Assembly: GCF_002285285.1 (NCBI RefSeq)
Contig: NZ_NSJF01000009.1
Span: 1-64,000 of the forward strand
Origin: Vandammella animalimorsus
GTDB lineage: Bacteria; Pseudomonadota; Gammaproteobacteria; Burkholderiales; Burkholderiaceae_C
Length of the DNA: 64,000 nt
Reading direction: 5' to 3'
Shown piece after piece: positions 1 to 64,000 of the stretch. How positions within the stretch are numbered: position 1 is the stretch's first letter; each line of letters opens with the position of its first letter. Position numbers and translations under genes: made by a program. Below the pieces are notes generated by a model, which was not told the origin of the DNA, searched no databases, and was given only the letters and a program-made list of their open reading frames with translations.

Positions 1-16
1 TTCGAGGAAACTTCGC

Positions 17-44
17 ATTGTAGCAGAAATTTTGAGTCAGTCAA
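17..44 (-). promoter_or_regulatory. Strong sigma70-type promoter reading off the left edge
   Basis: On the minus strand TTGACT (44-39) is followed after 16 bp by TACAAT (22-17), close to the -35/-10 consensus. Transcription would start around position 10 and leave the window, so the driven gene is not visible. The strength and the lack of a coding start before the edge would suit a highly expressed gene, possibly stable RNA, but that is a guess. The rest of 1-228 shows no gene. Confidence 0.6.
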
Positions 45-228
45 CTAACCTCAAACCATCTGCCACCGCAACCACCCAACAGAGCAGCTGCAATCAAGCG
101 AAGGCGTGACTATAACATAAGTTTTTCGACACATGCAAGTATTTCGCGAACGAAGAGCTGTGGCCTTGTCTAGACTGCATGGCCTATCGGGGCATGGAGG
201 CACAGGGGACGCGAGGTCCCGATACGCC

Positions 229-1149
229 TCATGCCTGCGGCAAGAAGCCTTCTACTGACAGATAACGCTCGCCCGTATCGTAATTGAAGCCTAGCACCCT
301 GGCTTGGGCGGGAAGCTTGGGCAATTGCTGCGCAATGGCCGCAAGAGTAGCGCCGGAAGATATGCCGACAAGCAGTCCCTCTTGAGTCGCGCTGCGACGT
401 GCATATTCTTTTGCGTCTTCTGCATCAACCTGGATGACTCCGTCGAGCACACTGCTATCCAGGTTGCGAGGGATGAATCCAGCCCCAATGCCTTGGATGG
501 GGTGAGGTGCAGGCTGGCCTCCAGAGATCACGGGCGACGCGGCAGGCTCAACGGCAAAGACCTTCAACTGTGGCCAACGGGCTTTGAGGGTTCGCCCCAC
601 TCCGGTGAGATGCCCGCCAGTGCCAACGCCGGTGATGATGGCATCCAGGCCTTCGGGAAAGTCCGCCGCAATCTCCTCGGCCGTCGTGCGCACATGGACA
701 TCGATGTTGGCCGGGTTCTCGAATTGCTGTGCAATCCAGGCACCCGGCGTTTGCGCCTGCAGCTCCTGCGCGCGCGCGATGGCGCCTTTCATGCCTTGTT
801 CGCGCGGCGTCAGATCGAAGCGTGCGCCATAGGCCAGGAACAGGCGCCGTCGCTCAATGGACATGCTTTCGGGCATGACGAGAACAAGCTGATAGCCCTT
901 GACCGCAGCCACCATGGCCAGGCCCACTCCTGTATTGCCAGAAGTGGGCTCGATGATGGTGCCGCCAGGCTTGAGCACGCCGGCCTTTTCTGCTTCTTCG
1001 ACCATGGCCAGGGCGATGCGGTCTTTGATGGAGCCGCCAGGATTGGCTCGCTCGGCCTTGACCCAGACGTTCGCGTCCGGTCCAAACAAACGGTTGATGC
1101 GGATGTGCGGGGTGCGACCAATGGTTTCGAGTACGTTGCGAAAAGGCAT
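229..1149 (-). CDS. cysK: Cysteine synthase A (O-acetylserine sulfhydrylase)
   Basis: A 306-residue PLP enzyme that makes L-cysteine from O-acetylserine and sulfide in the cytoplasm. Lys42 in NPGGSIKDR is the expected PLP-binding lysine; the substrate loop TSGNTG is at 69-74 and the phosphate-binding GTGGHLTG near 176-183. The length is that of CysK/CysM enzymes. The start ATG is preceded by AGGAGG-like sequence at about 1155-1160. It lies 134 bp downstream of oxyR on the same strand. CysM is the alternative assignment, since the two paralogues are hard to separate without alignment. Confidence 0.93.
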
Positions 1150-1283
1150 GGTTTCCTCCTAAAAAATGACAGCACCGCTCGGCGGCACTTGATCGCATTG
1201 TCCAAGGCCTTTTATGACTGATTCGCAATGAGCTTATGGCCCGAGATCAAGGCGCTGAGCGCCCAACTCCTGCTGCGCCGGCC

Positions 1284-2249
1284 TCACTGTGCATGACGCC
1301 ATACCACTCCGGGCAACTCACAAGCATGGATGGCATTGCGCAGCGCGACGATGGCTTCGTAGCGGGTGAAGCTGCGGCGCCAAACCAGAACGACCCGCCG
1401 CATGGGCGCTGCGTGTGTACCGTCGTCTTCAATAGGCAGGTAGTGGATGAGTTCGTCACTGCCTCGGGGCAATGATCGCTGCGCAATCACACCATCAGGC
1501 ACGGCCAGGCGCGGCACCAGGGTCAAGCCCATACCTGCGGCCACCATGTGCTTAATGGTTTCCAGTGATGAGCCCTCAAAGGACTTTTGGATGCCCTCGC
1601 TGTCCGAAAAGCGGGCGAATTCCGGACAAACCTGCAGCACATGATCGCGAAAGCAATGCCCTGCACCCAACAGCAGCATGTTTTCCTTTTTTAGAGCGCT
1701 GGTGGTGATGAGCTGCTGCTGCGCCAGCGGGCTGCCTGCAGGCACAGCCGCCCAGAAGGGCTCGTCGTACAACTCGGCCACGGCCAAGCCCGCGCTGGGG
1801 AAGGGCTCTGCCAGGATGGCGCAGTCGATCTCCCCGGCTCGCAACATCTCCAGCAGCCGTGTAGTGAAGTTCTCTTGCAGCATCAGCGGCATCTGCGGCG
1901 TGCGGGCGATGGTCTCACGCACCAGCTTGGGCAGCAGGTAAGGGCCGATGGTGTAAATCACACCCAGCCGCAATGGGCCTTGCAGGGGGTCTGCGCTGCT
2001 TTGCGCAATTTCTTTCAGCAAATGGGCTTGGTCGAGGACGTTTTGCGCCTGCTCCACCAGGCGCTGCCCGAGTGCCGTGACACTGACTTCCCCGGAGCTG
2101 CGCTCGAAGATGCGCACGCCCAGTTCATCCTCCAACTTTTTCACCGCCACCGAAAGCGTGGGCTGCGACACAAAACAGGCTTCTGCCGCACGCCCAAAGT
2201 GCCGCTCGCGCGCCACGGCAACGATGTATTTGAGCTCTGTCAAAGTCAT
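1284..2249 (-). CDS. oxyR: OxyR, peroxide-sensing LysR-family activator
   Basis: A 321-residue LysR-type regulator. The N-terminal winged helix-turn-helix (about 1-60, FGRAAEACFVSQPTLS) is followed by the regulatory domain. Two cysteines at exactly Cys199 and Cys208, in GHCFRDHVLQVC, match the redox disulfide pair of E. coli OxyR in position and context; this is the main reason for naming it OxyR rather than a generic LysR protein. It would activate peroxide-defence genes on oxidation. It lies 47 bp downstream of the glutamine amidotransferase gene and upstream of cysK, so read-through into cysteine synthesis is possible. Confidence 0.94.
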   Translation of the reverse strand: MTLTELKYIVAVARERHFGRAAEACFVSQPTLSVAVKKLEDELGVRIFERSSGEVSVTALGQRLVEQAQNVLDQAHLLKEIAQSSADPLQGPLRLGVIYTIGPYLLPKLVRETIARTPQMPLMLQENFTTRLLEMLRAGEIDCAILAEPFPSAGLAVAELYDEPFWAAVPAGSPLAQQQLITTSALKKENMLLLGAGHCFRDHVLQVCPEFARFSDSEGIQKSFEGSSLETIKHMVAAGMGLTLVPRLAVPDGVIAQRSLPRGSDELIHYLPIEDDGTHAAPMRRVVLVWRRSFTRYEAIVALRNAIHACELPGVVWRHAQ

Positions 2250-2296
2250 GGGGGTAGCCTGTTGCGCGATCGCGGATATGCCTGGACTGGATACCT

Positions 2297-3064
2297 TCAG
2301 AAAGGCTGCAGCTGACCATCAACAAAGGCTTTGAGCTCCCCCGATGCAAAGGGCACCCAGGTTTCATTGCTGGTCAACGGCGCCGTCACGATGATGGCAG
2401 TCTTGTCGTCTGGGCTGGTGTGCTGGGAGAAGTCCACGCTCAAATCCTCATCACTCAACGACACCATGGAGTAAGGCCAGGCGCGTTCGGTGTAGCAAAG
2501 CTGCGTGGTGGCGTGGGCCCAGAGCGCATCGCCATTGGAGAGCAAGAAGTTGAACGTGCCATGCCGGGCAATGCGCGCGGCCAGCTCCCGCAGCGTCAAA
2601 GTCATCTCCTGAATGCTGGGCACACCGGCGTGCGACTTGGCCAACTCCTGCATGATCCAGCAAAATGCCAGCTCGCTGTCGGTGCCGCCCACCGGGTGGA
2701 AGTGGCCATGCAGGCGAGCGTCGAAGCCCACCAGGTTACCGTTGTGCGCAAATACCCAGTAATTGCCCCACAGCTCACGCACGAACGGATGGCAGTTCGA
2801 CAAGGCCACTGCGCCTTGCGTGGCCTTTCGAATATGGGCGATGACATTGGTGCTTTTGATCGGATAGCGCCGAATCAGCTCCGCGACCGGCGACTTCATG
2901 GCGCTTTGATGGTCCACGAAGTGGCGCACCCCGTGGCCTTCAAAAAACGCCATACCCCAGCCATCCACATGATCGCCGGTGCGCCCTGCGCGCTGCGCAA
3001 AACCCGTGAAACTGAACGTCAAGTCTGTCGGGTTCTTGGCATTCATTCCAAGCAATTGGCACAT
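2297..3064 (-). CDS. Class II glutamine amidotransferase (YafJ-like)
   Basis: A 255-residue protein of the Ntn-hydrolase glutamine amidotransferase class II fold. Starting at the ATG at 3064 places Cys at position 2 (MCQLLGMN), the residue that becomes the N-terminal nucleophile once Met is removed. An upstream in-frame TTG at 3070 would bury this Cys and is rejected. Further family motifs are DGWGMAF, NCHPF, AHNGNL and GTDSE. It is a stand-alone glutaminase-type domain with no synthase partner. The true substrate of the YafJ group is unknown. The gene follows the BON lipoprotein by 27 bp. Confidence 0.88.
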   Translation of the reverse strand: MCQLLGMNAKNPTDLTFSFTGFAQRAGRTGDHVDGWGMAFFEGHGVRHFVDHQSAMKSPVAELIRRYPIKSTNVIAHIRKATQGAVALSNCHPFVRELWGNYWVFAHNGNLVGFDARLHGHFHPVGGTDSELAFCWIMQELAKSHAGVPSIQEMTLTLRELAARIARHGTFNFLLSNGDALWAHATTQLCYTERAWPYSMVSLSDEDLSVDFSQHTSPDDKTAIIVTAPLTSNETWVPFASGELKAFVDGQLQPF

Positions 3065-3091
3065 GATCAATACGCCGTCAGCGCCTGTCGC

Positions 3092-3760
3092 TTATTGATT
3101 GGGGCCACCCGATTCGTGAAAGGCATTCGCGCTCTGTGCAGCCCTGGCCTCACGCTCAGCCAGCGTCTTCTGCAGCTCCTGCTCGGAAATCAGCTCAAAC
3201 ATCCGCACCACCTTGCGCACCCCCGATACCGTGCGTGCGGCCTGGGTGGCGGCCTGCGCTTCACGGGGCGTGACTAAGCCCTGCAGATAAACCACTTCCT
3301 GCTCCGTCGTCACCTGCAGAGACTTGCTCGGCAAACCGTCTGTGGCCAATATCTGGCTGCGCACCTTGCCCGTGATCCAAGTATCGCGCGAGCGCTGCGA
3401 ATAGCTGCTGGCGGGCATGATTTGCAGCTCGTTGTACACACCGCGCACGTTTTCCACCTCTTTGGCCAACTGCGCCGCGCGCTGGCGCTGCGCCTCATCG
3501 GGCACCTCGCCAGTCAGTAACACGCGGCGGTTATAGCTGTTGACGTTGATGTGGGCCTGATCGCCCAGCTGCTCATTGAATGCCGTGCGCACTTTCAATT
3601 GGATCGCCTGATCGTCCACTTGCGCGCCCGCAGTGCGGCGATCCAGCGCTACGGAGGTGGCCACCACAGCTCCACCAACAATCAAGGGTGCGCAGCCAGT
3701 CAGCCCTGACAGCCCCGCCACGCCCATCCATGCAATCGCCACAAACCGCTTCAAATACAT
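3092..3760 (-). CDS. BON-domain outer-membrane lipoprotein (DolP/YraP-like)
   Basis: A 222-residue protein with a signal peptide ending in the lipobox LTGC at about residue 23, then two BON domains (about 48-118 and 125-195). DolP-type proteins bind anionic phospholipid and support outer-membrane integrity in Gram-negative bacteria; that role is inferred from family. The ATG at 3760 (MYLKRFV) is preferred to one seven codons upstream because it gives a normal signal peptide. The C-terminus is Glu/Ala-rich. Its usual gmhA/yraN neighbours are absent here. Confidence 0.83.
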   Translation of the reverse strand: MYLKRFVAIAWMGVAGLSGLTGCAPLIVGGAVVATSVALDRRTAGAQVDDQAIQLKVRTAFNEQLGDQAHINVNSYNRRVLLTGEVPDEAQRQRAAQLAKEVENVRGVYNELQIMPASSYSQRSRDTWITGKVRSQILATDGLPSKSLQVTTEQEVVYLQGLVTPREAQAATQAARTVSGVRKVVRMFELISEQELQKTLAEREARAAQSANAFHESGGPNQ

Positions 3761-3798
3761 AAAAGTGCACTTCCCATTCATGCCGTCGTATGCCTGGG

Positions 3799-3912
3799 CG
3801 TCTGTTCAAAACTACGGGCGCAATATCAAACCACTGCAATAGAGAAGCCCTGCACGCGAGGATCCGTTCGCGCGCGCATTCTTGCCGGCCGTAAAGAGGC
3901 TTTGAACAGGCA
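3799..3912. repeat. Decayed copy of the GAGCCTGTTCAAA hairpin repeat (candidate)
   Basis: TCTGTTCAAAAC near the left end and TTTGAACAGGC near the right end are inverted and resemble the ends of the intact elements at 9991, 37285, 42451 and 62038. The central part is not recognisably similar and no clear 3-bp duplication remains, so this is a tentative relic in the region between the BON lipoprotein and the zinc genes. Confidence 0.35.
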
Positions 3913-4041
3913 CTGAAACCAGGCCGCGCACCGCCTGTGTGCGATGCGGCCGGAAACATACCATATCCGACCGCCCATGGCCTGCGCCCCCACCGCAAGC
4001 GCGTAATGGCAAGCCTGCCTGCCTGCCTCTTATTCAAGAAT

Positions 4042-4074
4042 GATTTATCACTATAATTTGCCGTGTTGATAATC
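4042..4074 (+). promoter_or_regulatory. Promoter with overlapping inverted repeat, candidate metal-regulator operator
   Basis: A TATAAT -10 box at 4052-4057 sits inside an inverted repeat, GATTTATCA (4042-4050) against TGATAATC (4067-4074). A repressor bound there would block transcription of the zinc lipoprotein gene that starts at 4099. Zur control would fit the gene content, but the site is not a textbook Zur box and the link is inference. Confidence 0.4.
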
Positions 4075-4098
4075 TATTTTCACAACAGGAGTTTTTCC

Positions 4099-5400
4099 AT
4101 GGCGCAATTTGTATGGCATTGGCAAAAAAGCACACTGGTGCTGGCATGTGCAATGGCCCTGGCCGCATGTGGCGGTGGCAGCAATGATCTGGACACCAAG
4201 CCGCCAGCGGACGACGACCACTCCCATCCCCACATCGAAACGGCTGGGCGCCTGGTCGCACTGGAAGCTGGCAGCCCCCAGGTCCACGTCATTGATCTGG
4301 ACAAAGGGCGCCTGCTGCAAAGCTTCACGCTGGACAACCCCACTTCGGCCATCTACCCCAGCCCGAACAACCGCTATGCCGTGCTGCCGCAGCGCGCGCA
4401 AAACCAGGTGCAATTCATCGACGGCGGCATCTGGCAAGAAGACCATGGCAACCATTTGCACGATTACATGAAGGATCCGGCGCTGCTGCCCACCCGCCTG
4501 ACTGGCTCGCGCCCCACGCACTATGAACGCCACGCTGGCCAGGCAGCCCTCTTCTTCGATGGCAATACCGCAGCGGGCCAAAACGCCTCCGTGGCCGTGC
4601 TCACCGATGCCAGCATCGGCAAACCCCATGCGCCAGCAATGGCCACACAAGGTCTGTCGCTGCCCATGCACGGCACGGCCGAGCCACGCGGCGACTGGCT
4701 GCTGACCACCTGGCGCGCAGAGGTGACGCCCGGCGGCTCGACCCTGCCCAGCCAAGTTGAGCTCTACCACCGCCATGACGACCATTACCATTTCGAGCGT
4801 CGCTTCGATGAGCAGTGCCCGATGCTGCATGGCAGCTACTCCAATGAAAAGTACTCCGCATTCGGCTGCAGCGACGGCATTCTGGTGGTCAAGCAAGACG
4901 GCGATACCTTCACCGCCCGCAAGATCGACAACCCTGCCGACATCGGTGAGAACGTGCGCATCGGCGCCATCATTGGCAATGCCCACTACGGCAAATTCGT
5001 GGGCATCGCCAGCCCTGGCCATTTGTTCGAGATCGATCCGGAAGCAGGCCGCATCAGCCGCATCCAGTGGGGTGAGGGCTTGATCCGCCGTGCGCACGCC
5101 ATGGATGCCGAAGGCGAAAACCTGCTGGTGCTCGACAGCACTGGCACCGTGCACATTTTGGACGTCAAGACCTGGCGCAAGCGCGCCGAGATCGCCGGCG
5201 TGATCGCCAACATGCCGGCCAAGGCGCCTTACCCCAGCTTCGCCGTCAGCGCCGCCCACGACAAGGCCTGGCTGAGCGATCCGCAGGGCCAGCGTCTGCA
5301 CACCATCGACCTCGACGAGGCCCGCGTGCAAGGCAGCATTGCGTTGAACTTCAGCCCCACCAACATGGTTTGGCTGGGCCTGCCCGAGCACAAGCACTGA
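4099..5400 (+). CDS. His-rich beta-propeller lipoprotein, probable zinc metallochaperone (AztD-like)
   Basis: A 433-residue protein with a lipoprotein signal peptide (LAAC lipobox, about residue 24) followed by a low-complexity linker containing DDDHSHPH, a likely metal-binding tail. The rest has repeated propeller-like blades (VHVIDLDKGRLLQ, VHILDVKTW, LHTIDLDEARV) and scattered His pairs. This resembles the periplasmic zinc chaperone AztD in layout. The ATG at 4099 is chosen because ACAGGAG lies 7 bp upstream; a GTG at 4063 would add an unlikely N-terminal extension. The next gene is a ZnuD-like receptor, which supports a role in zinc handling. Exact function is inferred. Confidence 0.72.
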   Translation: MAQFVWHWQKSTLVLACAMALAACGGGSNDLDTKPPADDDHSHPHIETAGRLVALEAGSPQVHVIDLDKGRLLQSFTLDNPTSAIYPSPNNRYAVLPQRAQNQVQFIDGGIWQEDHGNHLHDYMKDPALLPTRLTGSRPTHYERHAGQAALFFDGNTAAGQNASVAVLTDASIGKPHAPAMATQGLSLPMHGTAEPRGDWLLTTWRAEVTPGGSTLPSQVELYHRHDDHYHFERRFDEQCPMLHGSYSNEKYSAFGCSDGILVVKQDGDTFTARKIDNPADIGENVRIGAIIGNAHYGKFVGIASPGHLFEIDPEAGRISRIQWGEGLIRRAHAMDAEGENLLVLDSTGTVHILDVKTWRKRAEIAGVIANMPAKAPYPSFAVSAAHDKAWLSDPQGQRLHTIDLDEARVQGSIALNFSPTNMVWLGLPEHKH

Positions 5401-5573
5401 TGGTCGGGCCAGGCGCGCGCGTGCAAGCACCGCCCGCGCCTGGCCGCATCCTTGCCAGCGCCTTGTTTCTTCACCGCCTGCCGCCTCGTGCGGCAGCGTT
5501 TGTTTTCAGGCCATCCGTGGCTGGCACTGCCCCGGTGGCTTGTCACACCGCCCCATTATTTTTCTGCATCGCC

Positions 5574-7724
5574 ATGACCAAAGCATCTTTCCCATTGCAC
5601 GCCCTGGCATTGCTGTGTGCCAGCCTGGGCGCACAGCCGCTGGCCCAGGCACAAACCCAGACTCAGTCGATCGCCGGCCAGAACCAGGCTTCCGCAACCG
5701 CCAGCACGTCTGAGCTGGCTGAGGTCAGCGTCAGCGGCCGCGCTCTGGACATCCCGCTGGAGGAGTCGGCCACGCCCGTGGATTTGCTGGATGCCGATGA
5801 TCTGCAGCTGCGCGGTTCGGCCACGCTGGGCGACACCCTCGATGGCCTGCCCGGCGTGCGCAACAACAACTACGGCGCAGGCGCGGGGCGCCCGGTCATC
5901 CGCGGCGCCGATGGCGCCCGGGTGCGCATACTCAGCGATGGCAGTGAAGTGCAGGATGCCTCGACATCCAGCCCAGACCACGCCGTGGCCATCGAGCCCA
6001 TGCTGGCGCAGGAGGTGGAGATCCTGCGCGGCCCATCGACCCTGCTGTATGGCGGCGGCATCACTGGCGGCGTGGTCAATCTGCGCGATGGCCGCGTGCC
6101 CACGGCCTTGCCAGACAAAGGCTATGAAGGCCAGCTGCAGCTGCGCAAGGACAGCAGCGCCCGCGAAGGCACAGGCGCCTTCGCGCTGACGGGCGGGCGC
6201 GGCCCGCTGGCATTGCACGTCGAGGGCCTCAAACGCTCGGCCGGCGAATACCGCGTCGGCAGCGGCTGGAGCAGCGAGCGCGTCAGCGGCTCCAACAACG
6301 CCACTTGGTATGGCAGTGTGGGCGGCGCGCTGGTGCACGAGCGCGGCTACCTGGGCCTGGCCTACAGCCGCCTGCGCAGCCAGTACGGCCTGCCCGGCCA
6401 CAGCCACGAATACGAAGACTGCCACCTGCACGGCAACTCGCTGCACTGCGGCAGCCACGGCCATGCGCACGACCCGCGCCCAGCGCCGCCGGGCTGCCAC
6501 TGGCACGGCCAGCACCTGCATTGCACGCATGGCCACGACGAGGACCATATTGCCCTGGTGAATATGGACACCGATCGCTGGGACCTGCGCGGCCAGTGGA
6601 GCGAGCCGCTGCCGGGCTTTTCACGCGCGCGCCTGCGCGCCAGCGTCACCGACTACCGGCACGATGAAATCGACCATGGGGAGATTGGCACCACCTTCAA
6701 GAACCAGGCCCACGATGCGCGCCTGGAGCTCGAACACCAACCCATCGCGCTGGGCGCCGGCCGGCTGCGCGGCCTGATTGGCTTGCAGCACAGCCGCCGC
6801 GAGTTCAGCGCCGTGGGCAACGAAGCCTACGTCGAGCCCACCAACACCAGCAACCGCGCCCTGTTTGCGCTGGAGGAATACCGCTTGGGCGACTGGCGCC
6901 TGGAGCTCAGCGGGCGCTACGAATGGCAGAACGCCCGGCTGATGGGCCAGCGCCGCAGCGGCAGCGTGCGGCACCACATGGGCTCGCTCTCGGCCGGCGC
7001 CAGTTGGCAGTTCGCGCCTGGCTACGTGCTGGCCGCCAGCGCCTCGCGCTCCTCGCGCGCGCCCACGGCCGAAGAGCTGTTTGCAGGCGGCATTCACCTG
7101 GCCACCAACACGTGGGAGCGCGGCAACAGCCGCCTCAAGGCCGAACAATCGAACAACCTCGACCTCACGCTGCGCAAGAACAGCGGCGCCACGCGCTATG
7201 AGCTCACAGCCTTCTACAACCGCATCAACCACTACATCTACGCCCACACCACAGACCGCCACGAAAACTTCCGCCTGATCGACTACCGCCAGCACGACGC
7301 CGTGTTCAAGGGCCTGGAAGCGCGCATCAGTCATCAGCTCAACAGCCAGTGGCGCGTGGGCGCCTACGCCGACATGGTGCGGGCGCACTTCGTCGGCGCG
7401 GGCGCGCGCGTGCCGCGCCAGCCCGCCCATCGCCTGGGCCTGAACGCACTCTGGCAGTCCGGGCCCTGGTCCGCCGGGGCTGAGTGGTACCACAGCTTCG
7501 CCCAGAATCGCTTTGCCCACTACGAAACCCGCACCCCAGCCTACGACATGCTCAACCTGCACGCCAGCTGGCGCCAGCGCATGGGCGCGTGGGGGCATTA
7601 CAGCCTGTATGCACAACTGTCCAACGCGCTGGACGAGCTGGCCTTCAACCCCAGCTCCTTCGTCAAGGAAGCCTCGCCACTGCGCGGGCGCAATCTGACG
7701 CTGGGCCTGAAGCTGGAGTTCTGA
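5574..7724 (+). CDS. TonB-dependent receptor, ZnuD-like zinc importer
   Basis: A 716-residue outer-membrane receptor: signal peptide (residues 1 to about 25), plug domain (about 45-155, with LGDTLDGLPGV and RPVIRGADGARVRI), and a 22-strand barrel ending in LKLEF, the C-terminal Phe signal for BAM insertion. Residues about 275-325 form a loop with 15 His and 4 Cys in 51 residues, the hallmark of zinc receptors such as Neisseria ZnuD. The start at 5574 gives a clean signal peptide; longer in-frame starts overlap the preceding gene. It is probably co-transcribed with the upstream lipoprotein. Copper or other metals cannot be excluded. Confidence 0.86.
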   Translation: MTKASFPLHALALLCASLGAQPLAQAQTQTQSIAGQNQASATASTSELAEVSVSGRALDIPLEESATPVDLLDADDLQLRGSATLGDTLDGLPGVRNNNYGAGAGRPVIRGADGARVRILSDGSEVQDASTSSPDHAVAIEPMLAQEVEILRGPSTLLYGGGITGGVVNLRDGRVPTALPDKGYEGQLQLRKDSSAREGTGAFALTGGRGPLALHVEGLKRSAGEYRVGSGWSSERVSGSNNATWYGSVGGALVHERGYLGLAYSRLRSQYGLPGHSHEYEDCHLHGNSLHCGSHGHAHDPRPAPPGCHWHGQHLHCTHGHDEDHIALVNMDTDRWDLRGQWSEPLPGFSRARLRASVTDYRHDEIDHGEIGTTFKNQAHDARLELEHQPIALGAGRLRGLIGLQHSRREFSAVGNEAYVEPTNTSNRALFALEEYRLGDWRLELSGRYEWQNARLMGQRRSGSVRHHMGSLSAGASWQFAPGYVLAASASRSSRAPTAEELFAGGIHLATNTWERGNSRLKAEQSNNLDLTLRKNSGATRYELTAFYNRINHYIYAHTTDRHENFRLIDYRQHDAVFKGLEARISHQLNSQWRVGAYADMVRAHFVGAGARVPRQPAHRLGLNALWQSGPWSAGAEWYHSFAQNRFAHYETRTPAYDMLNLHASWRQRMGAWGHYSLYAQLSNALDELAFNPSSFVKEASPLRGRNLTLGLKLEF

Positions 7725-7754
7725 GCAAGCTCTGGCCCAACTCGGGCGCCCCAT

Positions 7755-7796
7755 CAGCCGCCTCGGCCACAGGCCAGGGCGGCTGTTTCGTTTTCG
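7755..7796 (+). terminator. Intrinsic terminator after the zinc receptor gene
   Basis: CAGCCGCC (7755-7762) pairs perfectly with GGCGGCTG (7778-7785), followed by TTTCGTTTT. It separates the zinc genes from yebC. Confidence 0.75.
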
Positions 7797-7890
7797 TAAA
7801 ATGCGCCCTTTTGTTCAATGACGCCGATGATGCGCGCCGCTGCAGGCATGGCAGCCACGCACACGGCATGGAAAGACGAGGCAAGCACCC

Positions 7891-8616
7891 ATGGCAGGGC
7901 ATAGCAAGTGGGCCAATATTCAGCACCGCAAAGGGCGCCAAGACGAGAAGCGCGGCCGCATCTGGACGCGCCTGATCCGTGAAATCATCGTGGCCGCCCG
8001 CGCCGGCGGCGGCGACCCGGGCGCCAACCCGCGCCTGCGCCTGGCCATCGACAAGGCCAAGGCCGCCAACATGCCGGCCGACAACATCAAGCGCAACATC
8101 GACAAAGCCACGGGCAACCTCGAGGGCGTGAACTACGAGGAAATCCGCTACGAGGGCTATGGCATCGGCGGCGCGGCCATCATCGTCGACACCATGACCG
8201 ACAACCGCCAGCGCACCGTGGCCGAAGTGCGTCACGCCTTCAACAAGTACGGCGGCAACATGGGCACCGAAGGCTCGGTGGCCTTCCAGTTCCAGCACGT
8301 GGGGCAGCTCTTCTTCGCCCCCGGCACCGATGAGGACAAGCTGATGGAAGTGGCCCTGGAGGCTGGCGCCAACGACGTCATCAGCGACGACGAAGGCGCC
8401 ATCGAGGTGCTGTGCGCGCCGGGCGATTTCGAAGCTGTGAAAAACGCGCTCGAAGCGGCAGGCTTTAACGCAGAAATGGCCGAGGTGACCATGCGCGCCG
8501 ACAACAGCATCGCCCTCGAAGGCGAAGACGCCCAGCGCATGCAAAAGCTGCTGGACGTGCTCGAAGATCTGGACGACGTGCAGGACGTCTACCACAACGC
8601 CGAGCTGGCGCTGTGA
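7891..8616 (+). CDS. YebC/PmpR-family DNA-binding regulator or translation factor
   Basis: A 241-residue protein with the family signature at the N-terminus ([18 protein letters not shown]), plus [18 protein letters not shown] and YEGYGIGG. The family comprises acidic cytoplasmic proteins of about 240 residues, described in different bacteria as transcription regulators or as factors relieving ribosome stalling; which applies here is not visible. In other bacteria the gene is often near ruvC, but here it precedes purD by 66 bp, with a possible shared transcript. Confidence 0.93.
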
Positions 8617-8682
8617 CATTGCGCCGCACGGCCTTGGCCGCCGTGCCTGGCCCAGCCCCAATCCCCTTTGTCTGACCCCCGT

Positions 8683-9990
8683 ATGAAAGTCCTCGTCATC
8701 GGCTCTGGCGGCCGCGAACACGCTCTGGCCTGGAAACTGGCGCAATCGCCGCGCGTGACCCAATTGTTCGTTGCCCCCGGCAACGGCGGCACGGCGCGCA
8801 ACCCAAAATTCACCAATCTGCCCATCACTGAGCCCCAGGCCCTGCGCGAATGGGCACAGCGCGAAAAAGTGGCGCTGACGGTGGTCGGCCCCGAAGCCCC
8901 GCTGGCAGCTGGCGTGGTCGATGAATTTCGCGCCCACGGCCTGCGCATCTTCGGCCCCACCAAGGCTGCCGCGCAACTGGAAAGCTCCAAGGCCTTCTCC
9001 AAGGCCTTCATGCAGCGCCACGGCATCCCCACCGCCGCCTTCGACACCTTCAGTGACCCGGATGCGGCCAAGGCCTACATCGACCGGCTGGGCGCGCCCA
9101 TCGTCGTCAAGGCCGATGGCTTGGCCGCAGGCAAGGGCGTAGTGGTGGCCGAGACCATCGAGCAGGCCCACCAGGCGGTGGACGACATGCTGCTGGACAA
9201 CCGCTACGGCGCAGCCCACAACCAGGGCCAGGCGCGCGTGGTGATCGAGGAATTCCTCAGCGGCGAGGAAGCCAGCTTCATCGTGCTGTGCGACGGCAAG
9301 AATGTGCTGGCGCTGGCCACCAGCCAAGACCACAAGCGCCTGCTCGACGGCGACCAGGGCCCCAACACCGGCGGCATGGGCGCGTACTCGCCCGCGCCCA
9401 TCGTCACGGCCGACGTGCACGCCCGCGCCATGCGCGAAATCATCCTGCCCACCATCCGCGGCATGGAGCGCGACGGCATCCCCTTCACCGGCTTTCTCTA
9501 CGCCGGCCTGATGATCGACGCCCAGGGCCAACCGCGCACGCTGGAGTTCAACTGCCGCATGGGCGATCCGGAAACCCAGCCCATTCTGATGCGCCTCAAG
9601 AGCGACTTGTTCGAAGTGCTCAGCGCCGCAGTGGATGGCCGGCTCGACCAGGTCGAGCTGGCCTGGGACCGCCGCGTGGCGCTGGGCGTGGTGATGGCCG
9701 CGCACGGCTACCCCGAGTCGCCACGCAAGGGCGATGCCATCAGCGGCCTGCCCAGTGACGATGCATTCGATGATGCCGTGGTTTTCCACGCCGGCACCAC
9801 GCTGGAGGAGGGCGTCATCAAAACCAGCGGCGGCCGTGTGCTGTGCGTGACCGCGCTGGGCGATAACGTCAAACTGGCCCAGCAGCGCGCCTATGCCGTG
9901 CTCAGTCAGATTCAGTTCGACGGTGTGCAATACCGTAAGGACATTGGCCACCGCGCCATCAAAAGCCAGGGTCGGGGCGAGGCCGGCTGA
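8683..9990 (+). CDS. purD: Phosphoribosylamine-glycine ligase (GAR synthetase)
   Basis: A 435-residue ATP-grasp ligase, step 2 of purine synthesis (phosphoribosylamine + glycine + ATP to GAR). The N-terminal domain starts MKVLVIGSGGREHALAW. The ATP-grasp core carries KADGLAAGKGV (about 142-152) and the metal-binding EFNCRMGDPETQ (about 288-299). The ATG at 8683 is the canonical family start; an upstream TTG at 8668 is unlikely. The stop codon TGA at 9988-9990 doubles as the left target-site copy of a hairpin element. purC lies 3 kb away on the other strand. Confidence 0.96.
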   Translation: MKVLVIGSGGREHALAWKLAQSPRVTQLFVAPGNGGTARNPKFTNLPITEPQALREWAQREKVALTVVGPEAPLAAGVVDEFRAHGLRIFGPTKAAAQLESSKAFSKAFMQRHGIPTAAFDTFSDPDAAKAYIDRLGAPIVVKADGLAAGKGVVVAETIEQAHQAVDDMLLDNRYGAAHNQGQARVVIEEFLSGEEASFIVLCDGKNVLALATSQDHKRLLDGDQGPNTGGMGAYSPAPIVTADVHARAMREIILPTIRGMERDGIPFTGFLYAGLMIDAQGQPRTLEFNCRMGDPETQPILMRLKSDLFEVLSAAVDGRLDQVELAWDRRVALGVVMAAHGYPESPRKGDAISGLPSDDAFDDAVVFHAGTTLEEGVIKTSGGRVLCVTALGDNVKLAQQRAYAVLSQIQFDGVQYRKDIGHRAIKSQGRGEAG

Positions 9991-10154
9991 GAGCCTGTTC
10001 AAAATCTCGGCGCGAGTGGGCAAGAAGCGGTTTGGGGTGGGCTGCAAGGCGCAAAACGCAGCCATAGCTCTGGGGCTATGGCGAGGCTTTGCGGGCGCAG
10101 CAGAGCGCCCCAATCCGCTCTCTTGACCGCCGTGCAAAGATTTTGAACAGGCTC
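9991..10154 (-). mobile_element. MITE-like hairpin element, copy A
   Basis: This 164-bp element begins GAGCCTGTTCAAAATC and ends with the exact inverse GATTTTGAACAGGCTC. The two halves remain complementary nearly throughout and meet in a CCATAGC/GCTATGG core, so a single strand can fold into one long hairpin. It is flanked by TGA on both sides (9988-9990 and 10155-10157), which fits a 3-bp target duplication; the left TGA is the purD stop codon. Its orientation is opposite to copies B, C and D. It has no coding capacity, so it would need a transposase in trans. Transcribed behind purD, it would form a very stable 3' hairpin. Confidence 0.85.
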
Positions 10155-10369
10155 TGAGACCGCTGAGCCATTCGGCGCCGCCAGCGCGCCCCGGCAAGCG
10201 CCTGCCTGCCAAGGCGATCAGCCAGACCGAAACACAGGTAACAGTGTGCATGCGCCCATTCGCTCTACGGCAAGGCACCTACAATGCGCCACGCATCTTG
10301 GCAGGCGCAGACTTTGCGCCGATCCTGCCAAGCCTGTTTTCATACTCATACTTTGAAGGGAGTATTGCC

Positions 10370-10771
10370 ATGAACATCAAAACCCTGTCCATGCTGGCCG
10401 GTTGCGCTGTGGCGCTGGCCGCTTGCAGCGGCACACAGCCCAAGCAGCCTCAAAACCAAGTGACTGGCCATGCCGCAACAACGGTTGCGCCCGCCCAGCA
10501 TCACGAAATGATGGCCAGCAAATTTGCTTGCCAAAACGGTCTGACCGTCTGGGTGCAGCCCCGGGGCACAGAGCAGCTGGAACTCAAGCTTGACGACAAG
10601 AGCGCCATGCTGAACATCACTGTCTCCGGCTCCGGCTCGCGCTACGTCGGCAAGAGCGGGCTGTTCGGCCGCGGCGCTGAATGGCACCAGAAAGGCAATG
10701 AGGCTTTCTTCAGCTTCTACGATCCTTACAACAATCTGGTGGAAACCAACTGCACCAGCGCCGCAAACTGA
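10370..10771 (+). CDS. MliC-like lipoprotein, putative inhibitor of C-type lysozyme
   Basis: A 133-residue protein with a lipoprotein signal peptide (lipobox LAAC, Cys19) and a C-terminal MliC-type domain (about 50-130). It shows two Cys likely to form the domain disulfide (FACQNG and ETNCTS), a SGSRYVG stretch matching the family SGARY motif, and a KGNEAFFSF segment. Such proteins protect peptidoglycan against host lysozyme from the periplasm. GAAGGGAG lies 8 bp before the ATG. It stands alone and ends at a bidirectional terminator. Confidence 0.75.
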   Translation: MNIKTLSMLAGCAVALAACSGTQPKQPQNQVTGHAATTVAPAQHHEMMASKFACQNGLTVWVQPRGTEQLELKLDDKSAMLNITVSGSGSRYVGKSGLFGRGAEWHQKGNEAFFSFYDPYNNLVETNCTSAAN

Positions 10772-10789
10772 ATCAGCCAGCGCTAAGTT

Positions 10790-10834
10790 CATGAAAAAAG
10801 CCCATGCAGTTTTTGCTGCATGGGCTTTTTTCAT
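10790..10834. terminator. Bidirectional intrinsic terminator
   Basis: CATGAAAAAAGCCCATGCAG (from 10790) is complementary to the sequence ending at 10834 across a short T-rich loop. Both sides carry A or T tracts, so it can stop the convergent MliC-like and enoyl-CoA hydratase genes. Confidence 0.9.
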
Positions 10835-10846
10835 GGCTGCGATGCA

Positions 10847-11671
10847 TCAGGCATCGCGAAAAACCGGCTGGCGTTTTTCCAGCCCAGCCATCACGGCCTC
10901 GCGCTGGTCGGCGCTGCCCAAGAGCTGCAGCTGCTCCAACGATTCGGCCAACAGCAATTCGCCGGCCGAGGCATCGGCCGTGCTGTTGAGCAGACGCTTG
11001 GCCGCGCGCATGGCCTGCGGGCTGAAGCCAGCCATTTGCCGGGCCAGCTCCAGCGCTTGCGCCAAAGGGTCTTGCACCAGCCGGGTCGCCAGACCGATCT
11101 GGCAGGCCTCCTGGGCGTCCACCATGCGACCGCTGAACACCAGCTCGCGCGCGATGTCGGCGCGCACCAATTCACGCAACAGCGCCATGCCCGCCATGTC
11201 GGGCACCAGGCCCCAATGCATTTCACGCACCGACAGGCGCGCATCGGGCGCCACCAGGCGCACATCTGCGCCCAGGGCCAATTGCAGGCCACCGCCCAAG
11301 GCCACGCCATGCAGCGCGGCCACGACTGGCACCTCCAACGTGCGCCACTGCCAGCAAATGTGCTGGGGCAGGTTGGCCTGGCCATGGCTTCGCTCAGCCA
11401 GCCGACCCAGGGCTGGATCCAACGCCTGGCCACGCAGCAGGCCCTCGAAATTGGCCATGTCCAGCCCAGCGCAAAAGGCTTTGCCTTCACCGGCCAGAAC
11501 CACAGCGCGCAGGCCAGCGGCCTCGCGCAGCCAGGCGCCGGCGGCAGCCAAGCCCTTGAACATGGCCACATCCAAGGCGTTCATCTTTTCCGGGCGGCGC
11601 AGCATGACGGTGGCCACGCCATCGGCCCCCAGGTTCACGGCAACTCGGTCTTCAAAAACTTGTTCCTGCAT
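10847..11671 (-). CDS. Enoyl-CoA hydratase/isomerase family protein (crotonase)
   Basis: A 274-residue crotonase-fold enzyme. Oxyanion-hole segments are GKAFCAGLDM (about 62-71) and HGVALGGGLQLAL (about 108-120). The position usually taken by a catalytic Glu of hydratases lies near VREMHWGLVPD. The ATG at 11671 (MQEQVF) has a typical N-terminus; upstream in-frame sequence is rejected. It lies 68 bp after a thiolase gene on the same strand, suggesting a fatty-acid or side-chain beta-oxidation pair. The exact acyl substrate, and hydratase against isomerase, cannot be told from sequence alone. Confidence 0.85.
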   Translation of the reverse strand: MQEQVFEDRVAVNLGADGVATVMLRRPEKMNALDVAMFKGLAAAGAWLREAAGLRAVVLAGEGKAFCAGLDMANFEGLLRGQALDPALGRLAERSHGQANLPQHICWQWRTLEVPVVAALHGVALGGGLQLALGADVRLVAPDARLSVREMHWGLVPDMAGMALLRELVRADIARELVFSGRMVDAQEACQIGLATRLVQDPLAQALELARQMAGFSPQAMRAAKRLLNSTADASAGELLLAESLEQLQLLGSADQREAVMAGLEKRQPVFRDA

Positions 11672-11739
11672 GGCAAGACTCCTGTGGTGAATGTCATCGG
11701 CCCGTGACCGGCGGGCAGGGCAGGGCGCTGAGGACGGCG

Positions 11740-12921
11740 TCACAAACGCTCGACGATGGTGACATTGGCCATGCCGCCGCCCTCGCACATGGTCTGCAGG
11801 CCCCAGCGCTTGCCGTGCCGGCCCAGCGCATGCACCAACGTGGTCATGAGCTTGGTGCCCGAGGCCCCCAGCGGGTGGCCCAGCGCAATGGCGCCGCCGT
11901 GCACGTTCATGCGCGCGGCATCGGCGCCCAGCGCCTGCTGCCAGGCCAGCGGGATGGGCGCAAAGGCTTCGTTGACTTCGTACAGATCCATGTCCTCGAT
12001 GCGCATGCCGGCTTTTTTCAACGCCGCCTCGGTGGCCGGCAGCGGCGCTTCGAGCATGATCACCGGGTCGTGGCCCAACACGCTCATGTGGTGGATGCGC
12101 GCCAGCGGCGCCACGCCCAGCGCGCGCAGGCCGCGCTCATTGACCACCAGCACGCCCGAGGCGCCATCGCACACCTGGCTGGCATTGGCGGCGGTGATGA
12201 CGCCGCCTTCCTGCAGCAGCTTGACGTTCTGGATGGCTTCGAGCGTGGCGTCAAAACGCAGGCCCTCGTCCACGGTATGCCACTGGCCGGTGCCCTGGCC
12301 CTGGGCGTCGCGCACTTCAATGGGCAGAATTTCCGCCTCGAAGTGGCCTGCCTGGGTTGCGGCCACGCCGCGCTGGTGGCTTTGCAGCGCATAGGCGTCG
12401 AGCTGCGCCTTATCCAGGCCGTATTTCCTGGCCATCATTTCCGCGCCCATGAACTGGCTGAACTCGACCCCGCCGTAGCGCGCGTCGATGCCTGGGCTTT
12501 GGTAATAGCCCATGCCCGCCTTGCGCGGCAAGGCCATGGGGCTGCCCATGGGTACGCGGCTCATGGATTCGACACCAGCGGCGATGACCACATCCATGAC
12601 GCCAGACATCACGGCCTGCGCGGCAAAGTGCAGGGCCTGCTGCGATGAGCCGCACTGGCGGTCGATGCTGGTGCCGGGCACGGCCTCGGGCAGCACGGAG
12701 GCCAGCACGGCATTGCGCGCCACGTTGGCGGCCTGCTCGCCGATCTGGCTGACGCAACCCATGAAAACGTCCTCGACCTGGGCAGGATCGACGCCGCTGC
12801 GCGCCACCAGCGCGTCGAGCACCTGCGCGGCCAAATCCACGGGATGCCAACCGGCCAGGCGGCCATTGCGACGACCGCCGGCGGTGCGCACGGCGGCCAC
12901 GATGTAAGCGGGGGAGGGCAT
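11740..12921 (-). CDS. Acetyl-CoA C-acyltransferase (thiolase)
   Basis: A 393-residue thiolase. The acylated Cys is Cys90 in RQCGSSQQA, the base His349 in LGHPLGASG and the second Cys379 in CEGGGMAN, matching the positions in biosynthetic and degradative thiolases. The ATG at 12921 is used because AAGGAG lies 9-10 bp upstream; a TTG two codons earlier is too close to it. It pairs with the downstream crotonase. NEAFAPIPLAWQQ suggests the beta-oxidation or steroid-type thiolase branch, but substrate is not resolvable. Confidence 0.9.
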   Translation of the reverse strand: MPSPAYIVAAVRTAGGRRNGRLAGWHPVDLAAQVLDALVARSGVDPAQVEDVFMGCVSQIGEQAANVARNAVLASVLPEAVPGTSIDRQCGSSQQALHFAAQAVMSGVMDVVIAAGVESMSRVPMGSPMALPRKAGMGYYQSPGIDARYGGVEFSQFMGAEMMARKYGLDKAQLDAYALQSHQRGVAATQAGHFEAEILPIEVRDAQGQGTGQWHTVDEGLRFDATLEAIQNVKLLQEGGVITAANASQVCDGASGVLVVNERGLRALGVAPLARIHHMSVLGHDPVIMLEAPLPATEAALKKAGMRIEDMDLYEVNEAFAPIPLAWQQALGADAARMNVHGGAIALGHPLGASGTKLMTTLVHALGRHGKRWGLQTMCEGGGMANVTIVERL

Positions 12922-13014
12922 GGGCAAGGATCTCCTTGAAAAAAACAGGCCACCGTTCAGCAGCGCCTGTGCAAGGCCGCATCGCAGCCCGCAATGCGGC
13001 CAGGGCAGGGCAGA

Positions 13015-13923
13015 TCAGCCCATCAGGCGCTGCAAGGCCTCGGTGTACTTGGCGGCAGTCTGCGCAATCACTTCCGGCGGCAGGCGTGGCGCCGGCGGGG
13101 TTTTGTCCCAGGGCTGGCCGTTGACGCGCACCTGCTCCAGCCAATCGCGCAGGAACTGCTTGTCGTAGCTGGGCGGATTGCTGCCTTCGCGCAAGGCCTG
13201 CTCATAGCCTTCCACGGGCCAGTAGCGCGAGCTGTCGGGTGTGAGCACCTCGTCCATCAGCGTCAGCGTGCCATCGGCGTCCAAACCAAATTCGAACTTG
13301 GTGTCGGCAATGATGATGCCTTTGGCCAGGGCCAATTGCGCCGCGCGCTCATAGAGCGCCAGACTGACGCTGCGGATCTGCGCGGCCAGCTCGGAACCGA
13401 CCATTTCGACGGTTTTCTCGTAGCTGATGTTCTCGTCGTGCTCGCCCACCTCCGCCTTGGCAGCCGGCGTGTAAATGGGTTCGGGCAGGCGCTGGGCATT
13501 GCCCAGGCCAGCGGGCAGCGGCACGCCGCACACGGACTGGGTTTGTTGGTATTCCTTCCAGCCGCTGCCAGCCAGGTAGCCGCGCACCACGGCCTCGATG
13601 GGCAAGGGTTTGAGGCGCTTGACCAGCATGGCGCGGCCTTGCACCTGCGGCAGCTCCTGCTCGGTGACGACGCTCTCGGGCGCCTGGCCGGTCAGGTGGT
13701 TGGGGCAGATGTCGGCCAGCTTGTCGAACCAGAACAGCGCCATGCGGGTCAACAGCTCGCCCTTGCCGGGGATGGGCTGGCCCATGATGACGTCAAAGGC
13801 GGAGATGCGGTCGCTGGCGATCATCAGGATGCGGTCATCGCCAACGGCGTAGTTGTCCCGCACTTTGCCGCGAGCCAGCAAGGGCAACGAAGTCAGGGAG
13901 GAGGTGTGCAGGGCACTGGTCAT
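13015..13923 (-). CDS. purC: Phosphoribosylaminoimidazole-succinocarboxamide synthase
   Basis: A 302-residue SAICAR synthetase, an ATP-dependent ligase joining CAIR and aspartate in purine synthesis. Visible motifs are [11 protein letters not shown] (nucleotide-binding lobe), [36 protein letters not shown] and [12 protein letters not shown]. The length matches the longer bacterial/fungal-type enzyme of about 300 residues rather than the 240-residue E. coli form. It is downstream of the ilvA and membrane-protein genes on the same strand, with 134 bp between. Confidence 0.96.
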
Positions 13924-14057
13924 GTCAACAAGCCAACAAACAATCGAGAGTATCTACAAATGCCTTGGAGCCGCAGAGCAAGGCCTGCAGGGCAGGGGAG
14001 GGCAGGCGGCATTATTGCCCAGCCACAGGGCCGCGCACCGCTGCAGGGCCCGTGCGC

Positions 14058-14564
14058 TCACATGGAAGAGCGCGCCAACATCCACAGTGCCCAGGCACGC
14101 GCCACCAGCCAGCCGTTGAGCGCGCCGCCCAGCGCCGCCGTGGCCAGCACGAATGCAGGCTGCGCAGCCAACGCCGGGTTCACGGCCTGCGTGGCGGCCA
14201 CCGCATAACGCAGACAAAAGATGCCCAGGATGATCAGCAGCGGCGCCCAGCTACCGGCCAAGTGCAGGCGGCGCGTGGCGGCGTCGAAATGCTCCCCGGG
14301 AAGCAAGGCCCGGCGGCGGCCAATGAGGGCAGCGCCCAGGGTGCCGGCGCCCCAAACCGCCAGCGCGGCCGTCAGAGAGCCTGTGGCGGCCAAGCGCACG
14401 ACCAGCGTCGCAGGCGTGAGGATGAGCATGACCAGCGGCAATGCCAGCGCACGCGCCAGCGAGACGCGACGCGCACGCGTTTGCATCCAGCCCAGCGCCA
14501 GCAGCGCCGCCAGCAATGGCCAGACCCACACAGGTGTGTGCGTGATGAGTTCCGTGGCCGTCAT
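14058..14564 (-). CDS. Small integral membrane protein of unknown function
   Basis: A 168-residue hydrophobic protein with about five predicted membrane segments (around 12-26, 37-55, 60-80, 103-122, 133-160) joined by short Arg-rich loops. It may belong to the DUF6622 group of bacterial membrane proteins, but I cannot confirm this. It starts 12 bp after the ilvA stop codon, so it is almost certainly translated from the ilvA transcript. No transport or catalytic motif is visible. Confidence 0.65.
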   Translation of the reverse strand: MTATELITHTPVWVWPLLAALLALGWMQTRARRVSLARALALPLVMLILTPATLVVRLAATGSLTAALAVWGAGTLGAALIGRRRALLPGEHFDAATRRLHLAGSWAPLLIILGIFCLRYAVAATQAVNPALAAQPAFVLATAALGGALNGWLVARAWALWMLARSSM

Positions 14565-14576
14565 GGCGGCAGGCGC

Positions 14577-16142
14577 TCAAGCAGCCGCCGCGCTGCTCTT
14601 GAGAAACAGGCGATAGGCCGGGTTGTCGCTTTCCTCGACATAGGGATAGCCCAACGCATCAAGAAACTGCTGGAATGCCGCATCGTCCTCCTGCGGCACC
14701 TGGATGCCCACCAGGATCTTGCCGTAGTCCGCCCCTTGGTTGCGGTAGTGAAACAGGCTGATGTTCCAGCTCGGCTGCATCAGGCTGAGGAACTTGAAGA
14801 GCGCGCCAGGCCGCTCCGGGAAGATGAAGCGCAGCAGGCGCTCGTGGTTGGCCAGCGGCGCTGGCCCGCCGATGAGGTGGCGCAAATGCTCCTTGGCCAG
14901 CTCGTCGTGGGTCAGGTCCAGCGTCTTGAAGCCGTGCGCATCCAGGTGCGCGGCAATCTGCGCCGATTCGCCCGGCCCATTGGTGGCCAGGCCAACGAAG
15001 ACATGCGCGGCATGCCGGTCGCTCATGCGGTAGTTGAACTCGGTGACGTTGCGCGCTGCGCCTGGCAGCTGGGCAATGGTTTCGCAAAAGCTGCGGAAGC
15101 TGCCGCGCTCTTCCTTCATCGTCACGGCAAACAGCGCCTCGCGCTGCTCACCGACCAGCGCGCGCTCGGCCACGAAGCGCAGGCGGTCAAAATTCATGTT
15201 CGCGCCGCACAGAATGGCTGCGTAGGTCTGGCCCTGGGTGTGGTGCTGCGCCACGTACTGCTTGATGGCCGCCACGGCCAGAGCGCCAGCTGGCTCGACG
15301 ATGCTGCGCGTGTCGATGAAGATGTCCTTGATGGCGGCGCAAACCTCGTCGGTGCTGACGACCACGTAGTCATCCACCAGCTCGCGGCTGATGCGGAAGG
15401 TCTCCTCACCCACCAGCTTGACGGCCGTGCCGTCCGAGAACAGGCCTACGTCGGCCAGCTCCACGCGCTCGCCGGCCTCGGCCGAGCGCCGCATGGCGTC
15501 CGAATCGTTCATCTGCACGCCAATGACGCGCACGTCCGGGCGCACCGCCTTGATGTAGTTGGCCACGCCAGCAATCAGGCCGCCGCCGCCAATGGCCACG
15601 AAGACCGCATCCAGGCGGCGGCTGCCCAGGCTTTGCAGCTGCCGCAGCATCTCCATGGCGATCGTGCCCTGGCCGGCGATCACGTCCGGGTCGTCAAACG
15701 GGTGCACGAAAGTCAACCCTTGCTGCTGCTGCAATTGCAGCGCGTATTGGTAGGAGTCGCTGAAACTGTCGCCGTGCAGCACCACTTCCCCGCCCAGGCT
15801 GCGCACCGCGTCGATCTTGAGCTGCGGCGTGGACACCGGCATGACGATCACCGCCCGCGCACCCAGCCGGCTGGCGCTGAGTGCCACACCCTGCGCATGG
15901 TTGCCTGCCGAGGCGCAAATCACCCCGCGCTCGAGCTCTGCCGGTGAGAGCTGCGCCATCTTGTTGTAAGCGCCGCGCAGCTTGAAGCTGAACACCGGCT
16001 GCTGGTCCTCGCGCTTGAGCAGCACCTGGTTGCCCAGCCGCGCCGAGAGCTGGCGCGCCGGCTCCAGCGGCGTTTCCACAGCCACGTCATAAACGCGGGC
16101 AGTGAGGATTTTTTTCAGGTAATCGGCGGGGGTGAGCGTCAT
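14577..16142 (-). CDS. ilvA: Threonine ammonia-lyase, biosynthetic
   Basis: A 521-residue PLP enzyme making 2-oxobutanoate from threonine, the first step of isoleucine synthesis. Lys54 in FSFKLRGAYN binds PLP, and IGGGGLIAG (about 184-192) holds the phosphate. The C-terminal 190 residues form two ACT-like regulatory domains (about 330-410 and 425-510), as in the isoleucine-inhibited enzyme; this distinguishes it from the short catabolic TdcB. The ATG at 16142 begins MTLTPADYLKKIL. An intrinsic-terminator-like hairpin lies in its upstream region. Confidence 0.95.
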   Translation of the reverse strand: MTLTPADYLKKILTARVYDVAVETPLEPARQLSARLGNQVLLKREDQQPVFSFKLRGAYNKMAQLSPAELERGVICASAGNHAQGVALSASRLGARAVIVMPVSTPQLKIDAVRSLGGEVVLHGDSFSDSYQYALQLQQQQGLTFVHPFDDPDVIAGQGTIAMEMLRQLQSLGSRRLDAVFVAIGGGGLIAGVANYIKAVRPDVRVIGVQMNDSDAMRRSAEAGERVELADVGLFSDGTAVKLVGEETFRISRELVDDYVVVSTDEVCAAIKDIFIDTRSIVEPAGALAVAAIKQYVAQHHTQGQTYAAILCGANMNFDRLRFVAERALVGEQREALFAVTMKEERGSFRSFCETIAQLPGAARNVTEFNYRMSDRHAAHVFVGLATNGPGESAQIAAHLDAHGFKTLDLTHDELAKEHLRHLIGGPAPLANHERLLRFIFPERPGALFKFLSLMQPSWNISLFHYRNQGADYGKILVGIQVPQEDDAAFQQFLDALGYPYVEESDNPAYRLFLKSSAAAA

Positions 16143-16258
16143 CGCAATCGGGGCTGCAGTGCCACAGACAAAACGGCGATGATAAGCGCGCCACCGGCCA
16201 TGCCTGCCGCAGCAATGCTGCTCGCGCAAGGCCCGCACAAGAGGCCCGTGCACCATGG

Positions 16259-16300
16259 GCCAAAAAGAACCCCGCAGCGGCAAGTGGCCAGCTGCGGGGT
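16259..16300 (-). terminator. Terminator-like hairpin upstream of ilvA
   Basis: On the minus strand ACCCCGCAGC (16300-16291) pairs with GCTGCGGGGT (16278-16269), followed by TCTTTTTGG. It lies about 120-160 nt ahead of the ilvA start. It could be an attenuator in the ilvA leader or stop antisense transcription. No Ile/Thr/Val-rich leader peptide is evident. Confidence 0.6.
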
Positions 16301-16334
16301 CAATCCACCGGTTGAGAGGTGGAGGAGACAAACG

Positions 16335-16408
16335 ACCGTTCAGCCCATCGGCATTTGCCCGGATTGCGCACTGGCCGGTGTTGCGCCAGTCTGCGCCCGC
16401 TGAACGGT
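16335..16408. repeat. Perfect 10-bp inverted repeat between ilvA and the ThDP gene
   Basis: ACCGTTCAGC (16335-16344) and GCTGAACGGT (16399-16408) are exact inverses separated by 54 bp. They sit in the 401-bp divergent intergenic region 16143-16543, where I otherwise see only the hairpin at 16259-16300 and an ACGGAG ribosome site at 16531-16536. They could be an operator pair or part of an RNA fold. Confidence 0.55.
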
Positions 16409-16543
16409 GCGGGCATTCTACGGTCAAACCGCCAGTCCTGCCGCAGCGCATCCATCCCGTCGCACGCAGGCGACAGGGCCGCTGCACGATCCGCCCCTAG
16501 CATTGGGCTTTGCCCCATCCCATCGCCCAGACGGAGCCTTGCC

Positions 16544-18253
16544 ATGACCCAATTCACCCCATCCCCGCAGCGCCAAAGCGCCGGCCGCGTGCTGGTCGAT
16601 GCCCTGGCCCTGCATGGCGTGCAACGCGTCTTTTGCGTGCCGGGCGAAAGCTATCTGGAAGTGCTGGATGCGCTCTACGACGCCGCCGGCATCGAGGTGG
16701 TCGTCACCAAGCACGAAGGCGCGGCCGCCAACATGGCCGAGGCCGACGGCAAGCTCACCGGCCAGCCCGGCATCTGCATGGTCACGCGCGGCCCCGGCGC
16801 TACGCACGCCAGCATCGGCGTGCACGTGGCCCAGCAGGATTCCACGCCGATGATTTTGTTCATCGGCCAGATCGCCCGCGAGGACAAGGGCCGCGACGTT
16901 TTTCAGGAGGTGGACTACCAGCAGCTGTTCGGCCACATGGCCAAGCTGGTCATCGAGATCGACCGCGCCGAACGCATGGCTGAGTTGATTGCCCGCGCCT
17001 TCCACGTGGCCGTCAGCGGCCGGCCCGGCCCGGTGGTCGTGGCCCTGCCCGAGGACATGCTGCAGGAGGCCACCGACTGCCCGGCCTGCCGCGCCACGCC
17101 GCTGGCGCCAGCGGCTGTCGATGCCGCTACGGCGCAGCAGGTCGGCCAGCTGCTGGCCCAGGCGCAACGGCCGCTGCTGGTGCTGGGCGGCTCGGGCTGG
17201 ACGCCCCAGGCGCACGCGCTGCTGCGCACGCTGGTGCAGCGCTGGCAGCTGCCCGTGGCCTGTAGCTTTCGCCGCCAGGATTTGTTCGACAACCGCGACC
17301 CGCACTTCGTTGGCCACCTCAGTCTGGGCATGAGCGCCTCGGTGCGCAGCATGGTGCAGCAGGCCGATGTGCTGCTGGCGCTGGGCACGCGGCTGACGGA
17401 CGTGAGCACCGGCGAATACGAGCTGCTGCAGGTGCCGCGCCCGCAGCAAACCCTGGTGCATTGCCACCCCGGCGCCGATGAGCTGGGCCGCGTCTATCAG
17501 GCCGATGTCGCCATCGCCGCCAAACCTGAAGCCTTGCTGCAGGCCCTGCTGGACTGGGACCAGGCAACCAGCGCCGCAGCGCAGCCGGGCAACTGGGGCA
17601 ACTGGCAGGGCTGGCTCAGCCAGGGCCGCGCCGGCTATGAAGCCTTCATCGGCCTGGGCGGCACCGCGCCAGACGGCCAGATCGACGGCGTGGACCTGCG
17701 CGCCGTCGTGCAATACCTGGACCGCGAGCTGCCCGAGGACGCCATCCTCACCAACGGCGCGGGCAACTACGCCATCTGGCTGCACCGCTTTTTTCGCTAC
17801 CGCCAGCCGCGCACCGAGCTGGCCTCCACCTGCGGCGCCATGGGCTATGGCCTGCCTGCGGCCATCGCCGCCGCGCTGCGTCACAGGCAGCGCCAGGTCG
17901 TCTGCTTCGCTGGCGATGGCTGCTTCATGATGTACCCGCAGGAGCTGGCCACCGCCGCCGAATGCGGCGCCCGCCTGACCGTGCTGCTGGTCAACAACGG
18001 CATGTACGGCACCATCCGCATGCACCAGGCGCGGCGCTACCCCGGCCGTGTCAGCGCCACGCGCCTGCCCGGCCCCGACTACTGCGCCCTGGCGCGCGCC
18101 TGCGGCGCCCATGCCGAGCTGGTCACCCGCACCGAGGATTTCGCCGCCGCCTGGCAGCGCGCCCAGCAATCAGGCCGCCTGGCGCTGATCGAACTGCGCA
18201 CCGACCCAATGCAAATCACCCCCGAGCAACGCCTGTCGCCAGAGAATGCCTGA
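16544..18253 (+). CDS. Thiamine-diphosphate enzyme, acetolactate synthase large subunit-like
   Basis: A 569-residue protein with three domains: an N-terminal pyrimidine-binding domain carrying the catalytic glutamate Glu58 in TKHEGAAANMAE, a central domain (about 190-325), and a C-terminal pyrophosphate domain with AGDGCFMMYP near 456 and the NN about 27 residues later (VLLVNNGMYG). The fold is that of IlvB, glyoxylate carboligase and benzoylformate decarboxylase. No ilvN regulatory subunit is adjacent, so it may be a stand-alone decarboxylase or carboligase rather than the main acetolactate synthase. It is divergent from ilvA, with ACGGAG 8 bp upstream. Confidence 0.8.
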   Translation: MTQFTPSPQRQSAGRVLVDALALHGVQRVFCVPGESYLEVLDALYDAAGIEVVVTKHEGAAANMAEADGKLTGQPGICMVTRGPGATHASIGVHVAQQDSTPMILFIGQIAREDKGRDVFQEVDYQQLFGHMAKLVIEIDRAERMAELIARAFHVAVSGRPGPVVVALPEDMLQEATDCPACRATPLAPAAVDAATAQQVGQLLAQAQRPLLVLGGSGWTPQAHALLRTLVQRWQLPVACSFRRQDLFDNRDPHFVGHLSLGMSASVRSMVQQADVLLALGTRLTDVSTGEYELLQVPRPQQTLVHCHPGADELGRVYQADVAIAAKPEALLQALLDWDQATSAAAQPGNWGNWQGWLSQGRAGYEAFIGLGGTAPDGQIDGVDLRAVVQYLDRELPEDAILTNGAGNYAIWLHRFFRYRQPRTELASTCGAMGYGLPAAIAAALRHRQRQVVCFAGDGCFMMYPQELATAAECGARLTVLLVNNGMYGTIRMHQARRYPGRVSATRLPGPDYCALARACGAHAELVTRTEDFAAAWQRAQQSGRLALIELRTDPMQITPEQRLSPENA

Positions 18254-18332
18254 GCGCCTGCTCGGCATGAATCGGCCCGCCAAGGCAGCGTATAGTCCGG
18301 CAGCGCCTTTGCACTGCCCACACCGCACGCCC

Positions 18333-19667
18333 ATGCCCGCCGCCGCCTTGCACCAACCCCTGGCCGAACGCCTGCGCCCGCGCACGCTGGGCGAAGTGGT
18401 GGGCCAGCAGCACCTGCTGGGCGAGGGCATGCCGCTGCGGCTGGCTTTTGAGTCGGGCCGGCCGCACAGCTGCATCCTCTGGGGCCCGCCCGGGGTCGGC
18501 AAGACGACGATTGCACGGCTCATGGCCGGCGCCTTCGATGCGCAGTTCATTGCCATCAGCGCGGTACTCGGCGGCATCAAGGAAATCCGCGAGGCGGTCG
18601 AGCAGGCCCAGAAGGCCCGCGACGGCCTGGCGCCGCAGCCCACCATCGTGTTCGTCGATGAAGTGCACCGCTTCAACAAAAGCCAGCAGGATGCCTTCTT
18701 GCCGCACGTCGAAAGCGGCTTGTTCACCTTCATCGGCGCGACCACCGAAAACCCCTCGTTCGAAGTCAATTCGGCCCTGCTCTCGCGCGCTGCGGTCTAT
18801 GTGCTGCAACCACTGCAGCATGCCGAGCTGCGCGAAATCGTGCAGCGCGCACAGGCGCTGGAGGCCGTGCCAGCCATTGAAGAGCAGGCGCTGCAGCGCC
18901 TGCTGGACTACGCCGATGGCGACGCCCGGCGGTTGCTGGGCACGCTGGAAACGCTGGCCATGGCAGCACAGCAGGAGCGGCTGGCGCACGTGGACGATGC
19001 CTGGCTGCTGCGCGTGCTGGGCGAGCGCATGCGCCGCTACGACAAGGGCGGCGACCAGTTCTACGACAGCATCAGCGCGCTGCACAAATCGGTGCGCGGC
19101 TCCGACCCGGACGCGGCGCTGTACTGGATGCTGCGCATGCTCGACGGCGGCGCCGATCCGATGTACATCGCACGGCGCATGATCCGCATGGCCAGCGAGG
19201 ACATCGGCCTGGCCGACCCGCGCGCGCTGCGCCTGGCGCTGGACGCCACCGAAACCTACGAGCGCCTGGGCTCGCCCGAGGGCGAGCTGGCGCTGGCGCA
19301 GTGCCTGGTCTATCTGGCCGTGGCGCCCAAATCCAACGCCGTCTACACGGCCTACAAGGCCGCGCGCGCCTGGGTGCAGCGCGATGGCACGCGCCCGGTG
19401 CCCGTGCATCTGCGCAACGCGCCCACCCAACTGATGAAGCAGCTGGGCCACGGCCAGCACTACCGCTATGCCCACGACGAGCCCGACGCCTTCGCCGCCG
19501 GCGAGCGCTACCTGCCCGAGGGCATGGCCGAGCCCGGCTGGTACCAGCCCGTGCCACGCGGGCTGGAGATCAAGATCGGCGACAAGCTGGCCCAGCTGCG
19601 CGAGCGCAACCGCCAGGCCAGGCAGATTCAGCCCCCGCCACAGGGTCAACAGCCAGAGCAGCCCTGA
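18333..19667 (+). CDS. rarA: Replication-associated recombination protein A (AAA+ ATPase)
   Basis: A 444-residue RarA/MgsA protein of the clamp-loader-like AAA+ group, acting at stalled replication forks. Walker A is GPPGVGKTT at 51-59, Walker B VFVDEVHRFN near 110-119, sensor 1 IGATTENPSFEVN, with the C-terminal tetramerisation region (from about 330, AVAPKSNAVYTAYKAA). The start is taken at ATG 18333; upstream in-frame residues are Pro-rich and not family-like. It begins 79 bp after the ThDP gene. Confidence 0.94.
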   Translation: MPAAALHQPLAERLRPRTLGEVVGQQHLLGEGMPLRLAFESGRPHSCILWGPPGVGKTTIARLMAGAFDAQFIAISAVLGGIKEIREAVEQAQKARDGLAPQPTIVFVDEVHRFNKSQQDAFLPHVESGLFTFIGATTENPSFEVNSALLSRAAVYVLQPLQHAELREIVQRAQALEAVPAIEEQALQRLLDYADGDARRLLGTLETLAMAAQQERLAHVDDAWLLRVLGERMRRYDKGGDQFYDSISALHKSVRGSDPDAALYWMLRMLDGGADPMYIARRMIRMASEDIGLADPRALRLALDATETYERLGSPEGELALAQCLVYLAVAPKSNAVYTAYKAARAWVQRDGTRPVPVHLRNAPTQLMKQLGHGQHYRYAHDEPDAFAAGERYLPEGMAEPGWYQPVPRGLEIKIGDKLAQLRERNRQARQIQPPPQGQQPEQP

Positions 19668-19701
19668 TGCGGCAGCAACCTTACTGTGAAAAAGCCCTGC
19701 C

Positions 19702-19733
19702 TGAATCCGCAGCGATGCGTATCTGCGGATTCA
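19702..19733. terminator. Hairpin between convergent rarA and response-regulator genes
   Basis: TGAATCCGCAG (19702-19712) and CTGCGGATTCA (19723-19733) form a perfect 11-bp stem with a 10-nt loop. Flanking T tracts are weak, so termination is likely but not certain. Confidence 0.55.
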
Positions 19734-19779
19734 AAAGATTTGCTTCATTGCCTGCCGCGCAGATACTTTGAGCAGCCCC

Positions 19780-20592
19780 TCAAGTGCGCAGCGCCTCGCG
19801 CACGCCGGCCACCATGCGGCGCGAGACCTGCAGGGTTTCGTCCGTGCCGTGCAATTGCACGCGCCAGTGGTCACCGTCTTCCTTGCTGTGCACCTTATGC
19901 AGCGCGCGCAGCGCCTTGCGCGCCACCAAGGCATTGCGGTGCACGCGCAGCAGGTATTCGGGGAAGCGCTTTTCCAGATCGTTGAGCGAATCAACGCACA
20001 GGTAGTCGCGCTGCCTGGTGTGCAGCGTGACGTACTTCATTTCGGCGCGGCAGAAAATGATGTGCTCCAGCAGCACGCGCTCGCTGTGGCCGCGCTCGTT
20101 GATGTAGATGAATGGCCCGCTGGCCGCGGGCAAGCCAGGCGCTGGCCCTTCAGCAGCGGCTGGGCCTGCCGTGGCCCCGGCCTGTGGCGCCATGGCAGCC
20201 TGCTGCGGCTGCTGCATTTGCTGCCAGCGCTGCACGCGCTCGAGCGTCTGGCGCAGGCGCTCCAGGCGCACGGGCTTGGTCAGGTAGTCCAGCGCCTCCA
20301 GCTCAAAGGCCTGCGCAGCAAATTCGGCATGGGCGGTGACGAACACCACGGCAGGCTGCGGCTGCATGCGCCGCAGCAGCTGGGCAAAGGCCATGCCGTC
20401 CATGCCGGGCATGTTCACGTCCAGCAGCACCAGATCGATGCAGGCATGCTCTTGCATGCGCTGCATGATTTGCTGCGCCTGGCTGGCGGCAGCGGCTTCA
20501 AACACGCGGCAGGGCACAGCAGTTTGCTCCTGCAGCAGCATGGCCAGGCGCTGGCGCGCCAGCGATTCATCGTCAACGATCAAGATGTTCAT
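19780..20592 (-). CDS. LytTR-family response regulator (AlgR-like)
   Basis: A 270-residue regulator. The receiver domain (1-120) has acidic Asp7/Asp8, phosphoacceptor Asp58 in LVLLDVNMPG, a conserved Thr/Ala switch (VFVTAHAEFA) and Lys in LTKPVRLERL. A Gln/Ala/Pro-rich linker (about 125-165) precedes a LytTR DNA-binding domain (about 170-268). It forms a pair with the upstream sensor kinase. The ATG at 20592 (MNILIVDDE) is the family start; a TTG at 20628 overlaps the kinase stop and could give a coupled longer form. Confidence 0.88.
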   Translation of the reverse strand: MNILIVDDESLARQRLAMLLQEQTAVPCRVFEAAAASQAQQIMQRMQEHACIDLVLLDVNMPGMDGMAFAQLLRRMQPQPAVVFVTAHAEFAAQAFELEALDYLTKPVRLERLRQTLERVQRWQQMQQPQQAAMAPQAGATAGPAAAEGPAPGLPAASGPFIYINERGHSERVLLEHIIFCRAEMKYVTLHTRQRDYLCVDSLNDLEKRFPEYLLRVHRNALVARKALRALHKVHSKEDGDHWRVQLHGTDETLQVSRRMVAGVREALRT

Positions 20593-20624
20593 GGCAGAAA
20601 GCAAAAGCTGATGTTGGTTGGTGT

Positions 20625-21746
20625 TCAATGAAATGCCGCGCGCTGGGCCGCATCACGCCCCAGCAGCGGTTTCGCTGGCAGGTTCATGGCCACTTCGTAG
20701 CGGCCATCGTGGGTGCGACAGCGAAAGTCGGCATTGACGTCGTGCATCAGGCGCAAACGATCGCGGACGTTTTGCAGCGCAATGCCGTTGCCCCCCCGGC
20801 CCGCAGCATGGGCCACTGCGCTGTTGGGGCCAGGCACGGTATTGCTGATGCGCAGCAGTACGCGATCGCCCTTGCGACGCACCAATACGTGGATTTCACC
20901 GCCTTCGCTGCTGGGTTCGATGCCGTGCTTGATGGCGTTTTCCACCAGCGGCTGCAACAGCAGCGGCGGCACGCTGGCCTGCAATGCCGCCTCGTCCACC
21001 GTCCAGCTCACGCGCAGGCGGCCTTCAAAGCGAATGCCTTCGATGCGCAGGTATTGGCGGGCAATCTCCACCTCCTTTTCCAGGTTGGAGACGCTGGAGG
21101 CATCGAGCAGCGCATGCCGGAACAGATCGCTCAAGTCTTCAAGCATGGATTCGGCCTTGGCCGGATCCTGGCGCACCAGGGCAATGGCGCTGTTGAGGGT
21201 GTTGAACAAAAAATGCGGCCGGATGCGCGATTGCAGCTCTGCCAGCCGCGCCACGGTGGACGCTGGTTGGCTGGCACGCTGGCGCATGGCGAACATGCTG
21301 GTGAGCAAGCCCGCCAGGCCCATGCCGCTCAGGCCCGAAGCGAGCCAGCCCGAACCATTGCCGCGCAGCTGACCAGGCATGACGTACAGGGCAAAGGCCA
21401 GCAGGCCGCAACACCAGCCCGTCAACAACGCATAGGCCCACTGTACAGAGGGAACCTGTCTGTCCAGCCAGTGCTTGAGCCAACAAGCCAGCAGCAGCCA
21501 CAGCAGCAGCGGCGGGAACGCGATGCCGGTGAGCAGCGCAAAGTGGCCCAGCCACTGCTGAAGATCATCGGCGCCAAACAGCAACACCAGCGCCAGTGGG
21601 AGCTCCGTCAGCAACAAGGCGCGCAGCACCACGCCCATATGGCAGGCATCGAACAGCAAGCGCGATGGCGGCTTTGCGTTGGCCCGAGCCAAGGACTGAA
21701 GCGGCTGCGATGCCGCAGATAGAATGCTTGGTTTTCTCCCGCTCAT
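20625..21746 (-). CDS. LytS/AlgZ-type sensor histidine kinase
   Basis: A 373-residue membrane kinase: about four transmembrane segments between 36 and 155, then the His_kinase domain with phosphorylated His178 in [13 protein letters not shown], and an HATPase domain with [11 protein letters not shown] and [15 protein letters not shown]. It has no periplasmic sensor domain, which is typical of AlgZ/YehU-type kinases partnering LytTR regulators. It is immediately upstream of its regulator and divergent from argH. The ATG at 21746 is chosen; its ribosome site is weak. Confidence 0.88.
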
Positions 21747-21886
21747 TGTGTTCTTGTGTTTTTTGCGGCGGCGCGGCCCGATGCCGCGCGCCAGCGCCTG
21801 CATGCCAGCGCCACATGCCATTGCGTGCGCGGCCCAATGGCAAGCACCGCACGACACGATGCCAGCTGCCATTATTCCCGAGTTCC

Positions 21887-23371
21887 ATGCCTGAAAACCG
21901 TGCACCGCAACCCTCTGCCAACCAGCTGGCCTCCAAGAGCGAAGGCTGGTCGGCCCTGTTCACCGAGCCGATGAGCGATCTGGTCAAGCGCTACACCGCC
22001 AGCGTGTTTTTCGACAAACGGCTATGGAGAGCCGATATTGCCGGCAGCCGCGCCCACGCGCAGATGCTGCAAGCCGTGGGCATTCTCTCGGCAGAGGACG
22101 GCGCCGCCATTGCCCGCGGTCTGGATCAGATCAGCCAGGAAATCGAATCGGGCCAGTTCGACTGGCAACTGGACCTGGAGGACGTGCATCTGAACATCGA
22201 GGCGCGCCTGACGGCCTTGATTGGCGATGCAGGCAAGCGCCTGCACACTGGCCGCAGCCGCAACGATCAGGTGGCCACCGACGTGCGCCTGTGGCTGCGC
22301 GATGAAATCGACGCCATCATCGCCCTGCTGGACCAGGTGCAGCACGCGCTGCTGGACGTGGCGGCACAGAACGTGGACGTGATCCTGCCGGGCTTTACCC
22401 ACCTGCAGGTAGCACAGCCGGTGAGCTTTGCCCACCACCTGCTGGCCTATGTCGAGATGTTCCGCCGCGATGCCCAGCGCCTGAGCGATGTGCGCCGCCG
22501 CACCAACACCCTGCCGCTGGGCGCTGCCGCGCTGGCCGGCACCAGCTACCCGCTGGACCGCGCCATGGTGGCGCGCGCGCTGGGCATGGTCGATGAGGCG
22601 GGCAACCCGCAAATCTGCCAAAACAGCCTGGATGCCGTCAGCGACCGCGACTTCGCCATTGAATTCAGCGCCGCCGCCGCGCTCATCATGGTGCACATCA
22701 GCCGCCTGTCAGAGGAGCTGATCGTCTGGATGAGCCAGAACTTCGGCTTCATCCGCATTGCCGATCGTTTCACCACCGGCAGTTCCATCATGCCGCAGAA
22801 GAAAAACCCCGACGTGCCCGAGCTGGCGCGCGGCAAGACCGGCCGCGTCGTGGGGCATTTGATGGGCCTGATCACGCTGATGAAAGGCCAGCCGCTGGCC
22901 TACAACAAGGACAACCAGGAAGACAAGGAACCGCTGTTCGACACCGTGGACACCCTGCGCGATACGCTGCGCATCTTTGCCGAGATGATCGGCGGCCAGA
23001 CCGATGCGGCCACCGGCCAGCGCAGTGGCGGTATCAGCGTCAATGCCCAGGCCATGGAGCAGGCCGCGCTGCGCGGCTATGCCACGGCCACGGACCTGGC
23101 CGATTACCTGGTGAAAAAAGGCCTGCCATTTCGCGACGCCCATGAAACCGTGGCCCATGCCGTGCGCATCGCCATCAAGCGTGGCGTGGATTTGAGCGAG
23201 CTGCCGCTGGCCGACCTACAACGCTTCAATCCAGCCATCGAGGCCGACGTGTTCGAGGCGCTGAGCCTGCGCGGCTCGCTCAACGCGCGCAATACCCTGG
23301 GCGGCACTGCGCCAGCGCAAGTACGCCAGCAAATCCAGGCACACCGCCAGCGCCTGGGCGCCTCTGAATAA
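21887..23371 (+). CDS. argH: Argininosuccinate lyase
   Basis: A 494-residue fumarase/aspartase superfamily enzyme releasing arginine and fumarate in the last step of arginine synthesis. The signature [12 protein letters not shown] starts at about residue 298, with the mobile-loop serine in it; [13 protein letters not shown] (about 123-135) and [14 protein letters not shown] (about 171-184) are the other conserved regions. It is slightly longer than the usual 460 residues through a polar N-terminal extension. It ends at a strong bidirectional terminator. Confidence 0.96.
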
Positions 23372-23388
23372 AAACCCGCTTGCTCAGC

Positions 23389-23442
23389 CAATGAAAAAAC
23401 CGCAGCCATGCCTTTGTGCATGGGCTGCGGTTTTTTCATTGG
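23389..23442. terminator. Bidirectional intrinsic terminator
   Basis: CCAATGAAAAAACCGCAGCC (from 23389) is complementary to GGCTGCGGTTTTTTCATTGG downstream, with a short central loop. A and T tracts on both sides serve convergent argH and the gene at 23470. Confidence 0.9.
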
Positions 23443-23469
23443 CATCAGGCCTGCGTGGCCCGTGCCGCC

Positions 23470-23994
23470 TCACTGCGCCGGGCGGTAATAGGTGCGGCCG
23501 TTGATGGTCTGGTATTGGTGCTGCACCGGCGGCGCATCGACCGGGGCAGCACGGTAATAGGGCTGCGGCGCGTAGGGCTGGTGGTATTGCGGCGCCTGGT
23601 AGACCGGGGCCGGATAGACCGGATTGGCCTGCACTGGCGGCATGACATAACCGGGCGTGGCCCCGCCCTGGCCAGGGGCCACAGGCGGCTGGCTGGCCGA
23701 TGTGGCGTTGGACAGTGCATAGCCCAGCAAACCGCCAGCCACCAATGCGCCCACGGCCAGTTCGGTGTTGCGTCGACGACGTTCACGGCGATCATCGTCG
23801 TGGCGCACCTGGGGTTGAGGGCGATAGGGCGGGTAGTAATGGCTTTGGCCGCGCTCAAACCGGGCATCGTAGTGCTGGCGGTAGCGATCGCCATCGTCGT
23901 AGTAATAGCCGTACTGCGCCGATGCGCTGCTTGCCAGCAGCGCAGCAGCAGCGGTCAGGGCCAGGCCGGCAATGGTTTTCTGTGTGGCTTGCAT
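23470..23994 (-). CDS. Secreted Tyr/Pro/Gln-rich protein of unknown function
   Basis: A 174-residue protein with a clear Sec signal peptide (cleavage after ASA, about residue 26). A Tyr/Asp/Arg-rich segment (27-75), a Gly-zipper-like hydrophobic stretch (LAVGALVAGGLLGYAL, about 80-95) and a Pro/Tyr/Gln-rich tail (100-174, ending GRTYYRPAQ) follow. The zipper suggests membrane association after export. No catalytic motif is visible and I do not recognise the family. A single gene with its own short upstream region. Confidence 0.6.
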   Translation of the reverse strand: MQATQKTIAGLALTAAAALLASSASAQYGYYYDDGDRYRQHYDARFERGQSHYYPPYRPQPQVRHDDDRRERRRRNTELAVGALVAGGLLGYALSNATSASQPPVAPGQGGATPGYVMPPVQANPVYPAPVYQAPQYHQPYAPQPYYRAAPVDAPPVQHQYQTINGRTYYRPAQ

Positions 23995-24224
23995 GGGATG
24001 AAAAACTCCTTCTCGTCAAGGCCGGTGCAAAGACTTCAGAGCCTATGCGCACCATGTAAAGCAGAGGTCAAGACCAGAAAAACGCCTGCAAACTCTGCAA
24101 ACCCCTGGCAGGCCAAAGCACTCCCCCAGGGCTTTTCAAGACAACCTCCAACGTTGCCAAAGCCTTTTTCGTTGACCTTGGGACAAACAGTGCAGTGCGC
24201 GCGCGCAGTTCCATAATCGCAGGC

Positions 24225-26123
24225 ATGGCTTTGATCACACTTTTAAACATGCAACTGGCCTTTGGCGATGTGGCGCTGCTGGACGGGGCGGATTTCTCCG
24301 TCGAAGAAAAAGAGCGCATTGCCTTCATCGGCCGCAATGGCGCGGGCAAGTCCTCGCTGCTGAAAATCATGGCTGGGCTGGCCCAAGCCGATGAGGGCAC
24401 GATCCACCGGCAGACTGGCCTGCGCACCGCCTATGTGCCGCAGGAGCCGCAGTTCGACGCGCAGCACAGCATCTTCGAAGCTGTCTCGGCCGGGCTGCAG
24501 CCGGTGATTGCGCTGCGTGAGCAATATCTGCGGCATGAGCCGGGCGTAGACCTGGATGCGCTGCAATCGCAGATCGAGGCGCAGGGCGGCTGGACCTGGG
24601 AGCAGCGCGTGGCCGAAACGCTGCAGCGCCTGCACCTGCAGCCCGAGGCGCTGGTGGGCAGCCTCTCGGGCGGCAACAAAAAACGCGTGGCCCTGGCCCA
24701 GGCCCTGGTGCAGCAACCGGATTTGCTGCTGCTGGACGAGCCCACCAACCATCTGGATCTGGATTCCATCGCCTGGCTGGAGGATTTGCTGCTGGATTTC
24801 AAGGGCAGCATCGTCGTCATCACCCACGACCGGGCCTTTCTGGACCGCATCGCCACGCGCGTGGTCGAGCTCGACCGTGGCCAGCTGCGCTCCTACCCGG
24901 GCAATTACAGCCAGTACCGCGCCCTGAAGGACGAGCAACTGGCGCAAGAGGCCGTAGAGCATGCCAAGGCCGACAAGCTGCTGGCGCAGGAGGAAATCTG
25001 GATCCGCAAGGGCGTGGAGGCGCGGCGCACGCGCAGCGTCAGCCGCATTGCGCGGCTGCAGGCCCTGCGCCAGCAGCGCGCCGAGCGCCGCAACGCACTG
25101 GGCACGGTGCGCATGGAGATCGCCCGCGGCGAGGCCAGCGGCAAGATCGTTGCCGAGCTCAGCGGCGTCAGCAAGCAATTTGGCGCGCAGCCCTTGATCC
25201 GCGACTTTTCCACCACCGTGCTGCGCGGCGACAAGATTGGCCTGCTGGGCCCCAATGGCGCGGGCAAATCCACGCTGCTGAAAATCATCCTCGGCCAGCT
25301 GCAGCCCGACAGCGGCAAGGTGCGCCTGGGCACGAACCTGCGCATCGCCTATTTCGACCAGATGCGCGAGGCCATCGACCCCGAGGCCACGCTGGAGGAC
25401 TTCATCAGCCCAGGCAGCGAATGGATCGAGATCGGCCAGCAGCGCAAGCACGTCAAAAGCTATCTGGGCGATTTCCTGTTCTCTCCGCAGCGCGCGCACT
25501 CGCCGGTCAAATCCCTCTCGGGCGGCGAGCGCAACCGGCTGCTGCTGGCGCGACTGTTTGCCACGCCAGCGAATGTGTTGGTGCTTGACGAGCCCACCAA
25601 CGACCTGGACATGGAAACTCTGGAGCTGCTGGAAGAGCTGCTGCAGACCTACGACGGCACGGTGCTGCTGGTCAGCCACGACCGCAGCTTTGTGGACAAC
25701 GTGGTCACGCACACCATTGCTGCTGAAGGACAGGGACTGTGGCGCGAGTACGAGGGCAGCGTGCAGGACTGGCTGCTGCAATCGCAGCGCAGCCGCGCCC
25801 TGGCCGCGCAGCGCCAGGCCGGCCAGCAAGCGCCTGCTGCCGAAGAACCGGCCACGCCGCCAGTTTCGGCCCCCACGCCAACACCCAACGCCGCGCCAGC
25901 AGGCAAGCGCAAACTCAGCTACAAGGAGCAGCGCGAGCTCGAGGCCTTGCCCGGGCGCATTGATGCGCTGGAGGCCGAGCAGGCCCAAATCCAGGCCGAA
26001 CTGGCCGATGGCAGCCTGTACGCCAGCGACCACCAGCGCGCAGCAGCATTGTCCGAACGCAGTGTGGCCATCGAGGAGGAGCTGATGCAGGCGTTGGAAC
26101 GCTGGGAGGCCTTGTCAGGCTGA
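24225..26123 (+). CDS. uup: ABC-F ATPase Uup
   Basis: A 632-residue cytoplasmic protein with two ABC domains: Walker A GRNGAGKSS (36-44) with signature LSGGNKKR, and GPNGAGKST (about 342-350) with LSGGERNR. An interdomain linker with Arg-rich RTRSVSRIARLQ lies between them, and there is a C-terminal coiled coil (about 560-632) after an Ala/Pro linker; that C-terminal domain is the mark of Uup, which binds branched DNA and ribosomes. No membrane domain. The ATG at 24225 gives the family start MALITLLN. It ends at a perfect terminator at 26197. Confidence 0.92.
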   Translation: MALITLLNMQLAFGDVALLDGADFSVEEKERIAFIGRNGAGKSSLLKIMAGLAQADEGTIHRQTGLRTAYVPQEPQFDAQHSIFEAVSAGLQPVIALREQYLRHEPGVDLDALQSQIEAQGGWTWEQRVAETLQRLHLQPEALVGSLSGGNKKRVALAQALVQQPDLLLLDEPTNHLDLDSIAWLEDLLLDFKGSIVVITHDRAFLDRIATRVVELDRGQLRSYPGNYSQYRALKDEQLAQEAVEHAKADKLLAQEEIWIRKGVEARRTRSVSRIARLQALRQQRAERRNALGTVRMEIARGEASGKIVAELSGVSKQFGAQPLIRDFSTTVLRGDKIGLLGPNGAGKSTLLKIILGQLQPDSGKVRLGTNLRIAYFDQMREAIDPEATLEDFISPGSEWIEIGQQRKHVKSYLGDFLFSPQRAHSPVKSLSGGERNRLLLARLFATPANVLVLDEPTNDLDMETLELLEELLQTYDGTVLLVSHDRSFVDNVVTHTIAAEGQGLWREYEGSVQDWLLQSQRSRALAAQRQAGQQAPAAEEPATPPVSAPTPTPNAAPAGKRKLSYKEQRELEALPGRIDALEAEQAQIQAELADGSLYASDHQRAAALSERSVAIEEELMQALERWEALSG

Positions 26124-26196
26124 TGGCCTTGTTCTGAAGGCCTACCCAGCCCCTCATCCGCAGGCACGCACTGCAACCGTTTGCACCACTTGCGCT

Positions 26197-26228
26197 GGCC
26201 GCATCCATCAGGATGCGGCCATTTTTTT
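26197..26228 (+). terminator. Intrinsic terminator after uup
   Basis: GGCCGCATCC (26197-26206) and GGATGCGGCC (26211-26220) form a perfect 10-bp stem with a 4-nt loop followed by ATTTTTTT. It insulates the region upstream of mnmG. Confidence 0.95.
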
Positions 26229-26374
26229 ACCCTCGTATCTGTGGCCAAAAAAGCCCTGCAAGCCCATTTCATGGCGCATCAGTCCACAGGCCAGGTGGGG
26301 CAAAAATCTTTCCATTGCAACACATGCCGGTTCCAATTTTCGGATTTGCTGCGCGATCTCTCACTACCATCACT

Positions 26375-26626
26375 GCAAAACTTTTTTTAAAAAAGTAGTC
26401 GTAGTAGTAGATTGCTGTCAGGCTTGTGGATAACTGCCTTGGTGCGTGAAAAAACAAACACTTGCGGGGCAAAAAAGCCTGTGAGCGACTGCCGCGCAGC
26501 TTGGGCTGCAATTGGGGATAAAAACAGCACTTGCCAGCGCCGGAGCAGTTGTGCGCATTCCATCCCCTGCCAACCCAAAGGCTTGTGCACAACTTGTCCA
26601 GTGCGCGCTTTGTTTCACGTGGAACA
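26375..26626. other. Origin-like region (DnaA boxes, DnaA-trio-like repeats, AT-rich tract)
   Basis: On the minus strand a perfect DnaA box TTATCCACA (26433-26425) is followed after 14 nt by CTA repeats (26410-26396, four CTA triplets and one CGA), then by an AT-rich tract (26394-26378). This box, trio, AT-rich order is the layout of the Bacillus basal unwinding system. A one-mismatch box lies at 26513-26521, and the palindrome TTGTGCACAA (26583-26592) contains one-mismatch boxes on both strands. It is within the 602-bp non-coding stretch 26124-26725, next to mnmG and parAB. No dnaA is in the window. Origin function is inferred. Confidence 0.6.
26611..26626. promoter_or_regulatory. parS centromere site 1
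   Basis: TGTTTCACGTGGAACA, one half-site base away from the perfect palindrome, fits the conserved chromosomal parS sequence bound by ParB. It lies 100 bp upstream of mnmG, 4.6 kb from parB. Confidence 0.9.
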
Positions 26627-26725
26627 GCCCCTTGATGACTGGCGCAGGGCTTGATGGCAGGTTCTAAAAATGACAGGCCGGTAAAATCGCGCCTTTTCAA
26701 TCGGCCCCGCCGAATGGACATTGCC

Positions 26726-28729
26726 ATGTCTGATTCAAGCAATCACTACACCTACCCACAGGAATTTGATGTCATCGTCGTTGGTGGCGGCCATGCTGGC
26801 ACCGAGGCAGCGTTGGCCGCTGCGCGCATGGGTTGCAAAACCTTGCTGCTGACGCACAACATCGAAACCCTGGGGCAAATGAGCTGCAACCCATCAATCG
26901 GCGGCATTGGCAAGGGGCATCTGGTCAAGGAGGTCGATGCCCTGGGCGGCGCCATGGCGCTGGCCGCTGATTTGGGCGGCATCCAGTTTCGTACGCTCAA
27001 CAGCAGCAAGGGTCCAGCGGTGCGCGCCACGCGCGCCCAGGCCGATCGTGTGTTGTACAAGGCGGCCATCCGCCACATGCTGGAGAACCAGGCCAATCTG
27101 TGGCTGTTCCAGCAGGCGGTGGACGATTTGCTCATCGAAGGCGACCGCGTGGCCGGTGCAATCACCCAGCTGGGATTGCGTTTTCGTGCCCGAGCCGTGG
27201 TACTGACGGCAGGGACTTTTCTCGATGGCCGCATCCATGTGGGCCTGAGCAACTACCAGGCTGGCAGGGCAGGGGATCCGCCAGCGGTGACCTTGTCGGC
27301 GCGTCTGAAGGAATTGCAGCTGCCCCAGGGACGACTCAAGACCGGTACGCCGCCACGGCTGGATGGGCGCAGCATTGATTTTTCCCGATGCACCGAGCAG
27401 CCTGGCGACGGCGTTCCCGGCGGCGACCGGCCCGATCACATGCCGGTGTTCAGCTTCATGGGCAGCCGTGCCATGCACCCGCGGCAGATTTCCTGCTGGA
27501 TCACGCACACCAATGCGCGTACGCACGACATCATCCGCAGCGGTTTTGATCGCAGCCCGATGTTCACCGGCCGGATCGAGGGTGTGGGGCCACGTTACTG
27601 CCCCAGTGTTGAGGACAAGATCAACCGCTTTGCCGACAAGGACAGCCACCAGATCTTCCTGGAGCCCGAAGGCCTGGAAACGCACGAGATCTACCCCAAT
27701 GGCATCTCCACCAGCCTGCCATTCGATGTGCAGTATGCGTTGGTGCGATCCATGCCGGGGCTGGAAAATGCCCATATTCTGCGACCTGGCTACGCCATCG
27801 AGTACGACTATTTCGACCCGCGCGCCCTCAAGAGCAGCTTCGAGACGCGGCAAATCCAGGGCCTGTTCTTTGCCGGCCAGATCAACGGCACGACCGGCTA
27901 CGAGGAGGCCGCCGCCCAAGGCCTGTTTGCCGGCCTGAACGCTGCGCTGCAATGCCGTGGCGAGGGCCCCTGGCTGCCGCGGCGCGATGAAGCCTATCTG
28001 GGCGTGCTGGTCGATGATTTGATTACCAAGGGCGTGACTGAGCCTTATCGCATGTTCACCAGCCGGGCCGAATACCGTCTGCAGCTGCGCGAGGACAATG
28101 CCGACATGCGCCTGACCGAAGCAGGGCGGCGTTTGGGCTTGGTGGACGATGCGCGTTGGGATGCCTTTTGCCGTAAACGCGACGCCATCGAGGCCGAATC
28201 GGCACGCCTGAAGGCCACTTGGGTCACGCCGCGCAATCTGCCGCAGTCGGAATCCGAGCGCGTGCTGGGCAAGGCCATCGAGCGCGAGTACAACCTGTTC
28301 GATTTATTGCGCCGCCCAGGCATTGGCTATGAGGCGTTGATGGGCCTGAAGCCCGAGCCTCAGGCCAGCAGCCTGGCGATTGGAAATGAGGCTGTTTCAC
28401 GTGAAACACTGGGCGAACTCTATGCCCCAGTGGTCGAGCAGATCGAGATTGCCGCCAAATACAGCGGCTACATCGACCGTCAAAAGGACGAGGTCGAGCG
28501 AGCCTCGCATTTTGAGAATCTGCTGTTGCCAGACGATCTGGACTACGCCGAGGTCACGGCCTTGTCGTTCGAGGTGCGACAAAAACTGGCGCAGCATCGC
28601 CCCCGTACGCTGGGCCAGGCCTCGCGCATTTCGGGCGTTACGCCGGCAGCTGTGTCGCTGCTGCTGATCCACCTGAAAAAGATGGGCAAGAAATGGTCGC
28701 CAGGGCTTGCGGATGAGGTGACGCAATGA
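26726..28729 (+). CDS. mnmG: tRNA uridine-5-carboxymethylaminomethyl modification enzyme, FAD subunit
   Basis: A 667-residue MnmG (GidA) that with MnmE modifies U34 of certain tRNAs. The FAD-binding motif [12 protein letters not shown] is near residues 18-29; conserved cysteines lie in MSCNPSIGG and SRCTEQPGD, and the family stretch [16 protein letters not shown] is near 390. The C-terminal domain binds MnmE. The start is taken at ATG 26726; an in-frame ATG at 26714 is an alternative. A parS site is encoded within the gene at 28393. Its stop overlaps the rsmG start (ATGA). Confidence 0.96.
28393..28408. promoter_or_regulatory. parS centromere site 2, inside mnmG
   Basis: TGTTTCACGTGAAACA is a perfect 16-bp palindrome in the mnmG coding sequence, read there as part of AVSRETLG. 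It is the strongest of the three sites. Confidence 0.93.
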
Positions 28730-29421
28730 GTGTTGAGCAGCTGCAGCGCAGCCTGCAGGCTGGCGCCGATGCGCTGGGGGTGCTGCTTGATGCGCAGCAG
28801 CAGCGCCAAATGCTGCAATACCTGCAGCTGCTGCAGAAGTGGAACCAGGTCTATAACCTCACGGCGGTGCGCAACCCGCAGGAGATGCTGCATCTGCACC
28901 TGCTCGATTGCCTGGCGGCGGTGCCGGGTTTTCTGCGGGCGCTGTATGAACAGCAAGCCCAGGCTCAAAAGCAGCCTGGTGCTGCGGCAATGCCGTTGCC
29001 CGTGCTGGATGTGGGGGCGGGCGGCGGCTTGCCGGGCGTGGTGCTGGCCATTTGTTGCCCGCAGGCACAGGTGCAATGCGTCGATGCCGTGGCCAAGAAA
29101 ATGGCCTTTGTGCAGCAGGTGGCCGGGGCGCTGGGGTTGCCCAACCTCAAGGCTAGGCACGCTCGAGTGGAGGCGCTGCCCGGGCAGTATTCAATCATTG
29201 CCTCCAGGGCCTTTGCCAGCCTGTCGGATTTTGTTGCGCTGACGCGCGAGCGCCTGGCGCCCGCTGGCGTATGGATGGCCATGAAAGGCAAGTATCCGCA
29301 AGAGGAAATTGACGCCTTGCCGCAGGGTGTGCAGGTGTTTCACGTGGAACAGTTGCAGGTGCCAGGCGTGGCAGCCGAACGCTGCATCGTCTGGATGCGC
29401 CAGAGCGACGAGGTGGTTTGA
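28726..29421 (+). CDS. rsmG: 16S rRNA (guanine527-N7)-methyltransferase
   Basis: A 231-residue RsmG (GidB), an S-adenosylmethionine-dependent enzyme that methylates G527 of 16S rRNA. The SAM-binding motif [13 protein letters not shown] is at about 93-105, preceded by [12 protein letters not shown] and HLLDCLA, and followed by [10 protein letters not shown]. The ATG overlaps the mnmG stop by 4 nt, so translation is coupled. A parS site lies in its 3' part. The stop TGA is followed by GAGCTTGTT, weakly like the end of the hairpin repeats. Confidence 0.95.
29336..29351. promoter_or_regulatory. parS centromere site 3, inside rsmG
   Basis: TGTTTCACGTGGAACA, identical to site 1, lies in the rsmG coding sequence (read as part of VFHVEQ), 195 bp ahead of parA. 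Confidence 0.9.
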
Positions 29422-29546
29422 GAGCTTGTTGGGGCGCGGCGCAATGCCGCTATGATCGCGGCTTTTGATGTCTGGGCTGGGCGCTGGCGGTGGTGATATT
29501 GCCAGGGCGCACGCCATCGACATGCATTGAAAAGACAGAGCAGACC

Positions 29547-30476
29547 ATGGCGCAAATCTACTGTGTGGCAAACCAAAAGGGCGGGGTGGGCAAGACGACC
29601 ACCAGCGTGAACCTGGCGGCGGCGCTGGCCCGGATCGGGCAGCGCGTGCTGCTGGTCGATCTGGATCCGCAGGGCAATGCCACCATGGGTTGCGGTGTGG
29701 ATAAACGCGCGTTGCAGCATTCGGTGTACGACGTGCTGCTGGGCCAGTGCCTGGCAGTGCAGGCCTTGGTCAGCTCGCCGGCGGCCGATTTTCAGGTGCT
29801 GGGCGCCAACCGAGAGCTCGCTGGCGCCGAGATCGAGATGGTTGACCTGCCGCGGCGCGAACACCGCCTGCGCGATGCACTGGCCGACTTACAGGATCAG
29901 TTCGATTTCATCCTGATGGACTGCCCGCCTTCGCTGGGCCTGCTCACCCTCAACGGTCTGTGTGCGGCGCATGGCGTGATCGTGCCCATGCTGTGCGAGT
30001 ACTACGCGCTCGAAGGCCTGACGGACTTGGTCAACACCATCAAGCAGGTGCATGCCAACTTCAATCGTGAGCTGAAAATCATCGGTATTTTGCGCGTCAT
30101 GTTCGATGCTCGCGTCACGCTGCAGCAGCAGGTTAGCGAGGAGCTCAAACAGCATTTTGGTGGCAAGGTGTTCGACACCATCATTCCGCGCAACGTGCGC
30201 CTGGCCGAGGCGCCCAGCCATGGCTTGCCTGGCGTGGTCTATGACCCCAGCGCCAAGGGCAGCAAAGCCTTTGTGCAGTTCGCGCAGGAGCTCAGTCAGC
30301 GCCGCTCTGGCCAACAGCGCGCCCCAACTGCTGTGCCCCAGACCCAGCCTGCTCAGGAGCAGGGCGATGCACCAAGCCAAGCTGCGGACGAGGAGCAAAA
30401 GCCTGCACCAGCGCCTGCCAGTTCGCCAGGCGGTGGTGTGCCACTGGGGCTGCGCAAGCCCTCGGCCTCATCATGA
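29547..30476 (+). CDS. parA: Chromosome partitioning ATPase ParA
   Basis: A 309-residue ParA/Soj ATPase acting with ParB on parS in origin segregation. The deviant Walker A KGGVGKTT is at 11-18 with the signature Lys11; Walker B-like DFILMDCPPSLG is near 118-129. After about residue 255 a low-complexity Gln/Pro/Ala tail of about 50 residues extends beyond the usual 255-260-residue length, ending in GLRKPSASS. The ATG at 29547 is the family start. The stop overlaps the next gene by ATGA. Confidence 0.96.
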   Translation: MAQIYCVANQKGGVGKTTTSVNLAAALARIGQRVLLVDLDPQGNATMGCGVDKRALQHSVYDVLLGQCLAVQALVSSPAADFQVLGANRELAGAEIEMVDLPRREHRLRDALADLQDQFDFILMDCPPSLGLLTLNGLCAAHGVIVPMLCEYYALEGLTDLVNTIKQVHANFNRELKIIGILRVMFDARVTLQQQVSEELKQHFGGKVFDTIIPRNVRLAEAPSHGLPGVVYDPSAKGSKAFVQFAQELSQRRSGQQRAPTAVPQTQPAQEQGDAPSQAADEEQKPAPAPASSPGGGVPLGLRKPSASS

Positions 30477-31066
30477 GTGTTGCAGCGCCGGCCGTGCAGC
30501 TGCTGCTACTGCCCGCACACAAAGCTGCAAGCATGGATGCTGCTGCGCCCGCTGGCGTGCTATCGCTTTGGCAGACGGCCTATGGCGACCCCTGTGTGCC
30601 GCAGCACGATTGGCAGCGCCCGCGCAGTGGTGACTGGCAGATTCAGCTGGAACAGGCAGTGCTGCACAGCCAGCTGCCCGTCGTACTGCTGGCCGAAGGC
30701 CTGGGCTGTCAACTGGTGGCGCGCTGGGCACAGCACAGCCGCCATGCCCGGCGCGTGTTGGCGGCGCTGCTGTTGGCGCCGCTGGATGTCGAGACTGCGC
30801 AATACCAGCACCAGCTGCCCAGCTGGCAACCCATGGCGCGCATGCCCTTGCCCTTTGCCAGCCAGTTGCTGTTGCCTTGGCCCATGGCGGGCGAGCCGCT
30901 GCAGCGCATGCAGCAGATGGCCGCGCATTGGGGCAGCAGCCTGCGTTGGATCGATGAAGGGCAAGGGCCGCAGCCGCAAGAGGCCCTGCTCGGACCCCTG
31001 AGGCTGGCCTTGCAGGAGGTGTTGGCCAGCGTGACGGCGGCCTTGCCGGGGCAGGGGGCGCATTGA
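30473..31066 (+). CDS. RBBP9/YdeN-like alpha/beta hydrolase
   Basis: A 197-residue protein with the compact serine-hydrolase fold of the RBBP9/YdeN group: VVLLAEGLGCQLVARWA occupies the nucleophile-elbow position, but the usual GHSLG-type Ser is replaced by GLGC, so Cys or no nucleophile may be used. An LLLAPLDVE segment follows. The start codon overlaps the parA stop (ATGA), so it is a translationally coupled member between parA and parB. Its role is unknown; loss of the canonical Ser is worth noting. Confidence 0.7.
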   Translation: MSVAAPAVQLLLLPAHKAASMDAAAPAGVLSLWQTAYGDPCVPQHDWQRPRSGDWQIQLEQAVLHSQLPVVLLAEGLGCQLVARWAQHSRHARRVLAALLLAPLDVETAQYQHQLPSWQPMARMPLPFASQLLLPWPMAGEPLQRMQQMAAHWGSSLRWIDEGQGPQPQEALLGPLRLALQEVLASVTAALPGQGAH

Positions 31067-31184
31067 CCCACAGATTGAAGTTGGCCGCGCTGGGGCGCTG
31101 CCACTGCCTTCAACAAGCGCCCGGGGCCTGGCCCCAACGCCTGGCCGCAAATGGATTTCAGCGATTTTTCGAGGAGTGCACACA

Positions 31185-32132
31185 ATGACAAGCAAGAAAG
31201 CAACCAAGGGGCTGGGCCGCGGCCTGGGCGCCTTGCTGGGCCCGCAGGTCAGCGATCTGGGGGGCGATGAATCGGCCTTTGCCCAGGCCCATGGCGCGCC
31301 GCGCGAGTTGGAGATCGACGCACTGGTGCCCGGCCAATACCAACCGCGCACGCACATGGACGAGGGCGCTCTCTACGAACTGGCCGAAAGCATCAAGAAG
31401 CAGGGGGTGATGCAGCCGCTGCTGGTGCGCAAGCTGCAACAGGGCGAGCATGCCGGGCGTTATGAAATCATTGCTGGCGAGCGCCGCTACCGCGCCAGCC
31501 AGCTGGCCGGGCTGACATCGGTGCCGGTGCTGGTGCGCGAGGTCGATGACCGCAGCGCCGCCGCCATGGCGCTGATCGAGAACATGCAGCGCGAGGATTT
31601 GAACCCGCTGGAAGAAGCGCGCGGCTTGCAGCGCCTGGTGCAGGAATTTGGCTTGACGCACGAGCAGGCCGCCCAGGCCGTGGGCCGCTCGCGCAGCGCC
31701 GCCAGCAACCTGCTGCGCCTGCTGAACCTGGCCGAGGCGGTGCAAACCCTGTTGATGGCCGGCGACATCGAAATGGGCCATGCGCGCGCTCTGCTGGCGT
31801 TGGGCAAGGCCGAACAAATCACTGCGGGGCATGAGATCGTGGCGCGCAAACTCAGCGTGCGCGAGACCGAGGCCCTGGTCAAGCGCCTGGCCCAGGGCAA
31901 GGGCGCTGAAGCGGCCAGGAAAGCCAGCAACCGCAAGAGCGGCGACGTGCGCCGGGTGGAGGAAATCCTCTCCGACCTGCTGATGGCGCAGGTGGACATC
32001 CAGATCAAGAAGCGCACCAAGAAGAAAGACGGCCAGATCCAGGAGTCGGGCGAAATCCGCATCCCGTTTGCCTCTATCGAGGTGCTCAACGGCGTGCTCG
32101 AACGCATCCAGGGCCGCCAGGAGGAATTCTGA
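31185..32132 (+). CDS. parB: Chromosome partitioning protein ParB
   Basis: A 315-residue ParB/Spo0J CTPase and parS-binding protein. The N-terminus has KKATKGLGRGLGALLG (ParA-interacting). The ParB CTPase domain includes PGQYQPRTHMDEG, the GERRYRAS box (about 92-99) and ENMQREDLNPLEEA; the helix-turn-helix is LTHEQAAQAVGRSRSAASNLLRLL (about 158-181), and a C-terminal dimerisation domain follows. GAGGAG lies 8 bp before the ATG at 31185. The ribD ATG follows its stop directly. Confidence 0.96.
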   Translation: MTSKKATKGLGRGLGALLGPQVSDLGGDESAFAQAHGAPRELEIDALVPGQYQPRTHMDEGALYELAESIKKQGVMQPLLVRKLQQGEHAGRYEIIAGERRYRASQLAGLTSVPVLVREVDDRSAAAMALIENMQREDLNPLEEARGLQRLVQEFGLTHEQAAQAVGRSRSAASNLLRLLNLAEAVQTLLMAGDIEMGHARALLALGKAEQITAGHEIVARKLSVRETEALVKRLAQGKGAEAARKASNRKSGDVRRVEEILSDLLMAQVDIQIKKRTKKKDGQIQESGEIRIPFASIEVLNGVLERIQGRQEEF

Positions 32133-33374
32133 ATGCCGCACGCCGCGCCCCCCGCTGGCGTCGATCCTCTGGCCGATCTGGCCGCTGCCGATGCCGCCAG
32201 CCACGCCGTCGCCCAGCCCAGCGAATGGATGCAGCGCAGCCTGGCGCTGGCGCGGCAGGCCATTGGCCTGTCCAACCCCAACCCGGCCGTGGGCTGCGTC
32301 ATCGTCAGCGCCGATGGCCGCACGCTGCTCGGCCAGGGGCACACCCAGGCCGTGGGCGGGCCGCATGCCGAGGTCATGGCGCTGCGCGATGCGGCTGCGC
32401 GCGGCCATAGCGTGCGCGGCGCGCAGGTCTACGTCACGCTCGAGCCCTGCGCCCACCACGGCCGCACGCCGCCGTGCTGCGACGCGCTGGTGGCCGCTGG
32501 CGTGGCGCGGGTCGTGGCCTCGCTGGCCGACCCCAATCCGCAAGTGGCTGGCCAGGGCCTGGCGCGCCTGCGCGCGGCCGGCATTGCCGTAGAACTGGGC
32601 GATGGGCAGGCGCAGGCGAGCGACATCAACGTTGGCTTTTTGCAGCGCATGGCCACAGGCCGACCCTGGGTGCGCGCCAAGGCCGCAGCCTCACTCGATG
32701 GCATGACGGCCTTGCCCAATGGCCAGAGCCAGTGGATCACCAGCGCGCAGGCGCGCCGCGACGGCCAGGCCTGGCGCCAGCGCGCCTGCGTGGTGCTGAC
32801 GGGCATTGGCACCGTGCTGGCCGACGACCCGCTGCTGAACGTGCGCGACTGGCCCAGCGCGCGCCAGCCCCATCTGGCCATTGCCGACAGCGCGCTGCGC
32901 ACACCGCTGCAGGCCCGGCTGTGGCAGGTGCCCGGCCGGCAGGTGCTGGTGTTTGGCCGCCCGCCGCAGGCCGCTGCGCAACGACAGGCCTGGCAGGCGC
33001 GGCGCGCGGCGCTGCAGGCCCAGGGCGCGCAGGTCGTGGCGCTGGATGGGCAGGAGGCGGTCGGCATTGGGGAGCAGGGCGGCGGCTCAGGCCTGGATCT
33101 GGCCGCGCTCATCGCCCATTTGGGCCGCCTGCCGGTCAACGAAATCCACGTCGAAGCCGGCGCGCGCCTCAACGGCGGCCTGCTGCAGGCTGGGCTGGTC
33201 GATGAATGGCTGGTCTATCTGGCGCCGCAATTGCTTGGCGCCGGCCGCCCCATTGCGGCGCTGCCGCAGCCCTGGAGCCGCCTGGAGCAGGCCCAGCGCT
33301 TGCACTGGCACGGCATGCACATGCTGGGCGACACGCTGCGACTGCAATTGCGCGCCCAGCCATTGCAGGCATAG
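32133..33374 (+). CDS. ribD: Bifunctional riboflavin biosynthesis deaminase/reductase
   Basis: A 413-residue RibD. The N-terminal deaminase domain has zinc ligands His78 (PHAE, with Glu80), Cys106 and Cys115 in the LEPCAHHGRTPPC motif. The C-terminal reductase domain (from about 185) shows VRAKAAASLDGMTALPNG, TGIGTVLADDPLLNVR and VEAGARLNGGLL. It performs the deamination and reduction steps of riboflavin synthesis. The ATG abuts the parB stop with no spacer, so it is likely co-transcribed with the par genes. A 30-residue N-terminal extension precedes the deaminase core. Confidence 0.95.
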   Translation: MPHAAPPAGVDPLADLAAADAASHAVAQPSEWMQRSLALARQAIGLSNPNPAVGCVIVSADGRTLLGQGHTQAVGGPHAEVMALRDAAARGHSVRGAQVYVTLEPCAHHGRTPPCCDALVAAGVARVVASLADPNPQVAGQGLARLRAAGIAVELGDGQAQASDINVGFLQRMATGRPWVRAKAAASLDGMTALPNGQSQWITSAQARRDGQAWRQRACVVLTGIGTVLADDPLLNVRDWPSARQPHLAIADSALRTPLQARLWQVPGRQVLVFGRPPQAAAQRQAWQARRAALQAQGAQVVALDGQEAVGIGEQGGGSGLDLAALIAHLGRLPVNEIHVEAGARLNGGLLQAGLVDEWLVYLAPQLLGAGRPIAALPQPWSRLEQAQRLHWHGMHMLGDTLRLQLRAQPLQA

Positions 33375-33397
33375 CCTTGCGCGCCAGCCTTTGTGAA

Positions 33398-34468
33398 TCA
33401 TCTGCCGTCGGCCCGAGCCGGGCACTGGCCGGTTTTGGCGCCGCTGTGCAGCGCGTAGATGTCGCAGTCCTGCGCGAAGGCCAGCGGGCCGCCGTATTGC
33501 CTGGCGATGGCCTGGGCCGTGGCCTGCTGCACGCCCTCGGTGCGGCGCATGAAGTGTGACAGCACCAGGCTGCGGCTGCCGGCCTGGGCGGCAATGCGGC
33601 CGATCTCCGAAGGCGGCATGTGCAGCAGCCTGGCAATGCGGTCTTCGCTGTCCTCCGGGATGGCGTTGTGCGCGATGAATACGTCCGCACCCTGGGCCAG
33701 CGCATCGAGCGTGCGGCCGCGGTTGCTGGTATCGCCGGAGACCACCAGCGCGCAGCCATCCTTTTCGATGCGCCAGGCCAGCGCCGGCACCAGCCCATGC
33801 TCGACGGGCATGGCCGTGAGCGCAAATCCGGCCAGCTCGGTGCGAAACGGCACGGGCTGTGCCCGGTCGGCGGCCACGGCCACGGGCTTGAGCGTGAAGG
33901 ACTCATCGCCGCTGAGGTAATCGGCCAGGTAAGGGTAGACGCCCTGCGGGCCAAACTGGCGCTGCACGAACAGCGGCGTGGTCGGGAATAGCTCGCTGCC
34001 CGTGGGCCCGTACAGCGGCAAATCCTGGTTGCGCCGGCTGAAAAAGGCCGCCTTGATCAGCGCCGGCAAATCGCCGACGTGGTCCACGTGCAAATGCGTG
34101 AACAGCAGCGCCTGCACATCCTCGATGCGGCCCTGGGCGCGCTCGAAATTCAGCGCTGCGCCTGGCCCCAGATCGATCAGAAAGCGCGCCTGGCCATTCT
34201 CGCGCAACAGATAGCTGCTGGAGGCGCGCCGATCGCCCAGCTCCGGCCCGCCCGAACCCAGCACCACCACGTCCAGCCCGGTATTGCGGCAGCGCGCAGG
34301 CGCGGCAGGGGTTGCCGCCTGGGCCAGCGTCGGCGGGGCGTTGGCGGTGGCATTGGTGGGGGCATCGGGCGCGGCTGCAGCCTGTGGCGCAAGCACGGCC
34401 CCGGGCAGGGCCAGGGCCAGCGCGCGCAGCCAGCGGGCGGCGGGCAAGGGCGGTGACAAGAAGGACAT
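33398..34468 (-). CDS. Exported MBL-fold metallo-hydrolase
   Basis: A 356-residue metallo-beta-lactamase-fold protein. The metal site is [10 protein letters not shown] with His125, His127, Asp129 and His130; further ligands are VSGDTSNRG and LSHFM. The N-terminus has a hydrophobic Ala/Leu-rich signal segment (about 10-34) and a low-complexity Ala/Pro/Thr linker, so it is probably periplasmic or lipid-free exported. It resembles RNase Z-like phosphodiesterases, but substrate is unknown. ATG 34468 is preferred to a TTG seven codons upstream. It converges on ribD. Confidence 0.8.
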
Positions 34469-34736
34469 GGGCAGATCGGCTGTGGTCAAGCAAAGCCGTG
34501 CATTGTGCGCGATGCGTCAGGCAAGGCCATTGGTGCAAAGGACTATTGGTGGCGCAGACCATCTTTCAGGGGCAGCGCCCAAGCCTGCAAACGGGGTTGC
34601 GTTTCGTGCCAAGCATGGCAGGGCAAAACTCCCATGCCCATGTGCAGCAGGCACAATGCGCGCTGCCTGCGCGCAGCGCAGCCGTGCTCCTTGCACGGCC
34701 GTTTTGTCCAACACACCCTTGAAGGAGACACCCCCC

Positions 34737-35918
34737 ATGAGCAACCTGCCCGGCCTGAACTTCCAGCTTGGCGAAGACATCGACGCGCTGCGCGACGCCG
34801 TGCGCAGCTTCGCCGAGGCCGAGATCGCCCCGCGCGCGGCCGAGATCGACAAGAGCGACCAGTTCCCCATGGACCTGTGGCCCAAGATGGGCGAGCTGGG
34901 CGTGCTGGGCATCACCGTGCCAGAAAGCTACGGCGGCGCCGACATGGGTTACCTGGCGCACATGATCGCCATGGAGGAAATCAGCCGCGCCAGCGCCAGC
35001 GTGGGCCTGTCTTACGGCGCGCACTCCAACCTGTGCGTGAACCAGATCAAGCGCAACGGCAACGAGGAGCAGAAGAAGAAATACCTGCCCAAGCTGATCA
35101 GCGGCGAGCACGTGGGCGCGCTGGCCATGAGCGAGCCCGGCGCAGGCAGCGACGTGGTGAGCATGAAGCTCAAGGCCGAGGACAAGGGCGGCTACTACCT
35201 GCTCAACGGCAGCAAGATGTGGATCACCAACGGCCCCGACGCCGACACCATGGTCGTTTACGCCAAGACCGAGCCTGAGCTGGGCGCGCGCGGCATCACC
35301 GCCTTCATCGTCGAAAAAGGCATGAAGGGCTTTGGCACCGCGCAAAAGCTGGACAAACTGGGCATGCGCGGCAGCCACACCGGCGAGATGGTGTTCGACA
35401 ACGTGGAAGTGCCCGCCGCCAACATCCTGGGCGAATTGAACGGCGGCGTGAAAGTGCTGATGAGCGGCCTGGACTACGAGCGCGCCGTGCTGGCTGCCGG
35501 CCCCATCGGCATCATGCAGGCCGTGATGGACAACGTCGTGCCCTACATCCACGACCGCAAGCAGTTCGGCCAAAGCATTGGCGAATTCCAGCTCGTGCAG
35601 GGCAAGGTGGCCGACATGTACACCGTGCTGCAAGCGGGCCGCGCCTTTCTCTACACCATCGGCAAAAACCTGGACGTGCTGGGCGCGGGCCACGTGCGCC
35701 AGGTGCGCAAGGACTGCGCCTCCGTCATCCTCTGGTGCGCCGAGCAGGCCACCAAAATGGCCGGCGACGGCATCCAGCTCTTTGGCGGCAACGGCTACAT
35801 CAACGAATACCCGCTGGGCCGCCTGTGGCGCGACGCCAAGCTGTACGAAATCGGCGCGGGCACCAGCGAAATCCGCCGCATGCTCATCGGCCGCGAGCTG
35901 TTTGCCGAGACGATGTGA
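34737..35918 (+). CDS. ivd: Isovaleryl-CoA dehydrogenase (acyl-CoA dehydrogenase)
   Basis: A 393-residue FAD enzyme of leucine degradation. The FAD/substrate motif is [14 protein letters not shown] (about 128-141). The C-terminal catalytic region has ERAVLAAGP with Glu248, which matches the unusual base position (human Glu254) that separates isovaleryl-CoA dehydrogenase from other acyl-CoA dehydrogenases, whose base lies near the C-terminus. AAGGAG is 10 bp before the ATG. Usual partners (mccB, mccA) are not adjacent; the next gene is a GNAT acetyltransferase whose start overlaps this stop codon. Confidence 0.9.
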
Positions 35919-36511
35919 TGACGTCGAATGCTTGCCGCCCACAGCCATTGGCCTTGCCTGTTCTGCCGCTCGGGCTGGATGGCTGGTGTCTGCGCGGGTG
36001 GCAAGCCTGCGATGCAGCCAGCCTGCATCGGCACATCAACCAACCCGATGTCAGCCGTTGGCTGGGCGACTGGATGCCCGACGAATACACCATGGAAATG
36101 GCCCAGGATTGGGTCAGTGGTGGCGCGCTGGCCATGCCGGGCCGTAGTTGGGCCGTCGCCCACGGTGCGCAGGCCGTGGGATCGGCGGGCGTCCACCCCC
36201 ATGGCGATGCGTGCAACGCCATGATCGGTTACTGGCTGGGCCGCCCCTTCTGGGGCCAGGGTGTGGGCACGCACATCGTGCGCTGTCTGACGACAGAGGC
36301 ATTTCAAGACCCTTGCGTCATGCGTGTGGTGGCCCCCATTCGCCCGGAAAACATCGCCTCACAGCGGGTGTGCGAAAAAAACGGCTTTGTGCGCGAGGGG
36401 CTGCTGCGCATGAGTGCGCTCAAGAAAGGACGTGCCGTCGATACCGTGTTATGGGCCGCCTACCGGGACACCTGGGCGGGAGGGCTCAAGCCGCCCCCCA
36501 ACCAAATTTGA
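35918..36511 (+). CDS. GNAT-family N-acetyltransferase (RimJ/RimL type)
   Basis: A 197-residue GNAT protein. The acetyl-CoA-binding motif is GYWLGRPFWGQGVGTHIV (about 104-121, Q/RxxGxG/A type), followed by RVVAPIRPENIASQRVCEKNGFVREG, the diagnostic C-terminal beta-strand/helix of the RimJ/RimL branch. It probably acetylates a small molecule or protein N-terminus; the acceptor is unknown. The start ATG shares two nucleotides with the ivd stop region (TGATG). Confidence 0.85.
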   Translation: MTSNACRPQPLALPVLPLGLDGWCLRGWQACDAASLHRHINQPDVSRWLGDWMPDEYTMEMAQDWVSGGALAMPGRSWAVAHGAQAVGSAGVHPHGDACNAMIGYWLGRPFWGQGVGTHIVRCLTTEAFQDPCVMRVVAPIRPENIASQRVCEKNGFVREGLLRMSALKKGRAVDTVLWAAYRDTWAGGLKPPPNQI

Positions 36512-36521
36512 AAGCCAGGGC

Positions 36522-36566
36522 ATGACTTCTTCCCTCCAACACCTCATCGACGCCAACCACGCCTGA
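36522..36566 (+). pseudogene. Orphan 5' fragment of the carbonic anhydrase gene
   Basis: An ATG-initiated 14-codon frame (MTSSLQHLIDANHA, then TGA) matches residues 6-16 of the intact carbonic anhydrase at 37570. 33 consecutive bases (from CCTCCAACACC to CACGCCTG) are identical to the 5' end of that gene, 1 kb away. It is non-coding in practice, a footprint of insertion or partial duplication. Confidence 0.8.
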
Positions 36567-36625
36567 GTGTCGGCCCATGCCCCATGCCAGCCGCAAAGGT
36601 CGGGCCGGCCGGGGGGCGCTCTCGT

Positions 36626-37171
36626 TTAGCGTGAGCGCCCGGTGTGGCCAGTGGCGCGCCGCACGGCGGGGGTGTCGGTCTGTTCCGCACGCTCGGCGGC
36701 ATAGCCCCAATCGGCCGCGTACTTGCGCTTCATGCGCGCGTAGTCGCGCAGGTATTGCGAACCCAGGCGGGTTTTTTGCGCGTCGGTCAGGATCTTGCCG
36801 CTGACCTGGAAAAAACCGCGCTCCTCTTCTTTGAGGTGGTGCCGCACCTCGTGCGCAAGCGCCTTGGCCTTTTCGCCCCAGGCCTGGCCTTCGGGCGCCA
36901 ACGCGCCCAGCTCGGCCACCAGTTCGTCCAGTTCGTGATGCTCGGCCAGGGCGTGGCGCGCGCTGTCCAGGCCCATGTCGTCCATCATCATGGGCGAATA
37001 CAGAAAACGCTCTTCGGCGGCCGCGTGGGCGGCCAATTCCAGCTTGAGCATCAGAAAAGCATCGCGCCGACCCTGCGGGTTGGTGGCGCGGGTGCGCGTC
37101 AGGCGGGTACACCATTCGCGCTGGATGTCGTGGCTTTCGCGCAGAGCTTCGTAAATCGTGGGGGCGGACAT
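36626..37171 (-). CDS. Hemerythrin HHE-domain protein
   Basis: A 181-residue helical protein with the HHE cation-binding pattern: LRESHDIQ (helix 1), HAAAEERFLY (helix 2), LAEHHELDELV (helix 3) and VRHHLKEEERGFF (helix 4), giving five His and Glu ligands for a di-iron site. Such proteins bind oxygen or sense oxygen or nitrosative stress. The start could be MSAPTIYE (37171) or an ATG five codons upstream (37186). It lies between the truncated and the intact copies of the carbonic anhydrase 5' end, so it may have arrived with the insertion. Confidence 0.8.
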   Translation of the reverse strand: MSAPTIYEALRESHDIQREWCTRLTRTRATNPQGRRDAFLMLKLELAAHAAAEERFLYSPMMMDDMGLDSARHALAEHHELDELVAELGALAPEGQAWGEKAKALAHEVRHHLKEEERGFFQVSGKILTDAQKTRLGSQYLRDYARMKRKYAADWGYAAERAEQTDTPAVRRATGHTGRSR

Positions 37172-37284
37172 AAAGGGTGCTTTCATCAAGGGAAGAGGGC
37201 GCATGGCCTGGCCTGATGCGGCGGCGCATGCGCGAGCATGGTAGCGCGGCGCATGTTTTCGCGTTGGCATTGGCCCTGCACTTA

Positions 37285-37445
37285 GAGCCTGTTCAAAATC
37301 TTTGCACGGCGGTCACGAGAGCGGATTTGGGCGCTCTGCTTCGTTGCAAAGCCTCGCCATAGCCCCAGCTATGGCTGCGTTTTGCGCCTTGCAGCCCACC
37401 CCAAACCGCTTCTTGCCCACTCGCGCCGAGATTTTGAACAGGCTC
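37285..37445 (+). mobile_element. MITE-like hairpin element, copy B
   Basis: A 161-bp element with ends GAGCCTGTTCAAAATC and GATTTTGAACAGGCTC and a central CCATAGCCCCAGCTATGG hairpin core. It is nearly identical to copy C. It is flanked by TTA on both sides (37282-37284 and 37446-37448), a 3-bp duplication. Unlike the other full-length copies it is not at a stop codon but in the region upstream of the carbonic anhydrase gene, where no other gene is seen. Confidence 0.88.
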
Positions 37446-37569
37446 TTAGCCACCTCTGCAGGCCAGACAGCCATCGCAGGCGTGGCGGCGCGCCCAGTTC
37501 ATGCTAACTTGCGAGGCTTTGAAACCTGCCCACGCCAGGGCCCGGAACAGGCCCTGATCGCATACCCCC

Positions 37570-38277
37570 ATGACCAAACCCAACAGCCTCCAACACCTCA
37601 TCGACGCCAACCACGCCTGGGCCGAGCAGGTGGCGCGCGACAGGCCCGGCTTCTTCGAGAACCTGGCGCACCAGCAAACGCCCAAGTACCTGTGGATCGG
37701 CTGCTCCGACAGCCGCGTGCCGGCCAACCAGGTCGTGGCGCTGGCGCCGGGCGAAGTCTTCGTGCACCGCAACGTGGCCAACGTCGTCGTGCACTCCGAC
37801 CTGAACGCGCTCTCGGTCATCCAGTACGCGGTCGATTACCTCAAGGTCGAGCACATCATGGTCGTGGGCCACTACGGCTGCGGCGGCGTGCTGGCCGCGC
37901 TGCACGGCACGCGCGTGGGCCTGGCCGACAACTGGTTGCGCCACGTGCACGACGTGAAAATGCGCCACCGCGGCCGCCTCATGCACCTGTGCCGCCACGA
38001 GCAGGAAGATGCGCTGTGCGAGATGAACGTCATCGAACAGGTCGGCCACATCGCCACCAGCACCGTGCTGCAGGACGCCTGGGCGCGCGGCCAGCAGGTG
38101 GCCGTGCACGGCTGGTGCTACGGCCTCAAGGACGGCAAGGTCAAGGACCTGGGCGTGACCATGACCGGCCGCGAACAGGTGCTGGAGGTCTACCGCGCCG
38201 CCATCAAGCGCTACCCGCGCCGCTCCGACCCGCTGCCCAGCGAGCTGGTGATTGACGATTTGCAGGACGGCGACTGA
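37570..38277 (+). CDS. can: Beta-class carbonic anhydrase
   Basis: A 235-residue zinc enzyme interconverting CO2 and bicarbonate in the cytoplasm. Zinc ligands are Cys45 (in GCSDSRVP, with Asp47), His101 and Cys104 (GHYGCGG). Length and motifs match E. coli Can. The first codons are duplicated about 1 kb upstream (36522). Carbonic anhydrase near leucine catabolism can supply bicarbonate for biotin carboxylases, but its upstream link with ivd is broken here by the hemerythrin gene and a MITE. Confidence 0.95.
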   Translation: MTKPNSLQHLIDANHAWAEQVARDRPGFFENLAHQQTPKYLWIGCSDSRVPANQVVALAPGEVFVHRNVANVVVHSDLNALSVIQYAVDYLKVEHIMVVGHYGCGGVLAALHGTRVGLADNWLRHVHDVKMRHRGRLMHLCRHEQEDALCEMNVIEQVGHIATSTVLQDAWARGQQVAVHGWCYGLKDGKVKDLGVTMTGREQVLEVYRAAIKRYPRRSDPLPSELVIDDLQDGD

Positions 38278-38448
38278 CCTGCGCCTGCATGAACGCCTTG
38301 GCAAGGCCCCAGGCGCGGCACAATGCGCCTTGCATGGCCTGTTCGCCCTTGGCGCCGGCCGTGGCGTTTTTTTGCTTTTCCTAAGGCCAGCCGCCTGCGC
38401 CGCCCCTTTGGGTCTTGCGCAGGATGGAGGGGCCCATTCAGGCCAGCT

Positions 38449-40422
38449 ATGAGCAAACAGCAATCCAACCCGCGCAGCGGGCGCAAGCAGGCGGCCTTGG
38501 CCGCGCAGGAGGTGGTGGCGCAGCCGCAGGCTGCCGCCGTGCAGGGGGGCGGGGCGCTGCCCCAGTCGCTGGAATCTTCGCTGGCGCGCGACATTGCCAA
38601 GGCGATGATGGATGGCTTTAACCGCCATTACCGCCTGTTTCGGCAAGAGACGGCGCGCGCCAAGCACCGCTTTGAGACGGCCGACTGGCATGGCCAACAG
38701 CGCGGCCAGCGCGAGCGCATCGAGTTCTACGACGTGCGCGTGCGCGAGTGCGTGCAGCGGCTGGAAAAAGAGTTTCGCGCCGGCTCGCAGCCCATGGAGG
38801 TCTGGTACGAGGCCAAGCTGCTCTACATCGGCCTGCTGGTGGGCCATTTCCAGCCGGAGCTGGCCGAGACCTTCTTCAACTCGGTGACGACCAAGATCCT
38901 GCACCGCACGTATTTCCAGAACAGTTTTCTGTTTGTGCGCCCGGCCATCAGCACCGAGTACATCCAGATCGACGAGCCCTCGGAATCGACCACCTTCCGC
39001 TGCTATTACCCGCGGCGCGATGCGCTGGAGGAGGTGGTGGCGCAGATGCTGGAGGACTGCCGCCTGCAGCGCGCCTTCACCGACCGCGTGCGCGATGTGC
39101 GGCGCGTGGCGCAGGCGCTGTCGGCCATGCTGGGCGATGCCAAGATCCGCACCAATTTCCAGATTCAGGTGCTCTCCAGCCTGTTCTACCGCAACAAGGG
39201 CGCTTACCTGGTGGGCAAGCTCATCAACGGCTTTGACGAGATGCCCATTTGCCTGCCCATCCTGCACGATGAGCACGGCGGCCTGTACGTGGACGCGCTG
39301 CTGCACACCGAGCGCGACATGCACACGCTGTTCTCGTTCTCGCGCGCCTATTTCATGGTGGACATGGAAATCCCCTCGGCCTACGTGCAGTTTCTGCGCA
39401 GCATCATGCCGCGCAAGCCGCGCAACGAGATCTACAACTCGCTGGGCCTGGCCAAGCAGGGCAAGAACCTGTTCTACCGCGACTTTCTCAGCCACCTGCG
39501 CAGCTCCACCGACAAGTTCCGCATCGCGCCGGGCATCAAGGGCATGGTGATGCTGGTGTTCGACCTGCCGAGCTTTCCCTACGTGTTCAAGCTCATCAAG
39601 GACTATTACCCGCCGCAGAAGGAAACCACGCGCGAGCAGATCAAGGGCAAGTACCGCCTGGTCAAGCAGCACGACCGCGTGGGCCGCATGGCCGACACCA
39701 TGGAATACAGCGAGGTGGCCTTCCCGCGCGCACGCTTCGAGGACGAGCTGATCGAGGAAATCCAGAAGTTCGCCCCCAGCCAGCTGGAGATCTCCGATCG
39801 CGACGGCGACGGCAACATCGAGGTCATCCTCAAGCACCTGTACATCGAGCGGCGCATGATCCCGCTGAACATCTACCTGCAGGAAACCTTCGACGCTGGC
39901 GAGGGCGACGCGCGCGCCCAGCGCCAGATGGAGCACGCCGTGATCGAATACGGCAACGCCATCAAGGACCTGGTGGCGGCCAATATCTTCCCCGGCGACA
40001 TGCTGTGGAAGAACTTCGGCGTCACCCGCCACGGCAAGGTGGTGTTCTACGACTACGACGAGATCGAATACATCACCGACTGCAACTTCCGCAAAGTGCC
40101 CGCGCCGCGCAACGAGGAGGAGGAAATGAGCGGCGAGATCTGGTACAGCGTGGCCAAGAACGACGTGTTTCCCGAAACCTTCGGCCCCTTTCTGCTGGGC
40201 AACCCGCGCGTGCGCGACATCTTCATGCAGCACCACGGCGATTTGCTGGAGCCGCAGTTCTGGCAGCAGCACAAGGAGCGCATCCAGCAAGGCCATGTGT
40301 ACGATGTGTTCCCCTACGACGGCAGCAGCCGCTTTGCGGACGAGGGCGGCGCAGCGCCTGCCGATGCCGCCGCACTGGCTCCGCCCGGTGGCACGGCCCA
40401 GAGCGGCAATGTGCCCGCCTGA
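38449..40422 (+). CDS. aceK: Isocitrate dehydrogenase kinase/phosphatase
   Basis: A 657-residue bifunctional enzyme that phosphorylates and dephosphorylates isocitrate dehydrogenase, controlling flow between the TCA cycle and the glyoxylate shunt. ATP-binding and catalytic region: [13 protein letters not shown] (about 361-373, ATP loop), [23 protein letters not shown], and the Asp-containing [18 protein letters not shown]. The N-terminal 50 residues and the C-terminal Ala/Pro tail are low complexity. ATG 38449 is chosen; in-frame upstream sequence has no family similarity. No aceA or aceB is nearby. Confidence 0.95.
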
Positions 40423-40523
40423 GCGTCAGCGCGCGCCGCGCCGTCTGGCGTTGGCAGATGCGCTTTGAGTCTTATGAATAGCCCTCTTGCTTGCCGCGCC
40501 TGCCCGCTAGCCGCCTTGCAACC

Positions 40524-41264
40524 ATGACATTGCCCACTGCGCAACCCCAGACCATCTGGCGCATCAACGCCTACCTCATCCTCATCACCTGTGCGCTGGC
40601 TTCGGTGCTGCTGCTCGTGGGCCTGGCCCTGCTGGCTTGGGAATGGCGGCGTGCGCGCCCGGTGCCGGTGGTTAACCTGGTGGCCACGGACGTGAGCGGC
40701 CATGTACAGCGCGAGCGCCTGTCCTACCGCCTGCGCCATACTCAGGGCCAGGTGGTGGTGCTGGACGTGGTGGCCGACCAGCAGATCGAGCAGGCGCTGG
40801 GCTCCAAAACAGCCTCGGGCGTCATGCGCAACCAGTTGTTCGTGAACGTGGCCGATGGCAGCAGCGCGCGCCTGTTGCCCGATGATCGCGGCTTGGTCGT
40901 GCAAGTCTGGGCCGTACGTGGTGACGGCGCGGTGAGCAGAACCTATGGGCCTGAAACCGATGAGCGGCCGCCGCCTGCCGTGCGCGCACGCCTTTATGAA
41001 GTGGTGAGTCAAGATAGCAACGGCGATGGCCGCCTAAGCCCCAGCGACCAGCGCCGCCTGCTGCTGGCGCGCGCCGACGGCAGCGCGCCCGTTACCCTGG
41101 TCGAAGGCATGGCCCGCATGGACGGCGCCGCGCTGGACGCTGCGGACGAACTGCGCCTGACCGCCGTCCTTACCGGCGGCGGCATGCAGCTATACCGTTT
41201 TGATCTTTCACGTTGGGCGGCCTTGCCGCCCGTTTCCCTTCCCTCATTGCCAAAGGAGCACTGA
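40524..41264 (+). CDS. Membrane-anchored protein with EF-hand-like motif
   Basis: A 246-residue protein with one N-terminal membrane segment (about 14-38, YLILITCALASVLLLVGLALLA) and an extracytoplasmic domain. An EF-hand/dockerin-like loop DSNGDGRLSPSD lies near residue 169, with Asp/Asn/Asp/Gly spacing for Ca binding. No enzymatic motif is visible and I do not recognise the family. The gene ends 4 bp before the ATG of the thiolase gene and so is probably its co-transcribed upstream partner. Start chosen at ATG 40524. Confidence 0.7.
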   Translation: MTLPTAQPQTIWRINAYLILITCALASVLLLVGLALLAWEWRRARPVPVVNLVATDVSGHVQRERLSYRLRHTQGQVVVLDVVADQQIEQALGSKTASGVMRNQLFVNVADGSSARLLPDDRGLVVQVWAVRGDGAVSRTYGPETDERPPPAVRARLYEVVSQDSNGDGRLSPSDQRRLLLARADGSAPVTLVEGMARMDGAALDAADELRLTAVLTGGGMQLYRFDLSRWAALPPVSLPSLPKEH

Positions 41265-41268
41265 ACCC

Positions 41269-42450
41269 ATGTCCGAATCCATCGTCATCGTCTCCGCCGC
41301 CCGCACCCCCATGGGCAGTTTTCAGGGCGACTTCGCCGCGCTGGCCGCGCACGATCTGGGCGGCGCCGCCATCAAGGCCGCTGTGGAGCGCGCCGGCGTC
41401 CAGCCCGAGCAGGTCGATGAAGTCATCTTCGGCAACGTGCTGATGGCAGGCCAGGGCCAGGCCCCGGCGCGCCAGGCCACGCTCAAGGGCGGGCTGCCGC
41501 TGTCCACCGGCGCCGTCACCGTGCACAAGGTCTGCGGCTCGGCCATGAAGACCATCATGATGGCCGCCGACATGCTCAAGGCCGGCTCGGCCGAGGTCAT
41601 CGTCGCCGGCGGCATGGAGAGCATGACCAACGCCCCCTACCTGCTGAAAAAAGGCCGCGGCGGCTACCGCCTGGGCCACGACAAGGTCTATGACCACATG
41701 ATGCTCGACGGCCTGGAAGACGCCTATGAAGAAGGCCGCAGCATGGGCACCTTCGGCGAGGACTGCGCCGCCAAGTACGACTTCACGCGCCAGGCGCAGG
41801 ACGAATTCGCCATGGCCAGCGTCAAGCGCGCCCAGGCTGCCATCGCCAGCGGCGCGTTCAAGGAAGAGATCACCCCCGTCACCGTCAAGGAGCGCAAGGG
41901 CGAGCGCGTGGTCGATACCGACGAAGGCCCCGGCCGCATCAACCCCGAGAAAATCCCCACCCTCAAGCCCGCTTTCAAGAAGGACGGCACCATCACCGCC
42001 GCGGCCAGCTCCAGCATCAACGACGGCGCTGCCGCCGTGGTGCTGATGACCGAAAGCAAAGCCAAGGCCCTGGGCCTGACGCCCCTGGCGCGCATCGTCA
42101 GCTACGCCACGCACGCGCAAGAGCCCGGCTGGTTCACCACTGCGCCCGTGCCTGCCAGCCAGAAAGCGCTGGACAAGGCCGGCTGGAAGGTCGAGGACGT
42201 GGACCTGTGGGAAATCAACGAAGCCTTCGCCGTCGTGCCCATGGCGCTGATGCACGAGCTGAACGTGCCGCACGACAAAGTCAACGTCAACGGCGGCGCC
42301 TGCGCCCTGGGCCACCCCATCGGCGCCAGCGGCGCGCGCATCCTGGTCACGCTGCTGTACGCCCTGAAAAGCCGCGGCCTGAAGAAAGGCCTGGCCACGC
42401 TGTGCATCGGCGGCGGCGAGGGCACGGCGATGACGGTGGAGCTGCTGTAA
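41269..42450 (+). CDS. Acetyl-CoA C-acetyltransferase (thiolase)
   Basis: A 393-residue thiolase. Cys89 in HKVCGSAMKT is the acyl nucleophile, His in ALGHPIGASGAR the base and Cys in LCIGGGEGTAM the second catalytic Cys, as in PhaA/AtoB-type enzymes. AAAGGAG is 9 bp before the ATG. The 3' end is directly abutted by a hairpin element whose left target copy is this stop codon (TAA). A separate dehydrogenase of the same pathway (hbd-like) is 2.3 kb downstream, consistent with acetoacetyl-CoA metabolism. Confidence 0.92.
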   Translation: MSESIVIVSAARTPMGSFQGDFAALAAHDLGGAAIKAAVERAGVQPEQVDEVIFGNVLMAGQGQAPARQATLKGGLPLSTGAVTVHKVCGSAMKTIMMAADMLKAGSAEVIVAGGMESMTNAPYLLKKGRGGYRLGHDKVYDHMMLDGLEDAYEEGRSMGTFGEDCAAKYDFTRQAQDEFAMASVKRAQAAIASGAFKEEITPVTVKERKGERVVDTDEGPGRINPEKIPTLKPAFKKDGTITAAASSSINDGAAAVVLMTESKAKALGLTPLARIVSYATHAQEPGWFTTAPVPASQKALDKAGWKVEDVDLWEINEAFAVVPMALMHELNVPHDKVNVNGGACALGHPIGASGARILVTLLYALKSRGLKKGLATLCIGGGEGTAMTVELL

Positions 42451-42611
42451 GAGCCTGTTCAAAATCTTTGCACGGCGGTCAAGAGAGCGGATTTGGGCGC
42501 TCTGCTGCGTTGCAAAGCCTCGCCATAGCCCCAGCTATGGCTGCGTTTTGCGCCTTGCAGCCCACCCCAAACCGCTTCTTGTCCACTCGCGCCGAGATTT
42601 TGAACAGGCTC
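42451..42611 (+). mobile_element. MITE-like hairpin element, copy C
   Basis: A 161-bp element almost identical to copy B, including the CCATAGCCCCAGCTATGG core. It is flanked by TAA on both sides (42448-42450 and 42612-42614); the left TAA is the thiolase stop codon. The right TAA is also the left flank of element E, so C is inserted next to or within an older copy. Confidence 0.9.
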
Positions 42612-42614
42612 TAA

Positions 42615-42729
42615 GAGCCGGCTCAAAACCCTGGCGCGGCGGGCGCTCAAGCGGATTGGGGCGGTCTGCGCCTGGCATCCCATCCCCAAACGCTGGTTGC
42701 CCACGCACGCCGGGGTCTTGACCAGGCTC
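42615..42729 (+). mobile_element. Shortened, diverged hairpin element, copy E
   Basis: A 115-bp element with GAGCCGGCTCAAAACC at the left end and GGTCTTGACCAGGCTC at the right, homologous to the full-length elements but lacking the central hairpin. TAA at the left and CAA at the right (42730-42732) look like a decayed TAA duplication. It is evidently older than copy C, which sits directly on its left boundary. Confidence 0.7.
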
Positions 42730-42835
42730 CAAGCAGCAAGCGGCCTGCATGCCTGACCGGGGCGTGCTCCAGGCTGCACCACAGCCGCATCGCAGCCACG
42801 GCGCAGCCCGGAAAAAATGCTGGGCCGCTCCTGAA

Positions 42836-42881
42836 AAAATAGCGCCATCGCCTGCCAATAGGGCGATGGCGCTGTTTTTCA
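42836..42881. terminator. Intrinsic terminator upstream of the PPOX flavoprotein gene
   Basis: AGCGCCATCGCC (42841-42852) and GGCGATGGCGCT (42862-42873) form a long stem with an A tract before and TTTTTC after. It ends transcription from the thiolase/MITE side only about 40 bp ahead of the next gene start. Confidence 0.8.
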
Positions 42882-42916
42882 TTCATCCCACCCAAGCAAG
42901 AAAGGCCCGCCCCGCC

Positions 42917-43564
42917 ATGATCGAGTCACTGCAAGCCCTGCGCCAGCTCTACCCGCAAGCCTCGGCGCGCTCGCGCGCCAAGCAGCTGGACCATCTGGAC
43001 GCCACCATGCGCCGCTTCATTGCCCACGCGCCGCTGTGCATCCTTGCCAGCGCGGGCGCGAACGGGCAGGGCCTGCTGGACGCCTCGCCGCGCGGCGGCC
43101 TGCCCGGCTTCGTGCAAGCGCCCGATGCGCGCACCCTGCTCATCCCCGACGCCACGGGCAACAACCGCCTGGACACACTGGAAAACCTGCTGGCCGACCC
43201 GCGCCTGGGCCTGCTGTTCCTGCTGCCCGGTGTGGACGAGGTGCTGCGCGTCAACGGCACGGCGCGTCTGCGTGACGAAGCCGCCTTCACCCAGCGCTTT
43301 GTGGCAGGCGGCATCCGGCCGCCGCGCCTGGTGATCGAAATGGCTGTGCAAGAGGCCTACCTGCACTGCCCCAAGGCCTTGATGCGCGCCCGCCTGTGGC
43401 GGCCCGAGGCGCAGGCGGCGCCAGGCACCTTCCCCAGCATGAATGCCATGCTGCGCGCCCAGCTCGGCGCGCAGGTCGTGCCTGAAACGGAGGAAGAAGC
43501 CCGCCAGCGCTACCGCACCCAGCTGCGCGAGGAAGGCCTGGACCCGCACGTGAACAGGCCCTAG
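42917..43564 (+). CDS. PPOX-type FMN flavoprotein (pyridoxamine-phosphate oxidase family)
   Basis: A 215-residue split-barrel flavoprotein. Typical segments are the N-terminal FIAHAPLCILASAGANGQ, ASPRGGLPGF, DATGNNRLDTLENLL and LLFLLPGVDEVLRVNGTARL. They fit the MSMEG_1061-like FMN-binding subgroup, not PdxH itself. Activity is unknown; members are assigned to oxidoreductases on fold alone. ATG 42917 lies just after the terminator at 42836; an earlier in-frame ATG near 42865 is within it and rejected. Confidence 0.8.
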   Translation: MIESLQALRQLYPQASARSRAKQLDHLDATMRRFIAHAPLCILASAGANGQGLLDASPRGGLPGFVQAPDARTLLIPDATGNNRLDTLENLLADPRLGLLFLLPGVDEVLRVNGTARLRDEAAFTQRFVAGGIRPPRLVIEMAVQEAYLHCPKALMRARLWRPEAQAAPGTFPSMNAMLRAQLGAQVVPETEEEARQRYRTQLREEGLDPHVNRP

Positions 43565-43728
43565 GGAGGTGGCGAGATTGGGTTGGCGAAGCGGTTTTTC
43601 GAGGCAAAAGCCGCAGAGGCCAAGCAAACATGCGCGCAAGGTCGCACGCGCCGCGCACGCATTTTCAACGCAGCAGATGCGGCGTTTGGGCCGAAAACAC
43701 CGCTGCGACACTCAGTCTCAACAGCTCC

Positions 43729-43765
43729 TGGAGCGCGTTCAAAATCTCGGCGCGGTGGGCGACGA
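43729..43765 (+). repeat. Remnant of a hairpin element (left end only)
   Basis: GGAGCGCGTTCAAAATCTCG followed by GCGCGGTGGGCGA resembles the left arm of the intact elements (GAGCCTGTTCAAAATCTCGG...). No right end is recognisable before apt. The rest of 43565-43832 shows no gene. Confidence 0.45.
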
Positions 43766-43832
43766 CCGTGCAGCGCAGGCATTGGCCATTCAGCCTGCGC
43801 AAGCGTTTGCAGGCCAGCGTTGGCCTTGAGGC

Positions 43833-44411
43833 TCAATGCCCGTCGAACTGCACCAACGTCAGCAGCGGCGTGCCGCGCTCGCGCACCTTGGCCGAGCCGC
43901 CCAGCTCGGGCAGATCGACGATGACGGCGCATTCCATGACCTGAGCGCCCAGGCGTTCGAGCAGCTTGATGCCGGCCATCATCGTGCCGCCGGTGGCGAT
44001 CAGGTCGTCGATCAGCAGCACGCGCTGGCCCTGGTGCACGGCGTCGGTGTGCAGCTCGACGGTGGCGCTGCCGTATTCGAGCTCATAGGTCTCCTCCACC
44101 GTGGTGAAGGGCAGCTTGCCTTTCTTGCGGATGGGGATGAAGCCCACGTTCAGTGCATAGGCCACGACCGAGCCGATGATGAAACCGCGCGCGTCCAGCC
44201 CTGCGACCACATCCGGGCGCATGCCGGCGGCGCTGTAGCGCTGCACCAGCACGTCGATGAGCACGCGAAACACCTGCGGGTTTTGCAGCAGCGGCGTGAT
44301 GTCACGAAACTGCACGCCCGGGCTGGGCCAATCGGGCACGGTGCGGATGTGCTGGCGCAAAAAGGCGCGAGGGTCGAGTTCAGGCTGGTGCAAGGCGGCA
44401 GGGCTGGGCAT
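43833..44411 (-). CDS. apt: Adenine phosphoribosyltransferase
   Basis: A 192-residue purine salvage enzyme making AMP from adenine and PRPP. The PRPP-binding motif [17 protein letters not shown] is at about 130-146, the substrate hood [13 protein letters not shown] near 28-40 and [10 protein letters not shown] near 70-79. The ATG at 44411 (MPSPAALHQ) gives the family length; longer in-frame upstream sequence is Cys/Arg-rich and unlike the family. Divergent from the dehydrogenase gene. Confidence 0.96.
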
Positions 44412-44733
44412 GGTGTGGCGTTGGCGTGTGTGGGGCAGGGCGCGCGTGCGGGACACGAGCGGGCGGCCGCACAAGCAGCGATGGCCAGTGCAGCGGGCTG
44501 CGTAGTGTAAAGTCCCGGCGGGCCGGGCGGCAGCCCGCGCGGGCCCGCCGCAGGCTATGGATGGGCTGTACGAAACCAGCGACAAAGTGTGCGCTGCAAT
44601 TCGAACAGGCCTTTGCTAGGCATTGCACTGCGCCCACAAGTGCCGCGCTTTGGTCGCGCTTTGGCTGCAGCGGCGCATTTTTCCCCTCTTTCTTCAACCA
44701 CTTGCCAGTGGCAAGACATCAGGCAGTACGAAC
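44412..44733. other. Non-coding divergent intergenic region
   Basis: A 322-bp stretch between the divergent apt and 3-hydroxyacyl-CoA dehydrogenase genes. I see no gene or repeat in it; it must hold both promoters, but no hexamer pair stands out. Confidence 0.5.
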
Positions 44734-45582
44734 ATGAGCATCCAGACAGTAGGCATCATCGGCGCAGGCACCATGGGCAACGGCATCGCACAGGCAGTGG
44801 CAGCTGCAGGGCTGCAGGCCATCATGGTGGACATTTCTCAGGCGGCGGTGGACAAGGGCCTGGCCACCATCGGCACCAGCCTGGATCGCCTGGTCAAGAA
44901 GGAAAAGATCAGTGAGGCCGACAAGGCCGCCATCCTCGGGCGTGTGCAGGGCGCGACGGACTACGCTGCGCTCAAGCCGGCGCAGATCATCATCGAGGCC
45001 GCCACCGAGAACTACGAACTCAAGCTCAAGATCCTCAAGCAGGTCGAGGACGTGGCCGCGCCGGGCACCATCCTGGCTTCCAACACCTCCTCGATCTCGA
45101 TCACCAAGTTGGCTGCGCACACGCGCGAACCCGAGCGCTTCATTGGCATGCACTTCTTCAACCCGGTGCCGATGATGGCGCTGGTGGAAGTCATCCGCGG
45201 CCTGCAGACCAGCGATGCCACGCACGATGCCGTCACCGAGCTGGCGCGCACGCTGGGCAAGACGCCGGTGTCCGTGAAGAACGCGCCGGGCTTCGTCGTC
45301 AACCGCATTCTGGTGCCGATGATCAACGAGGCCTTCTTCGTGCTGGCCGAAGGCTCGGCCGAGCCCGAGGCCATCGACGAAGCCATGAAGCTCGGCGCCA
45401 ACCACCCCATTGGCCCGCTGGCGCTGGCCGACCTGATCGGCCTGGATGTGTGCCTGGCCGTGATGGAGGTGTACCTGGAGGAGTTTGGCGACAGCAAGTA
45501 CCGCCCCGCGCCGCTGCTGCGCGAGCTGGTTGCCGCCGGCTACCTGGGCCGCAAGACCAAGCGCGGCGTGTACCAGTATTGA
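44734..45582 (+). CDS. 3-hydroxybutyryl-CoA dehydrogenase
   Basis: A 282-residue NAD(P)-dependent enzyme. The Rossmann motif is IGAGTMGNGIAQ (9-20), followed by IIEAATENYELK, SNTSSISIT and the catalytic HFFNPVPMMALVEV (His139-containing), with the C-terminal dimerisation domain carrying KNAPGFVVNRILVPMINEA. Length and motifs fit the short HbdA/PaaH-type enzyme. Together with the thiolase at 41269 it could serve butyrate or short-chain oxidation. PaaH is an alternative, but no other paa genes are present. Confidence 0.9.
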   Translation: MSIQTVGIIGAGTMGNGIAQAVAAAGLQAIMVDISQAAVDKGLATIGTSLDRLVKKEKISEADKAAILGRVQGATDYAALKPAQIIIEAATENYELKLKILKQVEDVAAPGTILASNTSSISITKLAAHTREPERFIGMHFFNPVPMMALVEVIRGLQTSDATHDAVTELARTLGKTPVSVKNAPGFVVNRILVPMINEAFFVLAEGSAEPEAIDEAMKLGANHPIGPLALADLIGLDVCLAVMEVYLEEFGDSKYRPAPLLRELVAAGYLGRKTKRGVYQY

Positions 45583-45699
45583 GCCCGTCCCAAGCCGCGC
45601 CGGGCGGCCATGGCCTGCGGGCCTTGGCCGTCGGCTTCGTGCCCAACCGAATGAATGGCCGGCGGCGCTGGCGCGCCGCCATGCCCAGGAGCTGCCGCC

Positions 45700-46917
45700 A
45701 TGTCCAGCCCGATCATCACCAGCCTGCTTGATACCGACCTGTACAAGTTCACCATGTGGCAGGCCATGCTGCACCGGCATCCGCAGGTGCAGGCCCAATA
45801 CCGCTTCGTCTGCCGCAAGCCGCCCAAGATCCCGCTCAGCGGCCTGCTCGATGCGGTCAGCCGCGAGCTCGATCATCTCTGCCAGCTGCGCTTTACCGAG
45901 CAGGAGCTGCGCTATCTGGGCGCGCTGCGCTTCATCAAGTCGGACTTCATCGACTTTCTGCGCATCTTCCAGTTCCAGCGCGCCTTCATCCGCGCCTATG
46001 CCGAGGGCGATGAGCTGCACATCGAGGCCACAGGCCCGCAGGTGCACGTCATGGCCTTCGAGATCTTCGTGCTGGCCATCGTCAACGAGCTGTACTTCCG
46101 CCAGTTCGACGCCCAGGCCGCGCTGGCCGAGGGCAAGAAGCGCCTGGCCGTCAAGGTCGAGGAACTCAAGACCCTGGGGCGCGAGGCGGCGCTGCGCCAC
46201 CCCTTCGAGCTGTTCGATTTCGGCGTGCGGCGGCGCTACTCGCGCGACTGGCAGCACCACGTGGTCAAGACCTTTGCCGAGCAAACCCCGCAGTGGTTCA
46301 AGGGCACCTCCAACGTGCGCCTGGCCATGGAGCTGGGTATCGTGCCCATTGGCACCATGGCGCACGAATACTTCCAGACTTACCAGGCGCTGGGCGTGGT
46401 GCAGCTGCGCAACTTCCAAAAAGCAGCGCTGGAGAGCTGGGTGCAGGAATACCGCGGCGATTTGGGCATTGCACTGACCGACACCGTCGGCATGGACGCC
46501 TTCATCCGCGACTTCGACCTGTACTTTGCCAAGCTCTTCGACGGCCTGCGCCACGATTCGGGCGACCCCATCGTCTGGGGCGAAAAGGCGCTGGCGCACT
46601 ACGCGCAGCTGCGCATCGACGCGCACACCAAGCGCCTGGTGTTCTCCGACGGGCTGAACGTGCCCGAGGCGCTGCGCATCTACCACCACTTCGCTGACCG
46701 CACGCAATGCGGCTTTGGCATCGGCACGCAGCTGACCAATGACATGGGGCTGGAGCCGCTGTCCATCGTCATGAAGCTCACCAGCGCCAACGGCCAACCG
46801 GTGGCCAAGCTCTCGGACTCGCCGGGCAAACTGCTGTGCGATGACCAGACCTTCCTGGACTATCTGCGCCAGGTCTTCAACGTCCCCCCCGAGAGTGCGG
46901 GCGCTGCGCGCGCCTGA
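45700..46917 (+). CDS. pncB: Nicotinate phosphoribosyltransferase
   Basis: A 405-residue enzyme converting nicotinate and PRPP to nicotinate mononucleotide. The family start [19 protein letters not shown] is near 7-25, with the E. coli-type [24 protein letters not shown] and [19 protein letters not shown] (phosphohistidine region). It precedes the NMN adenylyltransferase-Nudix gene by 11 bp, so the two form a NAD salvage operon. The ATG at 45700 is chosen; upstream in-frame codons are Gly/Ala/Pro-rich. Confidence 0.94.
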
Positions 46918-46928
46918 GGGCCAGGGCC

Positions 46929-48014
46929 ATGAGCGCCGCGCCGCAGCCCCAGTACGACGCCGCCGTCTTCATCGGCCGCCTGCAGCCGCCGCACAACGGC
47001 CATTTGGCCATGCTGCGCCATGCGCTGCGCGTGGCGCCGCAGGCCGTTGTCGTGCTTGGCTCGGCCCACCAGGCGCGCAGCCCCAAGAACCCTTTTACTT
47101 GGCAGGAGCGCCAGGCCATGCTGCAAGCGGCGCTGACGCCCGATGAGCGCCAGCGTGTGCACATCCTGCCCATGCGCGATTTCTACGACGAGGCGCGCTG
47201 GGTGCAGGCCGTGCGCCAGGGCGTGCAGGCCTTGTTGGCGCCGCTGGTCTTGCCGGCCGCGCCGCGCATCGCGCTGGTGGGTCACTTCAAGGACGACAGC
47301 AGCGCCTACCTGGCGCAATTTCCCGACTGGGCACTGCTGAACCTGCCGCGTCAGAACCAGACCGATGCCACGCTGGTGCGCGAAGCCTGTTTCGCCACCG
47401 CGCCCGATGCCGACGCCAGCGCCCAAACGCAATTGCAGCAACTGCTGGAGGCACACCTGCCGCCAGGCGTGGCGCAATGGCTGTTGCAGTGGCGCGCCAG
47501 TGAGGCATTCCAAAGCCTGCGCCAGGAGTGGCAGATGCTGCGTGCCTACCGGCAATCCTGGGCGGCAGCGCCCTTCCCGCCGACTTTCGTGACTGTTGAT
47601 GCGCTGGTGCAATGCCAGGGCCATGTGCTGCTGGTCGAGCGCGGCCAGCCGCCCGGTCAGGGCCTGTACGCACTGCCCGGCGGCTTTCTGGAGCCGCGCG
47701 ATACGCTGTGGCAATCCTGCCTGCGCGAACTGCGTGAGGAAACCGCGCTGGCGCTGCCGGAGGCCGCCTGGCGCACCGCGCTGCGCGGCAGCCGCGTGTT
47801 TGACCACCCAGGCCGCAGCCTGCGCGGGCGCACCATCACGCACGTCTTTCACTTTGATTTGGGCCATGGCGCGTTGCCGCCAGTGCACGGCGCCGACGAC
47901 GCCCGCGCCGCGCTGTGGCTGCCCATCGCCCAGGTGGCCAGTCAGCCCGAGCGCTTCTTCGACGACCACTTCTTCATCCTCGACATGCTGCTGCAGCTCA
48001 CGTATGAGCTGTGA
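46929..48014 (+). CDS. nadM: Bifunctional nicotinamide-nucleotide adenylyltransferase/Nudix hydrolase
   Basis: A 361-residue fusion. The N-terminal NMN adenylyltransferase domain (about 10-195) has the nucleotidyltransferase motif GRLQPPHNGH at 16-25 and the later SPKNPFTWQER. The C-terminal Nudix domain (about 215-361) has GGFLEPRDT...RELREETAL, the full Nudix box near 250-272. Such fusions make NAD from NMN and hydrolyse a nucleoside-diphosphate such as ADP-ribose. Its operon partner here is PncB, whose product is NaMN rather than NMN. Confidence 0.9.
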   Translation: MSAAPQPQYDAAVFIGRLQPPHNGHLAMLRHALRVAPQAVVVLGSAHQARSPKNPFTWQERQAMLQAALTPDERQRVHILPMRDFYDEARWVQAVRQGVQALLAPLVLPAAPRIALVGHFKDDSSAYLAQFPDWALLNLPRQNQTDATLVREACFATAPDADASAQTQLQQLLEAHLPPGVAQWLLQWRASEAFQSLRQEWQMLRAYRQSWAAAPFPPTFVTVDALVQCQGHVLLVERGQPPGQGLYALPGGFLEPRDTLWQSCLRELREETALALPEAAWRTALRGSRVFDHPGRSLRGRTITHVFHFDLGHGALPPVHGADDARAALWLPIAQVASQPERFFDDHFFILDMLLQLTYEL

Positions 48015-48188
48015 AGCCCTTTGCCAGAGTCACGGGGGGGATGCATAGCCGCCCGGCCAGCGGCGGGCAGCAGGCTTTTGTGGGTGTGAGCAAAGCCATT
48101 GTCAATGGGGCAGTACAAGTGGGTGCGTCAGCACCCACCCAAGGGCCGAGCGCAGCGATGGCCCGAATAGAGCCCCCTTCTGCCTGCG

Positions 48189-48336
48189 CCTGTGACGGTG
48201 CCTGGCCAGGGCGGGCAGGCCCACACACAGTGGGTCTGCTTCCAAAAATCAAATTTCGCTGCGGCTGTTTGAGCGTAGCGGCAAAGCCGCGCAGCGAGTT
48301 TCCGCAGCACCCGCCCTGGCCAGGCACCGGCACAGG
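48189..48336. repeat. Large inverted repeat (hairpin element) downstream of nadM
   Basis: GGTGCCTGGCCAGGGCGGG (48197-48215) and its exact inverse (48310-48328) form a 19-bp stem, extended by 8 more bases each side with two mismatches (48189-48215 against 48310-48336). The loop of about 94 nt itself contains a GC-rich fold near GCGTAGCGGCAAAGCCGCGC. It lies in the 534-bp gene-free stretch 48015-48548 and has no relation to the GAGCCTG elements. Confidence 0.75.
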
Positions 48337-48388
48337 TTGCCCCGTAGCGCAGCGAAGGGGACGCAGGCAGTGGGGTCGCCTTCTTTTG

Positions 48389-48420
48389 CCTACTTTTCTT
48401 GGCGAGACAAGAAAAGTAGG
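48389..48420. repeat. CCTACTTTTCTTG inverted repeat
   Basis: CCTACTTTTCTTG (48389-48401) and CAAGAAAAGTAGG (48408-48420) form a perfect 13-bp stem around GCGAGA. The sequence resembles a dispersed intergenic repeat I know from other Burkholderiales and Pseudomonadota genomes (AAGAAAAGTA palindrome followed by GCGCCGCCGGGCG). It could also act as a terminator for nadM. Confidence 0.65.
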
Positions 48421-48548
48421 TGCGCCGCCGGGCGCATATCCCGGCCTCGGACCGTGCCCTCAATGCGGGCGGTTGTGACTGGCCACCCTGTTGCCTGTGC
48501 ACGGCGGCCGCGCAGCCCTGCAGATCGGCAGCAGAGGCGCACTGCCGC

Positions 48549-49313
48549 TCAAGCGCCAGCGCCAGTACCAGCCGTGGCGGCGGGCGCGACGCGGGCGCCG
48601 TGGATGTGGTGGCGTTGCAGGGCCTGGGCGACGAAGCCGCTGGCCTTCATGTCCTCGACGAAGGCGGCCAGGTACTGGGCCAGCTCGGGGCCGCGCGCCT
48701 TGGGCAGGCCCATGGCTTGCTCGATGACCATGAAGCTCTCGGGCAGCATGCGCAGCGCGTGCTGGCCGGCCAGGCGCTGCACGTCGGCCTCGAGCTGCTG
48801 CTTCACGCCGGCGGCCACCTCCAGCTGCTGCTCCAGAAAGGTCTGGACCACGGTTTGCGAATTGCTGGCGCGCACCAGCTGGGCCTGCTCCAGCGTGCGC
48901 GTCAGATACAGGTCGTAGGCGCTGCCCGCGCCCACCACCACGCGGTGCTGGGGCTGGTCAACCTGGGCATTGGTCTGGATGGGCGAATCCTGCGCCACCA
49001 GATAACAGCCTTCAATCAGCACGTAAGGAGCGGTGAAGGCGATGCCCGCACCGCGCGCCGGGTCGATGGCGAAGAAGCCGATGTCGGCCGCTTGCGTGGT
49101 CACGGCCTCGACCGATTGGCTGGCCTTTTCAAACACCAGCGGCTCCAGCTCCAGGCCCAGGCGCTGCGCCAGCGCGCCGGCCAGATCGACGGACACTCCA
49201 CAGGGCGCGCCCGAGGCATCGAGGCTGGCCAGAATGGGGTTGCCCAGATTGATGGCGGCGCGCAGCCGGCCTGTGGGGGCAAAGGCTTCAAGGGCTTGGG
49301 CGGGCAGGGTCAT
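48549..49313 (-). CDS. Solute-binding-protein-like domain (family 3), leaderless
   Basis: A 254-residue protein with the family 3 periplasmic binding fold: AAINLGNPILASLDASG, GVSVDLAGALAQRLGLELE, VEAVTTQAADIGFFAIDPARGAGIAFTAPYV and a second lobe with VVVGAGSAYDLYL. No N-terminal signal peptide is visible and no permease or ATPase gene lies nearby. It may be a cytoplasmic ligand-binding protein or have lost its signal. It is downstream of the PBP5-type gene by 39 bp on the same strand. Confidence 0.72.
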   Translation of the reverse strand: MTLPAQALEAFAPTGRLRAAINLGNPILASLDASGAPCGVSVDLAGALAQRLGLELEPLVFEKASQSVEAVTTQAADIGFFAIDPARGAGIAFTAPYVLIEGCYLVAQDSPIQTNAQVDQPQHRVVVGAGSAYDLYLTRTLEQAQLVRASNSQTVVQTFLEQQLEVAAGVKQQLEADVQRLAGQHALRMLPESFMVIEQAMGLPKARGPELAQYLAAFVEDMKASGFVAQALQRHHIHGARVAPAATAGTGAGA

Positions 49314-49352
49314 GGCGGCGTCCTTTCGAGTGTGTTGAGGCCAGTCGGGGGG

Positions 49353-50546
49353 TTATTTGATCCACAGCAGCATGGAGTCCCACATGCGGCCAAAGAAGCC
49401 GGCCTCGCCCACGTTTTCCAGCGCGACCACGGGCACATCCTTCAGGGCCTGGTTGCCGATGCTGATCTTGAGCGTGCCCAGCGACTGATCCAGGTGCACG
49501 GGCGCCAGCAGCGGCTCGGGGCGCTCGATGACGGTGCGCACCTGGCCGGCCGAGCCGGTGGGCAGCGCCAGGTACACGGCCTCGTGGCTGCCGATCTTGA
49601 CGCTTTCGCGCTCGCCTTTCCACAGCTCGGGGGTTTCCATGGCCTGGCCGGCGTCGAAGAGCTTGACCAGGTCGAAGGCGGTATAGCCCCAGTTGAGCAG
49701 TTTCTGGCTTTCGTTGGCGCGGGCGTTTTCACTTTCTGTGCCCAGCACGATGGACAGCAGGCGGCGCGCGCCGGTGTTGGCTGTCTCGCGCTGCGCCGTG
49801 GCCACCAGGCAAAAGCCCGCTGCCTGGGTGTAGCCGGTTTTCAGGCCATCGACCGTGGGGTCGCGAAACAGCAGCAGGTTGCGGTTGTTGCCGTTGGCCG
49901 CAGGCGTGCCGGGGTAGCGGTACTCCTTGGTGGCGTAGTAGTGCATGTATTCGGGGAATTCACGCATCAGGCTGACGGCCAGCACGCTCAGGTCGCGCGC
50001 CGTGGTCAGGTGGCCCGGCGCGGTCAGGCCCTCGGGGTTCATGTACTGGGTGCGGGCCATGCCCAGGGCCTTGGCCTGGTCGTTCATGAGCTTGACGAAG
50101 TGCTCGACAGTGCCGCCCACGCCTTCGGCCAGGGCGATGGTGGCGTCGTTGCCCGATTGCACGATCATGCCCTTGAGCAGGTCGTCAATGGGCACTTGCA
50201 TCTTGGGGTCGATGAACATGCGCGAGCCGGGCATTTTCCAGGCCCGTTCGCTGACCGGCAGTTTTTGCTCCAGCGTAATCTTGCGCGCGCGCAGCGCGTC
50301 AAAAACGATGTAGGCGGTCATCAGCTTGGTCAGCGAGGCCTGCTCGACGGGCGCATCGATGTCTTTGGCGGCCAGCACCTGGTTGGCCGTGACGTCGAGC
50401 AACAGGTAGTTGCGTGCAGCAATTTCTGGCGGTGCGGGCAGTTGCGCCCGGGCGCTGGTGGCGCCCAGCAGCATCAGCAGGCTGGTGCACAGCAGCGCGG
50501 CGCAGTGCGCCCAATACCAGGGGTGAAGTCTTCGGATGTTGAGCAT
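49353..50546 (-). CDS. dacA: D-alanyl-D-alanine carboxypeptidase (PBP5/6 type)
   Basis: A 397-residue low-molecular-weight penicillin-binding protein that trims peptidoglycan pentapeptides in the periplasm. Signal peptide cleaved after SARA (residue 34); Ser71 and Lys74 in SLTK are the catalytic pair, SGN starts at Ser131 and KTG is near 236. A beta-rich C-terminal domain (about 290-360) and an amphipathic C-terminal helix (GFFGRMWDSMLLWIK) anchor it to the membrane. Symbol by family; dacC is equally possible. Confidence 0.93.
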   Translation of the reverse strand: MLNIRRLHPWYWAHCAALLCTSLLMLLGATSARAQLPAPPEIAARNYLLLDVTANQVLAAKDIDAPVEQASLTKLMTAYIVFDALRARKITLEQKLPVSERAWKMPGSRMFIDPKMQVPIDDLLKGMIVQSGNDATIALAEGVGGTVEHFVKLMNDQAKALGMARTQYMNPEGLTAPGHLTTARDLSVLAVSLMREFPEYMHYYATKEYRYPGTPAANGNNRNLLLFRDPTVDGLKTGYTQAAGFCLVATAQRETANTGARRLLSIVLGTESENARANESQKLLNWGYTAFDLVKLFDAGQAMETPELWKGERESVKIGSHEAVYLALPTGSAGQVRTVIERPEPLLAPVHLDQSLGTLKISIGNQALKDVPVVALENVGEAGFFGRMWDSMLLWIK

Positions 50547-50634
50547 GGTCACGGTGTTTGGCAAAAGGCAAATGGCGTGCGCCCTGGGCTGACTGATTGC
50601 TGCTGGCCGGGGCGGTAGGCCGGGATGTGGAAGG

Positions 50635-51345
50635 TCATGGCTGCGCGGGCGGGGGCATCTGCCGCACGGCCAACATGTGGCGCACCACCAGCTCCTTGAG
50701 TTGTACCTGGCGGCCATGGAAGAAGTGTTCGCCGCCGGGGATGACCGTCAGCGGCAGCGATTGTTCCCGCGCCCAGTCCAGCACGGGGCCGATGGGCACG
50801 GTGTCGTCCTGCTCGCCATGCACCACCAGGCTGCGCACGTGCAGGGGCTGGGGGATGGGGGCCACGGCAAAGCGGCTGGCGGCGGTGCCTACCAGCACCA
50901 CAGCCTCGATGCGGCCGCTGGCCTGCAGTTGTGCCAGCACCTGGCTGATGACGTAGGTGCCGAACGAAAAGCCCGCCAGCACCAGCGGCCCTTGCGGCGC
51001 CACTTGCTCGATGACCTGCAGCAGATCCTGCGCTTCGCCCCGGCCCTCGTCGTACACGCCTTCGGATTGGCCCACGCCGCGGAAGTTGAAGCGATAGGCG
51101 TCCCAGCCGGTGGCCACCATGGCGCGCGCCAGGGTCTGCACCACCTTGTTGTTCATCGTGCCGGCAAACAACGGGTGCGGGTGGGTGATGATGGCGCTGC
51201 CGGCTTTGGCCGCGCCGTCCGGCAACTGGGCGTAGTCTTTGAGGGCTTCGATGGCGCCGGCAGCGCCGCTGAGGGTGATTCGTTCGGTTTGTGCGTTCAC
51301 GGCGGCTGATGGTGGTGATGTGGCTGCGGCCTGCGCAGCCATCAT
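50635..51345 (-). CDS. Alpha/beta hydrolase (dienelactone hydrolase-like)
   Basis: A 236-residue hydrolase. The nucleophile elbow is GFSFGTYV (Ser near residue 126), with HPHPLFAGTMNNKVVQ as the oxyanion-hole segment, a later Asp in HGEQDDTVP and a His in GGEHFFHG. This resembles the YfbB/YuaR-like family typical of Proteobacteria; substrate unknown. It overlaps the upstream PQQ-dehydrogenase gene by ATGA and is translationally coupled. Confidence 0.82.
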   Translation of the reverse strand: MMAAQAAATSPPSAAVNAQTERITLSGAAGAIEALKDYAQLPDGAAKAGSAIITHPHPLFAGTMNNKVVQTLARAMVATGWDAYRFNFRGVGQSEGVYDEGRGEAQDLLQVIEQVAPQGPLVLAGFSFGTYVISQVLAQLQASGRIEAVVLVGTAASRFAVAPIPQPLHVRSLVVHGEQDDTVPIGPVLDWAREQSLPLTVIPGGEHFFHGRQVQLKELVVRHMLAVRQMPPPAQP

Positions 51346-52697
51346 GGAGCAGCTTGAGGGGCGACAGGCGGGGGGGTGGTGATTTGCACCGGCTCGAATT
51401 CGCCAGAGGAAGGCTGGGGTACGGCAGGGGGTTGGGCCGCGCTGGCGGCCTGCTCGGGCTCAGGCGCCTTGGGCGGCTCCACGCGCAGCAGGCGGCCATC
51501 GGGGCGGTCGGTCAGCACGTAGAGCAGCCCGTCCGGGCCCTGGCGCACGTCGCGCACCTGCTCGCCTTCGGCAATGCGGTGCCAGGACTCCTGCTGCACT
51601 GCGTCGTCCGCCACTTTCAAGCGCACCAGCGCGCCATGACGCAGCGAGCCGATGAAGAAGCTGCCCTGCCATTGGGCGCCGTAGCGGCTGCTGTCCAGAT
51701 AGGTCAGGCCCGAGGGCGCGATGGCTCGGCCCCAGTAATGCACGGGCGCCTCCAGCGCAGCATTTTTGCGTGGCTGGCCGGCGCGCGGGCCAGCGCCTTG
51801 GGCGCGGCCATAGGTCACCAGCGGCCAGCCGTAGTTGGCGCCGCCGCGGATGTGGTTGAACTCGTCACCGCCTTGCGGGCCATGCTCATGCGCCCACAGC
51901 TCGCCATCAGGGGTGATGGTGAGCCCTTGCGGGTTGCGGTGCCCCCAGCTCCAGGTTTCGGGCAGGCCTTTGCCCTTGGTGCTGGCCAAGGGGTTGTCGG
52001 CAAAGGGCTTGCCATCGGGCTGCAGGCGCACGATGGAGCCCAGGTGATTACTGGTGCGCTGGGCCTGCTCGCGCGCGATGGAGCGCTCGCCCAGGGCCAG
52101 GAACAGTGAGCCGTCTTGCGCCTGGGCGATGCGGCAGCCAAAGTGGGCGTCGCTGCGCACGCGCGGCATTTGGTGGAAGATGACCTGCACATTCTCCAGG
52201 CGGGTATGGCGTTCGTTGAGCCTGGCTGAGGCCAGCGCCGTGCTGCTGCGGCTGGCATTGCTGGGGTCAGGCTCGGAGAAGCAGAAAAACAGTCTGCGGT
52301 TCTGTGCAAACTGCCGGTCCAGCACCACATCCAGCAAACCGCCTTGGCCTTGCGCGGCCACGGGCGGCACGCCAGCAATGGGGTGGCCGATGCGGCCATT
52401 GGCCTGCACCACGCGCATCGTGCCCTCGCGCTCGGTGACCAGGAAATCGCCGCTTGGCAGAAAGGCCATGGCCCAAGGTTGCTCCAGGCCGAAGGCGATT
52501 TCGGTCAGCACCAGCGGCTCGGCCCGATTGACGTCCCAGGTCGATGCGCTTTGGGCCAGCGCAGTGCCAGCCGCGCCGCTGCAGAGCAAGCTGGCCCATG
52601 TGATGCGGCACGCTGTTTGTGTCAGCTGGCGCAGGGGGCCCCGGCCAGGAAAAGAGGAGGCCCGTTGCGGCCGGGCATTCAAGTGCTGATCCTGCAT
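51342..52697 (-). CDS. PQQ-dependent aldose sugar dehydrogenase-like protein
   Basis: A 451-residue protein with an N-terminal signal region (about 20-55) and a six-bladed beta-propeller of the soluble glucose dehydrogenase/sorbosone family. Characteristic stretches are LEQPWAMAFLPSG, GGLLDVVLD, TWSWGHRNPQGL, HEHGPQGGDEFN and GGANYGWP. PQQ-binding His and Arg residues fit these motifs. The C-terminal tail (about 405-451) is Pro/Ala/Gln-rich. ATG 52697 is chosen. No PQQ synthesis genes are in the window, so cofactor use is inferred. Confidence 0.85.
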   Translation of the reverse strand: MQDQHLNARPQRASSFPGRGPLRQLTQTACRITWASLLCSGAAGTALAQSASTWDVNRAEPLVLTEIAFGLEQPWAMAFLPSGDFLVTEREGTMRVVQANGRIGHPIAGVPPVAAQGQGGLLDVVLDRQFAQNRRLFFCFSEPDPSNASRSSTALASARLNERHTRLENVQVIFHQMPRVRSDAHFGCRIAQAQDGSLFLALGERSIAREQAQRTSNHLGSIVRLQPDGKPFADNPLASTKGKGLPETWSWGHRNPQGLTITPDGELWAHEHGPQGGDEFNHIRGGANYGWPLVTYGRAQGAGPRAGQPRKNAALEAPVHYWGRAIAPSGLTYLDSSRYGAQWQGSFFIGSLRHGALVRLKVADDAVQQESWHRIAEGEQVRDVRQGPDGLLYVLTDRPDGRLLRVEPPKAPEPEQAASAAQPPAVPQPSSGEFEPVQITTPPPVAPQAAP

Positions 52698-52870
52698 ACT
52701 GTGCCGCCCTTGGCATGGCGATCGGCGTGTGCACGCAGCACGCATCTGCCAAGGACGTGGAGAACGAAAAGGCGGCAATCCTAACGCAGCGCGCTGTGCC
52801 GCCCGGCAAAACCCCATGAGGCCTGCGCCGGGCTTTGCCCACATAATCTTGCGCGCAGTGGGCAACGATA

Positions 52871-52884
52871 TGAACAGGTTCTAA
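52871..52884. repeat. Short relic of a hairpin-element end
   Basis: TGAACAGGTTCTAA matches the right end of the elements (TGAACAGGCTCTAA) with one change. Nothing else of an element remains, so it may be coincidence. Confidence 0.25.
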
Positions 52885-52895
52885 GGATTGACGAT

Positions 52896-53366
52896 ATGAG
52901 CAACATGCGCCTGGCAGATTTGGCTGCGGCCTTTGCCGCGCCACTGGACCCCGAGGCCATCGGCAAGCCCCTGGCAGCAAATCATTGGGAACTTCTGGCC
53001 GGTTTTCTCACGCCCACAAACCTGATGGAGGGCGAGACGCTGTTTCAGCGCTACCGCGACGAGCGCAGCCTGTACTTCCTGGAAAGCGGGCGCGTGACCA
53101 TCCATTACGAAAACGAAAAAGGCACGCTGCGCGTGGCGCTGGTGTCCTCAGGCACAGTGTTTGGCGAGGCCAGCTTCCTGGGCAATATGCCGCGCCAGGC
53201 TTCGGCGCAGGTGGCCACGGCCGGGCGCGCCTGGCAGCTCTCGCGCCTGAAGTTCACCGAGCTGTACCAGCGCCATCCCAGCGTGGCGCTGGATGTGGTG
53301 CAGCTGGCCTCGGCCACGCTGGCGCGGCGCAGCCGCGATGCACGCCGCCGCCGTGCCATTGCGTGA
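52896..53366 (+). CDS. Cyclic nucleotide-binding-domain protein (Crp-type, no HTH)
   Basis: A 156-residue protein comprising a cNMP-binding beta-barrel: GETLFQRYRDERSLYFLESGRV, SGTVFGEASFLGNMPRQASAQVATAGRAW with the phosphate-binding cassette FGEASFL...RQASA. The usual C-terminal helix-turn-helix of Crp/Fnr is missing; the protein ends after the dimerisation helix. It may sense cAMP or c-di-GMP, or act as a partner domain. AAGGA lies 9 bp before the ATG. Divergent from the sugar dehydrogenase. Confidence 0.82.
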   Translation: MSNMRLADLAAAFAAPLDPEAIGKPLAANHWELLAGFLTPTNLMEGETLFQRYRDERSLYFLESGRVTIHYENEKGTLRVALVSSGTVFGEASFLGNMPRQASAQVATAGRAWQLSRLKFTELYQRHPSVALDVVQLASATLARRSRDARRRRAIA

Positions 53367-53386
53367 GCAGGCCCCAGGAAAAAAGT

Positions 53387-53721
53387 GTGAAGCAGGCCGA
53401 TACGCCGGATTCTGTGCGCGGCCATGTGCATGGCCGCGTGGCCGCCATTAATCTGGGCTGGCGGTCGCCCTGCCAGCTCGGTGCTACCTACCCGCATGCT
53501 CGCCGGAGCCAGTTCATCGCATGCCTATTTGGTATTGCTGCGCGTAGAGATTGCCCGTTTCACCCGCCCCGCAGCGCGCTGCGGGGCGACTCGTCTCTGT
53601 TGCTCTGATCCTCACCTCACGGTGGGCAGGTGTTACCTGCTACGCTGCCCTGTGCAGTCCGGACGTTCCTCCAATGCCTGTGTTGCCACCTTGGCATCAG
53701 CGGCGGCCTGGCCTGCTTCAC
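53387..53721 (-). ncRNA. rnpB: RNase P RNA, bacterial class A
   Basis: About 335 nt on the minus strand. The 5' GTGAAGCAGGCC pairs with the 3' GGCCTGCTTCAC as helix P1. The universally conserved GAGGAACGTCCGGAC and CACCGTGAGG segments follow, with an AGATTAATGGC-like stretch and ACAGAATCCGGCGTATCGG before the 3' end. This is the catalytic RNA that trims tRNA 5' leaders. On the minus strand CATAAT (53735-53730) lies 8 bp ahead of the 5' end as a -10 box. Confidence 0.95.
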
Positions 53722-53729
53722 AGTCGCGC

Positions 53730-53735
53730 ATTATG
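53730..53735 (-). promoter_or_regulatory. -10 box of the rnpB promoter
   Basis: CATAAT on the minus strand, 8 bp upstream of the mapped rnpB 5' end. A matching -35 is not clear. Confidence 0.5.
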
Positions 53736-53842
53736 GCAATGAACCGCAGGCCGCGCCGCCTGAGCCCGCTGCGGCAGGCATGGCAGAATCGGCGGCGCAA
53801 CCGCCCTGCCTGCGCAGGCGTTTTTCTCCCTCTTTTTGCACC

Positions 53843-54913
53843 ATGAGCATCCAGACCGACAGCTGGGCCGCAGACGGCCCCGCGCCACGGGCCGAGCGCC
53901 TCATCAGCGCCGAGCTGCGCTCAGGCCGCGAGGAGGCGCTCGAGCGCGCGTTGCGCCCCAAGGCCCTGCAGGAGTACGTGGGCCAGGTCAAGGCGCGCGA
54001 GCAATTGAACATCTTCATTGGCGCGGCGCGCAAGCGCGGCGAAGCGCTGGACCACGTGCTGTTGTTTGGCCCGCCCGGCCTGGGCAAGACCACGCTCAGC
54101 CACATCATCGCCACAGAACTGGGGGTAAGCCTGCGCCAGACCAGCGGCCCGGTGCTGGAAAAGCCCCGCGATCTGGCGGCGCTGCTGACCGGTCTGGAAA
54201 AGAACGATGTGCTGTTCATCGACGAAATCCACCGCCTCAGCCCGGTGGTGGAGGAAATCCTCTACCCCGCGCTGGAGGACTACCAGATCGACATCATGAT
54301 CGGCGAAGGGCCAGCGGCACGCAGCATCAAGCTCGACCTGCAACCCTTCACGTTGGTGGGCGCGACCACGCGCGCGGGCATGCTCACCAACCCCTTGCGC
54401 GACCGCTTCGGCATCGTGGCGCGGCTGGAGTTCTATAGCCCCGAGGAGCTGGCGCTCATCGTGCGTCGCAGCGCCGGCTTGCTGGGCGCCCCCATCGACG
54501 ACGACGCCAGCCTGGAAGTGGCGCGGCGATCGCGCGGCACGCCGCGCATCGCCAACCGCTTGCTGCGGCGCATTCGCGACTATGCCGACGTGAAGGGCAC
54601 AGGCCGCATCACGCTGGACATGGCGCGCCAGGCGCTGGCCCTGCTGGACGTGGACCCGGAAGGCTTTGACCTGATGGATCGCAAGCTGCTGGAGGCCGTG
54701 CTGCAGCGCTTCGACGGTGGCCCAGTCGGCCTGGACAACATTGCCGCCAGCATTGGCGAGGAGCCTGGCACCATTGAAGATGTGATCGAGCCCTACCTGA
54801 TCCAGCAAGGCTTTTTGCAGCGCACGCCACGCGGCCGGGTAGCCACGGCCGCCGCCTATCGCCACTTTGGCTTGCTGGCTCCTGAGCGTCAGGGCGGTGA
54901 TTTGTTTGGCTGA
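53843..54913 (+). CDS. ruvB: Holliday junction branch migration ATPase RuvB
   Basis: A 356-residue hexameric AAA+ helicase driving branch migration with RuvA. Walker A is GPPGLGKTT at 76-84, Walker [17 protein letters not shown], sensor 1 [20 protein letters not shown], with the C-terminal winged helix (about 265-335, [29 protein letters not shown]). No ruvA or ruvC is in the window. The ATG at 53843 gives the family start; longer in-frame sequence overlaps rnpB. Confidence 0.97.
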
Positions 54914-54988
54914 GAGTCAGTCCAAATCAGGCCGCGCCATTGCCGGCGCGATGGCGCGCATTTCCTGCCCTCTCTTCTTCATCGACGT

Positions 54989-55588
54989 ATGGAAAAAAAC
55001 TTCAACCCACGCCGGCTGGATGTGCTGGCCTTTGCCCAGACCGGTGGCCAGATCAGCCAGGAAACGGCGCTGCATGAATTGCCGCGTCTGGCGCGCGAAT
55101 CCCTGGGTGGAGCCTTGGGAGATGCTGCGCCTGCCAGCGTGCACTGGCAGGCGCAAGCCAGCATGCGCCGCAGCGCAGGGGGCCAGGCTGCGCCGTGGCT
55201 GCACTGCCAGGCCCAGACCATCTTGCTGCTGCAATGCCAGCGTTGCCTGCAGCCCGTGCCCATCACGGTCAGCAGCGACCAGTGGTTTCGCTTTGTCGCC
55301 ACCGAGGCCCAGGCCGAGGCAGAGGACGAAGACGCGCAAGAGGACGTGCTGTCGCTGGAAGGTGGCCCGTTGGATCTGCTGGCGCTGATCGAGGACGATT
55401 TGCTCATGGCCTTGCCCCCGGTGGCCAAGCATGCGGACTGCACGCCGCCAGCGCCGCTGGTGCACCAGGATGCCGCCTTCGACGCAGCCCAGGCGCAAAA
55501 GCGCAATCCATTCGCCCAGCTGGCCCACCTGGCCACCCGGCCTTTGCAGGCAGGCAATGGTGGTGACGGTGGCGAGCAAGCCGATTGA
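54989..55588 (+). CDS. yceD: YceD-family protein (23S rRNA accumulation protein)
   Basis: A 199-residue DUF177/YceD protein encoded directly before rpmF, its usual position in Proteobacteria. The conserved LLLQCQRCLQPV (CxRC) lies near 77-88, an acidic region (about 110-130) and DLLALIEDDLLMALP follow. The C-terminal RNPFAQLAHL is typical. It is thought to affect 23S rRNA or ribosome assembly. Confidence 0.88.
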   Translation: MEKNFNPRRLDVLAFAQTGGQISQETALHELPRLARESLGGALGDAAPASVHWQAQASMRRSAGGQAAPWLHCQAQTILLLQCQRCLQPVPITVSSDQWFRFVATEAQAEAEDEDAQEDVLSLEGGPLDLLALIEDDLLMALPPVAKHADCTPPAPLVHQDAAFDAAQAQKRNPFAQLAHLATRPLQAGNGGDGGEQAD

Positions 55589-55633
55589 TCCAGGCAGACC
55601 CCGGCCTTCCTTTGAGGCGGAGCGCCATGCGCC

Positions 55634-55663
55634 TTGGCAGTGCCGGGCGGCATCGCCTATAAT
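55634..55663 (+). promoter_or_regulatory. Sigma70-type promoter upstream of rpmF
   Basis: TTGGCA (55634-55639), 18 bp, TATAAT (55658-55663). It would start transcription of rpmF and probably of the plsX-fab genes. Confidence 0.65.
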
Positions 55664-55819
55664 TACCAACTTTTGCGCAAAAAGTGCAGGCCTTTAAGGC
55701 TGTTTTTTGCGCCGCGCCATTTCCCATTCATCCATCTCGCACGCTGCTTTGCCTATTGGCCGCCAAGGTTGCCAATGGCCAGTCAAGTGGGGCGTGCGTC
55801 TTTTTTTCAGGAGCCGATC

Positions 55820-56005
55820 ATGGCCGTTCAACAAAACAAAAAGTCGCCTTCCAAGCGTGGCATGCACCGTTCGCACAATGCGCTGAAGGCCCCTGGCATG
55901 GCCATTGAGCCAACCACCGGCGAAGTGCATCTGCGCCACCACATCAGCCCGGACGGCTTTTACCGTGGCCGTCGCGTGCTCAAGAGCAAGTCTGCAGAGG
56001 TTTGA
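55820..56005 (+). CDS. rpmF: 50S ribosomal protein L32
   Basis: A 61-residue ribosomal protein. [20 protein letters not shown] is the family N-terminus, with [12 protein letters not shown] at the end. The usual C-terminal zinc-binding Cys pairs are absent, making it a Cys-free paralogue type (zinc-independent L32). CAGGAG lies 9 bp upstream. It is encoded between yceD and plsX. Confidence 0.96.
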
Positions 56006-56351
56006 TCGGGCGCAGGCCCAATCCACCACAGTGTCTGGCTGGGGCGTTGCAGCGCCCTAGTCTGTGTTTGGGCGCACGGCCCGCGCCGCGCAAGCGGCTG
56101 CCAGGTTGAAGCATTCGTGCTTCTTCATTGTTTGCCTGCAGCAGTTTTGATCGCATGGCTTTTTGCCATGGCGCCGCAGATGCCGGCCTAATCCGCCGTA
56201 TTGCCACAGAGACACCTCCCCGCCCAAGCGCAGACCATGCCCTTGGGCTTTTTCCGGGCTGGCCGGTGTGCGGGCGGTTGGGCGCAACGCTGACAGCAGG
56301 CGCCAACAGCGGCGCCTACCTGCCACGCATTCGCATAAGGACAGCAAGCTC
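56006..56351. other. Non-coding region between rpmF and plsX
   Basis: A 346-bp stretch without a convincing gene. It contains the small hairpin GAAGCATTCGTGCTTC and a GCCCTTGGGCTTTTTC terminator-like sequence near 56240-56255, and ends with the AAGGA site used by plsX. Confidence 0.4.
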
Positions 56352-57368
56352 TTGGCTGATCAAGCAACCACCATCGCCGTCGATTGCATGGGGGGCGACC
56401 ATGGCCCCAGCGTGACCCTGCCCGCCTGCCTGGCATTGTTGGAGCGCCATGCTCAGCTGCGCCTGCTGCTGGTGGGGCGCAGCGATGCCCTTGGGGCAAT
56501 CGCACACCCGCGTGCCGAGCTGGTGCATGCTGAGGAAGTGGTTGCCATGGACGACCCGGTCGAGGTTGCCATGCGTCACAAGAAGCGCTCTTCGATGCGC
56601 ATAGCCCTGGAGCTGGTCAAGGAGGGGCGCGCCCAAGCGGCGGTTTCGGCAGGCAACACAGGCGCGCTGATGGCCATTGCGCGCTATGTACTCAAGACGC
56701 TCGATGGCATCGAGCGCCCGGCCATTGCCTATCCATTGCCCAATGTCACCGGTGGCGCCACCACGGTGCTGGATCTGGGCGCCAATGTGGACTGCACCGA
56801 GCACCATTTGCTGCAGTTTGCCGTGCTGGGCTCGGCGCTGGACATGGCGCTGAAATCGCGCGACAAGCCCAGCGTGGGCCTGCTCAACATCGGCTCCGAA
56901 GCCATCAAGGGCAATGACATGATCAAGCGCGCGGCCGAGCTGCTGCGCGAGGCCGATCAGAAATCGCTGATCCACTACTACGGCAACGTCGAAGGCAACG
57001 ACATTTTCAAGGGGACGACCGACATCGTGGTCTGCGACGGCTTTGTCGGCAACGTCACGCTCAAGGCGACCGAGGGCCTGGCTTCCATGGTTTCGACCAT
57101 CCTCAAGCAGGAGTTCTCGCGCAATGCCTTCACGCGCCTGGCGGCCCTGTGCGCCATGCCGGTGCTCAATGCCTTCAAGCGCCGCGTGGACCACCGGCGC
57201 CACAACGGCGCGGCCCTGCTGGGCCTGCGCGGCCTGGTGTTCAAAAGCCACGGCAGCGCCGACCAGTTGGCATTCGAGCACGCCTTGAGCAAGGCCATCG
57301 ACGCTGCCGAGCACCAACTGCTGCAGAAAATCCAACACCGGGTGCAACAGGCCGCCACGCTGTTTTGA
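56352..57368 (+). CDS. plsX: Phosphate acyltransferase PlsX
   Basis: A 338-residue enzyme making acyl-phosphate from acyl-ACP for phospholipid synthesis. Family motifs: [14 protein letters not shown] (about 6-19), [23 protein letters not shown] and [24 protein letters not shown]. The reading frame has no ATG at the right place; the TTG at 56352 ([10 protein letters not shown]) with AAGGA 10 bp upstream is the best start. It precedes fabH as in many bacteria. Confidence 0.94.
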
Positions 57369-57405
57369 ACCGTGGCGGGCACCGCACGCACCACAGGCCC
57401 TAGTC

Positions 57406-58383
57406 ATGCAGACCTACTCCAGAATTACCGGCACGGGCAGTTACCTGCCGCCCAACAGGGTGACCAATCAGCAGCTGGCCGAGCAGCTGGCCCAGCGCGG
57501 CATTGAAACCTCGGACGAATGGATCGTCGAGCGCACTGGCATCCAGGCGCGTCACTTCGCCGAGCGCGATGTGCCCAGCAGCGCCCTGGCCTTGCCCGCG
57601 GCCCTGCAGGCCCTTCAGGCAGCGGGCCGAGAAGCGCAGGAGCTGGACCTGATCATCGTTGCCACCTCTACGCCCGACATGGTGTTCCCATCGACGGCCA
57701 GCATTTTGCAGAACAAGCTGGGCATCAGCGGATGCCCGGCTTTTGATGTGCAGGCCGTGTGCAGCGGCTTCATCTATGCCCTGACCGTGGCCGATGCCAT
57801 GATCCGTGCCGGCAGCGCCCGCACGGCCCTGGTGGTCGGAGCGGAGGTGTTCAGTCGCATTCTGGACTTCAACGACCGCACCACCTGCGTGCTGTTCGGC
57901 GATGGGGCTGGGGCTGTGGTGCTGGAGGCCTCGCAACAGCCGGGCGTGCTGGCCTGCGACATCCATGCCGATGGTCGGCATCGCGAGATTTTGTGTGTGC
58001 CAGGCAACGTCTATGGCGGCCAGGTGCTGGGCACGCCGCTGCTGCACATGGACGGCCAGGCCGTCTTCAAGCTGGCCGTCGGTGTGCTCGAAAAGACGGC
58101 TCGCGCCACGTTGGACAAGGCCGGCCTGCAGCTCAGCGACATCGACTGGCTGGTGCCGCACCAGGCCAACATCCGCATCATGCAAAGCACGGCCCGCAAG
58201 CTGCGGGTGCCCACCGAACGCGTCGTCGTGACCGTGCATGAGCACGGCAACACCTCGGCCGCCTCGATCCCGTTGGCGCTGGATCATGGGGTACGCGCCG
58301 GGCAGATCCAGGCTGGCCAGCGCGTGCTGATGGAAGGCGTGGGCGGCGGCTTTACCTGGGGCTCGGTGCTGGTGCAGATGTGA
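57406..58383 (+). CDS. fabH: Beta-ketoacyl-ACP synthase III
   Basis: A 325-residue KAS III that condenses acetyl-CoA with malonyl-ACP to start fatty acid synthesis. Catalytic triad Cys119 (VQAVCSGF), His in [11 protein letters not shown] and Asn in [18 protein letters not shown] is near 43-50. Follows plsX by 37 bp in the fab cluster. Confidence 0.96.
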
Positions 58384-58468
58384 CCCAGCGCGTTCTGCGT
58401 CGTGCAGCATGGCGTAGAGCGCCCACTGTCATCCCTTCTCGATTCATTTGCAGCTTGATGGAGCGATC

Positions 58469-59428
58469 ATGAGCGCATTCGCTTTCGTTTTCCCCGGCCA
58501 AGGCTCTCAGGCCGTTGGCATGCTCGACGCCTGGGGCGATCACCCCGCCGTGGCACAAACCCTGCAAGAAGCCAGCGAGGCCCTGGGTGAAGACCTGGCG
58601 CGGCTGATCCACGAAGGCCCCAAGGAGGCCCTGGCCCTGACCACCAACACCCAGCCGGTCATGCTGGTGGCCGGCATCGCAGCCTGGCGCGCCTGGAAGG
58701 CCGAAGGCGGCGCTGATCCAATGGTATTGGCCGGCCACTCGCTGGGCGAGTACTCGGCCCTGGTGGCCGCTGGCGCGCTGACACTGGCCCAGGCAGCGCC
58801 GCTGGTGCGCTTGCGCGCTGCAGCCATGCAGGAGGCCGTGCCCGTCGGAGCGGGTGCCATGGCCGCTGTGCTGGGCTTGGCCGCCGAGCAGGTGCAGGCC
58901 GTGTGCGCACAGACCACACAGCAACTGCAGGCCCAGGGCAGCGCCGATGTGGTCGAGGCCGTGAACTTCAACGATCCGAACCAGACCGTCATCGCCGGCA
59001 CCAAGGCCGGGGTCGATGCGGCAGCGCCAGCGCTCAAGGAGGCCGGCGCCAAGCGGGTGCTGCCACTGCCGGTGTCGGCGCCGTTTCATTCCAGCCTGAT
59101 GCGGCCGGCAGCCGAAAAGCTGCGCGAAGCGTTGCAGCAGCTGGACATTCAGACGCCGCGCATCGACGTCATCAACAACATCGACGTGGCCGTGCAGCAC
59201 GAGGCCGATGCCATCCGCGATGCGCTGTACCGCCAGGCTTTCGGCCCGGTGCGCTGGGTCGAATGCGTGCAGGCCATGCAGCGCCGTGGCCTGAATCACA
59301 TCATCGAATGCGGGCCTGGCAATGTATTGACCGGCATGGTGCGGCGCATCATCCCCGACGGCCAGGTGCAGGCCGCAGCCATCTGCGACCCCGCCAGCCT
59401 GCAAACAGCAAAGGAAGCATTGCAATGA
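58469..59428 (+). CDS. fabD: Malonyl-CoA-ACP transacylase
   Basis: A 319-residue enzyme transferring malonyl from CoA to ACP. Active Ser91 in GHSLGEYSA, N-terminal FVFPGQGSQAVGML, and the His in PVSAPFHSSLM. ATG 58469 is chosen. Its stop overlaps the fabG start (ATGA). Confidence 0.96.
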   Translation: MSAFAFVFPGQGSQAVGMLDAWGDHPAVAQTLQEASEALGEDLARLIHEGPKEALALTTNTQPVMLVAGIAAWRAWKAEGGADPMVLAGHSLGEYSALVAAGALTLAQAAPLVRLRAAAMQEAVPVGAGAMAAVLGLAAEQVQAVCAQTTQQLQAQGSADVVEAVNFNDPNQTVIAGTKAGVDAAAPALKEAGAKRVLPLPVSAPFHSSLMRPAAEKLREALQQLDIQTPRIDVINNIDVAVQHEADAIRDALYRQAFGPVRWVECVQAMQRRGLNHIIECGPGNVLTGMVRRIIPDGQVQAAAICDPASLQTAKEALQ

Positions 59429-60165
59429 GCACAGACACCACCACCGGACAAATCGCCTTGGTCACCGGGGCTTCGCGCGGCATTGGCGCAGCCATTGCCA
59501 AAGAATTGGCGCAGCAGGGCTATCGCGTCATCGGAACCGCCACCAGTGCTGCCGGCGCCGAGAAGATTGGCGCTGCGCTGGGCGGCGAGCACCGTGGCGC
59601 GGTGCTCGACGTCAACGACGCCGCAGCCAGCGAAGCGCTGATCGAGGACATCGTCAAGCAGCATGGGGCGCTGCACGTGCTGGTCAACAATGCCGGCATC
59701 ACGCGCGACACCCTGGCCATGCGCATGAAGAACGAGGATTGGGATGCCGTGCTGGACACCAATTTGCACGCCGTCTTTCATATCAGCCGCGCGGCCATCA
59801 AGCCCATGATGAAGCAGCGCTACGGTCGCATCATCAGCATCACCAGCGTGGTTGGCGCAATGGGTAACATCGGCCAGGCCAACTACGCCGCCGCCAAGGC
59901 TGGCGTGGCCGGCATGACCCGCGCACTGGCGCGCGAGTTGGGCAGCCGCGGCATCACCGTCAACTGCGTCGCGCCTGGCTTCATCGCCACCGACATGACC
60001 GCCGCCCTGCCCGAGGCCCAGCACCAAGCGCTTAAAAGCCAGATTCCGTTGGGGCGCATGGGTGCGCCCGAGGACATCGCTGCCGCCGTAGCCTATTTGG
60101 CCTCGCCCCGCGCAGGCTATGTGACCGGCCAGGAGCTGCACGTCAACGGCGGCATGCTGATGTGA
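59425..60165 (+). CDS. fabG: 3-oxoacyl-ACP reductase
   Basis: A 246-residue short-chain dehydrogenase reducing beta-ketoacyl-ACP with NADPH. Cofactor motif TGASRGIG (14-21), catalytic Ser in SITSVVGAMGN, and Tyr154 and Lys158 in the YxxxK of NYAAAKAG. The C-terminus YVTGQELHVNGGMLM is typical of FabG. Its start overlaps the fabD stop, giving translational coupling. Confidence 0.97.
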   Translation: MSTDTTTGQIALVTGASRGIGAAIAKELAQQGYRVIGTATSAAGAEKIGAALGGEHRGAVLDVNDAAASEALIEDIVKQHGALHVLVNNAGITRDTLAMRMKNEDWDAVLDTNLHAVFHISRAAIKPMMKQRYGRIISITSVVGAMGNIGQANYAAAKAGVAGMTRALARELGSRGITVNCVAPGFIATDMTAALPEAQHQALKSQIPLGRMGAPEDIAAAVAYLASPRAGYVTGQELHVNGGMLM

Positions 60166-60198
60166 TGCAGCCTTGTTGTCGGCCCCGACCCGCCTGCA

Positions 60199-60226
60199 GG
60201 GGGTTTTCACAGACACCCCCTTCCTT
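60199..60226 (+). terminator. Weak terminator-like hairpin after fabG
   Basis: GGGGGT (60199-60204) and ACCCCC (60215-60220) form a short stem followed by TTCCTT; a second small hairpin AGCGC/GCGCT lies at 60227-60242. The 283-bp gap before acpP suggests that acpP also has its own promoter. Confidence 0.35.
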
Positions 60227-60448
60227 AGCGCGTTTTTGCGCTGTGTGACAGCGGGTTGCCACTAATAGCGGCGTCCGGGGCGAAAACAGGTTCTACGGTA
60301 CTATTACGGCCGTGTGATACCCGCTAAGCTGGCGAGGTGTCGTTTTCTTTTCTTGTGCCGCATTGCCCGGGCGGCCGGTTTTTTCTGCAGCCGATGTGGG
60401 AACGACTAAAATTCCGGGTTCACATTGACTACCCTCAAGGGACCATAC

Positions 60449-60688
60449 ATGAGCGATATCGAAGCACGCGTTAAGAAAATCATTGCAGAGCAGCTGGGCG
60501 TTGAAGAGTCCCAGGTGACCAATGAGAAGTCCTTCGTGACAGATCTGGGCGCTGATTCTCTGGACACCGTGGAATTGGTCATGGCGCTGGAAGACGAGTT
60601 CGAAATCGAGATTCCGGACGAGGACGCTGAGAAGATCACCACCGTTCAAGCCGCCATCGACTACGCCAATTCCCACCACAAGGCCTGA
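60449..60688 (+). CDS. acpP: Acyl carrier protein
   Basis: A 79-residue acidic four-helix protein. Ser37 in GADSLDT is the phosphopantetheine attachment site. AAGGGA lies 8 bp upstream. It carries the growing acyl chain for all fab enzymes of this cluster. Confidence 0.98.
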
Positions 60689-60792
60689 TCCGGGCTTTCG
60701 CTTGGCAAGCACAGCGCGCCGCCTGCCCGGGCGCCTTTTCTTTGGCTTGACGCGGGCAGGGTTGCGCTTACACCGTTGAAGGATCTCACCGC

Positions 60793-62037
60793 ATGAGTCG
60801 ACGCAGAGTCGTTGTCACTGGGCTGGGCTGTGTCAGCCCGGTGGGCAACACGGTCCCGCAAGCGTGGGCCAATATCCTGGCCGGCAAATCGGGCATCGGC
60901 CCCATCACCAAGTTCGACGTCTCGGACTTCGCCGCCAAAATCGCCGGGGAAGTTCGCGATCTGGACATCAGCCCCTACATCAATGCCAAAGAAGCCCGCA
61001 CGATGGATACCTTTATCCATTACGGCATCGTGGCAGCACACCAGGCCTATGCCGATGCGGGCTTGCCAGTGGGCGAAGCGCTCAGCGATGCGCAGGCCGA
61101 GCGCTTCGGGGCCGTCATTGGCTCGGGCATCGGCGGCTTGCCGCTGATCGAGGCCAACCACGGCGACTTCATGACCCGCGGGGCGCGGCGCATTTCTCCA
61201 TTCTTCGTGCCCTCCACCATCATCAATCTGGTGGCGGGCCAGGTTTCCATCCGGCTCGGTCTCAAGGGCCCGAACCTGTCGCTGGTCACGGCATGCACCA
61301 CGGGCCTGCACTGCATTGGCGATGCGGCCCGACTGATCGAGTATGGCGACGCGGACGTGATGCTGGCCGGCGGCGCGGAGTCCACCGTTTGCCCGCTGGG
61401 CATTGGCGGTTTTGCCGCGATGAAGGCGCTGTCCACGCGCAATGACGATCCGCAGGCTGCTTCACGGCCCTGGGACAAGGATCGCGATGGCTTCGTGCTG
61501 GGCGAAGGCGCAGGCATTCTGGTGCTGGAAGAGTACGAGCATGCCAAGGCGCGCGGCGCGCGCATCTATGCCGAAGTGGCCGGTTTTGGCATGAGCGCCG
61601 ACGCCAGCCACATCACCGCCCCCAACATCGATGGGCCGCGCCGCGCCATGCTCAATGCCTTGCGCAACGCCGGCGTCAACCTCGACGAGGTGGACTACCT
61701 CAATGCCCATGGCACCTCCACGCCCCTGGGTGATGTCAATGAGAGCAATGCCATCAAGGCGGCCTTCGGTGACCATGCGCACAAGCTCGTGGTCAGCTCC
61801 ACCAAGTCCATGACGGGCCATTTGCTCGGCGGCGCCGGGGGGCTGGAGAGCGTCTTTACCGTGATGGCGCTGCACGATCAGAAAATCCCGCCCACCATCA
61901 ACTTGCACAACCCCGATCCCGAGTGCGATCTGGACTACTGCGCCAATACTGCGCGGGATGCCAAGCTGAATGTGGCCGTCAAGAACAACTTCGGTTTTGG
62001 CGGCACCAATGGCACTTTGGTGTTCAAGCGGGTCTAA
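60793..62037 (+). CDS. fabF: Beta-ketoacyl-ACP synthase II
   Basis: A 414-residue KAS II elongation enzyme. Nucleophile Cys168 in TACTTGLH, His in [11 protein letters not shown] (near 304), Lys in SSTKSMTGH (near 336) and His in [15 protein letters not shown] lies before the ATG. Its stop TAA is the left target copy of a hairpin element (62038-62197). Confidence 0.97.
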
Positions 62038-62197
62038 GAGCAGGCCCAAAGTCTCTGCTCGGTAGTTTGCCAAGCGGATTGGGGCGGTCTGCAGCGTTCA
62101 AAGCCTTGCCATAGCCACAGCTATGGCTGCGCCTTGTGCCTTGCAGCTCCTCCCAAACCACTTATTGCCCACTCACGCCGAGACTTTGAACAGGCTT
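62038..62197 (+). mobile_element. MITE-like hairpin element, copy D (diverged)
   Basis: A 160-bp element with the same layout as copies B and C (core GCCATAGCCACAGCTATGG, right end GACTTTGAACAGGCTT) but about 20 percent diverged, including at its left end (GAGCAGGCCCAAAGTC). Flanked by TAA at 62035-62037 (the fabF stop codon) and 62198-62200. It is an older insertion than B or C. Confidence 0.82.
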
Positions 62198-62266
62198 TAA
62201 GACTCAGCAGGTACCGCGCGTCTGCGTGGTGACCGTGGTCTGTGTGGTGTGGATAGGCCATCCCCC

Positions 62267-62806
62267 ATGCGCTACGCCCCTCACAGCCTTCATTACCCCG
62301 TCACTCGCAGCGCGAGGGCGGGGTTTTTCGTCTTGGTCGCCTGCAGTATGGCCTTGCTGCCGCCGCTGCTCTGGAGCCTGTACGCTGGCTGGCAGGGCCC
62401 GCCACAGGCTTTGGCGATTGGCCTGTTGCTGATGGCAGCCTCGCTGGCCTGCAGCGTCCTGGCCTGGCGGCACTGGCAGCGCAGTGCGCAAGGCATGCTG
62501 CTTTGGGATGGCGCGGCATGGCATTGGGCCGCAGGTCAACAGCAAATTCTTGAGTCTGGCGGCTCGGCCAGCGCCGCTGATGCGCAGGCTGGGCTGGATC
62601 TTGAAATCGTTTGGGATGGGCAGCACTTCATGCTTTTGCGGCAAGGCACCGCCGCATGGCTACAGGCCCCAGGCAGGCCAGATGGCAGCGCCGCGCCTCG
62701 CTGGTTATGGATCGAGCAGGCGCAGGCTCCTGCGCTGTGGGGCGATGTGCGGCGCACGCTATACCATTGGCAGCGCCTGCGCCCTTACTCTGGGGCCAGG
62801 CACTGA
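62267..62806 (+). CDS. Two-helix membrane protein of unknown function
   Basis: A 179-residue protein with two adjacent hydrophobic segments (about 20-40 and 50-68) and a soluble C-terminal part rich in Trp and Ala (WDGAAWHWAAGQQ). It sits between fabF and rpoE; I know of similar small membrane proteins before rpoE in Burkholderiales but cannot name it. The start ATG 62267 is inferred; no strong ribosome site. Confidence 0.6.
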   Translation: MRYAPHSLHYPVTRSARAGFFVLVACSMALLPPLLWSLYAGWQGPPQALAIGLLLMAASLACSVLAWRHWQRSAQGMLLWDGAAWHWAAGQQQILESGGSASAADAQAGLDLEIVWDGQHFMLLRQGTAAWLQAPGRPDGSAAPRWLWIEQAQAPALWGDVRRTLYHWQRLRPYSGARH

Positions 62807-62916
62807 ACTTCCTGGCGCCTGGCGCATCGCAGCAGATCGCCTGTAAGCTTGCGATGAGACATTGAGCAACATGCTCTCCATGCCCGGCAGGCGCCCGTTT
62901 TCTTTTTCCATCCCGC

Positions 62917-63546
62917 ATGACAGACACGCCCCCGGCACCCCGTGAAGCCTCCAGCGATTGGCAACTGGTCGAGCGCACCCTGGCTGGCGATCAACGCAGT
63001 TTTGAGTTGCTGGTGCTCAAATACCAGCGTCGCATTGAACGGCTCATCGGCCGCATGGTGCGTGACCCTGGACTGATCGAAGACATTGCCCAGGAAACCT
63101 TTATCCGCGCCTACCGTGCGCTGCACCAATTTCGCGGTGATGCTCAGTTCTACACCTGGCTGTACCGCATTGCCATCAACACCGCCAAGAAAACCCTGGC
63201 CGATCAGCGACGCAATCCGGCCATCAGTGAAAGCGCGTTGCGTCAGCGCGATGATGAAGAGGAAACTTCTGCTCCGCTGTGGGAACCAAGCACTGCGGAG
63301 ACGCCCGAAACCATCATGGCCGCCAAGGAAGTTGCGGCGGCCGTCAATGCAGCCATGGAAGGTCTGTCCGACGATTTGCGTCAGGCCATCACACTGCGCG
63401 AAATCGACGGCCTGAGCTATGAGGACATCGCACAGGCCATGAATTGCCCCATTGGCACCGTGCGTTCGCGCATCTTCCGCGCCCGTGAAGCCATTGCCAG
63501 CAAAGTCAAGCCATTGCTGGAAAACCGCAGCGGCAAGCGCTGGTAG
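62917..63546 (+). CDS. rpoE: ECF sigma factor RpoE (sigma-24)
   Basis: A 209-residue ECF sigma factor. Region 2 shows LVLKYQRRIERLIGRMVRD and DIAQETFIRAYRALHQF (promoter -10 recognition), and region 4 LREIDGLSYEDIAQAMNCPIGTVRSRIFRAREA is the -35 helix-turn-helix. It controls the envelope stress response and is followed by its anti-sigma factor gene. Confidence 0.96.
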   Translation: MTDTPPAPREASSDWQLVERTLAGDQRSFELLVLKYQRRIERLIGRMVRDPGLIEDIAQETFIRAYRALHQFRGDAQFYTWLYRIAINTAKKTLADQRRNPAISESALRQRDDEEETSAPLWEPSTAETPETIMAAKEVAAAVNAAMEGLSDDLRQAITLREIDGLSYEDIAQAMNCPIGTVRSRIFRAREAIASKVKPLLENRSGKRW

Positions 63547-63634
63547 CACTCCGCAGCGCCTTGCCCCATTTGCCCCAAACCATAGCGCCTCAAAACCCAA
63601 TCAATGCCTTTGTCCTCTCCAGCAGGTAATGCCC

Positions 63635-64000
63635 ATGACTGCCCCTAGCCCTTCTCCTACCCGCGCTGCGAACGGTGGCGCACAGCCTGCCAGCGCTGCG
63701 CCAGAGACAGTGCGTGAATGGCTCTCGGCTCTGGTCGATGGTGAGCTGCAGGCCCAGCAGTGCAACCAGCTCATGCAGCACATTGATGCCCAGTGCCGCA
63801 CGCATGGCGATAGCGGCTTGCCCGAGCCCTTGCTGGCTTGGCAGCAATACCAGCTCATCGGCCAATGCCTGCGCAGGCCGGCCGAGCCAGCAGCGCCTGC
63901 CAGTGATGCGGCGGTCTTTTTGCAGCGTCTGCGCGTGCGCTTGGCCGAGCAGACCCCTGAGGCCTTGACGCGCGCTGCAGCGCAGCAGGCATCTCAGGCT
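63635..64000 (+). CDS. rseA: RseA-type anti-sigma factor, truncated by window end
   Basis: The first 122 residues of an anti-sigma factor are visible. REWLSALVDGELQAQQC is the RseA N-terminal motif (LSALxDGE) that binds the sigma factor; the polar stretch after it (QYQLIGQCLRR) fits the family. AGCAGG lies 8 bp before the ATG at 63635 (a second ATG at 63629 is possible). The transmembrane part lies beyond the window. Confidence 0.85.
   Translation, partial: MTAPSPSPTRAANGGAQPASAAPETVREWLSALVDGELQAQQCNQLMQHIDAQCRTHGDSGLPEPLLAWQQYQLIGQCLRRPAEPAAPASDAAVFLQRLRVRLAEQTPEALTRAAAQQASQA

Follow-up and report, generated by a model that had tools for sequence, protein, structure and literature searches.

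Where chromosome replication starts in Vandammella animalimorsus is a question raised by a 602-bp intergenic region (26124–26725) between a uup-like gene and mnmG (gidA), which the initial annotation had read either as the origin or as an additional DnaA-binding locus. To address this question, we analyzed the window, a stretch of 64,000 nucleotides that opens contig C13 (81,948 bases), together with the genome to which it belongs (13 unordered contigs, 3,081,705 bases). On sequence evidence, we consider with high confidence that the 602 bp upstream of mnmG are the chromosomal replication origin (oriC) of this species. On the minus strand, read 5' to 3', a perfect DnaA box, TTATCCACA (26433–26425), is followed by a 14-nt spacer (26424–26411), by CTACTACTACGACTAC (26410–26395) and by TTTTTTAAAAAAA (26394–26382). 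CTACTACTACGACTAC is the complement of the DnaA-trio strand, which lies on the plus strand at 26395–26410 and reads 3'-GAT GAT GAT GCT GAT-5' from the box. The adjoining AT tract, TTTTTTTAAAAAA on the plus strand (26382–26394), is likely the first DNA to melt, and the 50-bp segment from 26376 is 68% AT compared with 34.8% for the whole window. The search rule published for the basal unwinding system (BUS), as given in the part of the source available (PMC8287927), comprises a DnaA box with up to two mismatches, a spacer of up to 16 nt and at least three trios, mostly GAT beside the box. In the window, the box at 26425–26433 is perfect, the 14-nt spacer falls within 0–16 nt, and the run of at least three consecutive 3'-NAN-5' trios is provided by GAT GAT GAT, then GCT and GAT. 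The succession of box, 14-nt spacer, CTA repeats and AT tract on one strand, as initially described, was thus borne out, the strand being the minus strand. The box-N14-CTACTACTA combination occurs once in the window even when three mismatches are allowed (0/100 dinucleotide shuffles), and CTACTACTA has no second occurrence anywhere in the window.

To find out whether the module is unique, the genome was searched with the BUS pattern TTRTCCACA-N14-YTAYTACTA, with the reversed motif as control. At up to one mismatch the pattern had a single genome match and the control none; at up to two mismatches there was still a single match, and one for the reversed control. Perfect DnaA boxes alone numbered 12 in the genome against 9 for the reversed motif, so that lone perfect boxes are little informative. 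The intergenic region as a whole is 46.8% AT compared with 34.8% for the window, and it holds two DnaA boxes at up to one mismatch, a number reached in 3 of 1000 shuffles, and six matches at up to two mismatches, two of which are both strands of one near-palindrome (0/1000 shuffles reach six). A DnaA box cluster, as used to recognize an oriC, is therefore present, and is modest beside those of other copies in the genus. The second box, TTATCCCCA (26513–26521, minus strand), carries one mismatch and lies at −88 from the BUS box. The third, TTGTGCACA(A) (26583–26592, plus strand), is a weak near-palindromic box with two mismatches. Both had been called near-perfect, an overstatement for the box at 26583, although this box occupies the position, −158, at which relatives carry an inverse box.

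The genes around the region were compared with NCBIfam models. The uup-like gene (24195–26123, plus strand), which encodes an ABC-F ATPase and forms the left border, had NF050005 as its best model, with a score of 748 bits, below the cut-off of 900. On the other side, mnmG (26726–28729; TIGR00136, 876 bits), rsmG (gidB; 28726–29421; TIGR00138, 148 bits), a parA-like partition ATPase gene (29547–30476) and parB (31176–32132; TIGR00180, 198 bits, above cut-off) all lie on the plus strand. Judged by the nearest named relatives of its MnmG, the bacterium is Comamonadaceae-like. The mnmG-rsmG-parAB arrangement with parS proposed earlier was confirmed for mnmG, rsmG and parB, which passed the NCBIfam cut-offs, and for parS, but not for parA: the parA-like gene, near parB, reached only 100 bits with its best NCBIfam model, NF041546, against a cut-off of 180. 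A further perfect DnaA box (29696–29704) was seen inside this gene. At up to two mismatches the parS consensus had exactly three matches in the genome and the control none. One lies in the origin region (26611–26626, one mismatch), one, perfect, within mnmG (28393–28408) and one within rsmG (29336–29351), so that all three genome parS matches fall within 3 kb, next to parB and the sub-cut-off parA-like gene, as expected of origin-proximal parS and parAB.

We next compared the site with its closest relative in this comparison, G007, in which mnmG is 91% and the origin region 89% identical at the DNA level. Only 1 of 99 positions within the elements had changed, compared with 69 of 503 in the rest of the region. 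The single change fell in the block of trios, AT tract and mirror (1/55), whereas the BUS box (0/9), the second box (0/9), the third box (0/10) and parS (0/16) were unchanged. The spacer, which is counted with the rest of the region, kept its length while 4 of its 14 positions differed, a pattern that would be expected if its length matters and its letters do not. Among 24 other BUS copies aligned (14 from the genus and 10 from other genera), an inverse box at up to one mismatch was found at −155 to −159 relative to the BUS box in 18, including 11 of the 14 genus copies, and many of the 24 carry an extra box at about −119 or −89; the window keeps one strong and one moderate box only. In addition, the trios are mirrored across the AT core as an inverted repeat, at a score reached by no more than 5 of 100 single-base shuffles, in 9 of the 14 distinct genus copies, some of which are near-identical pairs from G006 and G008 and hence not independent, and in none of the 10 from other genera. 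Mirrored copies in congeners include L275, L277, L136, L270, L272, L279 and L281. In the window, the corresponding stretch past the AT tract (26360–26375) is weak and degenerate, and the mirror is not significant, since 29 of 100 shuffles reach its score.

The module is shared well beyond this genome. At up to one mismatch, the BUS pattern was found in 104 of 250 family genomes (140 matches, against 2 for the reversed control), and this strict form had no match in the other 146. At up to two mismatches, it was found in 8 of 10 genus genomes, our own included (15 matches, control 3). Box-N14-YTAYTACTA could serve as a short origin test for draft genomes of the family, although its strict form detects only 104 of the 250. 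Distances to mnmG were tallied for 69 genomes with 99 matches, the remaining 35 of the 104 genomes (41 of the 140 matches) being excluded because their mnmG row was not listed. Of these matches, 79 share the contig of mnmG and 20 lie on a different one. Among the 79, 78 lie within 65 kb of mnmG, 67 of them upstream within 60 kb and 11 downstream within 65 kb, and one is farther away; like the window module, 73 of the 79 run in the opposite orientation to mnmG. Where a dnaA row was present on the same contig, 39 of 48 matches were closer to mnmG and 9 to dnaA. A BUS directly downstream of dnaA was observed in G208:C190:16138, G090:C15:113350 and G110:C13:53485, and G088, which has no strict-pattern match, carries a looser BUS with an 18-nt spacer beside dnaA (L228:9676). 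Judging from these sequences, both placements of the origin, at mnmG and at dnaA, appear to occur in the family. Within 700 bp upstream of mnmG there were nearly no boxes in 80 named and 10 genus loci (own included; minus-strand genus loci not turned round). We considered this scarcity as evidence against an origin and rejected it, since the module lies farther from mnmG in most relatives; the cluster scan and the BUS pattern corrected the reading. Extending the view to as much as 10 kb upstream of mnmG revealed a box with a CTA/TTA run behind it at just three of the 80 named loci (L007, L037 and L041); the scan for box and CTA/TTA run gave 18 matches, of which the window and L091 represent one site.

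The initial annotation had pointed out that a skew shift at this site would support an origin, and GC skew was compared in the window contig and in G004, G066, G225, G129, G165, G197 and G104. The BUS served as the point of alignment, with mnmG reading forward; for multi-copy genomes the midpoint of the copies was taken, and for G004 the stronger of its two; G088 was excluded for want of a strict-pattern match. Within 25 kb of the BUS, skew was negative on the left and positive on the right in 8 of 8 genomes, window included, whereas the same 25-kb test found a negative-to-positive change at dnaA in one of the eight, and weakly there. The shift was therefore present as anticipated. At 25–50 kb, skew was positive on the right in 8 of 8 and negative on the left in 6 of 7, the window's 1.4 kb beyond −25 kb not being counted in that bin. 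Farther to the left, it was slightly positive, the wrong sign, in 5 of 7 at 50–100 kb and in 5 of 6 at 100–200 kb, and negative in 3 of 3 at 200–400 kb; farther to the right, it was positive in 5 of 8 at 50–100 kb, in 5 of 5 at 100–200 kb and in 1 of 2 beyond. Skew was thus weak overall, and noisy and partly of the wrong sign beyond 50 kb, and single relatives were ambiguous before the stretches were aligned on the BUS. In the window, the cumulative-skew minimum falls at 23.4 kb, 3 kb from the BUS, and a low almost as deep follows at 48 kb. We use skew as one of several lines of evidence, since gene orientation was not corrected for.

The main alternative places the origin at dnaA and assigns the window site an accessory role in DnaA binding, as a titrator of DnaA or a regulator of mnmG. 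The dnaA gene, whose location the initial annotation had named as a check, was found at C7:357980–359521, apart from the mnmG contig C13. Its product covers TIGR00362 over its full length and can be aligned to DnaA chains of solved structure, among them the C-terminal domain chain 1j1v. In favor of dnaA, the rpmH-dnaA interval contains one perfect box, several single-contig relatives are numbered from dnaA, and a few relatives have a BUS directly downstream of this gene. However, the stretches examined to the left and right of dnaA contained no trio run, and no parS match lies near this gene. Along C7, 7 of the 8 stretches flanking dnaA on its two sides have negative skew, as do 11 of 14 stretches of G004 (C2, 200–960 kb, with dnaA at 340 kb); furthermore, 7 of 8 genomes lacked a negative-to-positive change at dnaA in the 25-kb test. 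In the congener G004, dnaA and mnmG lie about 643 kb apart on one contig, and therefore at most one of them can adjoin the origin. Taken together, these data make an origin at dnaA very improbable. Between rpmH and dnaA, L001:3519–3574 consists of seven tandem 8-mers, TTCCACAC, each similar to the CCACA terminus of a DnaA box; none of the nine congener dnaA loci scanned has a run of at least two copies.

Slightly less probable still is an origin at a third locus, such as the three-box cluster at C7:393355–393390 or the box pair at C8:220660–220727, each of which combines a perfect box with neighbors at one or two mismatches. Neither has a BUS pattern at up to two mismatches or a parS match nearby, and skew is negative on both sides of the C7 cluster and of the C8 pair; after inspection of the genome's other perfect boxes, the clusters at C7:393369 and C8:220660 were considered as candidate origins and rejected for lack of a BUS, a skew switch and a parS match. 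Moreover, 32–65 bp of the C7 motif recur in five congeners at places lacking the flanking match, an observation more in keeping with a regulatory motif than with a unique origin. The C7 cluster (about 13355–13390 of L146) is intergenic and comprises three sequences similar to DnaA boxes, one of which is inverted relative to the others; it may resemble the E. coli DARS elements. A reading of the boxes and CTA repeats as fortuitous, or as no more than the mnmG promoter region, since a promoter would be expected upstream of a gene, can practically be dismissed: none of 100 shuffles reproduced the pattern, the family conserves it, and the elements hardly differ from those of G007.

What the sequences show directly is a module that is unique in the genome, conserved and located at a skew switch, together with the parS cluster. 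Because the module is unique in the genome and shared in the family, lies where skew switches in 8 of 8 genomes and has all parS matches adjacent, whereas dnaA is without a switch in 7 of 8, the region is far better explained as oriC than as a spare DnaA site. DnaA binding, melting and initiation at this site are proposed by analogy with Bacillus subtilis. DnaA would bind the double-stranded box at 26425–26433, aided by the boxes at 26513 and 26583, and would then be handed to the adjacent single-stranded trios of the plus strand (26395–26410). The DnaA filament would grow leftward into the AT tract, where the duplex would open for helicase loading. From the opened duplex, replication would proceed bidirectionally, and ParB bound to the three parS within 3 kb would separate the new origins.

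Unexpectedly, 32 of the 104 BUS-bearing genomes carried at least two BUS copies on the same strand within 15 kb. Examples with several modules are G013, G104 (L233, L234), G197 (L229, L230) and G165 (L223); G013 has three copies, as does G104 if a copy with a 15-nt spacer is counted, and in multi-module genomes supporting boxes are repeated at several of the copies. We tentatively put forward, as a possibility rather than the expected outcome, that the family origin is a copy-variable neighborhood in which one chromosome is served by two to three modules of the same orientation near mnmG, separated by a few hundred bases to about 30 kb, that the window genome and G007 kept one, and that in the window's genus mirrored trios across the AT core could allow DnaA filaments on both strands. 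Genomes with two or three modules are natural material for asking if one chromosome uses several opening sites.

Compared with known systems, the region resembles E. coli oriC in lying beside gidA/mnmG and in combining DnaA boxes with AT-rich DNA. Origins of the E. coli type contain many GATC sites and AT-rich 13-mers. In contrast, the 602 bp contain one GATC, where 2.25 are expected from the window frequency, and the one E. coli 13-mer pattern searched for had no match on either strand; the other neighbor also differs, being mioC in E. coli and the uup-like gene in the window. The B. subtilis BUS lies beside dnaA. The window module has in common with it a box, a spacer not exceeding 16 nt, three or more 3'-GAT-5' trios and AT-rich DNA, in the same order and on the same strand. 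It differs in its place at mnmG and in its supporting boxes, an inverse one near −158 and another at −88. According to the available part of the report, relatives of the BUS of B. subtilis oriC are predicted in 1755 of 2070 origins (PMC8287927). A widely used origin finder takes dnaA as its default indicator gene, and the initial annotation had likewise described origins in Burkholderiales as normally annotated at dnaA. A position off dnaA is, however, not exceptional in this order, as the reports on Cupriavidus (PMC2864759) and Burkholderia cenocepacia (PMC4948915) point away from this gene. In Cupriavidus metallidurans CHR1, the skew switch is reported about 90 kb from dnaA, and the 213 nt before it contain three perfect DnaA boxes; the main text does not name gidA, nor do the passages available mention trios (PMC2864759), whereas the window site is linked to mnmG and has trios. 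On B. cenocepacia chromosome 1, the excerpted text describes an origin region with par genes, suggests that the true origin may be a second box cluster close to both nucleotide 1 and the skew minimum, and leaves the exact site uncertain (PMC4948915); gidA is BCAL0024 and dnaA BCAL0423 in part of another report (PMC7364216). Unlike the window genome, B. cenocepacia has three chromosomes and a plasmid. The Helicobacter pylori origin, described in the part available as two-part (PMC8235120), parallels the multi-module relatives, whereas the window genome has a single module. Among the literature matches listed, none describes, in its title or abstract opening, a BUS module at mnmG in this group. 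Our results would place the origin of a Burkholderiales group beside mnmG and the partition genes, away from dnaA, at a locus of an already known kind, as the available text on Cupriavidus and Burkholderia indicates.
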